Below, piece after piece: positions 1 through 64,000 of a stretch of 64,000 nt of DNA. Made by a program: the position numbers and the translations under genes. The notes beneath the pieces were generated by a model. It was not told where the DNA came from, made no database searches, and saw only the letters and a list, made by a program, of their open reading frames with translations. Numbering within the stretch: the first letter of the stretch is position 1; every line of letters begins with the position of its first letter. The stretch is from positions 2,342,136-2,406,135 of the forward strand of contig JAWPMR010000001.1 in NCBI GenBank assembly GCA_033344815.1. Direction: 5' to 3'. This DNA comes from Paracoccaceae bacterium (lineage in GTDB: Bacteria > Pseudomonadota > Alphaproteobacteria > Rhodobacterales > Rhodobacteraceae).

Positions 1-1047
1 CGTTGTTTCATCTACAGACAGACTTAATTGTGACGAGTCATGCTGCGCTGTGATTCTCAAACGATTCTGAAGCGTTACAGATTTTGGACGGTCCAATAAG
101 AAAGCCGTCCGGCCCCAATGACCGTCGGAGTGCAACCCATTTGTCAACAAGACATCTGAGGCTAGTTGCATTTCGAAGCTCACAAACACAGCGTGAGCCG
201 TACCTGCAACGGAACAGAAGAGGTCTTCTGTCGCACGCGCTGGTTTTACATTCGGTTTGGCGAAATCAAATTGAAATAGCTCCGATGCTGGTCCCAAAGG
301 ATTGAGGCCAAGCGCCGCAAAATCATTTGGCGTAATTTGCGCGATCTTTGAGAAGCGATGAAAAGCTCTGAGATCAAAACCTTCCGCCTCTCCCGGCCGC
401 CACAGATCAAGCAGTTTTTCACTTTCAACGAGTTGGGCCTTTAGTGTCCCATGTTCAGGGACGGTGCGCGCCTGGGGTTTGGCAAGCATGAACATTGCAT
501 GCGTGAGTGTCGCCAACGCCCCTTCGCCGAGCAAGACGGTGTCCACGATTTCTGAGATTACGACATCAGCAGGTTCCGGAATGTCCACACCGACGACCAG
601 ATTGTGCGACGATTTCGGGATAACCGTAATGCGGTCGCTGAGCCCGTTGTCTTCAATGACCTGGATTGCTGCTTGTGCTATCAAGGGTTGCTGCTCGCAA
701 GTATATACGTGTTTCGCACCGGCCTGAGCCGCCAACATAGCTGTCAAACCCGCACCACAACCGATATCGAGCACAATGTCTCCATGTTGCACTTTCGCCT
801 CGATGGCCTTGGCATATGCGCTGTTGCGAGCCGTGTCTGCCAGCATTGGAAAGTGCCAGCGGGGAACAAACATTTGATGAAGCCGTTCCTGCAGTATCTG
901 TGCGTCGTGGTGCTGGGGAACTAAGCTAAGGGCTTGCGAGAGAACCTCTGACGTCCGAATACCGCCATCCGTCAGGGGTTCAAGTTTGGCAATACCGACG
1001 AGGTTTTCCGCTTCTTGCGCGCTCTGCTGATCGCTTTCTTGTTTCAT
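1..1047 (-). CDS. PRMT-like SAM-dependent methyltransferase (C-terminus beyond window)
   Basis: The reading frame is open from position 1 up to about 1518 and runs off the left edge, so the C-terminus is missing. The protein has the class I SAM-binding motif VLDIGCGAGLTAML, then CEQQPLIAQAA, and a double-E-like loop VISEIVDTVLLGEGAL. The segment VPRWHFPMLADTARNSAYAKAI before motif I is typical of protein arginine methyltransferases of the PRMT7/PRMT9 type. A beta-barrel-like tail follows. The start is uncertain. I use the ATG at 1047 although its ribosome site is weak; the frame stays open upstream, but the IS6 remnant begins there, so longer starts (for example 1317) would lie in IS sequence. 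The family transfers methyl groups to protein side chains; the substrate here is unknown. Confidence 0.75.
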   Translation of the reverse strand, partial: MKQESDQQSAQEAENLVGIAKLEPLTDGGIRTSEVLSQALSLVPQHHDAQILQERLHQMFVPRWHFPMLADTARNSAYAKAIEAKVQHGDIVLDIGCGAGLTAMLAAQAGAKHVYTCEQQPLIAQAAIQVIEDNGLSDRITVIPKSSHNLVVGVDIPEPADVVISEIVDTVLLGEGALATLTHAMFMLAKPQARTVPEHGTLKAQLVESEKLLDLWRPGEAEGFDLRAFHRFSKIAQITPNDFAALGLNPLGPASELFQFDFAKPNVKPARATEDLFCSVAGTAHAVFVSFEMQLASDVLLTNGLHSDGHWGRTAFLLDRPKSVTLQNRLRITAQHDSSQLSLSVDETT

Positions 1048-1302
1048 TCGCAAAGGATCAGTTGAAATATTCTTAGCCAATTTTGGTTCCTCGTCAGAAA
1101 TGAAAGCTGCCGAATTTGCGTATGCATCAAAAGCATCTAAGAATGGTAAAGGGAAAACGGCGACTTCGCGCTGCGTTGCCTGACTAGTTTGCACGGCTTT
1201 TCGCCCGAGCGCATTACAAACAGGAATTGAACAGAGCTCGCTAACGCATGCATTAGCCTGGCATTTGGGACCTGAAAAGCGGGAATTGTTCTGGGAAGAA
1301 AG

Positions 1303-2032
1303 CTGTTCAAGAGACATCGCTTCTTTCGTGTGGTCATTCCATGCGCAGCCCAGATGCAAATGCGATATCTGCTGTCTTGCCAGAATGCGCAGATTTTCTA
1401 GCGGGGCATGGACGTGGATCGCGCGACCGTGTTTCTTCGGGCGCAGAAGTTTGACACGGAACTCGCAAAGAGAACGGAACATCCCTAGATCGCACCAGCC
1501 AGAACAGAAATGCCCCTCTCACCAGATTGTATCGCAATCGCCTGCCGAGCAGGGGATGAGACCTAAATAAGTGATGTAGCCGTTTCTCATCGCTGCGGTC
1601 GGCAACTGCCGATACCGAAGCCAAGCCAATGTTGCCAATGGGCATTTGGTGGATTTTCGTTTGACAGCCCGACAGGATGCAAAGGCTGCCAAAGCCGTTT
1701 TGAACACATCCGCCTTCACAGGCCACTCTCTTTATGCACGGACAAAGCGCCTGGGTATCGCGAGGCAATCGGAAAGATCAACCATCCGACCCACATTTTG
1801 ACCCCATTGCGCCTATTGACGAGACGTATCGAAAGAACGGCATCTAGAGCGGCCATGCCGCCACAAAAAGGCTGATCGGTGACTAGCAGAGCGTCATCAC
1901 TGAGGTCTGCAATGGTAACCAAACATGGGGTGACCCCCCAGAAGACTCAAAAACAGACCCATTCAGACGCAACAGCCGAGCTTGCGGGGCGAGATCGCAT
2001 TCGGTCACCAACCATTTGGTTTGGCACCTTGA
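1303..2032 (+). pseudogene. Decayed IS6-family transposase
   Basis: Translated pieces in shifting frames line up in order along an IS6-family DDE transposase. LFKRHRFFRVVI at about 1303-1340 is the N-terminus. MDVDRATVFL then AQKFDTELAKRTEHP at about 1408-1486 is the helix-turn-helix region. VDFRLTARQDAKAAKAVLN at about 1650-1705 follows the first catalytic Asp. YREAIGKINHP is at about 1757-1788. SGHAATKRLIGD and then GEIAFGHQPFGLAP, with a stop at 2030-2032, form the C-terminus. Several frameshifts and stops (for example TAG at about 1399) make it non-functional. No clean terminal inverted repeats were seen. It sits directly upstream of the methyltransferase gene and may have displaced its promoter. 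Confidence 0.7.
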
Positions 2033-2165
2033 AATCAATGGCCTTGTGCAACGGAAATTTACAGACTGCCAACGCATGCAACAGGCCGATTGTGCGTGTC
2101 ATCTAAGGTGGCGTCATGGGCAGGCGACACAAACATATTCGCACCCGGTTCACCTAAACAAATCA

Positions 2166-2900
2166 TCAGTTATGTCGTCTGCTGCGGTGACGCCAACACC
2201 ATCCTTGATCCTCAGTTGCCAGTTCCTGATATTCTTCATCATCAAGACTGGTGAAAATGCGGGTTTGACCCACAGTTTCCATAAGCCTCAACTCTCCGGC
2301 AGCCAGAGCGACACTGCCATCAAACGTTTGAACGCCGGCGAACACAAATGGCTGGGACCTGGGCAGAGAGCGGTTGGCGTCGGTCATGGAGAGATCGATT
2401 ATGCCACCGCCGACCTTCCCGACACCTTCAAACCTATCGACCGTGTCTGGTGGGTTCATGCGGGCGTGGCTCACACCGTTGCTCGCAACTGAAAATTTTA
2501 AGACTTGAGCGTCCGTGCGTCCCACCAGCACATCTTCACCGGCGCCCCCGACCAGCGCATCGTCACCGACGCCGCCGAAGAGAACATCATCGTCTCCACT
2601 GCCAGAGACATAATCGTCGCCGCACCCACCGCGCAGCTTGTCATCACCGGCGTCTTACGCCGAGTTTTCATCGCCAGACGCTCCGGCAAAAACATCAGTT
2701 CCGTTACCACTGTTGATCTGATCGTCACCAGCGCCACCGTCTAGTTTGTTGTCCCGACTCTGGGAAAAGTCGTATCGTTGTCACCACCGCCGAAGGTTCT
2801 GTCACTACTGCCGTCGCCGAAATAGGACCCGCAGCCGGAAGCGATTTTCGTATCGTTGCCGTTCGCGCCCAGGCGAGGCGACCGGCACACGTCTGGCATG
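2166..2900 (-). pseudogene. Decayed RTX (haemolysin-type calcium-binding repeat) protein
   Basis: Read leftward from about 2900, the frame encodes degenerate glycine/aspartate nonapeptides: GGGDNDT, then after a frameshift LDGGAGDDQI, GNGTDVFAGASGDE, an in-frame TAA at about 2663, and LRGGCGDDYVSGSGDDDVLFGGVGDDALVGGAGEDVL split across repeats. A C-terminal module with DTVDRFEGVGKVGG and IIDLSMTDAN resembles the secretion domain after the repeats in serralysin-like and other type I secreted proteins, and ends at a stop at 2166. Known RTX proteins leave the cell by an ABC/HlyD/TolC exporter; none is in this window. The stop, the frameshift and the missing N-terminal domain make this a relic. 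Confidence 0.7.
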
Positions 2901-4035
2901 AAATTCGAGCCAACTGTCAAAGCGCATGGACGAATGCTTTGTCAGTCGGTTTACTGGGCCGTGAGACGTCTCACGGGACCTGGTTTGCACAGGTCCACAG
3001 CTTGACGCCAAGAGCGAAAAATTTGCTGCTGTTCTCCACCCGGATCGTAGCCGGACAACCGGTTTGACGCCACACGCGTGCTGGCGGGGCGATAAATATC
3101 ACGTCCTTTGTGGCTGAACCTTGGATCCGCATCCGCTGGATCCGAGCGCTTTTATCCCCCGCTGTCAGCCGCTGCCTCTTGCGGCCCGTCGGCAACTGTT
3201 CATCGCCAGAATCCCGTTCGGCTGAGTGTGCTTGCACAATCGCCTGACAGGCAAAGCATGCCTCAAATCTCATTTGAACGGACCGTATCTGGTCGTTCGT
3301 CTCCCAGACCGGTTGTGCCCGGCACTTCGGGCGCCTGTCCCCGAGTTGCAGGCCCAACATATTCAAAACCCTGTAGACCTTCTTGACCGCTCTCGGGACA
3401 TCGCAGCGCCATGCCCTGTCAGGCGGTGTTTGATCTGCCGATCTTCACGGTGCGGGACGTGGTGCGCCCGTCTGCCCCAGAGCGAACAGGTGTTGCGCAG
3501 ATTTCTGTGAGGCGCTGTTTCAATGCGGCCAGCTCCCCTCTTATCGTGTGAAGGTAAACCACCGCTGGGGCAGTGGGGGGCGTCGTGACAGATGTTGACA
3601 GGCGGCGCGATCAAACAGAAGGACTTTGCACGAACGCCGAATCAATATCCACCAGTCCTTCCGAACACCATCGACAAGCGCACAGGTCCGATCCGACCTC
3701 AAGGTTTTCGCCTCGTGACATCCGCTCGCCATTGTGCCGGGACCAATATCGGACAAATCTCGCCGTTCAGGCGCAGGTTCGCAGGGAGGCGTTTCAATTG
3801 ATTGCGCGCACCAGCCCGTTCTCTCAATTCCAACCTGTCTAACGACAAAGAGCTAGCAAGTTTCTTATCGATGTCCGCTTGGCTCGCCTGCCCCAGACTA
3901 GCAGAGTGCGGCGCAATCAGCTGCCAGACACTCGATGCCCACCGCCCGGCAAATCTGCGCAGCCGGCCTGCGAAACAGGCTGCGGAAAACGTCATTCAAA
4001 ACGTGAAAAAAATCACACCTCGGGGCACCTTCCAA
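2901..4035. other. Unassigned 1.1-kb stretch without an intact gene
   Basis: No open frame here looks like a real protein on either strand: the frames are short, arginine- and proline-rich and overlap one another. One leftward piece (about 3815-3910), reading QADIDKKLASSLSLDRLELRER, faintly recalls the linker and coiled coil of IS3-type OrfA proteins, which would make this another mobile-element relic, but the match is too weak to name it. Confidence 0.4.
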
Positions 4036-5010
4036 TTAGTCATGCTCTTTCTCAATGACGGCGAGAAGCGCGACCGCCAACGCTTGATCTACCAATAGTT
4101 TCTTTACGAAACCAGCCCGTAGAACCGCCAGTGTTGCAGCGAGCTTACCAGCGCCTCCGGCAAGCAGAACGGTATCCATCTCCGCCATGTCCATTGGTCG
4201 AACGCAGGGTGTGCAGCGGTTCAATTCGATATCCGCGACCGATCCGTCCGCCTTGTAAAATACGCCACAACAGTCTCCGACCACATCTGCATGACGCAAT
4301 TGCTGGATCTGGTCCGCGCTGAAAATCCCGCTATCAAATAGAATGGCGCCTTCGCCGCATTCGCCGACGCTCATCAAGGCATGATCTGCCCCACAGGCCG
4401 ACTCCATTGCGTCACGCACAAGCCGCTGTGCCATGATGCGCTCACAGTCTGATGCGCTATCTGCTACAAAAGGCGCAGGCATCAGGATCGCCCGCCCGCC
4501 TGTCTGTGCTGCCAGCCGAACACAAACATCGCCGGGCGCAGTGTGCGAGGCATAGGTCACTGACCCCATCAGAGACACAAACGTCAGACCGCTGTTGCGC
4601 ACACCGGTTAAGTTATCCGCCATCCCAGACAATGTGCGGCCCCAGCCAACACCGACAGTGACCGGCGCGTCCGAACTTGCGATCCGCGCAAGATAGCCAC
4701 TCGCCAGTATCGCGACCGCATTACGCGCAAGGATATCATCACCGATCTCGCCCTCAATGGGTGCAACCTGCGCCTCTTGCAAGTTAAAGGCATTCACCAA
4801 CCGGTCCGCCAAGGCCAACGTCTGTGCGGTGCGATGCTCGACCGTGATCCGAACAAGCCCCTGTTCACGTGCATCAGCCAGCATGCGCAACACTTTGAAG
4901 CGGGAAATACCAAGCCGTTTGCTGATTTCCTGCTGGCTCAGATTGCCCACGTAATACAACCACGCCGCCTGCGCGATATCATGATCAGCCTGACGTTTAT
5001 GCATCAGCAT
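4036..5010 (-). CDS. SorC/DeoR-type sugar-responsive transcriptional regulator
   Basis: A 324-residue protein with an N-terminal helix-turn-helix (DIAQAAWLYYVGNLSQQEISKR and GISRFKVLRML, residues about 10-45) and a SorC sugar-phosphate-binding domain (VGVGWGRTLSGMADNL, residues about 117-132; GECGEGAILFDSGIFS, about 222-237; a conserved tail around GAGKLAATLAVLRAGFVKKLLVD). Regulators of this family bind a phosphorylated sugar or polyol and control the neighbouring catabolic operon. It is transcribed away from the importer and kinase operon that starts at 5238, so it is the probable regulator of that operon. A promoter and palindrome lie in the 227-bp gap. Its paralogue at 13281-14318 serves the second sugar cluster. 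Confidence 0.88.
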   Translation of the reverse strand: MLMHKRQADHDIAQAAWLYYVGNLSQQEISKRLGISRFKVLRMLADAREQGLVRITVEHRTAQTLALADRLVNAFNLQEAQVAPIEGEIGDDILARNAVAILASGYLARIASSDAPVTVGVGWGRTLSGMADNLTGVRNSGLTFVSLMGSVTYASHTAPGDVCVRLAAQTGGRAILMPAPFVADSASDCERIMAQRLVRDAMESACGADHALMSVGECGEGAILFDSGIFSADQIQQLRHADVVGDCCGVFYKADGSVADIELNRCTPCVRPMDMAEMDTVLLAGGAGKLAATLAVLRAGFVKKLLVDQALAVALLAVIEKEHD

Positions 5011-5050
5011 GACCCGTTAAGTTGCTCCCGGAGAACTGCGACAAAATATC

Positions 5051-5100
5051 TTGACCTAGGGGTGTCAATTTATATAGTCACAAACGTGCAGTCAATGCAC
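5051..5100 (+). promoter_or_regulatory. Probable promoter and operator of the sugar ABC/DhaKL operon
   Basis: TTGACC at 5051-5056 and TATAGT at 5073-5078 are 16 bp apart and form a plausible sigma-70 promoter reading toward the binding-protein gene. Just downstream, GTGCA (5086-5090) and TGCAC (5096-5100) form a perfect inverted repeat with a 5-bp spacer, well placed for a repressor such as the divergent SorC protein. A small hairpin (ACCCG 5205-5209, CGGGT 5216-5220) sits right before the strong ribosome site AGGGAGG at 5223-5229. Confidence 0.5.
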
Positions 5101-5237
5101 AAGTGTGAGATTAGCCGCTGCTGCCACAATGTGACTAACTGATACTGCGGCATGACACGACGCATTCTAAAGGAGTTTTGGCGCAGGCCTGACTCCGGCA
5201 AACGACCCGCTAATACGGGTTTAGGGAGGAAGAATAG

Positions 5238-6227
5238 ATGAATACCCAGTTTAAATTGTTGGCCAGCGCGGCGCTGACATCGACGGCGCTTCTCGGCACA
5301 CAGGTTGCAGCCGATGGACATTCCAAAGACATCGCCACGGTAGTCAAGATCGCGGGCATTCAGTGGTTCAACCGGATGGAAGAAGGCGTCACCAAATTCG
5401 CCGAGGAAAGCGGCATGAATGCATTTCAAGTGGGACCGGCACAAGCTGACCCGCAGCAGCAGGTTGCTTTGATCGAAGACATGATTGCCCAAGGCGTTGA
5501 TGCGCTGGCGGTCGTGCCGATGTCACCCGAAGCGCTTGAGCCGGTTCTGGGACGGGCCATGGAAGCCGGTATTGCAGTCATCACCCATGAAGCCGCAGCC
5601 CAGCAGAACACGACCTATGATCTCGAAGCCTTCGTAAACGAAGATTTTGGCGCGAACCTGATGGAGCAACTGGCCACCTGCATGGGCGGTGAAGGTGAAT
5701 ACGCCGTATTCGTGGGCTCGCTGACGTCACAGACACATAACCAATGGGTTGATGGTGCCATCGCACATCAGGAAGCCAACTTCCCGAATATGACACTGGT
5801 GGGTGACAAGAACGAAACCTTCGATGACGCGGAACAGGCCTACACCAAGGCGCAAGAAGTGCTGCGCGCCTTCCCGAACATCAAGGGCATGCAAGGGTCG
5901 GCCTCCACCGACGTGGCAGGTATCGGACGCGCGATTGAAGAGCGCGGCATGGAAGACGCAAGCTGTGTCTTTGGCACTTCCCTGCCCTCCATTGCGGGCC
6001 AGTACATTGAGACCGGAGCGGTTGATGGCATCGGCTTCTGGGATCCGGCCGTCGCCGGCGAAGCAATGAATAAGCTGGCTGTTATGGTCATGGACGGCGA
6101 AGAGGTGACCGACGGCATGGACCTTGGCCTGCCGGGTTACGAAAGCATCTCGCTTGATGGCAAGGTCATCTATGGTCAAGCATGGGTGAACGTGAACGCG
6201 GACAATATGGCGGACTACCCGTTCTGA
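5238..6227 (+). CDS. Sugar ABC transporter substrate-binding protein (RbsB/LsrB-like)
   Basis: A 329-residue periplasmic protein with a signal peptide ([20 protein letters not shown], cleavage probably near VAADG). It has the type I periplasmic-binding fold of the RbsB, LsrB and RhaS group: [40 protein letters not shown] with VVPMSPEAL, then [15 protein letters not shown] and a hinge region around [19 protein letters not shown]. It delivers a carbohydrate to the permeases encoded downstream. The start is supported by AGGGAGG nine bases upstream. It is the first gene of the operon, which continues with the ATPase, two permeases and DhaK/DhaL-like kinase subunits. The ligand cannot be read from sequence; the kinase partners suggest a short ketose or polyol. 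Confidence 0.9.
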
Positions 6228-6240
6228 TCAACTGTTCTGA

Positions 6241-6262
6241 GGGGCGGTCCATGTGCCGCCCC
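6241..6262 (+). terminator. Intra-operon hairpin (attenuator-like)
   Basis: GGGGCGG at 6241-6247 and CCGCCCC at 6256-6262 form a perfect 7-bp G+C stem with an 8-nt loop, followed by GCATTTT. It lies between the binding-protein gene and the ATPase gene. A partial terminator here would give the usual excess of binding protein over membrane components and may protect the upstream mRNA end. Confidence 0.6.
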
Positions 6263-6299
6263 GCATTTTCCCGAAACACGTAATTCAAGTTGGCTGTTC

Positions 6300-7796
6300 A
6301 TGTCCTCTGACCATGACACCGCATTCATCGACCTGCGCGCGATCACCAAACGCTACGTTGGTGTCACGGCGCTCGACTCCGTCGATTTCACCGTACAGCC
6401 GGGTGAAGCCGTTTGCCTTGCCGGGGAAAACGGGTCGGGCAAATCGACGCTCATCAAGATCATTTCGGGTGTCGAACCCGCCACTGAAGGCACCGTGCAC
6501 ATCGCTGGACAAGAACGTCCTGTTTTGAACCCGCGCATATCAGCCGCCGCCGGGGTCATGGTGATTTTTCAGGACTTTTCGCTGTTTCCGAACCTGAGCG
6601 TCGCTGAGAACATCGCCTTTGCGACGCAGCTTTCCAAACACGAACATTTCTACAAATCCGGAGCCACCCGGGAAATTGCGCAAAAAGCGCTAGAGCGCAT
6701 CGGCGTCACGATCGACTTGGACGCTCGCGTGGAGTCCCTGCCCGTTGCACAAAAACAGCTTGTCGCCATATGCCGTGCGCTGGCGTCTCAGGCGCAGCTT
6801 ATTATCATGGATGAACCGACAACGGCGCTCACCGAAAAGGAGGTGCGTCGCTTGCAAGGCATCATTCGCATGCTCAAAGAAGACGGTGTCGCGGTGATTT
6901 TTGTCAGCCATAAACTCGCCGAAGTGCTTGAGGTGTCTGAAAAAGTAGTCGTGTTGCGCAACGGCAAGAAAGTCGCGGAAGGCCCGGCGTCAGAGTTCGA
7001 TACCCAATCCTTGACCTATCACATGACCGGACGTGACGTTCCCGAAGTGCCGCCCAGCGACGTGATGTCCGGGGCGGAAACACTCATGCAAGTGCAGGGA
7101 CTCACGAAAGAAGGGTCCTTTGCGGACATTGGTTTCGACCTCAGGGCAGGTGAAGTCCTTGGCATTACCGGGCTTTTGGGCAGCGGACGCACTTCAGTCG
7201 CCAAGGCGTTGTTCGGTTTGGTCGCGCCGGATGACGGCACGATCACCGTTGACGGGCAGCCCATCCCCACCGGTGATCCGCAAGCAGCCTCGATGGCGAG
7301 GATCGGATATGTCCCCGAAGATCGCCTGACAGAAGGCCTGTTCCTGAGCCAATCCATCCTGCGCAACGTCGCCATCGGGCGGCTTGACGCCCACACAAAC
7401 GGCAGTTTCCTGAACATGGGGGGGTTGGTGGATGAAGCCACCGACTGGCTTAAAAGGCTCAACGTCAAAGCGCCTGATGTTAACGCACCAGTCCAGTCGC
7501 TCTCTGGTGGGAACCAGCAGCGTGTGGCTCTGGCCCGATGGTTGTCGCGCGCGCCTCGGGTTCTGATCTTGAACGGGCCGAGCGTCGGTGTTGATGTCGG
7601 CTCCAAAGCCGATATCCATCACATCATTCGCGACCTTGCCAGTGAGGGCATCGGGATCATCGTGATTTCGGATGATTTGCCTGAATTGCTTGCCACCTGT
7701 CACCGCATCCTCGTGATGCGTGATGGGCGGATCATTGACGCGCTGGACGGACGGTCTGTGAGCGAAGAAGATCTTGCGCGCAGGCTGGCCTCATGA
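6300..7796 (+). CDS. Sugar ABC transporter ATP-binding protein (tandem NBDs)
   Basis: A 498-residue RbsA/MglA-type ATPase with two nucleotide-binding domains. NBD1 has Walker A GENGSGKSTLIK (residues about 43-54), a shortened signature LPVAQKQL and Walker B LIIMDEPTTAL. NBD2 has an atypical Walker A GLLGSGRTSVAKALFG, a good signature LSGGNQQRVALARW, but a Walker B reading VLILNGPSVGVDVG, so the usual Asp-Glu pair is Asn-Gly. NBD2 is therefore probably non-hydrolytic, as in some other importers of this family. It should drive the permease pair encoded at 7793-9815. Its stop overlaps the next start (ATGA). No strong ribosome site precedes ATG 6300. Confidence 0.9.
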   Translation: MSSDHDTAFIDLRAITKRYVGVTALDSVDFTVQPGEAVCLAGENGSGKSTLIKIISGVEPATEGTVHIAGQERPVLNPRISAAAGVMVIFQDFSLFPNLSVAENIAFATQLSKHEHFYKSGATREIAQKALERIGVTIDLDARVESLPVAQKQLVAICRALASQAQLIIMDEPTTALTEKEVRRLQGIIRMLKEDGVAVIFVSHKLAEVLEVSEKVVVLRNGKKVAEGPASEFDTQSLTYHMTGRDVPEVPPSDVMSGAETLMQVQGLTKEGSFADIGFDLRAGEVLGITGLLGSGRTSVAKALFGLVAPDDGTITVDGQPIPTGDPQAASMARIGYVPEDRLTEGLFLSQSILRNVAIGRLDAHTNGSFLNMGGLVDEATDWLKRLNVKAPDVNAPVQSLSGGNQQRVALARWLSRAPRVLILNGPSVGVDVGSKADIHHIIRDLASEGIGIIVISDDLPELLATCHRILVMRDGRIIDALDGRSVSEEDLARRLAS

Positions 7797-8794
7797 ACGA
7801 CTGGTTTCCCAAAGATTTCTGGACGCGCAATGAAACGCTGGTCGCTGGTGTCATCGTGCTGTTCTGCATCATCGCTACTATCTCGGACCCGCGCTTTTTT
7901 ACGATCACGACCGTATCGGACCTTCTGCGCGCCTCTATTGTCATCGGCATCCTTGCTGTAGGTGCGATGCTCGTTCTGGTGTCCGGCGGGATCGACGTAA
8001 GTTTCACAGCCATCGCTGTCTTTGCGATGTATTCCTCGTCGGTGCTGTTTCTGACCATCTGGCCCGGTGCGCCGTGGCCACTGATTTTTGCTATGTCGGT
8101 GGTTTTCGGCGCCATGTTGGGAGCGATAAATGGCTTTTTCATCGCCTTTCTGGGGTTGCCCACGCTGATTGTGACGCTCGGCACCCTGTCGGTTTTCAGG
8201 GGCTTTCTACTGACCTTCATTGGCTCACAACGCATCTCGGATTTGCCGCCCGCCATGCGGGACTTTTCGCGCGGTGTGTTGGCGCGCGGCACAACTGAGG
8301 CCGGGAATTTTTATTCCATTCCATGGGCTGCGCTGGCGCTGCTTTTCGTGATTTTGCTGACGTGGTTAATCCTCAAGAAAACAATGTTGGGACGGTCGAT
8401 CTATGCCATCGGCGGGTCGGTCGAAAGCGCACGGCGCATCGGGATCAACGTCAAGTGGACACAGTTTTTCGTCTATGTCTACGTCGGTGCGCTGGCCGGC
8501 CTTGCCGGGATCATCCACGGCTCGGTCGGGCGCATGGCGGACCCGTTCTCACTGGTCGGGCTGGAATTGTCGGTGATTGCCGCCGTCGTTCTGGGCGGTG
8601 CGAGATTAATTGGCGGCTATGGCACGCTGACCGGCACGCTGCTTGGTGTTGCGCTTATCGTCATCGTGCAGAACAGCCTGATTGTCATCGGTATCCCGAC
8701 CACATGGCAATCCGTCACCATCGGCATTTTAATCCTCTTGGGCACCGGCGTTCCCGCCTACCGCGCCAAGCGGGCGGCCGCGCGGGCAGGATGA
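7793..8794 (+). CDS. Sugar ABC transporter permease (RbsC-like), first
   Basis: A 333-residue integral membrane protein of the branched-chain/ribose permease family (BPD_transp_2) with about eight to ten hydrophobic segments. Typical features are the early VIGILAVGAMLVLVSGGIDVS segment (a GGIDLS-like motif, residues about 50-70), FLGLPTLIVTLGTLSVFRGF, and AIGGSVESARRIGINV, the cytoplasmic loop that couples to the ATPase. It begins four bases before the ATPase stop, indicating translational coupling. With the second permease it likely forms a heterodimeric channel in the inner membrane. Confidence 0.9.
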   Translation: MNDWFPKDFWTRNETLVAGVIVLFCIIATISDPRFFTITTVSDLLRASIVIGILAVGAMLVLVSGGIDVSFTAIAVFAMYSSSVLFLTIWPGAPWPLIFAMSVVFGAMLGAINGFFIAFLGLPTLIVTLGTLSVFRGFLLTFIGSQRISDLPPAMRDFSRGVLARGTTEAGNFYSIPWAALALLFVILLTWLILKKTMLGRSIYAIGGSVESARRIGINVKWTQFFVYVYVGALAGLAGIIHGSVGRMADPFSLVGLELSVIAAVVLGGARLIGGYGTLTGTLLGVALIVIVQNSLIVIGIPTTWQSVTIGILILLGTGVPAYRAKRAAARAG

Positions 8795-8801
8795 GGACAT
8801 T

Positions 8802-9815
8802 ATGACAACACACTCCCCCACTCGCGATATCACCGCATCTCCGGAATTCCGCCTGTTAGTCATTGCGGTGCTTGTCTTTGGCCTGATGTCTGTGCTGTCA
8901 CCGGACAGGTTTCTCTCGGCGCAAAACCTCACGTCGATGGCCTTTCAGTTCCCTGAATTCGCCATTCTTGCCTTGGCGATGACCATCACCATGATGACTG
9001 GCGGGATCGATCTGTCTGTTGTTGGCATAGCCAACCTGTCGGCGGTCGCCGCAGCACTCATCCTGACGCAGTTCTCCGACCCGTCGATGCCTGCCTCCCA
9101 ATCCGCAGCCTGGCTTGCCTTCGCCGTCACCGCCGCAATGTCCATTGGCGCCGTGGCTGGATTGCTAAACGGCGCGCTTGTGGCCTTCTTCGGCCTACCA
9201 CCCATTCTGGCCACGCTGGGCTCAGGGTTGGTGTTTACTGGATTTGCCATCGCGATGACCGGCGGCAGTGCGGTGATGGGCTTTCCAGACACCGTGGCCC
9301 TGATCGGAAACTCGCAGATATTTGGCGTTCCCGTGCCGTTGATCCTGTTTGCGGTCCTTGCCATCCTGCTGCACCTGATCCTGACACGCACGGCCTTTGG
9401 CTTGCGCGTTACCATGTACGGCGCAAACCCCGTCGCCGCGCTCTATGCCGCGATCGATATCAACCGCATGCTGCTCAAGGTTTACGTGATCTCGGGCATG
9501 TTTTCCTCCGTTGCAGGGCTGATCATCATGAGCCGTGCGAACTCTGCCAAGGCGGATTATGGCTCGTCCTATCTGCTCTTGGCCGTTTTGATAGCCGTGT
9601 TAGGGGGCGTAAATCCATACGGCGGATATGGCCGGGTGATCGGCGTTATCCTTGCCGTCCTATCGATGCAATTCCTGTCCAGCGGGTTGAACATGCTTCA
9701 GGTCTCAAACTTTGCGCGTGAATTGATCTGGGGCGTTTTGCTGATCCTCGTCATGGTCATGAACACCCACGCCGTCGCCGCCCTGCGCGAGAGTTTTGCC
9801 AAATCACCGAAATAA
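8802..9815 (+). CDS. Sugar ABC transporter permease (RbsC-like), second
   Basis: A 337-residue permease of the same family. Motifs are MTITMMTGGIDLSVVGIANL (residues about 58-77), FFGLPPILATLGSGLVFTGF, a coupling loop MYGANPVAALYAAIDINR and LIAVLGGVNPYGGYGRVIG near the C-terminus. It starts eight bases after the first permease ends, and is followed 30 bases later by the kinase gene. Separate ATPase and two distinct permease genes are common in AI-2/rhamnose-type importers, whereas ribose importers usually use one permease. Confidence 0.9.
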   Translation: MTTHSPTRDITASPEFRLLVIAVLVFGLMSVLSPDRFLSAQNLTSMAFQFPEFAILALAMTITMMTGGIDLSVVGIANLSAVAAALILTQFSDPSMPASQSAAWLAFAVTAAMSIGAVAGLLNGALVAFFGLPPILATLGSGLVFTGFAIAMTGGSAVMGFPDTVALIGNSQIFGVPVPLILFAVLAILLHLILTRTAFGLRVTMYGANPVAALYAAIDINRMLLKVYVISGMFSSVAGLIIMSRANSAKADYGSSYLLLAVLIAVLGGVNPYGGYGRVIGVILAVLSMQFLSSGLNMLQVSNFARELIWGVLLILVMVMNTHAVAALRESFAKSPK

Positions 9816-9845
9816 CGGGCCAGTCCCGACCGAGGGGAGAAGAAG

Positions 9846-10847
9846 ATGAAAAAGATACTCAACAAACCAGAAGATTACGTAGTTGAAATGCTGGCCGGCA
9901 TGACAGCCGCGCATCCTGAATATTACAAACTGCAGGGCGATAACGGCAAGGTCGTCGTGCGCGCCACGCCGGGAAAGAAGGGTAAGGTCGGCATCGTCAC
10001 CGGGGGTGGCTCGGGCCACCTGCCTGTCTTCACCGGGTATGTGGGCGAAGGGTTGCTGGACGCCTGTGCCATTGGAGATGTCTTTTCCTCACCTTCTGCC
10101 GAGCAGATGGCAGATGCGATCCGGGCGGCAGATACCGGCGCGGGTGTCCTGCGACTTTACGGAAACTACGGCGGCGACGTGATGAATTTCGACATGGCCG
10201 GAGAATTGGTGGAATTTGAGGATATCACCTGTTCCACCGTTTTGCTGGCAGATGACGTAGCTTCGGCGGCCCCGGAAGAAGCTGAAAAACGCCGGGGCGT
10301 GGCCGGTATGGTCTACGCATTCAAGATCGCCGGTGCCGCTGCCGAAGAAGGCCGTGACCTTGATGGCGTGACAGCCGTGGCGCAAAAAGCTGCGGACGCT
10401 TGTCGCTCCATCGGTGCTGCGTTGTCGCCTTGCACTGTGCCTCAGGCCGGAAAACCGACCTTCGAGATTGCCGATGATGAAATGGAAATGGGCATGGGGA
10501 TTCATGGGGAGCCCGGTGTCTGGCGCGGCAAGCTGCAAACGGCGGATCAGATCGCGGGTGAGATGATGGATCGTTTGTTGGCGGATATGCCCGTGGCCAG
10601 CGGTGATCGGGTTTCTGTCATGGTGAACTCGCTGGGAGCAACGCCGCCGGAAGAGCTTTATATTCTATATCGCACCGTGAAAGCCCGTTTGGAGGGCGCT
10701 GGTGCCACCATCGTCATGCCATTGGTTGGGCGTTATGCGACATCTATGGAGATGACAGGTGTATCTTTCACCCTGTGCAAATTGGACGCGGAATTGGAAG
10801 CCCTGCTGAACGCCCCCTGCGATTGCGCTTTCTGGAGCGTCAGATGA
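9846..10847 (+). CDS. dhaK: Dihydroxyacetone kinase-like subunit DhaK (DAK1 domain)
   Basis: A 333-residue DAK1-domain protein. IVTGGGSGHLPVFTGYVGEG near residues 50-70 and the GDVFSSPSA segment are family hallmarks. MGMGIHGEPGV contains His220, matching the histidine that forms a covalent hemiaminal with dihydroxyacetone in DhaK proteins. It is preceded by a strong ribosome site (GAGGGGAGAAG) and overlaps dhaL by ATGA. In PTS-type systems DhaK and DhaL work with DhaM, but no DhaM lies here. Family members also act on erythrulose and other short ketoses, and the operon's sugar importer suggests such a substrate. The symbol marks the fold; the substrate is not established. Confidence 0.87.
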   Translation: MKKILNKPEDYVVEMLAGMTAAHPEYYKLQGDNGKVVVRATPGKKGKVGIVTGGGSGHLPVFTGYVGEGLLDACAIGDVFSSPSAEQMADAIRAADTGAGVLRLYGNYGGDVMNFDMAGELVEFEDITCSTVLLADDVASAAPEEAEKRRGVAGMVYAFKIAGAAAEEGRDLDGVTAVAQKAADACRSIGAALSPCTVPQAGKPTFEIADDEMEMGMGIHGEPGVWRGKLQTADQIAGEMMDRLLADMPVASGDRVSVMVNSLGATPPEELYILYRTVKARLEGAGATIVMPLVGRYATSMEMTGVSFTLCKLDAELEALLNAPCDCAFWSVR

Positions 10848-11443
10848 CCATCACGCGGGACATGTTACTTGGCGCAATAGACCGTATCACTGAGGCGATG
10901 GAGCGGGATTTTGATATGCTCAACGCGGCGGATGGGGCGCTTGGGGATGGTGATTTGGGCGTGACCATGGCCCGCGGCATGCGCGCCATCACCGAGATGA
11001 AAGACGACCTGCCCGACGACATCGGCATGGCGCTGTTTCAATGCGCGCAGGCCTTTACCAAATCGTCCGGGTCGTCTTATGGCACGCTGATGGCCACCGG
11101 CCTGATGAGCGCGGCCAAAACCCTGCGTGGATCGCACACCATCGATCCCGCCGGCATCCCGGATCTGGTCGCTGGTGCGCGTGACAAGATGCAGGAGCGC
11201 GGCAAGGCGGAACTGGGCGGTAAAACCGTCCTGGACAGCCTTGATTACGTCGCAAGAGCTACGGCAGAAGAGGGTGACAAAGCACAAGCGGCAGCAGAAG
11301 CCGTCGATAAAGCCCTTGAGGATTTCCGCGACAAACCCGCCACTATTGGGCGCGCGCGCATTTTTGGCGACAAGAGCATCGGTATGGACGATCCCGGGAT
11401 GCTGGCCATGCAGTCCATCGTGAAGGCTGCGACCGGGCAGTAG
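10844..11443 (+). CDS. dhaL: Dihydroxyacetone kinase-like subunit DhaL (DAK2 domain)
   Basis: A 199-residue DAK2 protein that supplies the nucleotide-binding part of the kinase. LNAADGALGDGDLGVTMARG (residues about 26-45) contains the Asp residues that hold Mg-ADP or Mg-ATP in this family, and SGSSYGTLMATGLM and GGKTVLDSLDYV are typical helices. The ATG at 10844 overlaps the dhaK stop. An upstream in-frame ATG at 10775 would lie inside dhaK and has no ribosome site. Without DhaM, either the pair uses ATP directly, as known for some split DHA/erythrulose kinases, or a phosphodonor is encoded elsewhere. It ends the operon, facing the aldo/keto reductase gene 70 bases away. Confidence 0.87.
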   Translation: MTITRDMLLGAIDRITEAMERDFDMLNAADGALGDGDLGVTMARGMRAITEMKDDLPDDIGMALFQCAQAFTKSSGSSYGTLMATGLMSAAKTLRGSHTIDPAGIPDLVAGARDKMQERGKAELGGKTVLDSLDYVARATAEEGDKAQAAAEAVDKALEDFRDKPATIGRARIFGDKSIGMDDPGMLAMQSIVKAATGQ

Positions 11444-11513
11444 ATCCAAGGCAACATGCTCAAGTTAGAATACGATTTGCCAGAGAAACCGGCCTCAAAA
11501 TGGGCGCCGCGCC

Positions 11514-12593
11514 CTAAACCAGCGGGTCTTCTCCGCCGTAATGCCGATCCGGGTAGTCCGCATGCAAGGCCTGATCCGCGTCGCCGAAACGGGGCCGGGC
11601 AAAGTTGTGCTGGTGCCAGTACGGATAGATCAGTGGCAGGCGACTGACATCGTTGAGACGCGTCAAATCATCTTCTGACAGTGTCACATCAACCGCGCGG
11701 AAGTTGCGCTCAAATTGATCAGCGGTGCGCCCGCCCACCACCAGTGATGCCACCGCAGGACGGGTCAAAAGCCATGCAAGGGCAATTTGTGCGGCCTCGA
11801 CGTTATGCGCCTCACCGATCTCAACCAGCGTGTCGACGATGTTCCAAAGACGCTCTGTGTCGCGGATCGGCGGCTCGTTCCAGCCCTCAGACTGGCGCGA
11901 TCCTTCGGCGGGCCCTGTACCGCGCCGATGTTTCCCCGACAGCAACCCGGCGGCCAGCGGCGACCAGATCAGCACGCCAAGCCCCTGATCAACAGACAGG
12001 GGCAAGAGCTCGTACTCCGCCTCTCGTGCTTCGATTGTGTAGTGAATTTGCTGCGTGGCGAAACGACTGGAATGGCGCGGCGCGGCGGCCAGGGATTTCA
12101 TCACATGCCACGCCGAATAGTTTGAACAGCCCGCGTAACGAATTTTGCCCTGCTGGATCAGTGTGTCCAACGCTTCCATCTTTTCCTCAACAGGCGTCAG
12201 CCCGTCCCATTCATGCATGTAGTAGATGTCGATATGATCTGTACGCAGCCGCTTGAGCGAACGTTCACATTCCCGGATTAAGTGCCAGCGCGACACGCCC
12301 TCATCATTGGGGCCATCCCCAATCGGCATCCGCGCTTTGGAGGTGACGAGAACATCATTGTATCTCCCTTCCAGCACTTCGCCCAAGATCTCCTCGGAGA
12401 GCCCCGTGGAATACATATTCGCCGTATCAAACAGATTAACGCCATGATCGATGCACGTGTCTACAAGCACGCGGGCATCGCTCACGCCCTGACTTGCTGT
12501 GCGCCCGAAATCGCCGCGCCCGCCAAAAGTGAACGTTCCCATGGTGATGGCCGATACCTTCAACCCGGTCCGTCCCAATGTACGATACTTCAT
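11514..12593 (-). CDS. Aldo/keto reductase
   Basis: A 359-residue (alpha/beta)8 oxidoreductase. The catalytic tetrad is visible: Asp and Tyr in LFDTANMYSTGLSEE (residues about 54-68), Lys in VLVTSKARM, and His in IYYMHEWDG. IRYAGCSNYSAWH and the C-terminal VVGGRTADQFERN form the NADPH site. It is last in the leftward run of mtnK, mtnA, SorC regulator and class II aldolase, 16 bases after the aldolase. If that cluster cleaves a 1-phosphoketose to DHAP and an aldehyde, this enzyme is a natural candidate to reduce the aldehyde, but that role is inference. It faces the dhaL end. Confidence 0.88.
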   Translation of the reverse strand: MKYRTLGRTGLKVSAITMGTFTFGGRGDFGRTASQGVSDARVLVDTCIDHGVNLFDTANMYSTGLSEEILGEVLEGRYNDVLVTSKARMPIGDGPNDEGVSRWHLIRECERSLKRLRTDHIDIYYMHEWDGLTPVEEKMEALDTLIQQGKIRYAGCSNYSAWHVMKSLAAAPRHSSRFATQQIHYTIEAREAEYELLPLSVDQGLGVLIWSPLAAGLLSGKHRRGTGPAEGSRQSEGWNEPPIRDTERLWNIVDTLVEIGEAHNVEAAQIALAWLLTRPAVASLVVGGRTADQFERNFRAVDVTLSEDDLTRLNDVSRLPLIYPYWHQHNFARPRFGDADQALHADYPDRHYGGEDPLV

Positions 12594-12609
12594 GATGTCT
12601 CCCCTCGCT

Positions 12610-13284
12610 TTATGTGTCCTCAGCCGCCCGCGGTCCGTAGTCCTGAAAGGCGACCATCACCTCGGCAATCTCAGCGTCCGACAGAATGAAAGCCTCGCCG
12701 CCGATGCTGCTGAACAGATACGTGCGCGCCAACGTTTCAAGTTCTTCCAAACGCCAGAAGGCCTTGTCGATGGTCTCGCCCAGAACCGTCGCCCCGTGAT
12801 TGGCCATCAGACAGCCATGCCTGTCTGCCATGATTTGCGCCATATTGGCACAAAGTTCCGGACTGCCAAACAGCGCGTAATCCGCAATCGGCACATCGTT
12901 CCCGCCAAAGGCCGCGATCATATAATGGCATGCCGGGATTGATCGACGTTGCACGGCAAGGACACTGCAATAAGGCGGATGTGCGTGCAGAACCACAGGC
13001 ATGTCAGGGCGCGCCTGATGCATACCCTGGTGGAACGGCCATTCAGAGGACGGTTTCGGGCCATTGCTATCAGGCAAACCTGTCATCGGGATCGTGACCA
13101 TCAAATCTGGGGTCAGCTCCTCATAAGGCACTCCTGATGGTGTAATCAGAATGCCACTGTCTATCCGGGCGGAGATGTTGCCTGATGTGCCTTGGTTCAG
13201 GTGCCTTTCGTTCATCCGAAGGCAGGCGTCAATCAGGGCTTGCCGTGTGGAGGTCGTATCAGAAAGCGGATGCACAGGCGTCAT
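12610..13284 (-). CDS. Class II aldolase (FucA-type; candidate 5-deoxyribulose/methylthioribulose-1-P aldolase)
   Basis: A 224-residue zinc aldolase. GTSGNISAR (residues about 33-41) binds phosphate, SSEWPFHQGMH holds the catalytic Glu, LHAHPPYCSVLAVQ gives two zinc His residues and MANHGATVLG the third. The stretch RSIPACHYMIAAFGGNDVP closely follows L-fuculose-1-phosphate aldolase and not the MtnB dehydratase pattern. Beside mtnA and mtnK, the best fit is an Ald2/DrdA-type aldolase that splits 5-methylthioribulose-1-phosphate or 5-deoxyribulose-1-phosphate to DHAP plus an aldehyde. The gene overlaps the SorC regulator by four bases. Family and metal site are clear; the substrate is inferred from neighbours. 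Confidence 0.85.
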   Translation of the reverse strand: MTPVHPLSDTTSTRQALIDACLRMNERHLNQGTSGNISARIDSGILITPSGVPYEELTPDLMVTIPMTGLPDSNGPKPSSEWPFHQGMHQARPDMPVVLHAHPPYCSVLAVQRRSIPACHYMIAAFGGNDVPIADYALFGSPELCANMAQIMADRHGCLMANHGATVLGETIDKAFWRLEELETLARTYLFSSIGGEAFILSDAEIAEVMVAFQDYGPRAAEDT

Positions 13285-14318
13285 GATGTCATCTCCAACA
13301 ATTCTTCTGCTACACTCGTGCTGGTCGCAAGATGCGTCACGAACCCACCTTTTATGGCTGCTCGCGCGGGTCCTGCCCTGCCTGGCCCGGCGGCAACCAA
13401 AAGCGCCATGTCTTTGCCCCTCATCTGGTCCAGTGAAACGCCAATCATCCGCTTTTCAACATCCGCGATCATGGGTTGGCCCTCTGCGTCAATCAATCGG
13501 CCACAAATCACCCCCGCTGCACCCTTATCACGGTAATCGGCAATGCCCTCGGCGCTAAGGATGCCGCTGCGCACGACATGCGCGTCCGCATCACAGGTCC
13601 CGCACGCCAGTACTGTCTTGTTACAGGTCGCCAATGCCCCAAGTTGATCCCGCACAACCGGTTCATCGCAGAGCGCGTCGCGCAGGCCTTTGTTGGACAG
13701 CACAAGTGGCACATGCAGGTTGATGCACTGTCCGCCCAGACGTTGCGCCAGCATCGACGTGCAGGCTTCAGCTTCAAAACCAAGTGCTGCCGGGCGCGAG
13801 CCCAAAAGCTGGATCACGGTGAGATCCGGCACCGGCGTATAGGGAACTTGCTGCGCCATCTGATAGACGGTTGCGCCCCAGGACACGCCCAGACTGTCAC
13901 CGGGCTCCAACAGCCGGGGCAACCAATCCGCAGCAGCCCGCGTGACCCGCGCAACACTTGCCCCGGCCCCGTCCTGATCAACGGGCCCTTCTGGCACCAC
14001 CAATGCCTCAGACAGCCCGTATTTAGCGCAAAGTTGCGCTGCCAGGCGATGGCCACAAAACACATCACTGTCCAGATGCACCCGCACCCAGTCCCGCGCA
14101 CGCACCTCGTTGAGGTAGTTCACCACAGACGCGCGGCTGATCCGCATACGCGCCGCAATCTCGTTCTGATTCAAACCATCATGATAATAGAGCCACGCAG
14201 CCTCGACATAGAGCGCGTCATCGCGCGGAGGAAACCGCGCCAGATCAGGCGCGGCACTTTTCGCCTTGCCGATGGGCCCTGCCGAAAGAGGCACGGCCTT
14301 ACTCTGCCGCTTTGGCAA
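13281..14318 (-). CDS. SorC/DeoR-type sugar-responsive regulator (second)
   Basis: A 345-residue regulator with the same build as the one at 4036-5010: a helix-turn-helix around [19 protein letters not shown] and [14 protein letters not shown] (residues about 39-72), then a SorC ligand domain with [31 protein letters not shown] and a C-terminal [20 protein letters not shown]. It lies inside the leftward operon between mtnA and the aldolase, so it probably controls its own operon and the divergent ABC genes through the palindrome at 16721-16745, with a phosphorylated intermediate as effector. The start is uncertain: a TTG at 14318 overlaps mtnA, and a GTG at 14294 lies just past the mtnA stop. 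Confidence 0.85.
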
Positions 14319-15402
14319 AGTCCGGGAACAGGTCGGACAATCCGGCCTCAGAGGCCTCGCAGACGCCGCGTTCGGTGATCAGGCCCGTGACCAATCGATT
14401 TGGTGTGACATCAAAGGCCGGATTGCCCCCTGATGTCCCTGTGGGTGTGACCTGAACTGTGCCAAGGCCGCCCTCCTCGATCAGACCCTGCACATGTGTG
14501 ACCTCTTGCACGTCGCGCTCCTCGATGGGGATCTCGGCCACACCATCGCTTACCGTCCAATCGATGGTGGGCGAAGGCAATGCAACGTAAAATGGCACGC
14601 CGTTATCACGTGCCGCCAGTGCCTTGAGATAAGTGCCGATCTTGTTGCACACGTCGCCGCGCCGGGTTGTGCGGTCGGTTCCCGTGATCACCATATCGAC
14701 CATGCCGTGCTGCATGAGATGTCCGCCCGCGTTATCGGTGATATAAGTGTGTGGCACGCCGTGCTTGCCGAGTTCCCAAGCGGTCAACGCGCCTTGATTA
14801 CGCGGGCGGGTTTCGTCAACCCACACATGCAAGGGAACACCTGCGTCCTGGGCATGATACATCGGGCTGGTGGCAGTGCCCCAATCTACCGTCGCAAGCC
14901 ATCCAGCGTTGCAATGTGTCAGCAAACGCACTGGTTCGCCCGCCGGTTTGCGCGCAGCGATCTCGCGGATAAGGGCCAGACCATTCTCCCCGATCTGGCG
15001 GTTGATCTCGACATCCTCATCGGCAATCTCATGTGCCAGTGTCAAGGCAGCGGCGGCGCGGTCCGCCTCGGGCAAAGGCCGCAATGCTGCGCGACAGCGA
15101 TCCAATGCCCACCGCAAGTTAATCGCAGTCGGGCGGGTTTTTTCCAGAAACGTCCAGGCCGCATCCATATTCGCATCCGATGGGTCTTCGGCCATCGCCA
15201 GCGCCATACCATAGGCCGCTGTGGCCCCGATAAGCGGCGCGCCCCGCACCCGCATCTGATAGATAGCATCGGCAAAATCCTGCATCGTAGCCACGGGGAT
15301 GACGCGAAACTCATGCGGCAACCAGCGTTGGTCAATGATTTCGAGAACTTTGTTTTCGCTGTTCCACCACAAGGACCGGTAATGTGTGCCGTCGATCTTC
15401 AT
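14299..15402 (-). CDS. mtnA: S-methyl-5-thioribose-1-phosphate isomerase (or 5-deoxyribose-1-P isomerase)
   Basis: A 367-residue eIF2B-like isomerase that converts methylthioribose-1-phosphate to the ribulose form. [19 protein letters not shown] lies near residues 49-67, [18 protein letters not shown] holds the catalytic Cys, and [20 protein letters not shown] holds the catalytic Asp. Length and motifs fit MtnA. The same family includes DrdI of 5-deoxyribose disposal, so the natural substrate may carry a 5-methylthio or a 5-deoxy group. It overlaps mtnK by four bases (ATGA) and runs slightly into the SorC gene. No dehydratase, enolase or dioxygenase genes of the full methionine salvage route are nearby, which favours the aldolase route. 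Confidence 0.9.
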
Positions 15403-16658
15403 AGGAAGTCCTTTCCGTTAAAGTTCCGCGCCAGGGTGCAAACCGATTGCGCATTCGCCAGCGTATCTGCCGCATGGATCAATTCCGCCCCCATGCACAG
15501 ATTGCGCGCTTCAAGCTGGGCTCGCACCGCCACATCGGCAATTTCCTCGAAATCAGCATTATGCGCCAAGGACAGACACCGTCGGTGCATCTCAATCCCG
15601 CAGACCGCCCATGCATCGCACCATATCCCCGCCAGCACCGCATCACAGGCCGCGCCGCTGTCGTGTCCCTGATCTTCAAACAGAGAGGCAGGGTAAAGGA
15701 TGCCCGTCCGCTCAGTTGCCCACAGATGACGAAATTCTTCGTCAAAGATGCGACAGGTGTCCGCAATCACCCCTAAAATCCATTCCTGATACTCGGAAAG
15801 GTCCGAGCTGCGGTGCGCAGGCTGGCTGAAATAGGCCATCAGAAAATTCGCGCATAGCATGCCGATATCGAACCCCATCGGGCCATATTGAACGAACTCA
15901 GGATCAATCACCCTGCTATCGCTGTCCGTTGACATGATGGAGCCGGAATGCAAATCGCCATGCACCATCGTTTCTGTGTTTGAAACGAACCGCTGCAATG
16001 CTTGCTGCGCCTTGACCTTGAGCCCGGTATCACTGCGCAGTTTCGTGATGATGGGCTCCAGACCTTCGGTGTGGCTGTTCATCTCAGCATCATGATACGG
16101 GTCGGTGAATACCAAGGATTCGGTAATGGCCGGAATTTCCACATTGCCGGCAAAGAGCGCCACGTCCGCTTTTTTGGCGGGACTCTGCATCGAGAGCTCG
16201 GAGCCGCGAAAGGCTGTCCTTGCGCAATACCGGCCCAGAAAATCTGCAAGACCCGCCACTTTTTCCCCGGCAATCAGCTTGCGACGCAGGATTACATGCG
16301 GCGCGAGAAATTCCATGATGATCATCGCCTGTGCTTCATCGAAATGGAATATGACCGGCACAGCGCCCGGATCGCGGGCAGCCTGACGGGTCAGCGCATG
16401 ATATTCATAAAATGCTCGATAGAGCGGCAAGGGCCAGCTGTCGCCGACAAGGCGCACGTAAGGTAAAGCTTGCTTTACAATTGCCCTGCCGCTGGGGCCA
16501 CTGACGATAAAGACGAGGTTAAGATTGCCGTCCCCGACCTCATTGACCTGCCAGGTCGCCGCGTCTTGTCCAACGTGTTGCGTCAAGGCGTCGAGGTCTT
16601 TCAGGCGCTCTGACAATGTATCAACGGTTAAGGCCTCATACACCGTATCTGCGGTCAT
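15399..16658 (-). CDS. mtnK: S-methyl-5-thioribose kinase
   Basis: A 419-residue protein-kinase-like small-molecule kinase. [13 protein letters not shown] with the following [13 protein letters not shown] (N-lobe, residues about 40-70), the catalytic [12 protein letters not shown], and [17 protein letters not shown] (the metal-binding DPE that replaces DFG) are diagnostic of MtnK. It phosphorylates C1 of methylthioribose. The start at 16658 is chosen because GGGAGG lies eight bases upstream; an upstream in-frame start at 16688 lacks such a site. It is the first gene of the leftward operon and is divergent from the ABC importer. A kinase rather than the MtnP phosphorylase indicates that free pentose sugar, possibly imported, is the input. 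Confidence 0.9.
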
Positions 16659-16720
16659 CGCTGGCCTCCCTCTCTCGCTCCAACGCACCTTACCTTCAAT
16701 TACATACCGGCGGATTTATA

Positions 16721-16745
16721 CTTATGTCAAATCATTTGACAAAAG
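16721..16745. promoter_or_regulatory. Palindromic operator between mtnK and the second sugar ABC operon
   Basis: TGTCAAAT (16725-16732), one central C, and ATTTGACA (16734-16741) form a perfect 17-bp palindrome. With CTT and AAG at the outer ends the symmetry reaches 25 bp with one mismatched pair. It sits in the 131-bp gap between divergent operons, so one repressor dimer or tetramer could control both; the SorC protein at 13281-14318 is the obvious candidate. Confidence 0.7.
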
Positions 16746-16789
16746 TATTTCACCCCGCCTATCGTCGGGCCACCAAGGGGAGGATGTGA

Positions 16790-18307
16790 GTGGTCGATGA
16801 CGCGCTCCAAGTGAATGGTTTGCAGAAATCGTTCGGGAAAAATCATGTGTTGCGCGGCATTGACCTGACCCTGTCACCAGGGTCTGTGACGGTCCTTATG
16901 GGGGCAAATGGCGCCGGGAAATCCACTTTGGTCAAGGTCATCTGCGGCCATTATCGCGCCGATGGTGGAACCGTGACATTGACCGGGTCCCCATTTGATC
17001 CCATCGATGAGGCAGACGCGATCCGCAAAGGCGTGGTGACCGTGCATCAATCTATTGATGACGGTGTCATTCCTGACTTGGATGTGGCCAATAACCTGAT
17101 GCTAGATCGCCTTGTCGAGCGTGACCATGGCATTTTTGTGCGCGAACGCCATCTGCGGGCCGAGGCCTCCAAGGTAGCCGCATCTATGGGCATCCATGTG
17201 GATCTGCGAGCACGGGTATCGGATTTGTCCGTCGCCGACCGTCAGATGATCGCAATCGCCCGCGCCATGGCACGCGCGCCAAAAGTACTGATCTTGGATG
17301 AACCGACGTCATCGCTTTCGGCCTCCGAGGCAGAACGCTTGTTTGACCTGATTGGACGTCTGCGCGCGCAAGGTGTGGCGATCCTTTACATTTCTCACCG
17401 CATGTCAGATATCCGGCGCATCGCTGACCGTATTGTGGTGATGCGGGACGGCGCGATTTCGGGCCTGTTCGACACAGAACCCTTAGATTATGCCGCCGCC
17501 GTCACGGCCATGCTGGGCCACCGCATGACCGATGTAGACGTCACCGTGCAAAGCGGGACGTCTCCGGTTTTAGAACTGTCCGATCTGCGCCTCTTTGCAG
17601 ATGCCACGCCTTTCGATCTGACAGTGCATGACGGTGAAGTGATCGCACTTGTGGGTCTCTTAGGGAGCGGTAAAAGCCGGCTGGCCGATGTCCTCTTTGG
17701 CATCGCAAAAACCGCAGATGGTCATATTCGCATCAATGGAGACGACTACGCGCCCCGTTCGGTCAAAGAAGCGGTTGCAAAAGGCGTGTTCATGTCGCCC
17801 AAGGACCGGAGCACCAACGCGGTGATCCAGGCATTTGACATCGCCGACAACATGACTCTGCCCTTCCTTCAGGGCCTAAGTGCCGGACCATTCCTCAAAT
17901 CGCGACAACAGCGCAAACGCACCGGCGACATGGTGGATCAGCTTGGTATCGTCTGCCAGTCAACGGGCGATGGTATCGGGACCCTATCGGGAGGCAACCA
18001 ACAAAAGGTCATGATTGCGCGCTGGCTGCTCGAGCCATCGAAGGTCCTGTTGCTGGATGAACCGTTTCAGGGCGTGGACATCGGCGCGCGACGCGATATC
18101 GGAAAACACATCCGCGCCACCGCACAGGGACGCGCCACCCTCGTGTTCCTTGCGGAAATAGACGAAGCCCTCGAAATCGCAGACCGCATTTTCGTGATGA
18201 ATGAAGGCACAATTGTTGGCGAACACATCAATCAGAAAGTCGATCTCGCTGCATTGGTCGCAGACGTGACCGGGACCAGATCGACCGCATCAGGCACATC
18301 CCCATGA
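16790..18307 (+). CDS. Sugar ABC transporter ATP-binding protein (tandem NBDs), second system
   Basis: A 505-residue RbsA-type ATPase. NBD1 has Walker A MGANGAGKSTLVK (residues about 38-50), LSVADRQMIAIARAMA and Walker B VLILDEPTSSLS. NBD2 has GLLGSGKSRLADVLFG, a full LSGGNQQKVMIARWLL and Walker B VLLLDEPFQGVDIG, so unlike the first importer both Walker B motifs are intact. The GTG at 16790 is preceded by AAGGGGAGG. It opens the rightward operon with one permease and a binding protein, divergent from mtnK. Its probable job is to power uptake of the pentose used by MtnK and MtnA. Confidence 0.9.
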   Translation: MVDDALQVNGLQKSFGKNHVLRGIDLTLSPGSVTVLMGANGAGKSTLVKVICGHYRADGGTVTLTGSPFDPIDEADAIRKGVVTVHQSIDDGVIPDLDVANNLMLDRLVERDHGIFVRERHLRAEASKVAASMGIHVDLRARVSDLSVADRQMIAIARAMARAPKVLILDEPTSSLSASEAERLFDLIGRLRAQGVAILYISHRMSDIRRIADRIVVMRDGAISGLFDTEPLDYAAAVTAMLGHRMTDVDVTVQSGTSPVLELSDLRLFADATPFDLTVHDGEVIALVGLLGSGKSRLADVLFGIAKTADGHIRINGDDYAPRSVKEAVAKGVFMSPKDRSTNAVIQAFDIADNMTLPFLQGLSAGPFLKSRQQRKRTGDMVDQLGIVCQSTGDGIGTLSGGNQQKVMIARWLLEPSKVLLLDEPFQGVDIGARRDIGKHIRATAQGRATLVFLAEIDEALEIADRIFVMNEGTIVGEHINQKVDLAALVADVTGTRSTASGTSP

Positions 18308-19314
18308 ACGACCGATACCTCGATTTCGCCATTCGCTATGGCTTTTTGATTCTCCTGATTGGGCTGATCGTCTATTTCAGCCTCGCTGCACCGGGATTCT
18401 TTGGTCCTTTGTCGGCCGCCTTTGTGCTGCAATCAGTTGCCATCACGGGCATCCTTGCTCTGGGCGTGACCTGTACACTTGTCGTGGGCGGTTTTGACTT
18501 GTCGATTGGTGCGGTGGCGACGTCGGCGCTGATGCTGTCGGCCTACTCCATGGTGATCCTGGAGCACCCCGCAATCGTCGCGGTGGCTTTGTGTCTGGGT
18601 ATGGGCGCGCTTGTCGGTTTGATAAACGGTCTCCTGATCGTGAAGTTTCGCGTGCCAGATTTGCTGGCCACGCTGGGTATGATGTTTTTACTCATCGGGT
18701 TACAGCGCATACCCACTCAAGGAAACTCCATTTCGACAGGTATGATGCTGTCCAATGGCACCGTGGCTGAGGGCACATTTTCAACCGCTTTCCTGTGGCT
18801 TGGACGTCACCGCTTTGATGTGGTCATCGAACGTCTGTTGCCGATGCCGGTTGTGATCTTTGTGATCATAGCTTTGTTAATCTGGCTGTACCTCGGCTTT
18901 ACCCGTCATGGGCGGCTCATGTACGCCATTGGATCCAATGAACGTGCGGCCAGCCTCGTGGGCACGCCAGTCAATCGCTACAAGATCACGGCATATATGA
19001 TTTCCGGGGTGACCGCTTCCGTCGGAGGCATCCTGTTGGCGGCACGGTTGGGCCGTGGTGATATTGCCAGTGGTAACAACCTGCTACTGGACAGTGTTGC
19101 CGCAGCACTGATCGGTTTTGCCGTGCTTGGCGCCGCCCGCCCCAATGCTTTCGGGACGGCCATGGGCGCGCTTTTTGTCGGCATCTTGCTGCAAGGCATG
19201 ACCATGATGAACGCGCCTTATTACACTCAGGACTTCGTCAAGGGTGCCGTTTTGGTCGCCGCTCTCGTTTTCACATTTTACCTATCCTCGCGCCGCACCG
19301 GCTCGGGGCATTGA
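18304..19314 (+). CDS. Sugar ABC transporter permease, second system
   Basis: A 336-residue BPD_transp_2 permease with about eight to ten transmembrane segments. SVAITGILALGVTCTLVVGG followed by FDLSIGAVATS (residues about 42-72) is the family's GGxDLS region, FRVPDLLATLGMMFLLIG follows, and AIGSNERAASLVGTPVNRYK is the coupling loop. It overlaps the ATPase stop by ATGA. It is the only permease here, so it presumably forms a homodimer, as in ribose-type importers. Confidence 0.9.
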   Translation: MNDRYLDFAIRYGFLILLIGLIVYFSLAAPGFFGPLSAAFVLQSVAITGILALGVTCTLVVGGFDLSIGAVATSALMLSAYSMVILEHPAIVAVALCLGMGALVGLINGLLIVKFRVPDLLATLGMMFLLIGLQRIPTQGNSISTGMMLSNGTVAEGTFSTAFLWLGRHRFDVVIERLLPMPVVIFVIIALLIWLYLGFTRHGRLMYAIGSNERAASLVGTPVNRYKITAYMISGVTASVGGILLAARLGRGDIASGNNLLLDSVAAALIGFAVLGAARPNAFGTAMGALFVGILLQGMTMMNAPYYTQDFVKGAVLVAALVFTFYLSSRRTGSGH

Positions 19315-19339
19315 TCATCAGCAATAGGGAGGACCAAAT

Positions 19340-20380
19340 ATGCTGAAACGTCACTTCATGGCCCTTGCGAGCGTGGCAAGCCTCGCGCTTGGCGCGGGCG
19401 TCGCGACGGCGCAGGACGCACCTGCACCCCTGGACAGTCCAGAGGACGTGACCATCGCCCTCGTGCGCTATCTTTCCACGGGAGACTTCTTTCAGGCCTA
19501 TCTGTCAGGTGTCGAGAACCAGGCAGCGGCTCTTGGTGTCAATCTGCGTGTTCTGGACAGCCGACAAGACGCCGCCCTTCAGGCCGATATGGTCGAACAG
19601 GCTATCGCTCTTGGTGTGGACGGGATCATCATTCAGCACGGGTTGACTGAATCCATGCGGGATGCGGCCCAGCGCGCTGTAGATGCGGGCATCAAGGTGG
19701 TTGCTTTTGACGTGAATGTCGAAAATGAGGCCATCCCACAGATCGAGCAGTCGGATTACCTTCTGGGCAAACTAGCTCTGGAACAGGCTGTTGCGGACAA
19801 TGGCGACAGCTTTTCTGCAGGCTATGTCTACGTGCCGGGCATCGCGCCGCTGGACCGTCGCCACGTCGCTTGGGAAGAGGTGAAACAAGCCAATTCCGGC
19901 ATCACCGAGGTTGCGCGCATTGGGACGCTCGACAACCCCATTGCCAACGCGAACGCAAACCAAGCACGCGCGGCGCTTCAGGCAAATCCTGGCATTTCCG
20001 TCTTTTTCGCGCCCTATAACGAGTTCGCAAAGGGTGTGAAAATTGCTGCGGACGAATTGGGGGTGAGCAATGACATGGCCATTTACTCCGCTGATATCTC
20101 GACTGCGGATATTGCCCTGATGCGCGAAGCCGACAGCGCGTGGAAAGCGACTGTGGCGACCAACCCGGCCGTGGTGGGCGAGGTTTCAGTGCGCGCGCTG
20201 GCATTGATGCTGGTTGGCGAAAACCCCGGTGCCTCGGTCATCGTGCCGCCTACCTTGATCACACAGTCGTTCCTGAACGACAACAACATCCGCAACATGG
20301 AAGATCTAGGCGTAAAAATGCCCCAGTTCCAACATGCTGATGTGGCGATGGCCGACTGGATGCCCCTGCCGGCACGTTAA
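19340..20380 (+). CDS. Sugar ABC transporter substrate-binding protein, second system
   Basis: A 346-residue periplasmic protein with a signal peptide ending near ALGAGVATAQDAP. The type I binding-protein fold shows in LVRYLSTGDFFQAYLSGVEN, VNLRVLDSRQDAALQADMVE, ALGVDGIIIQHGLTESM and VVAFDVNVENEAIPQIEQSD. It is distant in sequence from the binding protein at 5238 and probably binds a different sugar. The gene comes last in this operon (ATPase, permease, binding protein), 25 bases after the permease, behind ATAGGGAGGACCAAAT, which provides the ribosome site. A hairpin follows the stop. Confidence 0.9.
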   Translation: MLKRHFMALASVASLALGAGVATAQDAPAPLDSPEDVTIALVRYLSTGDFFQAYLSGVENQAAALGVNLRVLDSRQDAALQADMVEQAIALGVDGIIIQHGLTESMRDAAQRAVDAGIKVVAFDVNVENEAIPQIEQSDYLLGKLALEQAVADNGDSFSAGYVYVPGIAPLDRRHVAWEEVKQANSGITEVARIGTLDNPIANANANQARAALQANPGISVFFAPYNEFAKGVKIAADELGVSNDMAIYSADISTADIALMREADSAWKATVATNPAVVGEVSVRALALMLVGENPGASVIVPPTLITQSFLNDNNIRNMEDLGVKMPQFQHADVAMADWMPLPAR

Positions 20381-20390
20381 TAACAACAGA

Positions 20391-20417
20391 CCCGGCCCCG
20401 CGACTCACGGGGCTGGG
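20391..20417 (+). terminator. Hairpin after the second ABC operon
   Basis: CCCGGCCCCG (20391-20400) pairs with CGGGGCTGGG (20408-20417) around a 7-nt loop, a 10-bp stem with one G-U pair, ten bases after the binding-protein stop. There is no U-tract, so it may act as an mRNA end stabiliser or a Rho-assisted terminator. Confidence 0.55.
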
Positions 20418-20938
20418 TACTTGATGAAAACGAGGGCGACCCTGCTGTTTTGGCCGAATCCGCAAACGAAACTAAAACCCTTTAATTACCCGCGCAAACA
20501 GGTTTTGACACCGGCGTTTTGACCGAAACAAGAGGTAGCATCGACTGAGAAATCTCGGCGATTTTTCTACTTGATGACGTCATCTTCGATCCGGGCCGGA
20601 CCTCCAATTGCGGTTCTGGCACATTGTTCGAAGACGCGGCCTGACATTAGCTCCAAACTGCCGATGTGTTCCGACCCAAATTAGTGCTGTGAAGCCTGCG
20701 TTTGATGCCGTTGACCGGCCTTTCAGTGGCGTCATTTCACGCGGCGGATTTCTGTTCCATCATCGCTCCTCAACGGCTTGCATGAACTGCCCGTCATCAG
20801 AACCTTGAAAGACTGGCAATTCGGCGATCGCATGCAATCATTCCACTTGTTCACAAAAAGATTGTTCACGTCGTCTTGGCTTAAACTTTCCTAATTGTTT
20901 GAGTGTCATATCACCTTCGAACAACGTAGAACCCGGCC
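20418..20938. other. Intergenic, no gene seen
   Basis: About 520 bases with only short unsupported frames. The last 100 bases are A+T-richer and presumably hold the promoter of the following diguanylate cyclase/phosphodiesterase gene; no convincing consensus pair was identified. Confidence 0.4.
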
Positions 20939-22798
20939 GTGATACCTGCTCTGATCCTCAATCAAATCAATGAGAAGGCTATCGAGGGCCTCGCGCTTGC
21001 TTTGGCATCAAACGATGATGGCGCTATCATGGAGATTAAATGGTGTAACAGCGCTTTTACCCGCATCACCGGGTACAGCGAGGCGGAGGCCGTAGGTCAA
21101 CGTGGCTCCATTCTGATCGGTCCGGATGTAGAACAGGGCGTTCACTTATCTATCATGGAAAGATTGATGAAATGGGAAACCTTCTCGATCAAGGCGCTGA
21201 ACAACCGCAAGAATGGAGAAGCCTATTGGCAAAAGATGAGTTGGACGCATCTATCCGATCCTCAGACGGGAAATCACTGGTGGCTCTGCTCGATCATTGA
21301 AGTGGACGACGAACGCACCGGGTCGGTCGAGAATGCGCCACTCAGTCCTGCAAAATTGGATCTGGATGGCTACGAGAGAGTGGACGCTAAGGTTCGTCGC
21401 TTGGAGAAAGAGAATGCGCGGCTGCACAAACTTGCGAAATCGGTGGCCCGGGATGCGAACGAAGACGCGCTGACCGGTCTTTCAAACCGGCGACATTTTG
21501 CAGTTGAGTTGAAAACTTGGATTGCAAACTTGAAAAAGTACGGAACGGAATTTGCCGTGCTCTACATTGATCTCGACCGTTTTAAGTTTGTAAACGATAC
21601 GCTTGGCCATGAAGCTGGCGACCAGTTATTGGTTTCGGTTGCCGGCATGTTGCGCAAGCTGACCGATAAATCCGATCTGGTCGCCCGTCTTGGCGGTGAC
21701 GAATTCGTGATTTTGAAACCGCTGGCGGAAAGCGCTCTCAACATCAGCACTCTAGCCGATCAAATTGTTCAGCGGATGCAGATACCATTCACCTGTGAAG
21801 GAATGTCGATCGCCTGCAGCGCGAGCGTCGGCGTGGCAATTGCAAATGTGAAGATGGCAGATCCCGAACAGGTGGTCGCAGATTCTGATGTCGCACTTTA
21901 TCATGCGAAGTCGCAAGGCAAGGGACGCTGGTCGTTCTTTACGGAAGACATGCATGCCATTGCAATCGCAAGCAAGCAACTGGCATCGGACTTGCTGCTG
22001 GCATGCGAAAGACGCGAATTCATTCCCTATTTCCAGCCTTTGATTGACGCGAAGACAGGTAGAATCGCGTGTGCCGAGATGTTGGTGAGGTGGTCACATC
22101 CAGCCAGAGGCATTCTCGCACCAGCTGCATTTCTTGGTACTGCGGCAGATTTGGGGATCCTCAAACGGATAGATGAAATCATCTTTGCCACTCTGCGCGA
22201 GTCTCTGGCTTGTCTGGACTCTGCTGGCATTGATCTTCCCCGTGTTGCTGTCAATGTCTCAGCAGCCCGGTTGGCAGATCCCACCTTTATTCACGACATA
22301 AAAAGCTCTGGTATCAGGCCGGAACGACTAACGGTCGAGATTCTCGAGTCAGTCTATCTGGATCAGATGGATGACGTGGTGCGATGGACCATTGACGAAC
22401 TTGACGAGTTGGGCGTGACGGTTGCTCTTGACGATTTTGGTACCGGGCATGCTTCGGTCCGTGGTCTACTTGAAACAAGACCGGCAATCCTCAAGATTGA
22501 TCGCCACTTCATCCAACTTGTCCTCGAGGATGTGAGCGCAAGGCCGCTTGTTGAATCTATCATCGGCATTGGGAAGAGTCTCGGTATGAGCATCGTTGCT
22601 GAAGGCGTCGAGTCCGAAGAGCACGCGCTAATCGTTACGGAAATGGGTTGTGATTTCCTGCAAGGCTTCTATTTCGGCGAACCAATGAGCAAAGAGAATC
22701 TGCGCGACCGACTTAACGAAACCGGGGGCACGTTCTGGTCGCCCAGACCTGAAAACCGGAAAGACAACACGGAGCCCGGCAACGGTCAGGCGGGTTGA
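20939..22798 (+). CDS. PAS-GGDEF-EAL cyclic-di-GMP signalling protein
   Basis: A 619-residue cytoplasmic protein without membrane segments. Residues about 15-125 are a PAS domain (WCNSAFTRITGYSEAEAVGQ; NNRKNGEAYWQKMSWTHLSD). A short coiled coil (VRRLEKENARLHKLAKSVAR) leads to a GGDEF domain with intact LGGDEF at residues 252-256 and DALTGLSNRR. The inhibitory RxxD site before it reads DKSD, so product inhibition is probably absent. The C-terminal EAL domain has EML at residue 380 instead of EAL but keeps LDDFGTGHAS and AEGVESEEH. It may both make and degrade cyclic-di-GMP, or be biased to one activity. GTG start; no strong ribosome site. It stands alone. Confidence 0.9.
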   Translation: MIPALILNQINEKAIEGLALALASNDDGAIMEIKWCNSAFTRITGYSEAEAVGQRGSILIGPDVEQGVHLSIMERLMKWETFSIKALNNRKNGEAYWQKMSWTHLSDPQTGNHWWLCSIIEVDDERTGSVENAPLSPAKLDLDGYERVDAKVRRLEKENARLHKLAKSVARDANEDALTGLSNRRHFAVELKTWIANLKKYGTEFAVLYIDLDRFKFVNDTLGHEAGDQLLVSVAGMLRKLTDKSDLVARLGGDEFVILKPLAESALNISTLADQIVQRMQIPFTCEGMSIACSASVGVAIANVKMADPEQVVADSDVALYHAKSQGKGRWSFFTEDMHAIAIASKQLASDLLLACERREFIPYFQPLIDAKTGRIACAEMLVRWSHPARGILAPAAFLGTAADLGILKRIDEIIFATLRESLACLDSAGIDLPRVAVNVSAARLADPTFIHDIKSSGIRPERLTVEILESVYLDQMDDVVRWTIDELDELGVTVALDDFGTGHASVRGLLETRPAILKIDRHFIQLVLEDVSARPLVESIIGIGKSLGMSIVAEGVESEEHALIVTEMGCDFLQGFYFGEPMSKENLRDRLNETGGTFWSPRPENRKDNTEPGNGQAG

Positions 22799-22948
22799 GC
22801 TTTCAACTTTGACTATGCGCAACGTGTAGCCGGAGGTTTTTCTGTCACAAGACTCTTGCTTAGGTGCTCTCAGACCTAAGGTTTGATCAAAATAGACATT
22901 GTTCAAGCCAACTGATGACGCGAAACCACTATGCTTTCATTGAAACGT

Positions 22949-23215
22949 CTAAGCGGCGGCGGTTACAGCAAGGTCTATCGCGCGGGAAAGCGCGTCGTTG
23001 GCGCAGTGCACCGGTCTTGAACTGGCACAGACCTGCCTGCGCCCTGGTCCAACTTCATAGACACAGGACATATATGCGCCATCCACATTGACGGACGCAC
23101 ATGGGATCCACCTGCCGCCAGGCCCTTCGACGGCATTTCCAATCTGCACGTTCACGCAACCCGGAGGCGGGCAGGACACGAGAAGATCCTCACTGAACAA
23201 CTCATTGATACTCAT
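22949..23215 (-). CDS. Small hypothetical cysteine-containing protein
   Basis: An 88-residue frame starting MSINELFSEDLLVSCPPPG. The start at 23215 has AAAGGGG seven bases upstream, a better ribosome site than the longer frame beginning at 23236. The protein has five cysteines (LVSCPPPGCV, WIPCASV, MSCVYEV, and QVC) and a final helix-like DALSRAIDLAVTAAA. No family is recognised. It converges with the GGDEF-EAL gene across a 150-bp gap. Composition and the ribosome site favour a real gene, but there is no functional clue. Confidence 0.5.
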   Translation of the reverse strand: MSINELFSEDLLVSCPPPGCVNVQIGNAVEGPGGRWIPCASVNVDGAYMSCVYEVGPGRRQVCASSRPVHCANDALSRAIDLAVTAAA

Positions 23216-23764
23216 AGCGACCCCTTTGGCCCGCAATAATTCAGACTGGATTTGGCCAAAGTGTGGCTATGCTTGCGCTTGCGCCTTCAAAGTGTCGCAA
23301 TTCAGACAACCAGAGTAAATTTAACAGAGCCCGCAAATGGACTGTGAGCATAGTTTGAACTCCGAGAGCGCCAGTAAACATATTTAAAACAAAGAGTTGG
23401 CGAAAGGTCAGAATGAAGCCTCAATTTCAATAATTTTTAAGGGCTTTCCTTGCTTTGGCCGTTTTTTTGTCCCGGGTGTTCAAGGCGCACCCGGATGGCG
23501 GGAAGCGCGGAAGGCTTGCAGATACGCGCGCAAGAACGACATGAAGTACAGCAGTAAACCGGAGATAGGACGCAAGTTCTCGATTTGCGTAGTCCACGAG
23601 CTGCACACAGTGGAACGAGCAACCTAACGCAAGGCCCGCTCCTGATGAACGTAAGATGATCGGGCAGTCATCTTCAAGTCTTACAACCCAACAATCGTAA
23701 CTAACGCAACATTAACCATTTGATGGGACCTTGCAGGCTTGATCGGGAACAGAGGGTAAGTTGC
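23216..23764. other. Intergenic, no gene seen
   Basis: About 550 bases between a leftward small gene and the rightward unknown gene at 23765. The only frames are short and lack ribosome sites. It probably holds two divergent promoters. Confidence 0.4.
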
Positions 23765-24553
23765 ATGGGGATGTCACCACGTAGACTGTTTGGATTGACA
23801 AAGCATCTGTCACGCATCCTCCATGACCTTGAAGAGGCGGGAATTCAGGTCGAAGTTGGAGACGACTTTTCCAGGTATCGCGCCTACCGGAGCCAGCAGC
23901 TTGATCGGGGTCCCATCTATGCCATGTTCGATGTTACGAGTTCGTTTGTTGATCGGACTAACGGCTTTTGGATCTGCGGTTTCAATTCAAGTGGTGAATT
24001 GATCCATACTCAGGCCGTGCGACTTCTTGACCTGTCAGGCGTGTCACTGGCAAAACATCTCAGCGACCACCGCCATAAATACATTACCCCGGACACAACG
24101 CCCGATCCGGATCTTACATATTACTCGGGTCCGAAAGCGCTCAAAACAATCACTGGAACAGTCTGCTACCAAGGCGATTTTTGGCTCCGCGCCCGTGGCC
24201 TTGGTGGTCCGCGCAGTCAGGGTGCGACTGCACTTTTGTCGCGAATTCTGCTTGAGATTGCGATGCAAGCTTGGGATCCAGACTATTTCTTTGCGTTCGT
24301 ACCAAAACAACTCGGAGCAAAGGGCGCACATCTTCGTTATGGCTACTGCCATTGCGAACCGGGCCGTTGGCTGGGCCCGGATCAACAAGTGACGGAGGAA
24401 GATTACCTGATCTGGATGGATGCGGATGACATGGCCAATATGAAGCCACAGGAGGCACTCAGCGTTCAGCGCCCTGCCGGGGTTACATCTCTCGGATCCC
24501 TTCGCACACCGGTTCACGAAAAGGACGATCTCAATGTGCGAGAAAACATGTGA
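23765..24553 (+). CDS. Conserved-looking protein of unknown function
   Basis: A 262-residue soluble protein I do not recognise. The ATG at 23765 is preferred because AGAGGG lies eight bases upstream; a longer frame starts at 23720. Features are an amphipathic N-terminus (GLTKHLSRILHDLEEAGIQVEV), a central IYAMFDVTSSFVDRTNGFW with ICGFNSSGELIHTQAVRLLD, and a region rich in aromatic and charged residues (YFFAFVPKQLGAKGAHLRYG then YCHCEPGRW) ending with an acidic DADDMANM. The pattern of a self-contained alpha/beta enzyme with a possible acyl-CoA-type pocket is compatible with an acetyltransferase-like fold, but that is a guess. An MFS transporter follows 57 bases downstream on the same strand. 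Confidence 0.65.
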   Translation: MGMSPRRLFGLTKHLSRILHDLEEAGIQVEVGDDFSRYRAYRSQQLDRGPIYAMFDVTSSFVDRTNGFWICGFNSSGELIHTQAVRLLDLSGVSLAKHLSDHRHKYITPDTTPDPDLTYYSGPKALKTITGTVCYQGDFWLRARGLGGPRSQGATALLSRILLEIAMQAWDPDYFFAFVPKQLGAKGAHLRYGYCHCEPGRWLGPDQQVTEEDYLIWMDADDMANMKPQEALSVQRPAGVTSLGSLRTPVHEKDDLNVRENM

Positions 24554-24610
24554 CCGGCGTCAATACACACCAGTTTCCAGCACATTCTTGGCATCAGTAG
24601 AGATCGTTCC

Positions 24611-25756
24611 ATGGCCGGTTCATCACGCATAGCGATTATTGGACCAATTGTCGCAAACATAGCATTTGTAATGGAACTTACGCTCGTCCCATTGCTTTTG
24701 CCGGCAATCCAAAAGGAATTCGGACTCTCAATCGGCGATCTCGCCTGGGTGTTTAACACATACGGCATTGCGGTTGCCGCCGGCGTTTTGTGCGGCGGGT
24801 GGTGTGGTGACGTTTTCAATACAAAGAAAGTCTTCGGTTACGGGGTCGCCTTCTTCGCTTTTGGATCGTTCCTCGTGGCGGCTTCCAACAGTTTCGACAT
24901 GCTTATTATTGGACGCATGTTACAGGGCTTTGGCGGCGGTATGTTTTCTCCACTCGTGCCAATTCTTCTGACGCGAGCCTCGTCGCAGAAACCCGGAAGA
25001 ACGCTCATCTTCTGGGGCAGCGTTGCGGGCTATGTTGCCGCGTTGGCGCCACTTTTCTATGGGAGTTTGCCGGGCGCGCAAAACTGGAACGTCGCCTTCA
25101 TCGTGAACGCGATGGTAGCAATTGCGGCTTTGTTGATCCTTTGCGGATCACCAGTTGTGGACACCCCCTCACCGCATTCGCCTGCGCAGAAGGTGCGTGC
25201 TGGTCTGTTTCGAAATCGAGATCTCTGGGTGACTTTCCTATATGTTTTCTGTACATATGGATCGATTACCTATTGCCTGTTTTATCTTCCTATCCGACTG
25301 GCAAGCGAAAACGTTCAGGCGGCGAGCGTCGGTTTCATTCTATCGGTTATGTGGCTGACATTCTCCGGCTTCAGCACTGTCCTGCGCAACCTTGTGGACA
25401 AACCCCATATCCGAATAATCATGCTTGCGGCGCCGCTCCTGATAGCCGCCGCGTTGCCGCTTTTGTTTTTTGCAGACAACCTTGTGCTGCTTGTGATTTC
25501 ATCCGTTTTCATCGGTACGAGTCTGGCGTGTAGCAACGCGCCTTCTACACAACTGATCCTGAGGTTTGCACCCATTGGAATGAGTGCAGTCGCAACGAGT
25601 ATTGACATCACAGTCGCGCGTCTTGGCGGCATTGCGACGGTGGCCCTCCTTGCGGAAACGAAAGTTGTCTATGCCGCCACTGTGATATGTTTTTTATCCG
25701 TACTCGCAGTATGTTGTACGTTAACCGTCAGCAGAAGGCTTACCGATGGCACATGA
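24611..25756 (+). CDS. MFS transporter
   Basis: A 381-residue major facilitator with about eleven to twelve hydrophobic segments. The loop between segments 2 and 3, GGWCGDVFNTKKVFGYG (residues about 60-76), is the MFS motif A (G-x-x-x-D with trailing basic residues), and MLQGFGGGMFSPLVPILLTR fits segment 4. The organisation resembles drug/solute:proton antiporters such as Bcr and EmrB relatives, though it is shorter than 14-segment exporters. It follows the unknown gene at 23765, with which it may form a two-gene unit, for example modification and export of one compound; that pairing is inference. Confidence 0.8.
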   Translation: MAGSSRIAIIGPIVANIAFVMELTLVPLLLPAIQKEFGLSIGDLAWVFNTYGIAVAAGVLCGGWCGDVFNTKKVFGYGVAFFAFGSFLVAASNSFDMLIIGRMLQGFGGGMFSPLVPILLTRASSQKPGRTLIFWGSVAGYVAALAPLFYGSLPGAQNWNVAFIVNAMVAIAALLILCGSPVVDTPSPHSPAQKVRAGLFRNRDLWVTFLYVFCTYGSITYCLFYLPIRLASENVQAASVGFILSVMWLTFSGFSTVLRNLVDKPHIRIIMLAAPLLIAAALPLLFFADNLVLLVISSVFIGTSLACSNAPSTQLILRFAPIGMSAVATSIDITVARLGGIATVALLAETKVVYAATVICFLSVLAVCCTLTVSRRLTDGT

Positions 25757-27797
25757 ATCCAAGCGATTGACAATGAACACTTTTTCTTGTTTCGTAGATA
25801 CTTTCAATTCTTTGGTGCTATTCGGAATGCTGGGGCACTAGGGGCAGGTTACATCATGATAGGATATCAACGACCGCAAAGAGGCAGGCGAAATCGCAAT
25901 GCAACTTAGCTGATATACCGCTGCGCGCGAAGTATATGCCAGATTGAACAGATCTATAGATCTCGGTTACATGGTTCTGGTCCAAGTCCCACGCTTTGTG
26001 CAGAAGCACGACCCGCTTAAAACAGCACGTGATCGCTTCGAACACCCGTCAACCGGCACAAGTCGTATTCGGTGGCGAAATAGACCACTTTTCGGGAAAT
26101 GTAATCCATTCCAAGATACGTTGGCATTGCGGTTTTGCTCTTTCGTGACGTTTTTGTTGCCGCTGTCACGCAGGAATCTGGGTGGGCTGAAGAGACTTGG
26201 GGCAACATTTGTCGGCGAGGTGGACTTTGATGGGTCGGCTTTTCTCAAGTACCGACTGGAGACGGAATGACCGTTTTGATCTGCTCGACAGATCACGATC
26301 ATGGACCCGTTTTCGATGCCCCGGGCGACAAGCGGTTCTGTGAGTGCGAGGGGGTGACGTGTTCGGGCTGCGTATCCTTTGGGGGTCTATGTGAAGTTGG
26401 TCCTGGCGCTTGATGAGGGCGTCCGGGGTTTGATCAGTCGGAATGGCATTAGCCCGGGCAGAAGTGTGCCACCGCTGCCACAACAGGCCGGCTTGATCGG
26501 CCAACATGATCTATCGGGCAGGTGGTGGTTGTTTTGCTCACGCCGCAGTCCCCATGTTTGGGTCATGAACTGTTTCATTGCGCCGGATTCAGTGCAGGGT
26601 GATCGCGATCTTCCCGGCAGCAGCGGCAGGTTTTTGCAGCCTTTTCGCGGGTGCCGGCCTGTCGCCCCTGCCAGCAAGGATCATGGCTGTTTGATTCGAG
26701 GGATTGATGTGGTGGCCGCCGCAGATCACGATCCCCGCCTTTTGGGATGCGCCCTGCCCCCTCCCTTTCACCGGATTGAGAGCGTCGTGGCGTGAGGCCA
26801 GCAAACACACCGACATTTTTTATTTCTTGAACCGCGCCGCCTCACCCCGGTGGCTGGATCACGGGCGCCCGCTTTGACAGGCTGATCGCCAGAACCCTGC
26901 CGCATCATGGCGCGATGCGCGCGCCAAAGGTTTTCAAGACGCCGCATCGAAGGCCCCCGCAATGCCTTACGCATCCGGATCAGAGGGTCACCCGTGGCGG
27001 TCAAAACACGCATGCATCCTGGTACCTCGCGTCCCGTCACTCGCACCGCCCTCGCCCAGGAAAACCACCGCCAAAAAAATACAGCGGCCGGAAAACATCG
27101 TCTATTTGACCGAACTCATATCGTAAGACTGTTGCGCGATAATGAAACCATTGACGCATGGGGGCGCATATAAGCGTCGACGACAACTGGCGCCGCTTCT
27201 CGCGTGTTATTAATCTAATTGGTAATGATCGACTGGCACCGTAAGACGTGACGCAACATCAATTTGGTGGGGGCGTTCCTCAGTCTGGCCCGCGAGCATG
27301 CCTGGTTGTATCAACCGCGTTCTGTCCCAACCTGCAAGTGCCACAGCCAAGCTCGTGCTTGGCTGTGAACTACTCTGAACTCCCGGTGCAGCCATCCTGC
27401 GTTTCAATCGCCCGTGGGAGACCAACCGAATGAGCGCGACCAAGCGGCACGCAAAAAGCGGATCGCTCTCATACGCGGCTTCATCTCGCTGTCATCTGTC
27501 CATGCAACGCTCCGGAGAACGGAAGCCACGCGAACGATCTAATATGCGCACGCCCATCACGAACAGGCAGACGTCGCAGGCGAAATTCGCGGGGTGACGC
27601 GCTCGTGTGAACCGACGTTTCGACCAATGCGTTTCTCACGCAGAAACATACACCGATGCCACAAACCCTTCATATGCCCTGCATTTAGGTTAGTAGACGG
27701 AAGCCTCGCGCATACCGTGGTGTTTAGTGCCTTGCCCCGGCGTCACATACTTGCCGAAAAGGGAGAAACGGCAAGAGCGTGCAACAGAAGCGTTGCT
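25757..27797. other. 2-kb stretch without intact genes
   Basis: Frames on both strands are short, overlapping and biased to Arg, Pro and His, as expected for non-coding or decayed DNA. A leftward segment near 26010-26130 reading YISRKVVYFATEYDLCRLTG looks protein-like but is bordered by stops and could not be assigned. No tRNA, array or clear terminal repeat was seen. Confidence 0.45.
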
Positions 27798-30326
27798 CTA
27801 CCAGGCGGGCGCGGGCGGGGTGGCAACCACGCCTCCCGGAGTATCACGAGCCTTGATGTCAGCGACGGACGCGGCCTCATTGCGTTGGTTGAGAAGATGA
27901 ACCGCTTCGGACAGATATGTCGCAAGCGGCACCCAATCGGCCTTCGGGAACCGGATGTTATCGCCCAGTTTAGGTACCATATTGCGCATCTCGAAGACGG
28001 CTGCCATGCGCTCCGGCTCACCCGCAGGGCGCGTATCGCCCCCGCGCGTCCCCCCGCCCGGATCTATGCTTTCATCTGGTCTTTGTTGGAAGCCCCCGAA
28101 GTTGGCGGTAATCCCGTCGGTGGCCTGAGTGAAGACATTGTCGGCAAAAGTATTGCAGGTCGTCGCCATGTAGGGGGGGACAGGAGCTGCATAGTTCTCG
28201 GCCGGATTGTTCATCAGACGCGTTCCACCCGCCCGTCCGCAGACCCCCATCAACCACCCGATAACCATATTGCGGTTCGCCGCCGATGCTTCAATCCAGA
28301 CACGCTCTGCCGGTGGGACCAGGCGCTGGTAAATATGCGACAGATCCGTGCGCGACAAAAGGTCGGTCAGGTTCTTGTCCAGCGGGTTGTTGCCCACGGC
28401 CCAATGTTTGCCCAGACGCAGATACTGGCACATCAGGATCAACAAGCCGCGCATATTGACAAAACTCGGGGCACCACCGCCGATTTGCGCCTTCATGTTG
28501 TTGACGACTTGCGTGGCGCTATTGACGGCAAGGGCCATTTCAACCTGGGCGCGGTTGACCGTGACACCGCCAGCGCCCAAAGGCAACGTATCGGCCTGAT
28601 GTTGAAGGCCGAAATGAGCCTGCGGCGACGAGAAGGCAATCGTGCTATTCATCAGAGCCCCGATCTGGGTGAGATCAATGGCAAAGGTCGATTGGATCGA
28701 TGCATCTGTATTCTGATAAGGTACGTTATCGTTCCCGACATGCGTGTTGGGGCGCAGGATGTTGGCATTGGCCATGCCGTTCAGAGGTGCCCGATTGGCG
28801 AAGTTGTTTGTGGCTCCCTCAACCGCCGTGGCAAGGGCCACAGCCTCGGTCATCGCCGTAACAAGATCCGCGCGCCCAGCCGGCGTCTCGGTTTCATAAG
28901 GGCGCGTGACGATTTCAAGAATTGACGCATACCGAGAGGTGCCTGCCCCTGCGATTGGGTGTTCTGTTTCGACCGGCGGGGCCGGGTTTGCAGCCGTTGG
29001 GTCCGGCTGAAACAGACGTGCCATGCCGCCGGGAATGGCCGCGTTCGTCGGGTCCGTCCAGAATGCGCGATGGTGATGGGCGGAGGTACGCAATTGCCCC
29101 AGCATAGTGCGCGCGCCCCGATACCTGTTGCGGCGTGCATTGCTTCTGAACAGTCGCCATGTCGGTGGCATATCGTTTGTTGCAAGCCAGCTGGTCGCAC
29201 TAAAGACGATGGTCCGCATGGCGGCGGCGGCATCTGTTGGCTCCCAGTTCTGGTGGGCCCGTCTGTAGTCGGTAATGGCGTTGTCAATTTGCAGCAGCCT
29301 GTTGTTCTGAAGGCCAGTAGTGTTGTTGTTCGGAGGGCGTGCATAGATGGTCGCATCGTTGGTTGCGGCTTGCCAGGCAGCCGGATCAAACATGCCAAGG
29401 GCGGGTCGCGTATCTGCGACGGGTCCGGCGGCAGTTGGATCAGCGCCGACCTCGGTTGAGTAATTCTGCGGCAGATCATAGGCCCCAAGAGTCACCGCGT
29501 TGATGTTTGGGTTTGCGGCTGTTGGCAGCCGTGTGGCCACACTGAAGTTCGCATTCTGAGGTGCCGTTGGTGTCGGACCGGCCACCTGACCGTTGTGATC
29601 AACCTGCAGTTCGAGCTGCTGAGCTCCGTAGCTGCCCAGAAATGTTTTTTCCGGGGGAGGGCGACCATTTATATCGACCAGCGCGAGCATTTCAAGTTCG
29701 AAGCCCATCTTGGCCTGGAGGACATCACCGCCAGTCGCACCGGGCTTATGCTGCAGCTGCGGCGTTTCGCCCGAGTGCGCGCGGCTGCCAAGACGTGCGG
29801 CACGTGCGCCCATCTGATCAGCCTCTTGTTCCAATGCTGTGTCATCGTTGATTGCCTGAGCGCGAAGCTGCGTGGTCGGGCGCACGCGGCCCTGAGATTG
29901 CTGGACGACATGCCAAGCTTCATGCGGCAAATGTTGCTCTTGCCCGGGACCCAGATGGATATCGCGCCCCTGAGCATAGGCCATTGCGCCCATCCGTGCC
30001 GGGTCCGGCGAATTGCGGTGCACACGGACATCGGCCACAGAATGCCCCGACAGTTGGTGGATACCGTGCTGCAAGCCCTTCGGCAGATCGCTGGATCTAT
30101 CCGACGCGACATTTGAATCTGTCGCAGATGCGTCCTGTGCGGGATGCGGCTCTGCCATGGCTTGCAAAACAGCCAGCCTTTGGGTCACCTGACTTCCCTC
30201 GGCCGCTTGCTGCAGGTCGGCCAGAACGTTCTGCTCACCGGAGGCTCTTTGTGCAGCCTGCAGGCTACTCTGGCTCAGTTGTCTGACCGAGCGCTGCGAC
30301 GTCGTTTGAGGCTTTTGGCACTGCAC
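27798..30326 (-). CDS. DUF4157 (eCIS core) domain protein, putative injected or secreted effector
   Basis: An 842-residue protein. A Gln/Ser-rich N-terminus leads to a DUF4157 domain at residues about 80-185: LQHGIHQLSGHSVADVRVHR, MAYAQGRDIHLG, and LPHEAWHVVQQSQGRVRPT with the metallopeptidase-like HEAWH. DUF4157 proteins are typically linked to extracellular contractile injection systems or toxin self-processing. From residue about 205 a large C-terminal region opens with KMGFELEMLALVD and later YASILEIVTRPYETET, which recall the GxExE and E-(I/L)-V-S-P elements of glutamate-cysteine ligase/amidoligase folds; this is a tentative reading. No signal peptide and no eCIS structural genes are nearby. 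GTG start with a weak AGG ribosome site. Confidence 0.8.
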   Translation of the reverse strand: MQCQKPQTTSQRSVRQLSQSSLQAAQRASGEQNVLADLQQAAEGSQVTQRLAVLQAMAEPHPAQDASATDSNVASDRSSDLPKGLQHGIHQLSGHSVADVRVHRNSPDPARMGAMAYAQGRDIHLGPGQEQHLPHEAWHVVQQSQGRVRPTTQLRAQAINDDTALEQEADQMGARAARLGSRAHSGETPQLQHKPGATGGDVLQAKMGFELEMLALVDINGRPPPEKTFLGSYGAQQLELQVDHNGQVAGPTPTAPQNANFSVATRLPTAANPNINAVTLGAYDLPQNYSTEVGADPTAAGPVADTRPALGMFDPAAWQAATNDATIYARPPNNNTTGLQNNRLLQIDNAITDYRRAHQNWEPTDAAAAMRTIVFSATSWLATNDMPPTWRLFRSNARRNRYRGARTMLGQLRTSAHHHRAFWTDPTNAAIPGGMARLFQPDPTAANPAPPVETEHPIAGAGTSRYASILEIVTRPYETETPAGRADLVTAMTEAVALATAVEGATNNFANRAPLNGMANANILRPNTHVGNDNVPYQNTDASIQSTFAIDLTQIGALMNSTIAFSSPQAHFGLQHQADTLPLGAGGVTVNRAQVEMALAVNSATQVVNNMKAQIGGGAPSFVNMRGLLILMCQYLRLGKHWAVGNNPLDKNLTDLLSRTDLSHIYQRLVPPAERVWIEASAANRNMVIGWLMGVCGRAGGTRLMNNPAENYAAPVPPYMATTCNTFADNVFTQATDGITANFGGFQQRPDESIDPGGGTRGGDTRPAGEPERMAAVFEMRNMVPKLGDNIRFPKADWVPLATYLSEAVHLLNQRNEAASVADIKARDTPGGVVATPPAPAW

Positions 30327-30345
30327 TCTGGTACACCTGAACGGC

Positions 30346-30367
30346 CGTAAGAATCCACGTTCTTACG
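30346..30367 (-). terminator. Hairpin between the small gene and the DUF4157 gene
   Basis: CGTAAGAA (30346-30353) and TTCTTACG (30360-30367) form a perfect 8-bp inverted repeat with a 6-nt loop. It lies just past the stop of the 121-residue protein and 20 bases before the DUF4157 start, so it may terminate part of the transcripts or hinder DUF4157 translation. There is no clear U-tract. Confidence 0.45.
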
Positions 30368-30372
30368 CCTCG

Positions 30373-30738
30373 TTAGCAGAAATCCAGGTCGGTTGCATTA
30401 ATTATGTATCTTCTGGCATGCGTTACATTGGTCGTTACCAAAAGGGGATTGTTTGCGTCGGCCAATGAATGAAGTTTCCATGTTGCGTCAGAAATTTCGA
30501 AAATCCGGGACCCAAGGCAATCGCACGGTTCACGAGCGAGACCGGACCTTTCGCCTAGGACGTGGTGCTTTTGGCGGTGCATTGATGCAATTAATGCTCC
30601 CTGTTTGGTCGCGGTGCTCAGCATTTTCTTGCAGAACGCCGTATCGCCGAGGATGTGATTGCGGTTTTGCAGGCAGCGTGTCTTTGGGGCTCTCTGCCGC
30701 GCGACATTGATCAAATCGGTCAATTGGTCGATTGTCAT
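30373..30738 (-). CDS. Small hypothetical protein upstream of the DUF4157 effector
   Basis: A 121-residue frame starting MTIDQLTDLINVARQRAPKT and ending NATDLDFC. AGGCGG lies about eight bases before the ATG at 30738; a longer frame to 30882 has no such site. The protein has mixed hydrophobic and basic composition and no recognisable motif, signal or membrane segment. It lies 47 bases upstream of the DUF4157 gene on the same strand. Such placement is common for adaptor, chaperone or immunity partners, but nothing in the sequence proves that role. It could also be a spurious frame. Confidence 0.4.
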   Translation of the reverse strand: MTIDQLTDLINVARQRAPKTRCLQNRNHILGDTAFCKKMLSTATKQGALIASMHRQKHHVLGERSGLAREPCDCLGSRIFEISDATWKLHSLADANNPLLVTTNVTHARRYIINATDLDFC

Positions 30739-31109
30739 CGGACTACCGCCTGGCGTGAAGTCGTGCAGTGACAAAAGGGAGCCTAAAGAAATGTAAAATA
30801 AGCACAAATATTTGAATATCCGTAAAAGGTGTGACTTTGGGCATTGAAACAACCTCTCGGGATCAAGAGATGGATCCAACACCTATCGGCGGCAAAGAAC
30901 ATTCTGAAAGGTAACTGGACGCAGAGAGCAATTCAGAAGGGCCGCGTCGCAAACAATCAATCCGGAGACCTCAATAAAATTGTCGCGGCTACGCGTCTAT
31001 CTGAAAAAGAGGACCTAAATGGAGAAGTCACGGCGTTCCTATCGCGGCGTAACTCGGCAAGATGGACCGCTTAATCCCATTGCAATCGACATCAAATGCA
31101 CCACGGCGC
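30739..31109. other. Intergenic, no gene seen
   Basis: About 370 bases upstream of the small gene, A+T-richer than its surroundings, with no convincing frame. It presumably contains the promoter for the small gene and the DUF4157 gene. Confidence 0.35.
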
Positions 31110-31956
31110 GTAGATCCAAAACCCAACTCACTCCAGAGCGGCGACGACAAATTCTTCGATCAACTTCAGGCGTATCCGGTCCTGTGTCGCAATCAGCCAT
31201 GTGTCTTTTTGCTAGGTCAGCTCGCGGTGCATGACTTCGACCAACCATTCCCGCAACAGCGCATTTTGCGCAGGAAAATGGCTACGCCGCTGCCTTGTAA
31301 AACCGCTTCGCATCACCGGAAAGGTGATCATCGTGATCGACTTTTGGAGGGGCAAGCCTGCCTGAGACAGTTTTGTCGAGAAACTTGCGCATTGGGGAGC
31401 CGCGTTTCGAGATGGTCAACCGCTCTTGCAAAAAATTCCGACGGGCCGACAATCCTAACCGTTAGTTGACGCATCGATCACTGGTCCTAAGTCCGCGAAA
31501 CGGTGTCGGACTATGCCCGGTGCACTTGTCCAGTCAAACAAGCTAAAATTAGCGTCCACATCCAAATGACGTTGTGAATAAAGCGCGACGATGCGCAGCG
31601 CCGGATGCGACGAGTTCGCGATGACTTTGAGCCATGCGCGCTTTACAGTGTCATATCCTTCAACGCGCTTGGGAACTTTTTCATTCAGTGCGACAAACCC
31701 GTCCGCGAGGTCGCAGAAATCCTCTCGCGCAGGTGTCAGCCATACGCTGTCGCGGCCACTCAAAAGCAAAAGGGGTTCCAACGCTCTGCTCAAGGTGCGC
31801 GATTTGCTGCATTACGGTGGATTGGGTGACATCCACCCGGGTTGCGGCTACAGAAAAATTACCGGTGCGCACCACATATGCGAATGCAATACTCTGATGA
31901 AAGTTGGGACACGTGGATACTCTCCTACCCGGCACGATGTGCTCCAGTGGTTTCAC
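31110..31956 (-). pseudogene. Frameshifted LysR-type regulator
   Basis: Leftward pieces in different frames build most of one LysR protein. AFAYVVRTGNFSVAATRV and VTQSTVMQQIAHLEQSVGTP (about 31830-31890) are the winged helix-turn-helix. LSGRDSVWLTPAREDFCDLA then DGFVALNEKVPKRVEGYDTV (about 31655-31760) continues in a second frame. RIVGPSEFFARAVDHLETRL is at about 31400-31460. A final REWLVEVMHREL, then DTWLIATQDRIRLKLIEEFV, at about 31140-31250 is the C-terminus. Stops and at least three frame changes rule out a functional product. Confidence 0.65.
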
Positions 31957-32632
31957 GAATACGACGTCACAGACATATAGCCTCTTCCGCCTACTGTTTG
32001 AATAACTGAGGGGGAATCAACGATGACCAGGGAGCGATAGACCGCGTTTTACATGGCGTAATCATTGTTCATCTGTTTTTCAGGTGACCAACGGATTTGG
32101 CGTGCTGCAAGTGCTTCAATTTCATAGTTCTTCTCGTCTTTTCGCCTTGTTTCGCAATGGCTGTGTCCTGCCCAGAGTAGATATCAGTGGGCGCGAGACC
32201 GTTTAGGCCCGCCTGCCAAAGTTGGTGAGCATAGTAATAAACAAGGGTTCGATATGGGCCGCGAGATCACCGGGCGCGCGTCACAGACGATAGCTGTGCG
32301 CAAGGGCCAGACGCCTTGGGGCCAATGCCCGGCATGCGTTTCCCACTGCAAATCTGACGAGGGGAACAACAAAACGCCAATAGCAACACGCGCAACTTAT
32401 GCAAAATGCGTCTGTGCGGCAGATGTGACCTCTCGTTAGTCCAATGATCTCCAGCTTTTCTTAGGAAAAGTGGTTCATTTTGTTCGCTACCATTCACAAC
32501 TCCGGTAGGCGACTGCATGGCATGGGTGACAGATTGCAACGATGATATAGGAAGCAAACGTTGCTTAAACGCCTCCGTCTGTCCGGGTGACACAGGTCCA
32601 GGACGGTTCTGTCAAGATTGACGTTTCATCGT
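31957..32632. other. Intergenic, no gene seen
   Basis: About 680 bases with only short, unsupported frames on both strands and no recognised RNA or repeat. Confidence 0.4.
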
Positions 32633-34183
32633 CTAAAACGCACCAATAGACTTGGTGGCCTGACGGTTGACTCCTGTCAGAGACAGGTCAAAAGGCGCGC
32701 TGACAAATTTCGCATCCAATACTCCCATGGCAGGCGAATTCGGCAAGAGCGACAGATCTGGTGGTCTTGTGTCAGGGTCAGCAAAGAGCGGATCCTGATC
32801 AACAAGGTTCTCGGAAACCAGAAACCCGTCCCGCCCGCCAAATTCGTCCAGAAACTGGGTTTTGCCATCGCTGCGCCAGAGAATGTTGCCGATAAATTCA
32901 AACCCGTTGACAATACCTGCGGCCAACCACTCCCGGTCGGCCCAACTGGACAAACGTGCCTCGCGGCCAGAACCGCGCCGCGCTGCGTTAAACACCGTGT
33001 TGAAACGGATCCGCACATCCTCGATCACACCATAGGGCCCGTCACCGGGGTGCCCTTGACAAAAAAGCCCTACAATTTCGAGATCCCACATCACATTGTT
33101 GTAGATGTTTATATTGCGTAGCCGTTGGGTAAAATCCTCTACCGGGTCGGCCTTGTTGAAATCCGCCTCGCGGGCAAGCACAATTCCGGCGCCACAATTC
33201 CAGATCTGGTTGTTATACACGTCGATATCATCCACAAAACGCCGCCCGGCATCCAGATAGATGCCATAACGCTCCATGTTCCAGATGCGATTGCCATAAA
33301 TCTCACCGCCCCGCACACCCGCCTTGTAATCAACACCGTATTGACGCGAGTCGTGAATATCATTGAACCGGGTGATGACATCACCGGCTGCTGCCGCCAC
33401 GCTGATGGCCTCGTTCACGCCGCCCGGTACGCGCTTATGATTGTTGTAATCCGTGACTGCATTGGTGGCCGATATGTCATTTCTTTCAATGAGAACATCA
33501 ATGGTACGCAGCGTTTCCGTCTGTTCTGGCGTTATGCGATGGTCAGGGCGAAATCCGCAGACAAATATTCCTGAACTGCCGGTACGGCGCACCACATTGC
33601 CTGCGAAAACATGATGCCCATGTACCTCGTTCTGGGTGCCAACCACATAGATACCGGAGCGCCAGGCATCTTCAATTGTCAGGTTGCGAATATGAATATT
33701 GTCCTTGCTGTCTATTCTAATGATATCGCGGGTTCTATGTTGTGGCTTCAGGCCGGGGCCGCCATTTACGACATGCTCTTGCAGGTCCCCTCTGATGATC
33801 GCCTGATGTTCTTCTCCGGGCAGAGTGGTATATGTAATCGGTGCCTCTTGCGTGCCTGATCTGGCAATCTCAAAGGGCGCATAGATCCCGGGGCGCAAAT
33901 AGATCGTGTCACCCGGACGCGCGACCAGCGTGGCCTGCCGCGGCTGGCGCAACGGCGCATCCGAAGCACCAGTCCCGTAAACGTCATCTCCGGCGGGCGA
34001 TACATATATTGCGCCAGCCTCTCGGGGCGGTTGTTGCGCCTGTGCGCTGGCGGACCCGAAAGGCAGCGTTTTGAAAACCGGGATAGCTGCAAGGAGAGAA
34101 GCGAGTGGGCGCAGAAATCTACGCCGCGTGAGACCGGGTGCGGGAGCGCGATGTCCAGATGATCCTCGCGTTTCTCGTTCCAC
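32633..34183 (-). CDS. Tat-exported right-handed beta-helix protein
   Basis: A 516-residue protein. TRRRFLRPLASLLAAIPVF near the N-terminus is a twin-arginine signal, followed by the SASAQAQ cleavage region. The mature part starts IYVSPAGDDVYGTG, the entry segment of DUF1565 beta-helix proteins, and continues with parallel beta-helix rungs such as NIHIRNLTIEDAWRSGIYVV, IDVLIERNDISATNAV, GGEIYGNRIWNMERYGIYLD and DIDVYNNQIWNCGAGIVLAR. These are typical of polysaccharide lyases and C5-epimerases. The GTG at 34183 has AAGGGA seven bases before it and is preferred over a TTG at 34210. Together with the acyltransferase upstream it suggests work on an exported polysaccharide; the precise activity is unknown. 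Confidence 0.82.
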   Translation of the reverse strand: MERETRGSSGHRAPAPGLTRRRFLRPLASLLAAIPVFKTLPFGSASAQAQQPPREAGAIYVSPAGDDVYGTGASDAPLRQPRQATLVARPGDTIYLRPGIYAPFEIARSGTQEAPITYTTLPGEEHQAIIRGDLQEHVVNGGPGLKPQHRTRDIIRIDSKDNIHIRNLTIEDAWRSGIYVVGTQNEVHGHHVFAGNVVRRTGSSGIFVCGFRPDHRITPEQTETLRTIDVLIERNDISATNAVTDYNNHKRVPGGVNEAISVAAAAGDVITRFNDIHDSRQYGVDYKAGVRGGEIYGNRIWNMERYGIYLDAGRRFVDDIDVYNNQIWNCGAGIVLAREADFNKADPVEDFTQRLRNINIYNNVMWDLEIVGLFCQGHPGDGPYGVIEDVRIRFNTVFNAARRGSGREARLSSWADREWLAAGIVNGFEFIGNILWRSDGKTQFLDEFGGRDGFLVSENLVDQDPLFADPDTRPPDLSLLPNSPAMGVLDAKFVSAPFDLSLTGVNRQATKSIGAF

Positions 34184-34392
34184 TTTAAGTTCCCTTCTAT
34201 CGTCCTGCAATTCTTGCTCGTACCAAAGTCGCAGGATTGTGAGCGCTCCGCAACGATCCCAGCGACATCTTTGGCCTCATCGGATGCTGTCTGGCAGGTT
34301 GCCGCCAGCAATACTGACGCCCTTTAAAGCCGATCATAGCATCAGAGTTCAAACACCGTGTGCTGGCAATAAGGTGACCGGACCCAGAGGCC

Positions 34393-36378
34393 TTATTGGA
34401 CCGCTCCGCGCAGTGTTTCCTTCCACCCGGCAGCTTCGGCTTTACGCCCAAAATACTGCGCGCCTTCCAAGGTCCAATGGCTTCTATCGTACATTGTCTT
34501 TTCATTCTGTTCGGTGCTCAAGGTACAGGAATTGCTGTCCTTGGGACAGACCAGAGCACGTCGGGACAAATAGATTACAGCATTGCGCTCTGCGATCTGC
34601 TCCACGGTGGTATCGACCTGAGAAATCGCGCTTACCAACGACCCAAAGGCCAAGCTATTCACTTTTTCCATGTCGATTTTCTGTCCCTGCCGCCGTAAAT
34701 GCCAATCATACATGGGCAAAGCCCCGGGAGAGGCGAATTCAGGCGTACTTCCGACGACGACCACGGTTTTGCCCTTTGCCTGAATCTCGCTGATCATGCT
34801 TTGCAACAGGTTCTCCACATTTTGCGCCTGGTATCGCGTAGAGATCATGATGACATCCGCATTCGTGAAATTGGGCGCGGCGAAAAGCTGTTGGCGCTGA
34901 TCTGCGGGAAATTTCGTGGCCATACCGAAACGCGCCACTTCCAGTTCATCGCTGTTTTCATACGTCTGATAAAGCGCGTTGAACATGTCTTTGGAATGGG
35001 AATTGCCAATGATCAGTACCTTTGTCGCATCGGGTTTTTCAAACCAAAGCTGTGTTCGCTCGTGCTCGGAGGGACCATCTGCATTCCAAGTGCCGATGCT
35101 CTCTTCCTCGCCCGCCAATCCGTCAAGAATACCCCAGGACTGATCTCTCAGGATTTCGTTGTCGTAGAATTCTCCGCCGTAAAGTGCGGCCAGATCGCCC
35201 GTGCGTCCCTTACCGAACAGATCAGTGGTTGTATCAACCACCACGAAACTGAGGATCACGGCCATGCTTCCACCCAACGCGATGCCGAAGGCGCGTCCGC
35301 TTGCGGCAAAACGAAACCTCTGTTCGACAAGATAGTAGCCTGCAACCGAGAAGGCCAAAGTTAATGCAACCCAAGCCAGCATATCCAGCGCATCGGGCTT
35401 TTCGACACTGCTTAAACGTCCAAAGGCAAAGATTGGGAAATGCCAAAGATAAATTGAGTAAGACAAGCGTCCGATAAACACAAAGAGCCGTGTTGACAGC
35501 AGTTGCGTCACGCCTTCCTGCGGTCGCGCACACCAGATGATCGCGCACGTGGCCAGAACAACAGGCAACGTAATGACCCCGGGGTGGCGCCATTGCGCAA
35601 GATCAATCATAAACATGCAAAGACCAAGAACCAGAAGGCTTACTTTGGGCAAGAACCAAACCATCCACGGACCCGGTTGTGCGGCTTTTGGGAAAAACGT
35701 CAGACCGAAAGCCATGATCGAACCGGCCATCAGTTCCCATGCCCTACTGACGGGAGAAAAAAACGAAAGTTGCTTGTTGAACGACGTGGTGAGTTCCGAC
35801 GCCGCGAGGCTGCCCAAACAAAGGGCAACGATAATGACAAGCGCAAGGCCGGGATTTCGCGTCGGTTTGATCAGAAGCAGGAGGAGTGGGAAGATCAGGT
35901 AGAATTGTTCCTCGATCGCAAGGCTCCATGTGTGCAGGAACGGTTGCAAAAGACCCGACTGAGCACCGTATTCACCGAGAGCAAAGAACCAAAAGATGTT
36001 GCTCACGAACCCGATGGCGGCAAGTGCCGACATACTGAAGCGGCTCATCTCGGAAGGAGAAAGCAGCATGAGAGCGGCGATCATGGAAGTCAGGATCATC
36101 AGGATCAACGCTGGAAATATGCGCCTTGCACGACGTATATAGAAATTCTTGATGCTGAAGGTGCCGGTTTTCTGCAACTCGCTGAGAATGATCTGAGTGA
36201 TGAGAAACCCCGAGATCACGAAAAAAACGTCAACCCCCAAGAAACCACCGGGCAGAAGGTAGCCATCAAGAAAGGGAATTTTGAGGTGATAAATCAGAAC
36301 AGGTACGATCGCGAGTGTTCGAATCCCATCAATTTCTGGTCTGTAACTCAGAGATTTTGACATAAACAGCTTACCCAT
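34393..36378 (-). CDS. Acyltransferase 3 / SGNH two-domain protein (OafA-like)
   Basis: A 661-residue membrane protein. The N-terminal half has about ten transmembrane segments and acyltransferase-3 marks: YRPEIDGIRTLAIVPVLIYH with the catalytic His, GGFLGVDVFFVISGFLIT, RRARRIFPAL and HTWSLAIEEQFYLIFPLLL. The C-terminal periplasmic part is an SGNH hydrolase-like domain with LIIGNSHSKD (Ser block) and DRSHWTLEGAQYF (Asp/His block). Such fusions O-acetylate lipopolysaccharide or exopolysaccharide, the membrane part passing the acyl group across and the SGNH part placing it. The start may be 36378 or the ATG at 36363. The beta-helix protein gene follows downstream on the same strand after a 209-bp gap. 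Confidence 0.87.
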   Translation of the reverse strand: MGKLFMSKSLSYRPEIDGIRTLAIVPVLIYHLKIPFLDGYLLPGGFLGVDVFFVISGFLITQIILSELQKTGTFSIKNFYIRRARRIFPALILMILTSMIAALMLLSPSEMSRFSMSALAAIGFVSNIFWFFALGEYGAQSGLLQPFLHTWSLAIEEQFYLIFPLLLLLIKPTRNPGLALVIIVALCLGSLAASELTTSFNKQLSFFSPVSRAWELMAGSIMAFGLTFFPKAAQPGPWMVWFLPKVSLLVLGLCMFMIDLAQWRHPGVITLPVVLATCAIIWCARPQEGVTQLLSTRLFVFIGRLSYSIYLWHFPIFAFGRLSSVEKPDALDMLAWVALTLAFSVAGYYLVEQRFRFAASGRAFGIALGGSMAVILSFVVVDTTTDLFGKGRTGDLAALYGGEFYDNEILRDQSWGILDGLAGEEESIGTWNADGPSEHERTQLWFEKPDATKVLIIGNSHSKDMFNALYQTYENSDELEVARFGMATKFPADQRQQLFAAPNFTNADVIMISTRYQAQNVENLLQSMISEIQAKGKTVVVVGSTPEFASPGALPMYDWHLRRQGQKIDMEKVNSLAFGSLVSAISQVDTTVEQIAERNAVIYLSRRALVCPKDSNSCTLSTEQNEKTMYDRSHWTLEGAQYFGRKAEAAGWKETLRGAVQ

Positions 36379-36538
36379 CAAAAATTATGCGTCTCTATCA
36401 AAAAGGCGCATTAATGGATTCTATTGCAACACACAATTTCATATATTCACTCTTCGGATTAAAACCCCCTGCCTTCCAGACGGGAGCGCTTAAGCACGAG
36501 GCATTTTCTGCAGCCTGCGATCATGCCTGTGAGCCCAT

Positions 36539-36944
36539 TTGAACCAATCATGTGGTGTCGGTATTCCGCACAGCACGTTTTACCGATGGTATGATCTTTA
36601 TGTCGATGGTGGCCTGGACGCGTTGGCGGATCATTCACCGCGTCCTAAGTCTGTCTGGAACCGCATCTCCGACGTTAGACGTGATGACCTGATTGAGTTT
36701 GCGCTGGACCATGAGGCGCTGACGGCGTCAGGTTGCGACCAAGCCGTTGTGCGCCACAAACCGCGTCTTCTGAGCGATAACGGCTCATGCTACATCTCCA
36801 GCGATTTGGCGGAATGGCCGGAAGGGCCGGAAGGGCAAAATATGACACACGTGTGTGGCGCACCGTTCCACCCGCAAACTCAAGCAAGATCGAGCGCTGG
36901 CACCAGACTATGAAGAACCGCGTTTTGCTGGAAAATTACTATCT
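36539..36944 (+). pseudogene. Internally deleted IS3-family OrfB fragment
   Basis: Two blocks of an OrfB related to the intact copy at 37387-38412. GIPHSTFYRWYDLYVDGGLD to ALDHEALT is the N-terminal helix-turn-helix part, joined directly to ASGCDQAVVRHKPRLLSDNG, then FHPQTQ, WHQTMKNRVLLENYYL from the C-terminal catalytic part. About 100 residues, including the first catalytic Asp, are missing at the joint (about 36720). The fragment ends exactly where the left inverted repeat of the complete IS begins. Confidence 0.8.
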
Positions 36945-36965
36945 GTCTGACGTCAGCGCTTATGG
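36945..36965 (+). repeat. Left terminal inverted repeat of the IS3 element
   Basis: Twenty-one bases identical to the reverse complement of 38487-38507. They contain the symmetric TGACGTCA core. Confidence 0.85.
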
Positions 36966-37029
36966 ATCCAAATAGGGTTATTTGCTAAGGGAGTGTTTGT
37001 TGCTCATCGTAACCACCGAGGAGTGGACG

Positions 37030-37386
37030 ATGAGAAAGACAGCGAAGAGCCCTGGCGAGAAGATCGTCAAAGATATTAAACGTGCAACGCGCAAGCACTA
37101 TTCATCTGAAGAGAAGATCAGGATCGTGTTGGATGGTCTGCGTGGTGAAAACAGCATTGCTGAGCTGTGCCGCCGTGAAGGGATATCGCAGGGCATCTAC
37201 TACAAATGGTCGAAAGACTTCATGGAGGCCGGAAAGAAGCGGCTAGCTGGGGACACAGCACGCGCTGCGAACACTGATGAGGTCAAGGAACTGCGCCGCG
37301 AAGCCAAGGAGCTCAAAGAGGTGGTGGCAGAACAAACGCTCGAACTGCGTCTTCTCAAAAAAAGCATGCTCGGGCCCTCTCAGTGA
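37030..37386 (+). CDS. IS3-family transposase OrfA
   Basis: A 118-residue helix-turn-helix protein: HYSSEEKIRIVLDGLRGENS then IAELCRREGISQGIYYKWSK (residues about 18-57) and a C-terminal heptad-like coiled coil VKELRREAKELKEVVAEQTL. It binds the inverted repeats and joins OrfB. The ATG at 37030 has GAGGAG upstream and is preferred over 36982. OrfB starts directly after the stop. Intact. Confidence 0.88.
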   Translation: MRKTAKSPGEKIVKDIKRATRKHYSSEEKIRIVLDGLRGENSIAELCRREGISQGIYYKWSKDFMEAGKKRLAGDTARAANTDEVKELRREAKELKEVVAEQTLELRLLKKSMLGPSQ

Positions 37387-38412
37387 ATGCAAGACATTCA
37401 CCTGCCGGGTAATAGATGGGGGCGACCACGAATGAGGTACCCCGCATCTGAGAAGCTTGAGATCATCCGGCTGGTCGAGGGGTCGCATCTGTCGGCCCGT
37501 CTGACATTAGCCAAGCTCGGCATTCCGCGCACCACGTTCTATCGCTGGTACGGCCGGTATCTTCAACGCGGTGAGGCTGGTCTGCAGGACCAATCGCCCA
37601 AGCCAAAGCATGTCTGGAACCGCGTGCCTGACGACGTGAAGCGCAAGGTTGTCGACTTCGCCTTGAAAGAGACAGAGCTGTCACCGCGCGAACTGGCAGT
37701 GACGTTCACGGATCAAGAGCGCTACTTTGTGTCAGAATCCACTGTCTATCGCGTGCTCAAAGCGCATGATCTGATCACCAGCCCAGCCTTCATCGTCATG
37801 AAAGCCGCCAGCGAGTTCAAAGACAAAACCACGGCCATCAATCAGCTTTGGCAGACCGACTTCACCTACATCAAGGTCCTTGGTTGGGGCTGGTTCTATC
37901 TCAGTACGGTTCTGGACGACTACAGTCGCTACATCGTCTCCTGGAAACTCTGCACGAACATGCGGGCCGAAGACGTGACCGATACACTGGACCTCGCGTT
38001 GCAAGCGTCTGGCTGTGATCAGGTCCATGTCGTTCACAAGCCACGTCTGCTCAGCGATAACGGATCAAGCTACGTCTCCGGGGATCTGGCGGAATGGTTG
38101 AAAGACAAAGGCATGAAGCACTCGCGCGGAGCCCCCTATCATCCGCAAACCCAAGGCAAGATCGAGCGGTGGCATCAAACCCTGAAGAACCGCATCTTGC
38201 TGGAAAACTACTTCCTGCCAGGTGACCTCGAAGCGCAAATCGAAGCCTTCGTCGATCATTACAATCATCAGCGATATCACGAGAGCATCAACAACGTCAC
38301 ACCTGCTGACGTCTACTTCGGGCGTGACAAAGCCATTCTAAAACAACGCGAAAAGATCAAACGAAAGACACTCGAAGCGCGACGCTTGCATCACCGCCAG
38401 CACGCCGCATAA
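37387..38412 (+). CDS. IS3-family transposase OrfB (DDE integrase)
   Basis: A 341-residue rve integrase-core transposase (or 326 if the ATG at 37432 is used). The DDE triad is complete: Asp in LWQTDFTYIKVLGWGW, Asp in RLLSDNGSSYVSGDLAEW, Glu in TQGKIERWHQTLKNR. An N-terminal helix-turn-helix block LTLAKLGIPRTTFYRWYGRY precedes it. It begins one base after the OrfA stop, so it may be made by re-initiation or through frameshifting into an OrfAB fusion. Intact, so the element may still move. Confidence 0.9.
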   Translation: MQDIHLPGNRWGRPRMRYPASEKLEIIRLVEGSHLSARLTLAKLGIPRTTFYRWYGRYLQRGEAGLQDQSPKPKHVWNRVPDDVKRKVVDFALKETELSPRELAVTFTDQERYFVSESTVYRVLKAHDLITSPAFIVMKAASEFKDKTTAINQLWQTDFTYIKVLGWGWFYLSTVLDDYSRYIVSWKLCTNMRAEDVTDTLDLALQASGCDQVHVVHKPRLLSDNGSSYVSGDLAEWLKDKGMKHSRGAPYHPQTQGKIERWHQTLKNRILLENYFLPGDLEAQIEAFVDHYNHQRYHESINNVTPADVYFGRDKAILKQREKIKRKTLEARRLHHRQHAA

Positions 38413-38486
38413 TCAAACCAACCAGATGAGCCAAACTCTCTCTTAGCTTAGGCCGCCTTTGGTGCCAAAAACCCTGACGACGGACA

Positions 38487-38507
38487 CCATAAGCGCTGAC
38501 GTCAGAC
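38487..38507 (-). repeat. Right terminal inverted repeat of the IS3 element
   Basis: Perfect inverted copy of the left repeat; it starts 74 bases after the orfB stop. Confidence 0.85.
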
Positions 38508-38745
38508 GGCTAGGAGTCGAAAGCTGGGTTTTGCTAAAGGACTGATAGTTCAGCAACTATAGTGATTTCATGCTTATGCCTGAAATCTGCACTCATATGC
38601 CTTACTGACACAATAAGTGTGGCGAGTCACCATTGTTGACCACTGCGCGTCCGTAACCCATTGAAATACTTAGCGCAGATTTCGGCGAGAGTCATTGCCC
38701 AGGTCATTTGACTCATCAACTCTGGCCACTCTTAAGACGAAAGAA

Positions 38746-38762
38746 AACCGGCGGAGCCGGTT
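38746..38762 (-). terminator. Rho-independent terminator of the Tn7-like gene block
   Basis: On the leftward strand a 7-bp stem AACCGGC/GCCGGTT with a 3-nt loop is followed by TTTTCTTT. It lies 24 bases past the tniQ stop and closes the tnsA-tnsB-tnsC-tniQ transcript. Confidence 0.75.
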
Positions 38763-38785
38763 GTCTGATCTTCCGTTGATGAAGA

Positions 38786-40606
38786 TTAAAGTAAGCTGTC
38801 AGGCAGATCGCGCCGTCGATAGATCACACTCATGTTCCGCTCGACAGCCATTGCTTCTATACCCTGTTGCTTCAGTTCTTTTACAAGTTGATATGATCTG
38901 GTGGTCCACCGATAGCTCAAACGACCGACAGTCTCATACTCTGCGAGGAATCTGTTGATCTCATCGTATCGGAAAAGTTGGACCGACTTTCGTGTCCGGG
39001 GATGAAGAACCTTTTCGGTTGAAAGCAAACCTCTCGAGACAAGCCATGGGATGGTCAAGTAATTGATCCGCAGATGTTTGCGGAGTTGTTCACTGCTAAG
39101 TCCCGGAAGAGGTGGCCCTTCCAACTCGTCCAGCAATTCCTCTTTAGCAATACAAATTCCGCTGATCCCAGCGTGATCCGTCAGCCTACCAACCGTCTTG
39201 AGCCGCTTATCCAGTAGCAATTGTAACAAATTACTGATGCTTGTTTTACATGAACTCTGAACTGAACCAATAGCCAGCATACCAGGTGGGATATCCATCA
39301 GTGGTATTGCATTCTCACTTATGGATTTCACAAAACCATCAAGACTTGAAAGTGAGTAACGAGGCGCAGTTTCGGGAGCAAATGCGAACGGTTTGATGAG
39401 ATCGTTAGAAACCAGGCGCGAGAAAGTCGATGGGCACACCCCCAATTTACGTGCGGCGGGCTTTATGGTGACAGTGTTCCCGTAATCGTGGAGCCAAGCA
39501 TCCCAATCAGCAGATTTAACCCACAAGTTACTGGAGGGTCGCGGTAGGTGTTCGAGTGCCAATTTCTTCTGCGTGGCAGATAATATCTTCCGCATTCGAA
39601 GGAAAGTAACGTTCGCTTTCTTGGCGGCGCTTGAGATTGAATGTACTTTCCTTTGTTCTACTCGTTCTCCCAACACGACTTCGCCGACAGAACATGGGTA
39701 GTTGTTGACGACAAAATCGCGTACGGTTTCAATTAACGGAGTGCAAGTTGGCCGATGCTGGATTCGATCAAGGCACTGTGAAAAAGGGAAGAAGTCGGAG
39801 TAAAAGCCACCTTTCGAGTGTTCAGGTTGGAGGCCTCTTAGTCTCTCGCATAGGTGCTTCGGCCCGACAGACAGGATATCAAAGCCGCGAGAAGTCGCAT
39901 TGAGTAATACTTTCTCATCAACAATCGTCTGATCACGCATCGTTAAACCCAATGTCACAAGTCCGAGCTTCTCGCTGGCCCCAACGACTGTAGCTAAATC
40001 AAGTTTATCGAGCCAGCTTGACGACGATACTCCGCACTTCAAACGATTGATTATGTATTGCTCAAATCTGCCCGGTGAGAGTTTGTCCCCAGATGCTGAG
40101 GCAGACGTAATCAGTGCTGCGTTATCTCTGACCCGTCCGGCAAAGTCATGCTTGCAACGCCCCCGCTGAGGAGCTGGCAGGCATAACAGTGTTCTTCTAT
40201 GGACTGGACAAACTCTCATCCCCTCAATGTACCACCAGACAGGGGCACCTGACTGAAGGAAACCGTCACCATTTCGCCTGGCCCCAGCGATGCAGTCGGG
40301 GCAAAGATTGAGAGTATCAAAACGCATCAGCTTCGGGGCTATCCATTCGCCACCGACCCATTTCGAGGTTGCCGACCTTCCCAATCTGTACGTAGACCTT
40401 AGCAGCTTCTCGGAATCAACGCCCGCCACATCGCACAATGAGGCAACTGACGCCTGATCACCTATCCTAAAGCGGGCCCACGAAACTCCCATGTCGTGAA
40501 CGAAATCCTGCACAGTGGTGCAACCGTTTTTCTCAGCAAGCCGCGAGGCCCACGAGGTTGCCGGTTCACATTCCGAAGGATCGACAAGAAGGGCAAGGCC
40601 GCTCAT
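38786..40606 (-). CDS. tniQ: TniQ/TnsD-like target-selection protein
   Basis: A 606-residue protein with the TniQ layout: zinc-ligand pairs in TLNLCPDCIAGARRNGDGFL and GMRVCPVHRRTLLCLPAPQR (residues about 98-175) after WIAPKLMRFDT, then a long C-terminal region with repeated helix-turn-helix-like segments (KPAARKLGVCPSTFSRLVSN; RKHLRINYLTIPWLVSRGLL). TniQ proteins choose the target and recruit TnsC. At about 600 residues it is in the TnsD range rather than the short TniQ of CRISPR-associated elements, which suggests recognition of a fixed attachment site by its own DNA-binding domain. It overlaps tnsC by ATGA and is followed by a good terminator. Confidence 0.8.
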   Translation of the reverse strand: MSGLALLVDPSECEPATSWASRLAEKNGCTTVQDFVHDMGVSWARFRIGDQASVASLCDVAGVDSEKLLRSTYRLGRSATSKWVGGEWIAPKLMRFDTLNLCPDCIAGARRNGDGFLQSGAPVWWYIEGMRVCPVHRRTLLCLPAPQRGRCKHDFAGRVRDNAALITSASASGDKLSPGRFEQYIINRLKCGVSSSSWLDKLDLATVVGASEKLGLVTLGLTMRDQTIVDEKVLLNATSRGFDILSVGPKHLCERLRGLQPEHSKGGFYSDFFPFSQCLDRIQHRPTCTPLIETVRDFVVNNYPCSVGEVVLGERVEQRKVHSISSAAKKANVTFLRMRKILSATQKKLALEHLPRPSSNLWVKSADWDAWLHDYGNTVTIKPAARKLGVCPSTFSRLVSNDLIKPFAFAPETAPRYSLSSLDGFVKSISENAIPLMDIPPGMLAIGSVQSSCKTSISNLLQLLLDKRLKTVGRLTDHAGISGICIAKEELLDELEGPPLPGLSSEQLRKHLRINYLTIPWLVSRGLLSTEKVLHPRTRKSVQLFRYDEINRFLAEYETVGRLSYRWTTRSYQLVKELKQQGIEAMAVERNMSVIYRRRDLPDSLL

Positions 40607-41601
40607 TGCCTGGCCTCCAGTACAGCCGTACTCGATCCCGCGCCGTCAAGAAGTTTCCGCGCATCGATGCCGCGCCAGTCGTCAGACACGATTGGATTGC
40701 CGACGTGTGAGCAACCTGATCGACGCGCAAAAGCTCTGGCAAATGCATCCTTGTCGAGTTCATCGGCTGCTCTCGCGAGGGCATCTTCAATCGCCGCTAC
40801 GATGAGTTCGATGACCAGTCCCAGCTCTCGTGCAGCAGCATGGATTAGGCGTCTCGCGAATTCGCCACTGTTGAGGTGATCATGGTTCACACGAAGACCC
40901 GCAATTTCGGCGTAATGAGCAACGATTCCCCTAATTTCCTTGGCATGCGTCGTCATATGGATCGAAGGGAATTCTACCGGCGTCAGTCTCCGACTCAGCT
41001 GCGCGTCCATGTTGACGAGAGATTGCAGCTCCCTAGTCCCCGACAGAATCAGACCAGTTGGCCAATCGGATCGCTGCATGAGCGATTTTAGCGTATTGAC
41101 GACGGCCTGCGAGTCCCGATTGGCTCTTTCGTTATACAAGTGCTGGACTTCATCCAAGTGTAGGAACAGGACCTTTCGCTCGCTCAGGAGCGTCTGGACC
41201 TTAGACCAAATAATAGCAGCAGTTCGGTCGCGGTTCAGGGGGTAGCCAAGACTCGTGAGGCAGTCGTACCCGACTGATTTCAGTGTTGCGGGTGCCGGTA
41301 CTAGAAAACTAACCACATCGGCCCGTTCCACATCGGGCTGGGGCAAGTGCAGGTCCTGATGCTTGGCGAACAGTCGACGGATCGCTGTTGTCTTCCCTGA
41401 GCCTGAGGCCCCGATTACGACCAGGCCCCTCGCTTCGGAATGCAGACCTCGCTCGATCTCAGCGCGCCTTCGATAGAGTAGCAGGTCAAACTCTTCAGCA
41501 AGGTGCAGATACCGCTTGTGCTTGACGAAACGCGTACGCAGGTCGGCTGTGATGCGCCCGATTTCTCGGGCGCGTTTCAATTTTTGCTGGGCGTCAGTCA
41601 T
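40603..41601 (-). CDS. tnsC: TnsC/TniB-like AAA+ ATPase
   Basis: A 332-residue AAA+ regulator. Walker A GASGSGKTTAIRRLF (residues about 63-77), Walker B VLFLHLDEVQHLYNE, sensor segment GLILSGTRELQSL and an arginine-rich QLSRRLTPVEF are present. It assembles on target DNA, links TniQ to the transposase and controls its activation. The ATG at 41601 overlaps the tnsB stop by eight bases; a longer frame to 41667 would start well within tnsB. Length is typical of TniB and short TnsC proteins and shorter than Tn7 TnsC (about 550). Confidence 0.85.
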   Translation of the reverse strand: MTDAQQKLKRAREIGRITADLRTRFVKHKRYLHLAEEFDLLLYRRRAEIERGLHSEARGLVVIGASGSGKTTAIRRLFAKHQDLHLPQPDVERADVVSFLVPAPATLKSVGYDCLTSLGYPLNRDRTAAIIWSKVQTLLSERKVLFLHLDEVQHLYNERANRDSQAVVNTLKSLMQRSDWPTGLILSGTRELQSLVNMDAQLSRRLTPVEFPSIHMTTHAKEIRGIVAHYAEIAGLRVNHDHLNSGEFARRLIHAAARELGLVIELIVAAIEDALARAADELDKDAFARAFARRSGCSHVGNPIVSDDWRGIDARKLLDGAGSSTAVLEARQ

Positions 41602-43723
41602 CTTCGACCTCCCAACCCGAAGCACCACTATCTCCATCATCGCCGTCTTCCGACTCAGATGCGGCATCGGTATCGTCAGGTGACCACATAGAGGTTAGCG
41701 GCGACCCAAAAGGGTGGTTCTGCCGGTCGTCGTCCGTCTTTGCCTCAGAGCGCCAGGTCTTGTTTTGAAACAAGGTATCCTCAAGCCTATCGAGCGCCTT
41801 GGCGTCGACGCCTTCTGCGCCGGGCAGGAGTTGGTTTAGGCGGTCCTGCACGCTGTCACGAATACTGCGCAAGGCCTCTGCACGCAGTTCCTGTCCAAGC
41901 TTTGCCTCGGCCTGATGCTCTCGAGCAATCCGTGCAAACTCCGCCTTCCAGGCTTCGAGGGTCACACCATCGAAATCGGCATCACGCGCTGACGCATCGT
42001 GCCAGCGGCGATCCTTAAGATATGCGACACCGCCGATATCATCTGGATCGATCCGCACTCGGAATTTTCGCTGGGACGAATGCGCAAAGTGCTTCTGCAG
42101 ATCCTCGGACGTGTAGAAATTGCTGAAAAGCCGCAATCCATGCTTATCCAGTGTTCGCTCGACTTCAATGCCTGTCGCAACACGACGCGTCAGTCGGTCC
42201 GGCGGGCTGGGCACAAACCTCTCTCTTGCAAGCTCCTTCCACCGGCCTGCAGGGGTCTGTCCCTGAAGGCCAGAGTGCGGCGCATGATGGTAGAGGTCCA
42301 CGATCCATCTAATGATAATGCGAAGAAGATCCTCATCATCCAGAACGGCCCTCTTGTCCGCTTCATAGTCGCCGCGATCCGTAACATTGGAGAATGTCCT
42401 GCCGGGCAGAAGGGACGCCAATTTGGTCGCGAATGTCCCGAACGTACGCTCGACAGTTGCCCGGAGTTCCGGCACCCCGACAGGACCGAAGTGCAGATGA
42501 CCGCCAAGGTCGGTAACAGCGGTCTGGAACTCGGTCGACATGAACGCCGGGCCGGTGTCGCAGGAAACTGTACAAAGACCCCCGTAGTGATCCCACATTG
42601 CCTGCGCGCCGATTGCACGCGCAAACTTAGTTTTGTCCGAGACTGCCATCGCCAGTGTTCGAACCGCGTCATAGGCGGACGGATTTTTGGCAATCCGAAT
42701 GCCAACAATCATCCTGGTTGACACATCGACCGCGACACAAACCCATCGGCGGGTTTTCGGTAAGGCCGCGACGGCATGAGTTGGCAAATTGTCGATTGCT
42801 CCGAGGCGGGTCAGGAATGTTCGAACGTCGACTTTCCACTCATCCATTTCAATCCTCTGCATCGGGTAGAGCTTGGCCAAGCCTCCAGAAGATGACGATG
42901 CTAACGCGCGAGCTCGTTCCGCACCAAATCTTCCAGCATTAACAAAGAATGGATCTAAGCCGTTGATGTGCCGCAAGACTGTTGAATAGCTGAAGGACTT
43001 AATCTCAGGTCGACCTTCCAGTCGACGTTTAGCATTTTCGTCTCTCACGTCGTCTTCATGCCGTTCAAACACTTCCCTTTTGCTTGGGCGCTCCGGCGCC
43101 GCGTACTTGAGAACAGATCCTCGCAAGAATTCCTGAGAGTCGTAGTCATAGTGCAAAGGCCTCCGCGCAAAGCCTTTCTTTGGCATGAATGGCTGCATGG
43201 ATCGCCCAAATCTACGGTACTTTCGATGGAGTCGCAAAAGCGTTGAATTAGATGACAAAACATGGACTTCGGCCTTCGAACGCCCACGAGGTTTTGCCTT
43301 GAGGTTTTTTCTCTCAATGTCACGCTTGTTGATCAGTGCTTCTAACGTCTGACGATTTGCTGCGAAGCTCTCATGGCTGTAGGCAAGCTTTCCAGCGTCA
43401 TGTAGCTCATCGATAACCCCGAAGACCATTCTGAGCCAAGCAAGCTCCTCCTGATCCTCAATCGAGAGCGCTGATGTCATCGCCTCCGGTACTTTGGCTG
43501 CCTCGATCGGGGAAGCACTCTCGGCAAACCAGTTCTTTTCGTATCGCCATCCGGAACTCTTCCGCATCTTTTCGATGTCGTCATAGGTGAAGACCGAGCA
43601 GACATCCGTGCCATCGAGGTGACGAAAACGGACATATTCATCATTTTGACCATCTGGCTGAAAGAAAACTCCATTTAGAGTCATTCTGTCGAAGCGCGAC
43701 GTTTCAAAGCGGGGACCGGACAT
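41594..43723 (-). CDS. tnsB: TnsB/TniA-like DDE transposase
   Basis: A 709-residue Mu/Tn7-type transposase. The catalytic residues are visible: Asp in RRWVCVAVDVSTRMIVGIRI, Asp in CTVSCDTGPAFMSTEFQTAV and Glu in ELRATVERTFGTFATKLASL, with the Mu-transposase C-terminal barrel (HAPHSGLQGQTPAGRWKELA; LRLFSNFYTSEDLQKHF) behind. It cuts the 3-prime ends and joins them to the target, with TnsA cutting the 5-prime ends. The ATG at 43723 has GGGAGGT seven bases upstream, so it overlaps tnsA by 43 bases. The acidic tail rich in Asp, Glu and Ser may be the TnsC-binding part. Confidence 0.88.
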   Translation of the reverse strand: MSGPRFETSRFDRMTLNGVFFQPDGQNDEYVRFRHLDGTDVCSVFTYDDIEKMRKSSGWRYEKNWFAESASPIEAAKVPEAMTSALSIEDQEELAWLRMVFGVIDELHDAGKLAYSHESFAANRQTLEALINKRDIERKNLKAKPRGRSKAEVHVLSSNSTLLRLHRKYRRFGRSMQPFMPKKGFARRPLHYDYDSQEFLRGSVLKYAAPERPSKREVFERHEDDVRDENAKRRLEGRPEIKSFSYSTVLRHINGLDPFFVNAGRFGAERARALASSSSGGLAKLYPMQRIEMDEWKVDVRTFLTRLGAIDNLPTHAVAALPKTRRWVCVAVDVSTRMIVGIRIAKNPSAYDAVRTLAMAVSDKTKFARAIGAQAMWDHYGGLCTVSCDTGPAFMSTEFQTAVTDLGGHLHFGPVGVPELRATVERTFGTFATKLASLLPGRTFSNVTDRGDYEADKRAVLDDEDLLRIIIRWIVDLYHHAPHSGLQGQTPAGRWKELARERFVPSPPDRLTRRVATGIEVERTLDKHGLRLFSNFYTSEDLQKHFAHSSQRKFRVRIDPDDIGGVAYLKDRRWHDASARDADFDGVTLEAWKAEFARIAREHQAEAKLGQELRAEALRSIRDSVQDRLNQLLPGAEGVDAKALDRLEDTLFQNKTWRSEAKTDDDRQNHPFGSPLTSMWSPDDTDAASESEDGDDGDSGASGWEVEDD

Positions 43724-44463
43724 TGTGCCACCTCCCGGCTAACCATTGTTTTTGGTCCGATGAGCGCTTGCCTGTCCCAATGTAATAGGTTGTTGTACAT
43801 CGCGCGTACAACCGCCGGGTATCCGCGCTCAGCCAAACCAGAAACCTTGACGAGATCGGAAACTGTCATGTTGCTTTTGAGAGCTGAAATTATCTCAGCA
43901 AGTTGATCGTCTGCGTCAGGATCGATCTCCCGTTGGCAGTTCATGAATTGCTCAGCATTTTCGATCTGGGTGTGGGTAAAGTTTCGCTCGGTAAAGAGAA
44001 AAACCTCATCAGCGTAGTCAGGCACCAGTCGCGATGCCGCATCGCTTATCTTTTCAATGACCTTTGGCTTTTTTGCTTGTTGCGAAGTCTTGACTTCAAT
44101 TGCGATACGGCGGCCATCACGCTTGGTGACCAAGTAATCAAAGGTGTATCGGCGCGTCCTGCCAGCGGCATCAATATAGCGAAGCGTGAAAGGCTGCTCC
44201 ACAATATCGACAGTTTCTACTCCCGCTAGTGCCATGAGGGCGAACGAGCGCTCGAGTGAGCTTTCGTATCCGATGCGCGTAAGGCGCTCAGCCCCACGGA
44301 TACGGGCTACGAGTACGCCGCGAGCACTGATAGCTGACCGCGACCGGATCTTGCGGCTTCCGCGAAGTTTCTGCGGGAGCTGAATTGGAACTGATGCCGT
44401 GGAAAATTCGAAAACCGGGCCAGTCGGCCGAGTGGGTTGGGTATCTTTAGCAGAGATGGTCAT
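43681..44463 (-). CDS. tnsA: TnsA-like endonuclease
   Basis: A 260-residue restriction-endonuclease-fold protein. YESSLERSFALMALAGVETV supplies an active-site Glu, RRYTFDYLVTKRDGRRIAIE the Asp and VKTSQQAKKPKVIEKI the Lys (residues about 65-145), matching the TnsA catalytic E-D-K set. The C-terminal helix-turn-helix region contains MTVSDLVKVSGLAERGYPAV. It makes 5-prime-strand cuts so that transposition is true cut-and-paste. The start at 44463 has AAGGAG seven bases upstream; an earlier start at 44481 has none. It is the first gene of the block. Confidence 0.85.
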   Translation of the reverse strand: MTISAKDTQPTRPTGPVFEFSTASVPIQLPQKLRGSRKIRSRSAISARGVLVARIRGAERLTRIGYESSLERSFALMALAGVETVDIVEQPFTLRYIDAAGRTRRYTFDYLVTKRDGRRIAIEVKTSQQAKKPKVIEKISDAASRLVPDYADEVFLFTERNFTHTQIENAEQFMNCQREIDPDADDQLAEIISALKSNMTVSDLVKVSGLAERGYPAVVRAMYNNLLHWDRQALIGPKTMVSREVAQCPVPALKRRASTE

Positions 44464-44585
44464 GTTGTTCTCCTTGATCATGAATTGGACACGCCGATTG
44501 CTTCAAGGCTCGCAGCGCGCTTGACTTTTGGTGTGGTTCGGTGGATCAAGGAGATAAGAAACTGGGCTCCTTGCCCTCCTAAGGT

Positions 44586-44607
44586 CCTTAGAGTTGGCGC
44601 TCTAAGG
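44586..44607 (+). terminator. Hairpin upstream of tnsA
   Basis: CCTTAGAG (44586-44593) and CTCTAAGG (44600-44607) form a perfect 8-bp stem with a 6-nt loop, followed on the + strand by CCTTTTCTTTTT, a good rho-independent shape for rightward transcripts. It could block external read-through into the element. On the leftward strand it lies in the leader of tnsA and lacks the T-run. Confidence 0.55.
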
Positions 44608-44639
44608 CCTTTTCTTTTTCTGACTTACTGTAGACTAAG

Positions 44640-44915
44640 TCACGGTTGGCCCTCCTTCTCGTAACGTTCGGGAAAGAGACCAGCGGCTGTGGTATCAAGT
44701 AGTTGAGCTATATGCTCTTCAACCCGCGCGCTTCGTCTATACCCTTGGCTGACGGTAGTTACAGAAGCTGGCGATATGCCCAATTCGCGCGCGATATCCG
44801 ACATAGTGTATCCGCGCAGCTTCAATGCCTCACGGATTTCTTGATGTCGAACCAACGGGTTCGTTGAGTGTAAGCCACGCCGCTCAGCAGAATTGTAGAC
44901 TAATGGCATCGTCAT
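44640..44915 (-). CDS. Ner-family (Mu Ner/Nlp-like) DNA-binding regulator
   Basis: A 91-residue protein with a lambda-repressor-like fold: IREALKLRGYTMSDIARELG then ISPASVTTVSQGYRRSARVE, and a C-terminal AGLFPERYEKEGQ similar to the final WPSRY segment of phage Mu Ner. Ner proteins repress early transposition genes. Here the gene lies between the operator-like repeats at 45013-45039 and the tns block on the same strand, so it probably controls its own transcript and that of tnsABC-tniQ. The ribosome site is weak; the start may be 44915 or 44909. Confidence 0.75.
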   Translation of the reverse strand: MTMPLVYNSAERRGLHSTNPLVRHQEIREALKLRGYTMSDIARELGISPASVTTVSQGYRRSARVEEHIAQLLDTTAAGLFPERYEKEGQP

Positions 44916-45012
44916 TCCCGTCCAAACTGTGGAGAGAATCGCATAATCGTGACTCGCTGGCTAGAGGGAAAAGGGCAGTCAAGCCGAAAAATTCATTTAA
45001 ACCAGATACTTG

Positions 45013-45039
45013 TGTCTAATCTAGGTCTGGGATTAGACA
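45013..45039. promoter_or_regulatory. Inverted repeat, probable operator for the Ner-like regulator
   Basis: TGTCTAATC (45013-45021) and GATTAGACA (45031-45039) are perfect 9-bp inverted arms separated by 9 bp, about 100 bp upstream of the regulator gene. Related half-sites, TGTAGACTAA, occur at about 44630 and 44892, on either side of the regulator gene. Together they suggest a shared recognition element close to TTAG(A/T)C(A/T)A. Because Tn7-like ends also start TGT and carry repeats, a transposase-binding role is the alternative. Confidence 0.5.
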
Positions 45040-45559
45040 AGCCTTTTAGTACGTGGTGGATAGGACCCGTCTGCTACAGTGCCACAAATGAATGGAATAA
45101 ATTGTTCCTTGCATTGGTTCGTTAGAAGTGTTGCGAAACTAACTCCAAATTGGAACCTGACATTCGTGACTTGTGCCGCGAATGCCGGGAAAGAGCCCAC
45201 AGTGTGAATTTGGTTTTCCTGCTGCGTGCGCTCGCAGCGTGGACAATGCTGCGCCAGCGAAAAATTCGGTGCTGCCGCGCGGCGGGAAAACCAGCCGTTC
45301 GAGCAGTGCGCAGCAAAGATCAGTGGCCGAATTTACAGACTGCGGGACATTCCGGACTTGTGCAGACGCAGTAATTGCTGACGCAGAAAAACCTCGCATC
45401 TGCGGCATAATTGTTGCTGCGTTGCAACCCACGTCGCCGAAACGGTCATTGAACCCCGCCACGAGACGCCGAATCCAGACCACCCTTTCGCTGCAGTCAG
45501 TTTTCGACAATCGAGACGCGACACTTTGCCGTCGTTGAGTTCTCTTTGGCGAATGGCTG
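45040..45559. other. Intergenic, possible transposon end region
   Basis: About 520 bases without a supported gene, between the Ner-like operator region and the IS30 remnant. The right end of the Tn7-like element is expected somewhere here, but no repeated binding sites were recognised. Confidence 0.35.
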
Positions 45560-45573
45560 CTAGATCAATGTGG

Positions 45574-46078
45574 TTTCAACAAATCGCCGCAACACAGGCT
45601 TCAAATTTTTCTGCTGGCGTTTGGTATTGCAAGGTCTTTCGCTGTCGCTCGTTGAGCTGCCGAGCGACAGCGCTGATTTTGGTTTGACTAAAGCCCGATG
45701 TATCAGCGCCTTTCGGGAAGTACTGCCTAAGAAGCCGGTCGGTGTTTTTGTTGCTACCGCGTCGCCATGCACTACCCGGCAGGCGATTGCTTTGGCCATC
45801 TGCTGGGGGGGAGACTGAGGATCAAAAAAGAAGACGTTGATTTTTTGGGCCATGGTGAACTTCGCCAGCCTGAAGGGGTTCTCGTTGAGCAGTTTGGCGG
45901 TCCAGGTGTCTGCCTTCAGGGCTGAAACCAAAATGCGGAAGCCGATATCTGCAGATGAGTAAAAACTTAAAAGAATATTGGATTCTGCCCAGATAAGGCC
46001 GCGCATTTTTGTGCGTTTTTCGATCAACCGTGCCAAATTTTCAAGCAATGGCCGGATTTGCATGTTCTTTGTCCGCAT
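45574..46078 (-). pseudogene. IS30-family transposase remnant (C-terminal half)
   Basis: Leftward pieces match the catalytic end of an IS30 transposase. INVFFFDPQSP (about 45810-45845) and, after a frameshift, RRGSNKNTDRLLRQYFPKGA then DTSGFSQTKISAVARQLNER, QRKTLQYQTPAEKFEACVA (about 45580-45785) reproduce the family's DPxSPWQRG(T/S)NENTNRLLRQYFPKG to TPAE sequence. The N-terminal helix-turn-helix half and any start are missing and the frame is broken, so it is inactive. Confidence 0.7.
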
Positions 46079-46258
46079 ACATTAACGCTTTGTCAACACT
46101 GACCAGCGTTCACGGTTTTCCTTGAATCAATCCATGCAACTCTACGGCGCAAGTTAGATCGACACCACAGCAAGTCGCAAATCAAATTATCTAACTGCGT
46201 TGTCCGCTGCATTTTTAGAAACATGCCATCGGCAACCAAAACAATACTGGAGTATCTG

Positions 46259-47239
46259 ATGACTGCTATTCCCACGACAGTACTGACCGGATTTCTCGGT
46301 GCGGGAAAAACTACGCTTTTGAACCACATCCTTCACAATACCACGGGTGAGAAAATCGTGGTCGTTGTAAATGAATATGGTGAGGTGGGGATTGACGGAC
46401 AGCTTGTGGTCGATACCGAGGATGAGGTGGTTGAGCTTAACAACGGTTGCATCTGTTGTACGGTTCGGTCCGATTTAATCAGCGCCTTGCGTAACCTTTT
46501 GGAAGCCGGTCACGATATTGACCGGATCGTGATTGAAACCTCTGGCCTTGCTGATCCGGCACCGGTTGTCCAAACTTTCGTACTCGACGAAGTGCTCTCA
46601 AAACGCATGGCACTCGATGCGATCGTGACTGTGGTCGATACCCGCCACATCGCAACTCAGCTCGAGCAAGAGATCGCGAAAGAACAGATCTGTTTCGCGG
46701 ATCTTGTGATCCTCAACAAAGTCGACCTTGAATCCGAAGACACGTTGCGCGCGGTCGAAACTAAGATGCGGGGCCTCAACCCGCTGGTGCGAATTGTACG
46801 GGCACAAAACTGCAATGTGGCCCCATCAGAAATATTGGACATCGGCGCGTTCGACCTGAAACGGATCCTTACCATCGAACCCGATTTGCTCGACGATCAC
46901 GAACATGATCATGAGCACGACGAAAGTATCACCTGCGTCGCCTTGCAGGATGATACGCCACTGGTCCCTGAATTGTTCAACAAGTGGTTGAACACGTTGG
47001 TCCAAGACACAGGTAAAGACCTTTTTCGCCTAAAAGGTGTCATGAATTTCGCGGATGAGCCCCGCCGCTTTGTCTGCCACGGTGTTCATATGACGCTGGA
47101 CGGGCGACCTGGTGCTGTTTGGAAACCCGGCGAACATCGCAACAGTCAAATCGTCTTCATTGGCAGAAATCTGGATGAGACCGCTCTTCGGGCCGGTTTG
47201 CAGTCCGCCTACGCACTTGCAGAAGAACTCGCCGTTTGA
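46259..47239 (+). CDS. COG0523 (CobW/YeiR-type) metal-chaperone GTPase
   Basis: A 326-residue G3E GTPase. Walker A TVLTGFLGAGKTTLLNHIL (residues about 7-25), the hallmark metal-binding CxCC in NNGCICCTVR (residues about 61-70), Walker B ETSGLADP, the base-recognition motif ILNKVDLES and a His/Asp-rich loop DDHEHDHEHDE before the C-terminal CobW_C domain are all present. Family members deliver Zn, Co or another metal to client enzymes. The start at 46259 follows CTGGAG; a longer frame from 46223 is unlikely. It heads a small operon with the DUF1097 membrane protein, whose third gene is cut off, so the client may have been lost. Confidence 0.9.
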   Translation: MTAIPTTVLTGFLGAGKTTLLNHILHNTTGEKIVVVVNEYGEVGIDGQLVVDTEDEVVELNNGCICCTVRSDLISALRNLLEAGHDIDRIVIETSGLADPAPVVQTFVLDEVLSKRMALDAIVTVVDTRHIATQLEQEIAKEQICFADLVILNKVDLESEDTLRAVETKMRGLNPLVRIVRAQNCNVAPSEILDIGAFDLKRILTIEPDLLDDHEHDHEHDESITCVALQDDTPLVPELFNKWLNTLVQDTGKDLFRLKGVMNFADEPRRFVCHGVHMTLDGRPGAVWKPGEHRNSQIVFIGRNLDETALRAGLQSAYALAEELAV

Positions 47240-47296
47240 GGCGCAATAATTACGGTCGAAAAGGCCGAAGCGTGCAACCAACAAGGAGAAATCGTT

Positions 47297-47803
47297 ATGT
47301 TCCCACCTCTTGTCGCGGCTATGATCAGTCTTGGCGTACTGGGTGCCATTGACACCTACATTACAGCAACTCTCATCCTGGTTCCGGTGTGGGTCACGTT
47401 CATCGCATGGGCTTCGTTTTTTGCCTGCGGCGGCGGCACGGCCGGAATTATCAAATCGATTGCGTCCAACTTCACCGGTATCCTCATCGCGTCGACCACC
47501 CTTTTGATCATTAAGCTAGGACCTTCCGGACCTTTATTTGCAGCCATTTTAGTGGGCCTTGGAACTTCAGCAATGGTGTTCGCGTCCATTAAGAAATTGC
47601 TGGATTTCACACCAGCTATCGTTTTCGGCTTTGCTTCTTTGGTTGGCACAACGGCTGCCACGCAAACAACGATCACCGTCGGCGAAGTTGGAATGCACCC
47701 AACATTGGTCGCGATGCTCGCCATGGCCATCGGCGCTGGGTTTGGCTTCGCCTCCGAAGTTGTCACCAAAGCACTGTCAGCGGAACAGCCGGCCGAAGCT
47801 TGA
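47297..47803 (+). CDS. DUF1097 family membrane protein
   Basis: A 168-residue inner-membrane protein with about five or six hydrophobic segments. VPVWVTFIAWASFFACGGG and IKKLLDFTPAIVFGFASLVG match the pattern of DUF1097 proteins such as E. coli YcdZ. Function of the family is unknown; a channel or metabolite/metal permeation role is sometimes supposed. It is 57 bases after the COG0523 GTPase, behind AAGGAGAAATCGTT, and a further gene start follows 33 bases after its stop. Confidence 0.75.
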   Translation: MFPPLVAAMISLGVLGAIDTYITATLILVPVWVTFIAWASFFACGGGTAGIIKSIASNFTGILIASTTLLIIKLGPSGPLFAAILVGLGTSAMVFASIKKLLDFTPAIVFGFASLVGTTAATQTTITVGEVGMHPTLVAMLAMAIGAGFGFASEVVTKALSAEQPAEA

Positions 47804-47836
47804 TCGCGTCGGTCCCATAAAAACTGGAGAAAACAA

Positions 47837-47849
47837 ATGAAACTACAGC
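47837..47849 (+). pseudogene. Start of a third operon gene, truncated at a rearrangement junction
   Basis: CTGGAGA, then ATG at 47837-47839 and only three or four codons (MKLQ), follow the DUF1097 gene at normal operon spacing. After that the sequence is the antisense strand of the integrase fragment, and the frame ends in unrelated sequence. The original gene product is unknown. Confidence 0.55.
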
Positions 47850-48328
47850 ATCGAGTGTGTACCGTATCCGCTGGGTTCCAAGCCAATCGCTGTCACCCAG
47901 TCTCGCACAAGTCGACCATATTGACGTGTCGAGATATGCGGGCGGTCATGGAAGCGGCTAGGGAACATGAAGCGGCACCCGATCATCTCAGGTGATCTTA
48001 CCCACGCAATGACTGTATCTCTCGTATTTTCAGTCAGTTCGAACTGTACGGGTTTCTTGGTCTTACTCTGGATTATTGAAACGCGTTCACGAACGCGATC
48101 CTCTTTGACCAAATCCGTGACGGCGAGAGTGACCAGATCGCAACCACGTAGTTTGCTATCAATTGCGACGTTGAACAGCGCAAGATCGCGAAGATAACCT
48201 GCAAGTTCGAGCCGGGCACGTATGGCCCACACTTGTTTGGGAAGCAGCGGTCGTTTCTGACCTACTATCCGCCCTTTGTTCCATGCTTTATGTTTTGAGG
48301 TGACTGCGGGAAGTTGGACTCTTGGCAT
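47843..48328 (-). pseudogene. Truncated tyrosine recombinase/integrase
   Basis: A 161-residue N-terminal and central portion of a phage-type integrase. QKRPLLPKQVWAIRARLELA then RDLALFNVAIDSKLRGCDLV contains the first catalytic Arg (LRGCD), TRQYGRLVRDWVTAIGLEPS leads to YGTHSM, and the protein stops at the point where HSMRRTK (second Arg) and the catalytic Tyr region should follow. The start at 48328 has GGAGGG six bases upstream. Without the second Arg and the Tyr it cannot catalyse recombination. Its lost end coincides with the broken operon gene at 47837-47849. Confidence 0.8.
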
Positions 48329-48600
48329 TACTTGCCCTCCAATCCTCCCTCCAAACCCAGACATCAGCACCGCGCTGACAGCAAGAACATAGCATCAGGT
48401 TGAACGGCTGGTGTCCGAAGTCGCTGGCAAGCGGTGTTTCTGCAAGTGCATTGGGCCGCTCCGAGCCCACACCGGACCGGTATTTTTCTCACTTTGAGCG
48501 CTCGCAGCACGATAACTTCTGCACCTTCGCTATTTCCAGTGTTGCGGTGCAGCGCAAGAGCTGGTCATTCAGGCAGATCGCATCGCAGAATCAAAACTCT
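48329..48600. other. Intergenic, no gene seen
   Basis: About 270 bases between the integrase fragment and the end of the catabolic operon; no supported gene, hairpin or repeat was found. Confidence 0.35.
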
Positions 48601-49482
48601 TCAAGCGGGAACAAAATTCAAAAATGTGTTGCCGGATAGATGAGCATTCAAGAGGCGAAATTCCGTCCCATTCTTAATGTATTCAACACCGGAGGCTCGC
48701 AAACATGCCTCCAGATTTGCACTATTGGAATATTTAAGGTCCAGTGCCACGAAAGCAGGCTCCCCGTCATCCGTGACAGGTGCTGGAAGGGGTCCGTAGA
48801 GCGATTCGATCGCAGAACGCACCAGCAATTTGAGTCTGCCGTTTGCAGTCTCAAATGCAACGCCACCGTCGACCGAACGTGGGTCACCGTACAGGCCAGA
48901 GAATTGGTCGATCAGGGGTGCCATATCATCCAGTTCGGCCAACACGGTCGCCCCTGCATAGCCATGAACAGAATTCGGGTGCCCCATCCAAGAGGGCACA
49001 TAAATCAACTCAGGACGGTGCTGCTGGCACAAGAAGAGCGACAGGCGCGGGTAAGTTCGGTTTGGCAACAAGGCGAGCGAGGTCTTGGTGCGGCCCCCGC
49101 TGCCGTCCGGCAAGGTCACGTCACGGCCGAATTCGAGGTGGCCCGCTAGGTGGAACCCCGCTTTTTCGGCAAAAGCGGCATCTTCGATTGAATTGGTACT
49201 GTGCAGCGCTGACAGGGCAACGCCTTCACGCTGCTTGAGGTTTTCATAAACATGCCGCCCGAAGTGAAAATCACCTGCGGGGACTTCATCAATCAATGTT
49301 GCGTCATAAATGCCCATGATTTCCAACAAGCAGCCTTGGAACATCGCGAGGCTGGTGCTGGTGCCCCATGGGTGTTTGCCGATCGGGGTCATGTTGAACC
49401 CCATTGAGATCAGCCTGTCGCGCAACGCATTGATGTCGTGCAAGGCGATCAAGGGGTGGTCTATGCCAAAGGAGGCGTTCAT
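48601..49482 (-). CDS. VOC/glyoxalase-like domain protein
   Basis: A 293-residue protein of the long glyoxalase-like group (PF13468 type). The N-terminus GIDHPLIALHDINALRDRLI has the metal-ligand His typical of vicinal-oxygen-chelate folds, HPWGTSTSLAMFQGCLLEIM follows with the second His and Glu, and a second, more divergent VOC half spans residues about 150-290 (PNSVHGYAGATVLAELDDMA). Enzymes of this fold are isomerases, epimerases or dioxygenases. CAGGAG precedes ATG 49482; a longer frame to 49548 overlaps cysE. It is the last gene of the operon that starts with the peptide-type binding protein. Confidence 0.75.
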   Translation of the reverse strand: MNASFGIDHPLIALHDINALRDRLISMGFNMTPIGKHPWGTSTSLAMFQGCLLEIMGIYDATLIDEVPAGDFHFGRHVYENLKQREGVALSALHSTNSIEDAAFAEKAGFHLAGHLEFGRDVTLPDGSGGRTKTSLALLPNRTYPRLSLFLCQQHRPELIYVPSWMGHPNSVHGYAGATVLAELDDMAPLIDQFSGLYGDPRSVDGGVAFETANGRLKLLVRSAIESLYGPLPAPVTDDGEPAFVALDLKYSNSANLEACLRASGVEYIKNGTEFRLLNAHLSGNTFLNFVPA

Positions 49483-49486
49483 AAAG

Positions 49487-50209
49487 CTACTCCTGCGGCT
49501 CTCGAAAAGATACTTTGGCGGTCCCAACCTGTCTGGCTTTGGCACCAACGACGACGGTTCCCGGTGCTACATCGGTGACGACCACCGCGCCTGCGGCCAC
49601 ATTTGCGCCGGCCCCGACGGTCACATTGCCAAGGATCGTCGCACCCGCCCCAATGACGGCGCCGTCCCCGATGATCGGATGGCGCTGCGGTCCGCTGTCG
49701 CACAGGGTGCTGCCCAAGGTCACGTTATGCCAGATCGACACGTCTTGTCCGATCACACAGGTTTCGCCCGCCACAAAGCCCAAGCCATGATCCAGCCAGA
49801 AGCCTGCGCCAATACGCGCGGCGGGGTGGATATCTGTTGAAAAAGCACGCCCAAGACGCGACTTGATCGCCAGAGCGCGGGTGTGATCCCCCTCCTGCCA
49901 CAGATGATGCGCGATGCGGTGGGCCATGACGGCGTGAACCCCGCGTGCAAACAAGAGCGTGGCAACTGCGCCTCCTGGCTCAAAATTGCGCCGTGCCGTT
50001 TCCGCAACGTCACGAATGCTGAGGTCCACCAAGGCGGGGCTCGCCTCGTAGACGCGCTGCACCATTTCTGCGGATACGCCACCAAACGCGGCCAAAACTG
50101 CGCCTGCGAGGTCGGGGAAATCGACAAATCGCCGCGGCTCGATCCCTAAAATGGCTGCGACCTCAGGATTGTCGTGCAACAGCGCTTCGGTGTCCGCGAT
50201 CAAAGTCAT
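49487..50209 (-). CDS. cysE: Serine O-acetyltransferase
   Basis: A 240-residue left-handed beta-helix acyltransferase. The N-terminal helical SATase domain (residues about 1-120) is followed by DIHPAARIGAGFWLDHGLGF with the catalytic His, VAGETCVIGQDVSIWHNVTL and hexapeptide repeats GDGAVIGAGATILGNVTVGA. It transfers acetyl from acetyl-CoA to serine, the first step of cysteine synthesis. ATG 50209 is ten bases past the amidohydrolase stop; the frame extends upstream only into that gene. A CysE inside a peptide-importer/M20 operon is unusual; it may acetylate a related hydroxyamino acid, or support assimilation of a sulfur compound. Confidence 0.87.
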   Translation of the reverse strand: MTLIADTEALLHDNPEVAAILGIEPRRFVDFPDLAGAVLAAFGGVSAEMVQRVYEASPALVDLSIRDVAETARRNFEPGGAVATLLFARGVHAVMAHRIAHHLWQEGDHTRALAIKSRLGRAFSTDIHPAARIGAGFWLDHGLGFVAGETCVIGQDVSIWHNVTLGSTLCDSGPQRHPIIGDGAVIGAGATILGNVTVGAGANVAAGAVVVTDVAPGTVVVGAKARQVGTAKVSFREPQE

Positions 50210-50219
50210 AGCACTGTCT

Positions 50220-51380
50220 TCATCGTTTTGCGCCTTCAACCAGTGTTGCAAGAAACTGCGCTCCGACAGGAAGGATCGCATCGTTGAAATCATAGCGCGG
50301 TGAATGTAGCGCGCCAAATTCCGAAACGGGACCATTGCCGAGCCAAACATATGCACCTTGTACCTGCTCAAGCATGAAGGCGAAGTCTTCAGACGCCATC
50401 GAAGGGTTTTGCGCGTCGTGAACGGAGTCCTGCCCTACGATTCGCGTTGCTGTCGCTATTGCTTTTTGCTGACTGGCTGGGTTGTTGATTGTCGGCGGAT
50501 AAACCGCGCTGTAATCAAGGCTGACGTCGACCGAGTGTTGATCGCCAAGCCCTTTGCAAACCTCGGCCATGCGCGCTTGCAACTGCTGTTTTACTGCCCC
50601 GTCAAAATAGCGCGTACAACCCGCAAGACGCACCGCAGCTGGTATGATGTTGTAAGCATCGCCTGCATGAATTTGTGTTACACTGAGCACCGCAGGCGAT
50701 TGTGGGTCAAGACTGCGCGATACAATGGATTGTAAGGCACCTATCAATTGCCCCGCAGCAACGATGCTATCAGTGCACTCATGCGGCATTGCTGCATGCC
50801 CACCGCGTCCGCTGACCGCAATATCGAAGGTATCAAATCCGGCCATCTGCGCCCCTGGACGCACCGAAAAGTTACCCGCCGCCAGACCAGACCAGTTGTG
50901 CAGGGCATAGACCTCATCAACGGGATGGTCATTAAACAACCCGTCTTCGATCATGCGGCGCGCACCAGCCTCACATTCCTCGGCGGGTTGAAAAATAAAC
51001 GTCACCGTGCCGGAAAAACGTTTGGTTTGTGCCAGATATTGCGCCGCTGCGAGCAACATTGTTGTGTGCCCGCCATGACCACACGCATGCATGACACCGT
51101 CATGGACAGATTTGTAGGGTGCTTGGCTTTCTTCAACAATCGGCAGTGCATCCATATCTGCGCGCAGGCCAATGTTGGGGCCATCGCCGCATTTCAGCAC
51201 GCCGACGATCCCCGTGCCGCCATACTCGCGATGCACCTCTATCCCCATCTGGGTCAGTTGTTGGGCAACAAACTCGGATGTGCGATGCTCTTGATACGCC
51301 AGTTCCGGATGTTTGTGGAGATCGCGCCGCCACCGTGTCCATGTCGGCTGTTGTGTCGTGAAAAAATCAGGAACCGGCAT
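50220..51380 (-). CDS. M20-family amidohydrolase (hippurate/N-acyl-amino-acid hydrolase type)
   Basis: A 386-residue metallopeptidase-like enzyme. Metal ligands are visible in GLRADMDALPI, MHACGHGGHTTMLLAAAQYL (HxCGHD-like, here with Gly-His), FQPAEECEAGARRMIEDG with the catalytic Glu pair, and VSGRGGHAAMPHECTDSI; the dimerisation domain runs from residue about 180 to 295. It should remove an acyl group from an N-acylated amino acid or similar amide. It lies between the aldehyde dehydrogenase and cysE genes in the operon fed by a peptide-type importer, suggesting that the imported compound is an amide. Confidence 0.88.
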   Translation of the reverse strand: MPVPDFFTTQQPTWTRWRRDLHKHPELAYQEHRTSEFVAQQLTQMGIEVHREYGGTGIVGVLKCGDGPNIGLRADMDALPIVEESQAPYKSVHDGVMHACGHGGHTTMLLAAAQYLAQTKRFSGTVTFIFQPAEECEAGARRMIEDGLFNDHPVDEVYALHNWSGLAAGNFSVRPGAQMAGFDTFDIAVSGRGGHAAMPHECTDSIVAAGQLIGALQSIVSRSLDPQSPAVLSVTQIHAGDAYNIIPAAVRLAGCTRYFDGAVKQQLQARMAEVCKGLGDQHSVDVSLDYSAVYPPTINNPASQQKAIATATRIVGQDSVHDAQNPSMASEDFAFMLEQVQGAYVWLGNGPVSEFGALHSPRYDFNDAILPVGAQFLATLVEGAKR

Positions 51381-51428
51381 TTTACTGCTTTCTTTGTTTA
51401 GGCAGGCGCGCCCTCGCCTTTCCGTTTA

Positions 51429-52937
51429 TTACGACACATATCCAAATGCGATCTTGGGCGTTTTGCCGCTATCCAACCAAACCGATTTGGGGCTGGTATA
51501 TTCAATCAAGGCGTCACTGCCGCTGGAGCGACCAAAGCCGGAGTTCAGTGATCCGCCAAAGGGTGAGGACACATGGATCGCCTTATAGCTGTTGATCCAG
51601 AAGGTGCCCGCCCGCACGGCGGTTGACACCCGATGGGCACAGCCAACATCAGATGTCCAAACTGCGCCCGCCAAGCCGAATAATGTGTCATTGGCAATGG
51701 CGATGGCCTCGTCTTCATCCGCAAAAGGGATCGCTGTGACCACGGGGCCGAAGATTTCTGTCTGGGCGACGGTGGCGGTGTTCCCCAGACCGGACAAAAC
51801 AGTTGGCGGCACAAAAAAACCGGTCTCGGGCGTGGTTGATCGCGTTCGGACACTGGCCCCTTCGTCGCGCGCGCCCTGGATCATGCCCGTCACATGGGCG
51901 AACTGGCGGCCATTGCTGATCGGGCCGACTTCGGTGGCCTCATCCAGCGGATCACCCAATGTGATACCGTCCATCCCCCCTGCGATCATATCCGTCAGCT
52001 CATTATACACCGACTGCTGCACCAAAAGGCGCGAGCCTGCGACACAGCTTTGCCCCGCACCCGAAAAGATCGCCGCCTGCGCGCCAAGGGCTGCGTGTTT
52101 CAGGTTGGCATCGTCAAAGACAATATTGGCCGATTTTCCGCCCAGTTCCAGCACCGCAGGTTTCAGCGCTTGCGCGGCTGCCACGGCAACGCGCCGCCCC
52201 GTCTCGGGGGAGCCTACGAAAATGACCTTGCGCACCTTGTCATGTTTAATTGCAGCCTGACCTGTTGTCGGGCCCAATCCACACAGCACATTCACCAGCC
52301 CTTTGGGCAGGCCCGCGTCTTCGGCGATGCGGACCAAGGCAACGGTTGTCAGCGGCGTCAACTCGCTGGGCTTGATGACCACGCCGTTGCCCGTGGCGAC
52401 GGCCGGGGCGATTTGCCAACCCGCCGTAAAAATAGGTGCATTCCAAGGTGTGATCTGGAAAACCACGCCCAAAGGCTCACGCAGAGTATAGTTCAAATGG
52501 CCGCTTGGGACGGGGATAACCTCGCCGTGCAGCTTATCAGCCCAACCCGCATAATAGCGGAACATCTCCGCGACCTTGGCGACCTCGACCCGACAATCGC
52601 GGATCGGCTTGCCAGCGACCAGGGCTTCGAGCTTGGCCAACGGCTCCGCATTGTCGAGGACTGCGCGGGCAATGTCCTGCATGACGTCACCACGTTGTGC
52701 CGCAGAATATCCAGATGCCCAACCTTCCTGAGCGGCTGCCGCAGCAAGACAAGCCGCAGCCGCCAGTGCTGCACCGCAATCAGCATAACGTGCCAATTCG
52801 ATTTGGGCATAAGGATCTTCAAGGATCACAGCATCACCTGCACCATCACAGAGCTTGCCGCCAACAAGGCTTTGCACAGTTGCACGAAGCCCCAGATCAG
52901 ACATCAGTGACGTTAGAAGGTCTTTACGATCAGACAT
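51429..52937 (-). CDS. NAD(P)-dependent aldehyde dehydrogenase
   Basis: A 502-residue ALDH. FQITPWNAPIFTAGWQIAPA binds the coenzyme with VVIKPSELTPLT, FVGSPETGRRVA, the catalytic Glu lies in VLELGGKSANIVF and the catalytic Cys in SGAGQSCVAGSRLL, and TEIFGPVVTAIPF completes the fold. The start at 52937 overlaps the dehydrogenase stop by eight bases and is preferred to 52967. It probably oxidises the aldehyde formed by the hydroxyacid/alcohol dehydrogenase upstream or by a later step. The substrate is not evident. Confidence 0.9.
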   Translation of the reverse strand: MSDRKDLLTSLMSDLGLRATVQSLVGGKLCDGAGDAVILEDPYAQIELARYADCGAALAAAACLAAAAAQEGWASGYSAAQRGDVMQDIARAVLDNAEPLAKLEALVAGKPIRDCRVEVAKVAEMFRYYAGWADKLHGEVIPVPSGHLNYTLREPLGVVFQITPWNAPIFTAGWQIAPAVATGNGVVIKPSELTPLTTVALVRIAEDAGLPKGLVNVLCGLGPTTGQAAIKHDKVRKVIFVGSPETGRRVAVAAAQALKPAVLELGGKSANIVFDDANLKHAALGAQAAIFSGAGQSCVAGSRLLVQQSVYNELTDMIAGGMDGITLGDPLDEATEVGPISNGRQFAHVTGMIQGARDEGASVRTRSTTPETGFFVPPTVLSGLGNTATVAQTEIFGPVVTAIPFADEDEAIAIANDTLFGLAGAVWTSDVGCAHRVSTAVRAGTFWINSYKAIHVSSPFGGSLNSGFGRSSGSDALIEYTSPKSVWLDSGKTPKIAFGYVS

Positions 52938-53784
52938 TTTCAGTGGCCTCGTATTTGAATATTTCATTGAAATCAGCGCTGTCCTCTAACAGCGCCCGGC
53001 TGTTTTCCCAGATCGCCACGATGGCTTTTGTGGCGGGCAGATTAAGGCCGCCCTGGGACGCCAATTTTGTGGCGAGCCCGACGTCTTTGCGCATCAAACC
53101 CATTGTAAACCCTGAATCGTACCCCTCGTTCAGAATCCATTTTGGGAAATTTACCTCGCTGACGCCGCTGCGTCCGGACCCTGCATTGATGCCCTGCAAT
53201 AGGCTTTCGAGCGGGATGCCATTGCTGTCGGCCAGGCGCGCCATTTCGCTGACCAGCACAAGGTTCGCGGCACACAAAAGATTATTAGCGATCTTCGCGG
53301 CATGGCCCGCGCCTGCAGGGCCAACATGCACTGTCTTGGCCGTCAAATCATCCAGCACGGGGCGCAATGCGTCTATTGCCTCGGCTGGTCCGCCCAGAAC
53401 CATGGTCATCGTGCCCGCACGCGCGCCGCCCGGTCCGCCGCTGACGGGCCCATCCAGAAACGTATAGCCTACGGCGGCTGCGGCATGCGCTTTGGTAGTG
53501 TCCGGCTCAGAGGTGGAGGTGTCCAGAATGATCGTGCCCGCGCGCACATGGGGCGCAAGGTCCGCCATAACGCTGGTCACGATCTCGGCTTTTGGTAGCG
53601 ACAGGACAATCTGGTCACATACTTGCGCCAGCGCGGCCAGACTTTCACAAGCCCTGCCGCCAACCGCTTCGGCCTGTGCGCGTGCCTCTGGCATTGCATC
53701 AAAGCAATGAACTTCGTGGCCCTTCTCAACCAGCCGCGCAATCATCGCGCCGCCCATTGCACCGCATCCTATCACCCCAATCAT
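52930..53784 (-). CDS. 3-hydroxyisobutyrate dehydrogenase-family oxidoreductase
   Basis: A 284-residue beta-hydroxyacid dehydrogenase. The Rossmann motif GVIGCGAMGGAMIARLV opens the protein, DGPVSGGPGGARAGTMTMVL is the substrate-site signature, and GHAAKIANNLLCAANLVLVS contains the catalytic Lys. Members oxidise 3-hydroxyisobutyrate, tartronate semialdehyde or similar compounds with NAD(P). It stands between the importer ATPase and the aldehyde dehydrogenase genes, so these two redox enzymes probably act in sequence. Confidence 0.88.
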   Translation of the reverse strand: MIGVIGCGAMGGAMIARLVEKGHEVHCFDAMPEARAQAEAVGGRACESLAALAQVCDQIVLSLPKAEIVTSVMADLAPHVRAGTIILDTSTSEPDTTKAHAAAAVGYTFLDGPVSGGPGGARAGTMTMVLGGPAEAIDALRPVLDDLTAKTVHVGPAGAGHAAKIANNLLCAANLVLVSEMARLADSNGIPLESLLQGINAGSGRSGVSEVNFPKWILNEGYDSGFTMGLMRKDVGLATKLASQGGLNLPATKAIVAIWENSRALLEDSADFNEIFKYEATENV

Positions 53785-53810
53785 GTTTCTCTCTCCTCAA
53801 CCTGTTCTTG

Positions 53811-55484
53811 TTAATGTCTGTTTGCACGTGGCGCAGTGTCCAAAAGCATCCGAGTATAGTTGTTCTCCGGCGCGTCATACAAAGCCTCGGCGTCGCGGCA
53901 TTCGACGATCTCACCTTGCTTCATCACCGCCACGCGATCGGATACCTGACGCACGACGGCCAGGTCATGACTGACAAACAGCATCGTCAGCCCAAGCGAC
54001 CGGCGCAACTCCATTAACAGGGCCAGCATGTCGGCCTGAATAGAGACATCCAACGCCGACGTTGGCTCATCACACAGAAGAAAGCGGGGCCGTACAGACA
54101 GCGCGCGCGCTATGCAAATGCGCTGACGCTGGCCGCCCGAAAACTGATGCGGAAACTTGCGCCCCGCTACTGCCGGAAGGCCCACACGCTCCAGTAAGGC
54201 ACCAACCAGCCGAGGAATTTCGTGGCGATCCGCCAGACCGTGGAAGCGGATAGGTTCAGCCAGAATTTGATCAACGCGCATGCGACTGTTGAGCGATGAA
54301 TACGGGTCTTGGAAAACCACCTGAACATCCCGGCGTAGCGCCTTGCGCGCCACGCGGGAGCGTACGTCTACCAAAGGCCCGTGATCGCCATAGACCACCT
54401 CACCCGAACTGGGCGGTATAAGGCCCGTCATCATCCGCCCAAGGGTCGATTTACCCGAACCGCTTTCGCCAACAAGGCCCAGAACCTCACCGCGTTGAAT
54501 GTTGAGACCGGGGATATCCACGGCCCGGAATGAGCCCGCTTTGCCCCAGAACGACTTTTTCTTGGTTGCAAAATCTTTGGTCAACGCGCTGGCGGTGACG
54601 TAATCGCCGCTGGCTTCGTCCTTGTGCCCTTGGAGCAGCCACTGGTCGATTTCGTCGGTTTTCTTGACCGGATTGCGAAACCTTTCTTCGCGTCGCTCGA
54701 TGCTGGGGATCGCGGCAATCAGCTCTTTGGTGTAGCGCTCGCCGGGCCTCTGGATGACCTGAGCCGTGGGGCCCGTTTCCACCAAAGCGCCGTGTCGCAT
54801 CACATAGACCCGATCCGCAGTTTCGGCGATGACCCCCATATCATGGGTGACCAAAATCACCCCCAAGGAGCGTTCCACACAAATGCTCTTGATCAGGTCT
54901 AGCACCTGTTTTTGAACGGAGACATCAAGCGCCGTTGTCGGCTCATCCGCGATCAGCAGGTCGGGGTCTCCCGCCATGGCAAGGGCAATCACGACCCGCT
55001 GGCGCATACCGCCGGAAAACTCGTGCGGGTATTGATCGATGCGCGTGGCTGGCTCAGGGATGCCCACACCGTCCAACCGTTCGATCGCCATTTGGCGCGC
55101 CTGTGCCACGGGGATGTCTTGAAGCACCGCGATGGATTCCGCCAGTTGCGCGCCAACGGTCATCAGCGGGTTGAGCGAGGTCATCGGGTCTTGGAAAATC
55201 ATACCAATCCGCCGCCCACGCATACGCGCCATCGCCGGCTCAGACAGCTCAATCAGGTTCTCGCCCTCCAGCGCGATCCGCCCACCGGACACCTGCCCGG
55301 GATGGGACAAAAGCCCCATAATCGCGTTGCCGACGGTCGATTTGCCCGCGCCGCTTTCGCCGATGAGCCCGACAATCTCACCGCGCCGCACCTTCAGGTC
55401 AAAGCTATGTACGGCCGTGAAGTCACCCAAGCGATGGGGGAAGGTGACCTTGAGGTCTTTGGTTTCGCACAGAATATCGGTCAT
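53811..55484 (-). CDS. Oligopeptide/nickel-type ABC transporter ATP-binding protein (fused DppD-DppF)
   Basis: A 557-residue fusion of two ATPases. NBD1 has [39 protein letters not shown] and [13 protein letters not shown], then a peptide-transporter extension. NBD2 has [36 protein letters not shown] and [12 protein letters not shown]. Both sites look active. The ATG at 55484 overlaps the permease stop (ATGA); the longer frame to 55586 runs through the permease gene. Fused ATPases of this type (YejF-like, GsiA-like) serve importers of peptides, glutathione and related molecules. Confidence 0.92.
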
Positions 55485-56383
55485 CGCAGCCTCGGGTTCA
55501 AATAGTCGCGAATCCAGTCGGCGACGAGGTTGAACGCAACCACCATCACCAGCAGCATGATGCCGGGGAAGATCACGACCCACCAAACACCCGAGAACAG
55601 GTATTGGCTGCCGATCTGGATCAACGCCCCCAGCGAGGGTTCGGTCAGGGGGGTGCCAAGGCCCAGAAAAGACAGCGTTGCTTCGGTCACGATGGCCACG
55701 GCGATTTGCAACATGGCAAGCACCAGCACCGGCCCAAGAATATTGGGAGTGATGTGGCGCAGGATAATGGTGAGCGTCGGCAAGCCCAAGGCATGACAGG
55801 CGGTTACGTAGTCCTGATTGCGCTGAACCAGTGTCGAGGCACGTACAATCCGCGCAAATTGAACCCAGCCCGCCAATCCAATGGCGAGGATCATGATCGG
55901 CACAGCGGCTTGCGCAAAGACATCTGCGGGCAGCGAGGCCTTGAGGATGCCATTGAACAAAAGCGCGATCAGAATGGGCGGGAAGGCAAACTGGACTTCG
56001 GCAATGCGCATCAGGACTGCATCCGTCATCCCGCCAAAATACCCTGCAAGCAAGCCAACAGTCATGCCAATCACAACCGACAGGGCAACAGCGCCAATAC
56101 CGACCAGCAGCGAAATCCGCCCGCCATAAAGCATGGCCGACAAGACGTCGCGCCCCTGCAAATCCGTTCCCAACAGAAATCGCGGATCAGCGCCGTCAGC
56201 CCAAGCAGGTGGCATGTTGTTATCCATGATCGAGATCGTCGCGGGATCAAACGGCGTGTGCGGTGCGAAGATTGGGGCAAAGGTGCAGCCAACAATCATC
56301 AGCACAATGATGATGGCAGAGACAATGGTGACGGGCGAATTGAGCAATTCGTACCAGAAATCAGAGCGGATACGGTCAAACAT
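55481..56383 (-). CDS. Peptide-type ABC transporter permease (DppC-like)
   Basis: A 300-residue permease with an N-terminal anchor segment and about six transmembrane helices. [20 protein letters not shown] with [18 protein letters not shown] is the DppC signature, and the EAA-type coupling loop reads [20 protein letters not shown]. The ATG at 56383 has GGAG nine bases upstream; an ATG at 56398 overlaps the partner permease. It pairs with the DppB-like protein. Confidence 0.9.
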
Positions 56384-56384
56384 A

Positions 56385-57353
56385 TCAAAGTGCTCCATGT
56401 CGAATACGCGGGTCGATCAGCACATAGATTGCGTCCACCAAAAGGTTGGAAATCGTGAACACCAGACCGACAAAGATCAGATATGCGGCCAGCAGCGGGA
56501 TGTCGCTTTGCCCGATGGCATGCAGCAAGAGCGAACCCATGCCCGGCCATTGAAAGACCAGCTCTGTGATGATCGAAAACGCAAAAAGCGAGCTGAGCTG
56601 CAAGCCAATCGCGGTGACAACCGGCACCAGAGTGTTTTTCAGCGCGTGGCCGAAGTAAACTCTTTTGCCGGGCAGCCCGCGCGCCCAAGCAAAGCGGATG
56701 TAATCGGTGCGCAGCACCTCCAGCATTTCGGCGCGGATCAGGCGCAGGATCACACCAAGCTGGAATAGGCAAAGGACAGCGGCCGGCATCAGTGCATGGC
56801 TGAGCCCGTCCCATGTAAACAGGCTGGAGCGTAATCCGAAAACCGTCGCCAGATCGCCGCGACCAAAAGAAGGCAACCAGTTCAGCCAGACCGAGAACAC
56901 CAAGATCAGAAGTATACCGAGCAGAAACGAAGGGATGGACACGCCGATGACAGAAATCGCCATGATCGTCTGGGCAATCCCGCCCTTGCGTCGAATGCCG
57001 GTGTAGATCCCTGCGGGAATGGCCAGCAGCAGCGACAGCACGCCGGACAACAGCACCAGTTCAACGGTTGCGGGCAGTCTGTCGGCAATCATTTCGCTCA
57101 CGTCGCGATTGAAGCTGTAGGAAATCCCGAAATCACCCTGCACGGCGTTCACGACATAGCGGGCGTATTGCATAAGGATCGGATCGTTCAAACCAAGGCT
57201 TTCGCGCAGCGCTTCGCGGTCTTCTACGGTTGTTTCCTGTCCCACCAGAGACAGAACCGGGTCGCCCACGAATTGAAAGACAAGGAAGCCGACAAGGGCA
57301 ACGCAGAGCATGACAATCGTGGCCTGAAACACGCGGGCCAGCAGAAAGTACAT
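56385..57353 (-). CDS. Peptide-type ABC transporter permease (DppB-like)
   Basis: A 322-residue permease with six predicted transmembrane segments. It begins with the usual LARVFQATIVMLCVALVGFL segment, has DREALRESLGLNDPILMQYA and GDFGISYSFNRDVSEMIADR (both typical of DppB), and the coupling loop YIRFAWARGLPGKRVYFGHA. It follows the binding-protein gene after an 83-bp gap and is almost fused to the dppC-like gene. Confidence 0.9.
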   Translation of the reverse strand: MYFLLARVFQATIVMLCVALVGFLVFQFVGDPVLSLVGQETTVEDREALRESLGLNDPILMQYARYVVNAVQGDFGISYSFNRDVSEMIADRLPATVELVLLSGVLSLLLAIPAGIYTGIRRKGGIAQTIMAISVIGVSIPSFLLGILLILVFSVWLNWLPSFGRGDLATVFGLRSSLFTWDGLSHALMPAAVLCLFQLGVILRLIRAEMLEVLRTDYIRFAWARGLPGKRVYFGHALKNTLVPVVTAIGLQLSSLFAFSIITELVFQWPGMGSLLLHAIGQSDIPLLAAYLIFVGLVFTISNLLVDAIYVLIDPRIRHGAL

Positions 57354-57436
57354 TTCAGTGTTCCATTTGATAGGAGAGACTTTGGAGGATGCGGTCCGAT
57401 ATGACGGGTGATGTGACCAGGCCGCAAAACCAAGGC

Positions 57437-59017
57437 TTAGTTGACGTTGAAGTATTCCAGCGGGAATTCAAACGTCGGGTGCTGCACAACATCGATATTC
57501 TCGGCCGCACCCCAGACCAATTGCTGCACATGCAGCGGCACCAGGCAGACATCTTCGACCATCAGCGCCATGGCGTCTTGCAGCATAGCCTCGCGTGCCG
57601 CTGCATCCATGGTCACCGCAGCCTCTGCCGCCAATGTGTCCGCTTCTGGCACCGAGCAGCCGGAGATGTTCCAGGCACCCACACCGTTGTCCAGATCGCG
57701 CGTGCCCAGCACGTTTTGGAACACGTTCAGGCTGTCCATGGTGGAGGGTGTCCAGCTGAGCAGGAAGAACGAGGTGCCGAAATCAGGCGCAACCACTTTG
57801 GGAAAGAACTGGGCTTTGGGCTGGGCGATCAGGTTTACCGTGATGCCGACCCGTGCCAGCAGGCTGACCGTGGCCTGACAAATCTGCCCGTCGTTCACAT
57901 AGCGGTCGGTAGAGCAATCCATCGTCAGCTCGAACCCATCGGGGTAGCCTGCCTCGGCAAGAAGCGCCTTGGCCGTGTCCACGTTATATTCCAGCCGCGT
58001 CAGATCGGGGTTGTAGCCGTTCACCTTATCCATGACGTATTGAGTGGCCAGCGTGGCCTGCCCCTGCATCACGCGGTCGATGATGGCCTGTGCATCCACG
58101 GCGTGGGCGATGGCCTGACGGACCCGCAGATCAAGGAACGGGTTGCCCTCGACAGGGCTTTCGATGATTTGATCGCGCCATTGGTCCATTCCGATATACA
58201 TCGTGCGCGCCTCGGCGCTGGAGACGACTTTGACGCCCTCACCGGCTTCGACGCGTGCAATGTCCTGCAATGGCAGTGGCATCACCAGATCAACCTCGCC
58301 AGACAACAGCGCCGATACAAGCGTCGCCGCGTTGTTGATGGGCGTGAAGACAACTTCGGTCACATTGCCTGTCTCGCCCCAATAGCCATCAAAAGCGGTC
58401 AGCGTCGTCTCTTCACCCTGCGCGCGAGACACGACGGAAAATGGACCAGTGCCGTTGGCGTTGGTCGCGCTGAATGCCTTTTCTTCGGCCTGAAGATTGA
58501 TTGGTTCCGCCGCGCCGTTCGCTTCGGCCCATTGTTTATCGAGGATCATAAGGTCCAGCAGATCGTTCAGCAGGATCGGGTTCGGCGCTTTGGTTACGAT
58601 TTCGACGTTCATGTCGTCGACCGCGCTGTAGCTTTCGACGGAGGCCAGCACGTGTTTGAAGTTCGAGGTTTCAGACAAGGCGCGGTCCATGCTGAAAATC
58701 ACATCATCGGCGGCGAAAGCAGACCCATCATGAAACGTCACACCATCGCGCAACTTGAAGCGCCATGTGGTTGCATCGACCTGTTCCCAGCTTTCTGCCA
58801 ACTGGCCTGCAATCTCGAAGTTTCTGTCGCGTGCAACAAGACCTTCGTAGATATTGGCCAAAAAGTAGTTGGTAAAGCTCTCGTTGTGGCTGTGCGGATC
58901 AAGGCTGGTTGCATCGCCCTGCGACGCCATACGCAGCGTTTCTGCGTGGGCTGGTGCAACCAGCGCGGTCGAAAGAACCAATGCCGTAGAAAGAGGCGCG
59001 AGGTAAGTTTTTAGCAT
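57437..59017 (-). CDS. Peptide-type ABC transporter substrate-binding protein (SBP_bac_5)
   Basis: A 526-residue periplasmic protein with a signal peptide (LSTALVLSTALVAPAHAETL, cleavage after AHA). The cluster 5 fold shows in LRMASQGDATSLDPHSHNES, EGLVARDRNFEIAGQLAESW, TWRFKLRDGVTFHDGSAFAA and VRQAIAHAVDAQAIIDRVMQ. It binds dipeptides, opines, glutathione or similar solutes. It is the first gene of the long leftward operon and lies 100 bases downstream of the LysR gene on the same strand, so the two may be cotranscribed or share a regulatory gap. Confidence 0.92.
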   Translation of the reverse strand: MLKTYLAPLSTALVLSTALVAPAHAETLRMASQGDATSLDPHSHNESFTNYFLANIYEGLVARDRNFEIAGQLAESWEQVDATTWRFKLRDGVTFHDGSAFAADDVIFSMDRALSETSNFKHVLASVESYSAVDDMNVEIVTKAPNPILLNDLLDLMILDKQWAEANGAAEPINLQAEEKAFSATNANGTGPFSVVSRAQGEETTLTAFDGYWGETGNVTEVVFTPINNAATLVSALLSGEVDLVMPLPLQDIARVEAGEGVKVVSSAEARTMYIGMDQWRDQIIESPVEGNPFLDLRVRQAIAHAVDAQAIIDRVMQGQATLATQYVMDKVNGYNPDLTRLEYNVDTAKALLAEAGYPDGFELTMDCSTDRYVNDGQICQATVSLLARVGITVNLIAQPKAQFFPKVVAPDFGTSFFLLSWTPSTMDSLNVFQNVLGTRDLDNGVGAWNISGCSVPEADTLAAEAAVTMDAAAREAMLQDAMALMVEDVCLVPLHVQQLVWGAAENIDVVQHPTFEFPLEYFNVN

Positions 59018-59117
59018 TTTTTCACCCTGTTGAGATTTTGATTCCCATCAGGTTATTGCCAAAAGCATCATGCTAGAATTGCAGCAAATAGAATTTATCG
59101 TTGCGCCTTGCGCAACA

Positions 59118-60035
59118 TTAATGTGCTGGTTGAAATGCGACCATTGACCTCGTGATATGTTCAACCAGTCGCGTGGCCCCTTCAGGCAAGCGTCTCCCAT
59201 AACGCGTAAATACCGAGGCCTCCCCCTTGCTCAGCTCCGGCACCGCCAGGCGTTTTGTAATGATTGTACTGTCGGCGATTTCGCGGGTCACGACAAAAGC
59301 AGGCAGAACTGTTACTCCAAGCCCTTCGCGCACAAAATTTCGCAGCACAGCCAAAGAATTGGAATGGACAAGGGCGCGCAACCTCACACCATGTGCAGCT
59401 TCGGCCACGGCGATCATATCCCCCACACCAAAGCCCGATTTCAGCAGGGCACATGGCAAAGCTTCGAGTTGCGGCATCGTGATCGGTTCAGCCAAATCGG
59501 CCCATTGCGCAGTAGGGCTGACCAACAAATCCAACGGTTGTTTGGCTTGCGCTGCTATGCGAATGGCGCGCTCTTTGCCCACATTGTAGGCTAGACCAAT
59601 GTGGGCGCGGTCCGTTCGAACAGCATGTAAAACTTGTTCTGTTGATCCGCTCAGCAAATCGTAGGTAAATCCGGGAAACACCTTGCTATAAGACTTGATC
59701 GCGTTGCCCACGAAATCACTGATAAAGCCGTCCCCCACCGCAATCACCAATTCGCCGCGCCGCATACCTTTGAGTTCGTCGAACTCTGACAGTAACGCTT
59801 CCTGCTCGCCTTGTTGATGCTTCAAGTAAGTTTGCAGGAGCGTTCCCGCTTCGGTCGGGCGCACCCCTTTTCGGCCCCGTTCAATTAACGCTGTGCCCAG
59901 TGACGTTTCCAGTGCCTTGATCTGGCGGCTAATTGTGGAAGGCTCAACGCCCAAACGTTCTGATGCAGATCTTATTGATCCCTCTTCGCAGGCAACGAGG
60001 AATGCGTCTGCCTGAACTATATCGATCTTAGACAA
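59118..60035 (-). CDS. LysR-type transcriptional regulator
   Basis: A 305-residue LysR protein. FLVACEEGSIRSASERLGVE and PSTISRQIKALETSLGTALI (residues about 11-50) form the winged helix-turn-helix, followed by ERGRKGVRPTEAG and a LysR substrate domain (RRGELVIAVGDGFISDFVGN; FVREGLGVTVLPAFVV). It is transcribed in the same direction as, and directly upstream of, the peptide-importer/M20 operon and is probably its activator or repressor. Its LDLLVSPTAQWADLAEP loop fits an effector pocket, but the ligand is unknown. Confidence 0.88.
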   Translation of the reverse strand: MSKIDIVQADAFLVACEEGSIRSASERLGVEPSTISRQIKALETSLGTALIERGRKGVRPTEAGTLLQTYLKHQQGEQEALLSEFDELKGMRRGELVIAVGDGFISDFVGNAIKSYSKVFPGFTYDLLSGSTEQVLHAVRTDRAHIGLAYNVGKERAIRIAAQAKQPLDLLVSPTAQWADLAEPITMPQLEALPCALLKSGFGVGDMIAVAEAAHGVRLRALVHSNSLAVLRNFVREGLGVTVLPAFVVTREIADSTIITKRLAVPELSKGEASVFTRYGRRLPEGATRLVEHITRSMVAFQPAH

Positions 60036-60379
60036 ATGAGGTTCCTTGTCGTTGCCACATGGTTCTACACCACTCCAGAAGGTTGCCTCTTATCTGCTAT
60101 TTAGTCCAGATCACCGATGGCGAGGGCCTCGCCTGAGCACGCTGGTTTGAGTTCTTCGCATCGAAGTTCAATTTGGATACGACTACGGTTTTGAATGACC
60201 GCTTCCGTGAAAGGCGCGGCATCGCAACAAGTCACGTGTCGCACACGCAAAAAAATGCTGCGTCAGCAATAACTGCAACTGCACAAGCCCGGTTTGTCCG
60301 CATCTGGAAAGTTGATGCTCGAAACAGCGAACGGCCGAAAATATAGTCCAGCCCTGAAAAAATGAACAATTCCTGAGAA
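60036..60379. other. Intergenic, no gene seen
   Basis: About 340 bases holding the LysR promoter region at one side and the end of the accessory operon at the other. No gene or terminator was recognised. Confidence 0.35.
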
Positions 60380-60607
60380 CTATTTCCGCATCAAACCTGG
60401 TAACTTGTGCGGGTCAATCCTTTGCTTCCCGTCGTTGTCGCTGGCCCAAGGGTTGCCGAAGGCTTTCGGGTCGGGTGGCGTGTCTTCTGTCAGGTCCGCA
60501 GCTTTGAGTTTCCGGCGCGCTCGCTTGTGTTCTGCCTTCTTGAAGCGCTTGTCGCTCTGGGCTGTGGTGATACCAATAATCGGTGTTTTGCGTCGGGATC
60601 GGGACAT
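60380..60607 (-). CDS. Small basic hypothetical protein
   Basis: A 75-residue protein, MSRSRRKTPIIGITTAQSDK at the start, then FKKAEHKRARRKLKAADLTE and a proline-rich, hydrophilic tail ending KLPGLMRK. The start at 60607 overlaps the end of the preceding small gene; the longer frame to 60625 has no advantage. The N-terminal basic SRSRRKTP motif recurs in small proteins on alphaproteobacterial plasmids and prophages, as far as I recall. It is the last gene of the operon that begins with the ParA-like ATPase. Nucleic-acid binding is plausible from charge only. Confidence 0.6.
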   Translation of the reverse strand: MSRSRRKTPIIGITTAQSDKRFKKAEHKRARRKLKAADLTEDTPPDPKAFGNPWASDNDGKQRIDPHKLPGLMRK

Positions 60608-60608
60608 C

Positions 60609-60821
60609 TTACTGCGCCTCCACATTGCCGTTGAGTTCGTGCGGATGCGTGTATGGCGGCAACGTCCAGCCGCGCTTCAAAAGCTCTTCCCTGATTTGCG
60701 CTCTGGCCCACCAGCCACCTTCGACATCTTTGCTGTATCGCGCATGCAAGCCGCATTCGATCATTTGTGCGATGATGCTGTCGTCTAGATCGCTTTTCGC
60801 GCTACCGCCAGATTGGGTCAT
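60609..60821 (-). CDS. Small hypothetical protein
   Basis: A 70-residue protein, MTQSGGSAKSDLDDSIIAQM, IECGLHARYSKDVEGGWWAR, AQIREELLKRGWTLPPYTHP. GGAG lies seven bases before ATG 60821 and the preceding metallophosphoesterase stop is directly adjacent, so translation is probably coupled. The longer frame to 61013 runs through that gene. No family recognised; composition suggests a small soluble helical protein. Confidence 0.6.
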   Translation of the reverse strand: MTQSGGSAKSDLDDSIIAQMIECGLHARYSKDVEGGWWARAQIREELLKRGWTLPPYTHPHELNGNVEAQ

Positions 60822-60822
60822 C

Positions 60823-61383
60823 TCAAAGCTCCGCGTTGTGTTCGACGTCTTGCCAGTGCTTGTTCTCGGGCAATGTCTTTGAGCGTTGTTCGATGTCTCT
60901 GATTGTGATTGGGACATAACCCCAGACATCAATTCCGACATTGACGGCGTTCCGGCTACCCATCCACTGGTCGTGGACATGGCCGAACAGGTGCAGCGCG
61001 CCTTTTCGGGCACGGTGCCATGTGATCATCGGGTAGTGGCAAAGCACCGAATGAGGGCCTTTGCCATCCGCCACTTCGGCAAGATGCGTCACGCTGGTCC
61101 AAGGCAGCTGCTGGGTCGCTTCGCCATCGTGGTTGCCGATAACGAGGTGCTGTTCCGCGCCCGGCAGTTTTGCGAAAAGCTTCGTCAACCAGTTGCGATC
61201 CTTTGCCTTTTGACCGAAGGCGAAGTCGCCAACAATCCAGAGCGCGTCCTTCGGGCCGACCTTCGCGCTGAGGTTCTCAATCAGCACCGCATCCATGTGG
61301 CTCGCCGATTGGAATGGGCGGCCACAGTGTTTGATGATGTTCTCGTGGCCGAAATGGGTATCGGCTGTATACCAATGCATCAT
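60823..61383 (-). CDS. Metallophosphoesterase
   Basis: A 186-residue calcineurin-like phosphoesterase with the full metal-site series: TADTHFGHENII (D-x-H), LWIVGDFAFGQ (GD), VIGNHDGE (GNHD), VLCHYPMITWH (H) and HLFGHVHDQW (GHxH). Members of this small group act on phosphodiesters, often in phage and mobile-element contexts. It lies between the membrane protein and the two small genes. The start could be 61383 or 61380. Confidence 0.87.
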   Translation of the reverse strand: MMHWYTADTHFGHENIIKHCGRPFQSASHMDAVLIENLSAKVGPKDALWIVGDFAFGQKAKDRNWLTKLFAKLPGAEQHLVIGNHDGEATQQLPWTSVTHLAEVADGKGPHSVLCHYPMITWHRARKGALHLFGHVHDQWMGSRNAVNVGIDVWGYVPITIRDIEQRSKTLPENKHWQDVEHNAEL

Positions 61384-61387
61384 TGTT

Positions 61388-61975
61388 TTACTCTGTTTGC
61401 CGGTTGCCCATCAGGACAGTTGGTGCCTTTTGACCGAGAACACGGTCGATCTCAGCTTTCAGGCGCGCGGTGCGCTCTTCGTAGCGTTTAGACCAAATGG
61501 TAACACCCGCAAAGATACAGCCGAGGAGCAAGATAGCATAGGTTTGGAGGCCAGTTGCCGAGAAGGCGCTATCAGCGAGACCGATGGCATCCAACATCAT
61601 GAACCATGGGAACAGTCCGGGTAGGGCCAAAAGAAGACCGAACCCAAACGTGCTGATGATGGTCACGCCGGGCGTCGTCTTGACGGTCAGTTCGGCAGCA
61701 TCGTGGATCTTCTGCGTCGTTACGTTTGCAAAGGCGATGAGCTTGCCGGAGGTTCGGTCACTGACGACAGCAACTTCGTGGCCGGGCTGCGCAGCTTCAA
61801 ACAGCTCGCCCTGAAACCGGTGCTCATGTCCGGCGCTGTCCCGCAGCCACAGCTCGCACGTACTGTTGATCTTGCCATAGCCGGTAGTCTGGTTGACGCG
61901 CACCGAGTCCATTTGCTTTTTGTAGACCGTTACGATGCCGCGCACGACATCAAGTGACGCCGTTGCAGCGGTCAT
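61388..61975 (-). CDS. Membrane protein of unknown function
   Basis: A 195-residue protein. The N-terminal soluble part (residues about 1-95) includes a beta-rich segment, ELWLRDSAGHEHRFQGELFE and GHEVAVVSDRTSGKLIAFAN. Two transmembrane segments follow (GVTIISTFGFGLLLALPGLF; LQTYAILLLGCIFAGVTIWS), then a charged, coiled-coil-like tail ERTARLKAEIDRVL. I do not recognise the family. It overlaps the ParA-like gene by four bases and the metallophosphoesterase follows four bases on. Coupling to a ParA-like ATPase suggests a membrane anchor or envelope-located partner, which is inference. Confidence 0.7.
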   Translation of the reverse strand: MTAATASLDVVRGIVTVYKKQMDSVRVNQTTGYGKINSTCELWLRDSAGHEHRFQGELFEAAQPGHEVAVVSDRTSGKLIAFANVTTQKIHDAAELTVKTTPGVTIISTFGFGLLLALPGLFPWFMMLDAIGLADSAFSATGLQTYAILLLGCIFAGVTIWSKRYEERTARLKAEIDRVLGQKAPTVLMGNRQTE

Positions 61976-62685
61976 GATGCCATGCTCTCTCGTTCAGATA
62001 TCAATTCTAGAACTTCATCGGCCAGTTGGATGCACCGCCGCTGCCAGTGATCTTTCGACGTACTCTGACTTTTGTTGCGATTGTGATGTGGAATAAATCC
62101 CAAGAAGTTCGATTCGAAGGGCAGCTCTGTTGTCAGTATTGACAGCGGCGAGAACGCGGCGCGGACTTTCTGTGGCTGCTCGGCACCTGCCACCAAACAT
62201 CTGAGCCTGTCTTGTCGGATTAAGAACTCATCTGGCAGACGGTCCCTAATCTCTCTGGCATCTGAAGCATTCCGCGCAGGCGCTATCAGCAGGGAGGATC
62301 TGTCCGCCGCCTCAAAAACAGACGCCGTTTGGTGAGCCGGGGTATCAACAATGGCATAGGCCCAATTCTCTCGCCAAAGCTGATCCAGCACGACTTTTAG
62401 ATAGGGAGCGGTTGTTGCTCGAATATATTGAAGCTCCCCACCGCAAAATGAGCCATTTTGCGCCGTCTCGGCCCATCGACCAAGGACGCTATGATCCGGC
62501 ACAGCGCCGTGGCCGCGTCCGGTTATCACAAGTTGTTCCTCAAGCGGAACTGCATATCCCGCATCAATAAGAGCAACGCGCTGGCCGATTGATACGAGTC
62601 CGACAGCCAGCGCAGCCGCCGTGGTTGTCCGACCCGCCCCACCCTTGAAGCCGAGGCATGAAATGGTGTGCAAGTTTGGCTCCAT
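61972..62685 (-). CDS. ParA/VirC1-like ATPase with altered Walker A
   Basis: A 237-residue P-loop protein. The deviant Walker A reads FKGGAGRTTTAAALAVGL (residues 13-30): the signature Lys14 is kept, but the P-loop Lys that contacts phosphate is Arg19. ALIDAGYAVPL replaces the usual D-x-D switch region, and YAIVDTPAHQTASVFEAAD is the Walker B-like switch II. The size and FKGGAG recall VirC1 and other ParA-type proteins of conjugative or partition systems. The start at 62685 has GAGGAG nine bases upstream; a GTG at 62730 is the alternative. It is the first gene of the operon, divergent from the controller-like regulator across a large palindrome. Confidence 0.8.
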   Translation of the reverse strand: MEPNLHTISCLGFKGGAGRTTTAAALAVGLVSIGQRVALIDAGYAVPLEEQLVITGRGHGAVPDHSVLGRWAETAQNGSFCGGELQYIRATTAPYLKVVLDQLWRENWAYAIVDTPAHQTASVFEAADRSSLLIAPARNASDAREIRDRLPDEFLIRQDRLRCLVAGAEQPQKVRAAFSPLSILTTELPFESNFLGFIPHHNRNKSQSTSKDHWQRRCIQLADEVLELISERESMAS

Positions 62686-62752
62686 TTGAAGTTGCTCCTC
62701 TACCTCAAAACGCGCAGCACGCTCCCGCACCCACGCTTCTGACCCACTTTTT

Positions 62753-62788
62753 CTAATGACTATAGTAAACTGTTACTATAGTCATTAG
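62753..62788. promoter_or_regulatory. 36-bp C-box-like palindromic operator
   Basis: CTAATGACTATAGTAA (62753-62768) and TTACTATAGTCATTAG (62773-62788) are perfect inverted arms around ACTG. Each arm also contains the self-complementary ACTATAGT, so two adjacent operators for a dimeric repressor are apparent. This is the geometry of C-protein boxes in restriction-modification systems, which consist of paired GACT...AGTC repeats. It lies between the ParA-like and the XRE genes, 32 bases before the latter's ATG. Confidence 0.8.
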
Positions 62789-62820
62789 CGTTATCGAAGC
62801 CGTTCCCTGACAGAGTCAGG

Positions 62821-63084
62821 ATGGAACGGAAAAACCAAATTTTGATGGCGGCTTACGCGCGGACGCTTCGCGAAAAGCGGAAAGCCGCGAACCTTTCACA
62901 GGAGGAACTCGCGTTCCGCACAGATCTTTCCATGAGCTACATCTCATTTTTGGAAACATGTCGAAGACAACCAACCCTCACAGTGATGGATGCGATCTGC
63001 CGAGAGCTGGGCATCTCGCTTGCCGAGTTCGTAAGTGATGTCGAGCGCGCCGCCGTAACGCACAAAGCAATAAAGGGGTCGTAG
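62821..63084 (+). CDS. Small XRE-family regulator resembling R-M controller (C) proteins
   Basis: An 87-residue one-domain helix-turn-helix protein: AYARTLREKRKAANLSQEEL, AFRTDLSMSYISFLETCRRQ, then PTLTVMDAICRELGISLAEF. Size, single-domain build and sequence pattern (LSQEELA, three-residue turn, YIS-E-x-x-R-x-PT) fit controller proteins, which activate then repress their own transcription. The 36-bp operator directly upstream supports self-regulation. No methyltransferase or endonuclease gene lies beside it within the window; the divergent neighbour is the ParA-like operon. The start is ATG at 62821. Confidence 0.8.
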   Translation: MERKNQILMAAYARTLREKRKAANLSQEELAFRTDLSMSYISFLETCRRQPTLTVMDAICRELGISLAEFVSDVERAAVTHKAIKGS

Positions 63085-63461
63085 CTTCGATCAACCGATC
63101 ACATCGGGGTTGGTGGATATTGCAAAGTGTGGGGACTAGATCGGCCCAAAGCTGCCATGCGCCGACGATGACAAATGCTGCGATGCGGCCCGTCGAACCA
63201 GCCGTTCGCTGCGGATGCGAAATCTACATCCAAGCGAACTCACACATCGCGGGACAAACCCGTCTTTGAGGCCATAAATGGGAACGGCCGCTTGTGCGCT
63301 TTGCATTAGTTGCGAAAATCAGAATGTGCGGAAGGCGTTCGTTCGTACGGACTTCGAGACGATCTGAGCATCACTATGAAAGCGGACATTGGCTATCCTT
63401 GTTTCTTGCGCCTTGTTTGAGACCCGCCCTACTAAGCGCTAGCAGTACCGATCCAATTTTC
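63085..63461. other. Intergenic, no gene seen
   Basis: About 375 bases between the XRE gene and the end of the BKACE gene; no supported gene or terminator hairpin was recognised. Confidence 0.35.
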
Positions 63462-64000
63462 TCAATCGCTTAGTCTTTCAAGCCCAAGGATGGCCCGTGC
63501 CTGCAGTGGGGTTGCAACAGTCCGATCATGCTTTGCACAAATGCCAGCTAGTTTTGCGACAAGCGCTGCATTTGACGGCGCCAGCGTATCCCTATCAAGT
63601 CTGATATTATCCTCTAGTCCTGTGCGTGCATGTCCACCGGCAGATACGGACCATTCGTTTAGAACCTCCTGGTTTGCCCCAATCCCTGCCGCGCACCAAG
63701 GGACGTCGTCACCAAACAAGCGTTTAACTGTTTGAACATAGTAGTCGAACACGTTCCGGTCCGCAGGCATTGCATTCTTAACACCCATGACGAACTGCAC
63801 ATAAGGTGTGTCTTTGATCTGACCACGCTCGTGCATCGCGGCTGCAGCGAGGATATGCGATAGATCAAAAGCCTCCACCTCGGGTTTCACCCCATAGGTC
63901 AACATTTCCTCAGCCAGCCAATCGATTAAGTCAGGTGGATTTTCGTAGACGCGTGTTGGAAAGTTCGTTGATCCGACTGAGAAAGACGCCATATCAGGGC
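63462..64000 (-). CDS. BKACE (DUF849) beta-keto acid cleavage enzyme, C-terminal part
   Basis: The visible 179 residues are the C-terminal part of a DUF849 protein and the gene runs off the right edge. PDMASFSVGSTNFPTRVYEN corresponds to the conserved PEM-x-S-x-x-x-G-S-x-NF region, GVKPEVEAFDLSHILAAAAM contains the Glu and the Asp/His of the metal and substrate site, PYVQFVMGVKNAMPADRNVF and WCAAGIGANQEVLNEWSVSA follow, and GGHARTGLEDNIRLDRDTLA is the hallmark near the end. BKACE enzymes cleave a beta-keto acid with acetyl-CoA to a CoA ester and acetoacetate. Product identity depends on residues in the missing part. Confidence 0.87.
   Translation of the reverse strand, partial: PDMASFSVGSTNFPTRVYENPPDLIDWLAEEMLTYGVKPEVEAFDLSHILAAAAMHERGQIKDTPYVQFVMGVKNAMPADRNVFDYYVQTVKRLFGDDVPWCAAGIGANQEVLNEWSVSAGGHARTGLEDNIRLDRDTLAPSNAALVAKLAGICAKHDRTVATPLQARAILGLERLSD

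What the first reader, a model, noticed from the sequence alone, without database searches (positions are those of the whole stretch)
62685..63084. Orphan controller-protein switch with a C-box-like operator driving a ParA-like accessory operon
A C-protein-like 87-residue regulator and a perfect 16-4-16 bp palindrome, each arm holding ACTATAGT, face a leftward operon of a ParA-like ATPase, a membrane protein, a metallophosphoesterase and two small proteins. Such operators and regulators normally time restriction-modification genes, yet no such gene is present. The module could be a new mobile-element maintenance, defence or stability system under an R-M style delay circuit. The operator and ORF arrangement is visible; the C-protein likeness rests on family knowledge; the function of the operon is inference.
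Basis: partly seen in the sequence, partly recalled or inferred. Interest (0 to 1): 0.82.

Follow-up and report, generated by a model that had tools for sequence, protein, structure and literature searches.

The report
Orphan C-type switch on mobile operon
A small regulator and its paired DNA switch, of the kind that normally times restriction enzymes, sit instead in front of an uncharacterised gene cluster (an ATPase, a membrane protein and a phosphoesterase) in marine bacteria, and related clusters carry the same or a different small switch, which makes a new use of a known circuit testable.

Summary
A perfect 16-4-16 palindrome (62753-62788) separates an 87-aa XRE regulator (62821-63084) from a leftward operon of ParA-like ATPase, two-helix membrane protein, metallophosphoesterase (MPE) and two small proteins. 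It is two copies of a GAC-TATA-GTC dyad, the published optimal C.Esp1396I core. In 394 family genomes the operator (spacer 6-12) occurs in 7, once each, always directly upstream of a homologue of this regulator, down to 48% identity. Both dyads are unchanged in four operon-bearing genomes although ParA and membrane proteins fall to about 50% identity. The nearest DNA methyltransferase of three tested families is over 650 kb away: the controller is an orphan. MPE homologues occur in 39 of 394 genomes; 16 of 36 MPE ORFs examined from that scan have a small divergent HTH regulator, of several classes. Best reading: a C-type autoregulatory switch on a mobile accessory module, sometimes beside Tn7-like or defence genes. 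The regulator-operator pairing is well supported; binding, a delay, and the operon's function (defence, exclusion or maintenance) are inference. No known system was identified.

The parts
62753..62788 (.). operator: dyads TGACTATAGTAA (62757-62768) and TTACTATAGTCA (62773-62784), 16 bp apart start to start, inside a perfect 16-4-16 palindrome
   Evidence: GAC-TATA-GTC core described for C.Esp1396I
62821..63084 (+). 87-aa XRE/C-type regulator, recognition helix region LSMSYISFLE
   Evidence: 80-94% identical over its length in G229, G011 and G006, with the same dyads
62806..62820 (+). small inverted repeat CCTGAC-AGA-GTCAGG directly before the start codon of the regulator; possible translational hairpin
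   Evidence: consensus fold of 9 loci is weak (-3.06 kcal/mol; 2 of 9 pairs with double changes; 7 of 9 pairs broken or gapped in at least one row)
61972..62730 (-). ParA/MinD-like ATPase with KGGAGRT P-loop; likely start ATG at 62685 rather than GTG 62730
   Evidence: homologues in L016, L019 and L020 start near residue 16, though L015 keeps the upstream extension
61388..61975 (-). membrane protein: beta-rich N-terminal part plus two hydrophobic helices
   Evidence: model of low confidence, pLDDT 58.6
60823..61383 (-). metallophosphoesterase with DTH8, GD52, GNHD83, CHYP115, GHVH134 (motif set recalled)
   Evidence: Pfam Metallophos 16.6 bits, below its cut-off of 21.5; phrog_547 7.9e-47; 1xm7 2.3e-11
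60609..60821 (-). 70-aa protein, no family
   Evidence: found in L005/L018 (one locus) and L015
60380..60607 (-). 75-aa basic protein, no family; follows MPE in L005/L018, L015, L016, L017 and on a Phaeobacter plasmid

Best explanation
It is an orphan controller-protein switch. Dimers of the 87-aa regulator bind the two TGACTATAGTCA-like dyads between the divergent genes, probably cooperatively as a tetramer, and so control both their own gene and the leftward operon of ParA-like ATPase, two-helix membrane protein, metallophosphoesterase and two small proteins. The operon is one form of a mobile accessory module of this bacterial family, seen beside Tn7-like genes, integrative elements, plasmids and defence genes. 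Shown here by sequence: the operator, its pairing with the regulator, the linkage to the operon, purifying selection, and related modules under different regulators. Inferred: binding, cooperativity, direction of control, a delay or burst after entry into a naive cell, and a role in defence, exclusion or persistence of the carrying element.
For: Operator in 7 of 394 family genomes with spacer 6-12, one site each, each just upstream of a regulator homologue. Nine loci aligned: TGACTATAGT and ACTATAGTCA are invariant while the surroundings differ. Of 15 regulator homologues seen through, the 9 with S[MTV]SY in the recognition helix all have this operator; the 3 with S[AT]RF share GAACAACTGTTC; the one with SMRY shares a doubled ATACTTCAT with two further S[IM]RY regulators. 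Between the window/G229 pair and the G011/G006 pair both dyads are the same although ParA and membrane proteins are 49-54% identical; dN/dS 0.05-0.06 for the regulator and 0.05-0.10 for MPE where dS could be estimated. The order regulator-ParA-membrane protein-MPE also in L055 with a regulator 43% identical. 16 of 36 MPE ORFs (130 aa or more) examined from the family scan have a divergent HTH regulator of at most 115 aa within 4 kb. Plasmid copy annotated HTH, AAA ATPase, hypothetical protein, metallophosphoesterase, near a plasmid recombination gene.
Against: No binding or expression data. The operator is nearly symmetric, unlike the unequal left and right sites of Esp1396I, so an activator-then-repressor circuit does not follow from the sequence. 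The promoter scan found 2 sites against 1.8 expected by chance. 20 of the 36 MPE ORFs have no recognised divergent HTH (one contig, L090, ends there). Three operator loci (G248, G261, G365) face a different membrane-protein gene with no MPE nearby, and its similarity to the window's membrane protein is not significant. Within the close pairs the regulator's dN/dS is higher (0.30 window-G229, 0.15 G011-G006), and the low cross-pair values rest on near-saturated dS of 1.4-2.0. Tns or TniQ hits were found in only 9 of 47 stretches. MPE relatives occur in 1750 of 50,697 phage records whose neighbours I did not examine. PADLOC HTH_VI scores slightly better than Control_protein.
Confidence: 0.66

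Rival explanations
1. A plain divergent autorepressor: the regulator simply represses both genes, like many phage or toxin-antitoxin XRE proteins, with no activation or timing role. (Overlaps with the best explanation in binding and in control of both genes.)
For: The operator is a symmetric double dyad between two divergent genes; the regulator also matches Y4mF/HipB-like antitoxin, RstR and phage repressor models at E 1e-7 to 1e-10, below curated cut-offs where given.
Against: The dyads match the C.Esp1396I core and 3 of the 7 named molecules' groups among PDB hits are R-M controllers; but nothing here separates activation from repression.
Confidence: 0.35
2. Leftover of a lost restriction-modification system: the regulator once timed an R-M pair and its linkage to the ParA-MPE operon is incidental.
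For: In L. roseus (L015) the regulator is beside a C5 methylase, Vsr and an HNH enzyme; in L016 and L017 the corresponding place holds another control-protein-like gene and an HNH enzyme, and in L005/L018 the frameshifted remains of that gene with the HNH enzyme.
Against: In L015 the only C-box found is the one at the regulator, none at the methylase; four genomes keep regulator, operator and operon together; a distant homologue (43%) keeps the same gene order (L055).
Confidence: 0.15
3. Toxin-antitoxin or addiction module: the membrane protein or the phosphoesterase is toxic and the regulator restrains it.
For: Three other operator loci face a 207-214-aa protein with one or two predicted hydrophobic helices; weak Holin-X similarity of the window membrane protein (E 0.017, below cut-off).
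Against: In seven related loci a ~290-aa family stands in place of the membrane protein; the four of these tested have no predicted membrane helix; no TA model reached its cut-off.
Confidence: 0.2
4. Partition system: ParA-like ATPase with the palindrome as centromere and the regulator as ParB-like adaptor.
For: ParA-family P-loop; palindrome beside the parA-like gene.
Against: No ParB match among the operon proteins; the P-loop is KGGAGRT with arginine where the classical motif has lysine (motif recalled); a single site in the genome; the operator persists with other genes.
Confidence: 0.07

Closest known systems
R-M controller proteins C.Esp1396I, C.AhdI, C.BclI
   Same: Small XRE protein; operator of two dyads with GAC/GTC boxes around TATA (passages of PMC3758141 seen)
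   Different: No methyltransferase of three families within 650 kb; recognition helix MSY where C.BclI has RTY; near-symmetric operator between divergent genes; partner genes are ParA-like, membrane and MPE
RtaC/RtbC Xre regulators of type I-F3 CRISPR-associated Tn7-like transposons
   Same: Xre-family regulators of a mobile element that shows zygotic induction in a new cell (passage of PMC11406308)
   Different: The operon here is not a transposition or CRISPR operon; identity to RtaC/RtbC was not tested
QseC of Mesorhizobium integrative elements
   Same: Second PDB sequence hit (9xz9, E 1.1e-4), an XRE controller; its element and role are recalled, the related papers seen only as a listing
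   Different: Different partner genes (recalled); operators not compared
phrog_547 phosphoesterase family
   Same: MPE residues 1-178 of 186 match, E 7.9e-47; structural relative 1xm7, a hypothetical protein
   Different: Function unknown; the NCBIfam PdeM model scores 31.7 against a cut-off of 150

Membership tests
R-M controller (C) protein | short XRE helix-turn-helix protein similar to known C proteins | tested here: met
   HTH_3 1.5e-14; PADLOC Control_protein 1.2e-12 but HTH_VI 1.9e-13; C.BclI 2e-4, C.AhdI 4.3e-4, C.Esp1396I forms 4.7e-4 to 9.1e-4, behind a phage immunity repressor 4e-5 and QseC 1.1e-4
R-M controller (C) protein | operator of two pseudo-dyads GAC-TATA-GTC upstream of its own gene | tested here: met
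   motif description
R-M controller (C) protein | linked methyltransferase and restriction endonuclease under its control | tested here: not met
   nearest PF00145/PF01555/PF02384 match over 650 kb away (endonucleases not searched separately); in L. roseus R-M-like genes are adjacent but carry no second C-box
R-M controller (C) protein | cooperative dimer/tetramer binding, activation then repression | not testable with these tools
   needs binding and reporter assays
R-M controller (C) protein | C-protein fold | tested here: inconclusive
   five-helix model, pLDDT 62.7; first Foldseek hits C.BclI, ClgR and C.Esp1396I, none with E <= 0.001
ParABS partition system | ParB partner and parS sites | tested here: not met
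   no ParB match among the operon proteins in Pfam; one operator copy in the genome
PdeM ligase-associated DNA damage endonuclease | score above the curated cut-off | tested here: not met
   31.7 bits against 150
Known anti-phage defence system (PADLOC) | convincing match of the operon proteins to a defence model | tested here: not met
   only partial matches for ParA (8.8e-6) and MPE (0.0098); none for the membrane and two small proteins
Tn7-like transposon cargo | lies between transposon ends | tested here: inconclusive
   tns/TniQ hits in 9 of 47 stretches; no convincing terminal repeats in the four gaps searched

The most novel reading that the evidence does not exclude
A previously undescribed mobile module (ParA-like ATPase, envelope protein, metallophosphoesterase, small basic protein) often headed by a small divergent C/XRE switch, whose class has been exchanged repeatedly so that co-resident modules belong to different operator incompatibility groups, as described for R-M C proteins; it would be a defence or exclusion system that needs timed expression on entry.
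Probability: 0.3. Interest if true: 0.8.

Novelty: new variant of a known kind. Interest (0 to 1): 0.6.

Why it matters
Controller proteins are known as the timers of type II restriction systems. A conserved C-box and C-type regulator in front of a non-restriction operon, with other regulators and operators in the same place in related operons, suggests that the timing circuit is a general part of mobile modules whose products must not appear at the wrong moment. It gives a specific operator to test and a route to the function of an operon most of whose proteins have no informative family.

Tried and rejected
Searching for terminal repeats between the module and tns genes gave nothing convincing. 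The empty-site test with the neighbouring beta-keto acid cleavage enzyme gene showed the right flank conserved in the six genus relatives fetched (of 19 genomes with a match), with no trace of the module or of the left flank there, so no insertion site was defined. AlphaFold of the membrane protein was too poor (pLDDT 58.6) for a fold search, so none was made. The fold search of the regulator was not significant. The promoter scan was at chance level. The operator with spacer 8 was not found in viral contigs. The regulator gave only the own genome among 289 class genomes at E 1e-14; in plasmids 191 records match at below 60% identity, one of which was opened and has an AAA ATPase gene nearby but no MPE. 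The membrane protein has one plasmid match. Partition, plain R-M remnant and PdeM were considered and set aside for the reasons given.

Literature searches: (open-access library). None of the listings shows a C-box-controlled ParA-membrane-MPE operon; one search found no mention of metallophosphoesterase, Xre or controller in the main text of the Tn7-like cargo survey PMC8649781. The systematic C-protein survey of 2009 (recalled, and cited in the passages) is not held, so orphan C proteins of this kind may be in print there. Papers were seen as passages (PMC11406308, PMC6237814, PMC8649781, PMC3758141, PMC12707154, PMC3874152) or listings; none was read whole.

Full report
Observation. The finding holds at its coordinates. 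The 16-4-16 palindrome at 62753-62788 is perfect and is the only inverted repeat in the window with arms of 12 or more and a gap of at most 4; 20 Markov resamples gave none with arms of 16 and one with arms of 12. Its core has one match in the window and none in 100 shuffles, and one site in the 5.08-Mb genome with up to 3 mismatches. To its right is the 87-aa regulator (62821-63084). To its left runs an operon on the minus strand: ParA-like ATPase, membrane protein, metallophosphoesterase (MPE), a 70-aa and a 75-aa protein. The ParA-like gene probably starts at ATG 62685, because homologues in L016, L019 and L020 begin near there, though L015 keeps the upstream extension.

The regulator is C-like. 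It has an XRE domain (HTH_3, 1.5e-14), matches PADLOC control-protein models (1.2e-12) but also a model called HTH_VI slightly better (1.9e-13). Its 7 PDB sequence hits are a phage immunity repressor, QseC, C.BclI, C.AhdI and three entries of an 82-aa controller that includes 3clc, C.Esp1396I. The fold model is of low confidence and its first hits, C.BclI, ClgR and C.Esp1396I, are not significant.

The operator is C-box-like. Passages of PMC3758141 describe the C.Esp1396I site as GAC and GTC separated by TATA in the optimal site, with two dimer sites side by side. Here the two dyads read TGACTATAGTAA and TTACTATAGTCA; in genome G121 both are the full TGACTATAGTCA. The start-to-start distance of the dyads is 16 to 18 bp in the nine loci (counted).

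The regulator and operator travel together. In 394 genomes of the family the operator with spacer 8 occurs in 4 and with spacer 6-12 in 7: G000, G121, G229, G248, G261, G279, G365. Each has one site, just upstream of a regulator homologue. The regulator is found in 13 of 394 at E 1e-15: these seven, and G031, G104, G335, G339, G343, G411, which lack this operator. Three of these six, with S[AT]RF in the recognition helix (G104, G411, G339), share a GAACAACTGTTC motif, also seen upstream of the G335 homologue, whose frame carries a stop; G343 (SMRY) has a doubled ATACTTCAT, shared with two further S[IM]RY regulators (L089, L099); the G031 homologue is broken. The nine S[MTV]SY regulators seen (the seven, and G011 and G006) all have TGACTATAGT...ACTATAGTCA. 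The counts are small and the classes follow descent in part (tree), so this supports but does not prove direct recognition.

Linkage to the operon. The order regulator, ParA, membrane protein, MPE with this operator is present in the window genome, G229 (Litoreibacter roseus, L015/L056), G011 (L019) and G006 (L020). Between the window/G229 pair and the G011/G006 pair the ParA and membrane proteins are 49-54% identical, MPE 72-75% and the regulator 79-87%, while both dyads are the same (the 4-base centre differs at one base). dN/dS for the regulator is 0.05-0.06 in these comparisons but rests on dS of 1.4-2.0, and is 0.30 and 0.15 within the two close pairs; for ParA and MPE several dS values could not be estimated. 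A distant copy of the whole order, with a regulator 43% identical, is in G343 (L055).

The module is more general and its head varies. MPE homologues (E 1e-30) occur in 39 of 394 family genomes, 53 matches. Of the 53, 14 were not fetched; of the 39 in fetched stretches 3 are broken into short ORFs and 36 have an ORF of 130 aa or more. Of these 36, 16 have a divergent HTH regulator of at most 115 aa within 4 kb and 20 do not (the HTH search was seeded from the window's regulator at E 1e-5, so other HTH types can be missed). With nine further MPE ORFs that came in through the ParA and membrane-protein queries the count is 20 of 45, one place being listed twice (L018 = L021). The regulators have recognition helices SxSY, S[IM]RY, DRTY, NRTY, xQSF/Y and SQQY (SQQY in L092 and the plasmid copy), and members of one class share stretches upstream of the gene (and, for the plasmid; read by eye, some pairs being close relatives). 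The middle genes also change: ParA-like plus two-helix membrane protein in some, a ~290-aa family in others (seven mutually similar sequences; six scanned against Pfam, no match better than E 0.08). A Phaeobacter plasmid carries HTH, AAA ATPase, hypothetical protein, metallophosphoesterase and a 63% identical relative of the 75-aa protein, near a plasmid recombination gene. Conversely, three operator loci (G248, G261, G365) face a 207-214-aa protein with one or two hydrophobic helices and no MPE next to it; its similarity to the window's membrane protein is not significant. The association is therefore modular.

Surroundings. The window has TnsA-TnsB-TnsC-TniQ-like genes at 38786-44481, about 16 kb from the operon. 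Tns or TniQ hits lie within about 3 kb of the module in L015, L016, L017, L020 and L045; over all, 9 of 47 stretches have such a hit (Pfam for L016 and L020 proteins). Defence-like genes neighbour the module in L015 (AbiEi/AbiEii, C5 methylase, Vsr, type IV-like HNH) and L019 (PbeA, PbeC); other stretches were not scanned in this way except the HNH and TIR-like genes of L016. The second MPE-membrane module of the window genome (L025) has another regulator class and lies about 5 kb from an N6/N4 methyltransferase gene at 762837. The right-flank gene (beta-keto acid cleavage enzyme) is conserved in six genus relatives whose loci show no module. Whether the module lies inside a Tn7-like element is not settled.

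Mechanism. Shown by sequence: operator, pairing, linkage, selection. From established knowledge of C proteins (passages of PMC6237814 and PMC12707154): C proteins bind and activate their own promoter, then at higher dose fill a second site and repress, which helps to delay the nuclease after entry. Inference: that the present regulator does this, and that it controls the leftward operon as well as itself. The symmetric operator and unlocated promoters leave simple autorepression open. PMC3874152 (passages) describes C-protein incompatibility groups. In three genomes I saw two regulator-headed modules, and the two regulators differ in class each time: G000 (SMSY and PQSY), G384 (HQSF and NRTY), G040 (HQSF and PPSF, the second with a broken MPE). 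With so many classes this may be chance; it was not tested.

Function of the operon. MPE has the five metal-site motifs (the motif set is recalled) and matches phrog_547. ParA has KGGAGRT. The membrane protein model suggests a beta-rich part and two helices but is poor. No PADLOC model matches the operon proteins well. A mobile accessory role in defence, exclusion or maintenance is the natural guess from some of the neighbours, at about 0.3 for defence or exclusion.

Novelty. The parts are of known kinds; a C-type switch on this operon was not seen in the listings of eight searches of an open-access library. One key survey of C proteins is not held. I rate it a new variant of a known kind.

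Noticed in passing
window 38786-44481: Tn7-like TnsA-TnsB-TnsC-TniQ gene set on the minus strand; relatives of it abut the MPE module in L016, L017 and L020.
   Followed up: partly
L049 7382-9666, L050 9586-10551, L052 around 9751: Regulator homologues with a shared CTAGAACAACTGTTCGTGG upstream motif, head to head with DUF262/GmrSD-like proteins (name recalled, not scanned); in L049 a 1093-aa Cas9-like protein (name recalled) lies nearby. A second possible C-type switch on a defence gene.
   Followed up: partly
L047 8454-9399 (G279): Two C-type regulators in tandem, each with its own upstream motif, the first divergent to a 124-aa gene and MPE.
   Followed up: no
L025 8744-10327 (own genome, G000:C1:747000-766900): Second membrane protein-MPE module with a different regulator and a 12-1-12 palindrome, followed by large restriction-like genes.
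   Followed up: partly
L019 11694-12626 and L023 6178-7017; L003 2648-3481: In two genus relatives the module lies next to a dapF-like gene (name recalled), suggesting an insertion hot spot; the own genome's copy of that gene has no module in the fetched stretch.
   Followed up: no
window 62806-62820 and 8 related loci: Inverted repeat touching the start codon of the regulator, with some compensating changes; consensus energy weak.
   Followed up: partly
L089, L099, L045, L092, L093, L101, L117: A ~290-aa protein family, without Pfam match in the six scanned, takes the place of the membrane protein in MPE operons.
   Followed up: partly
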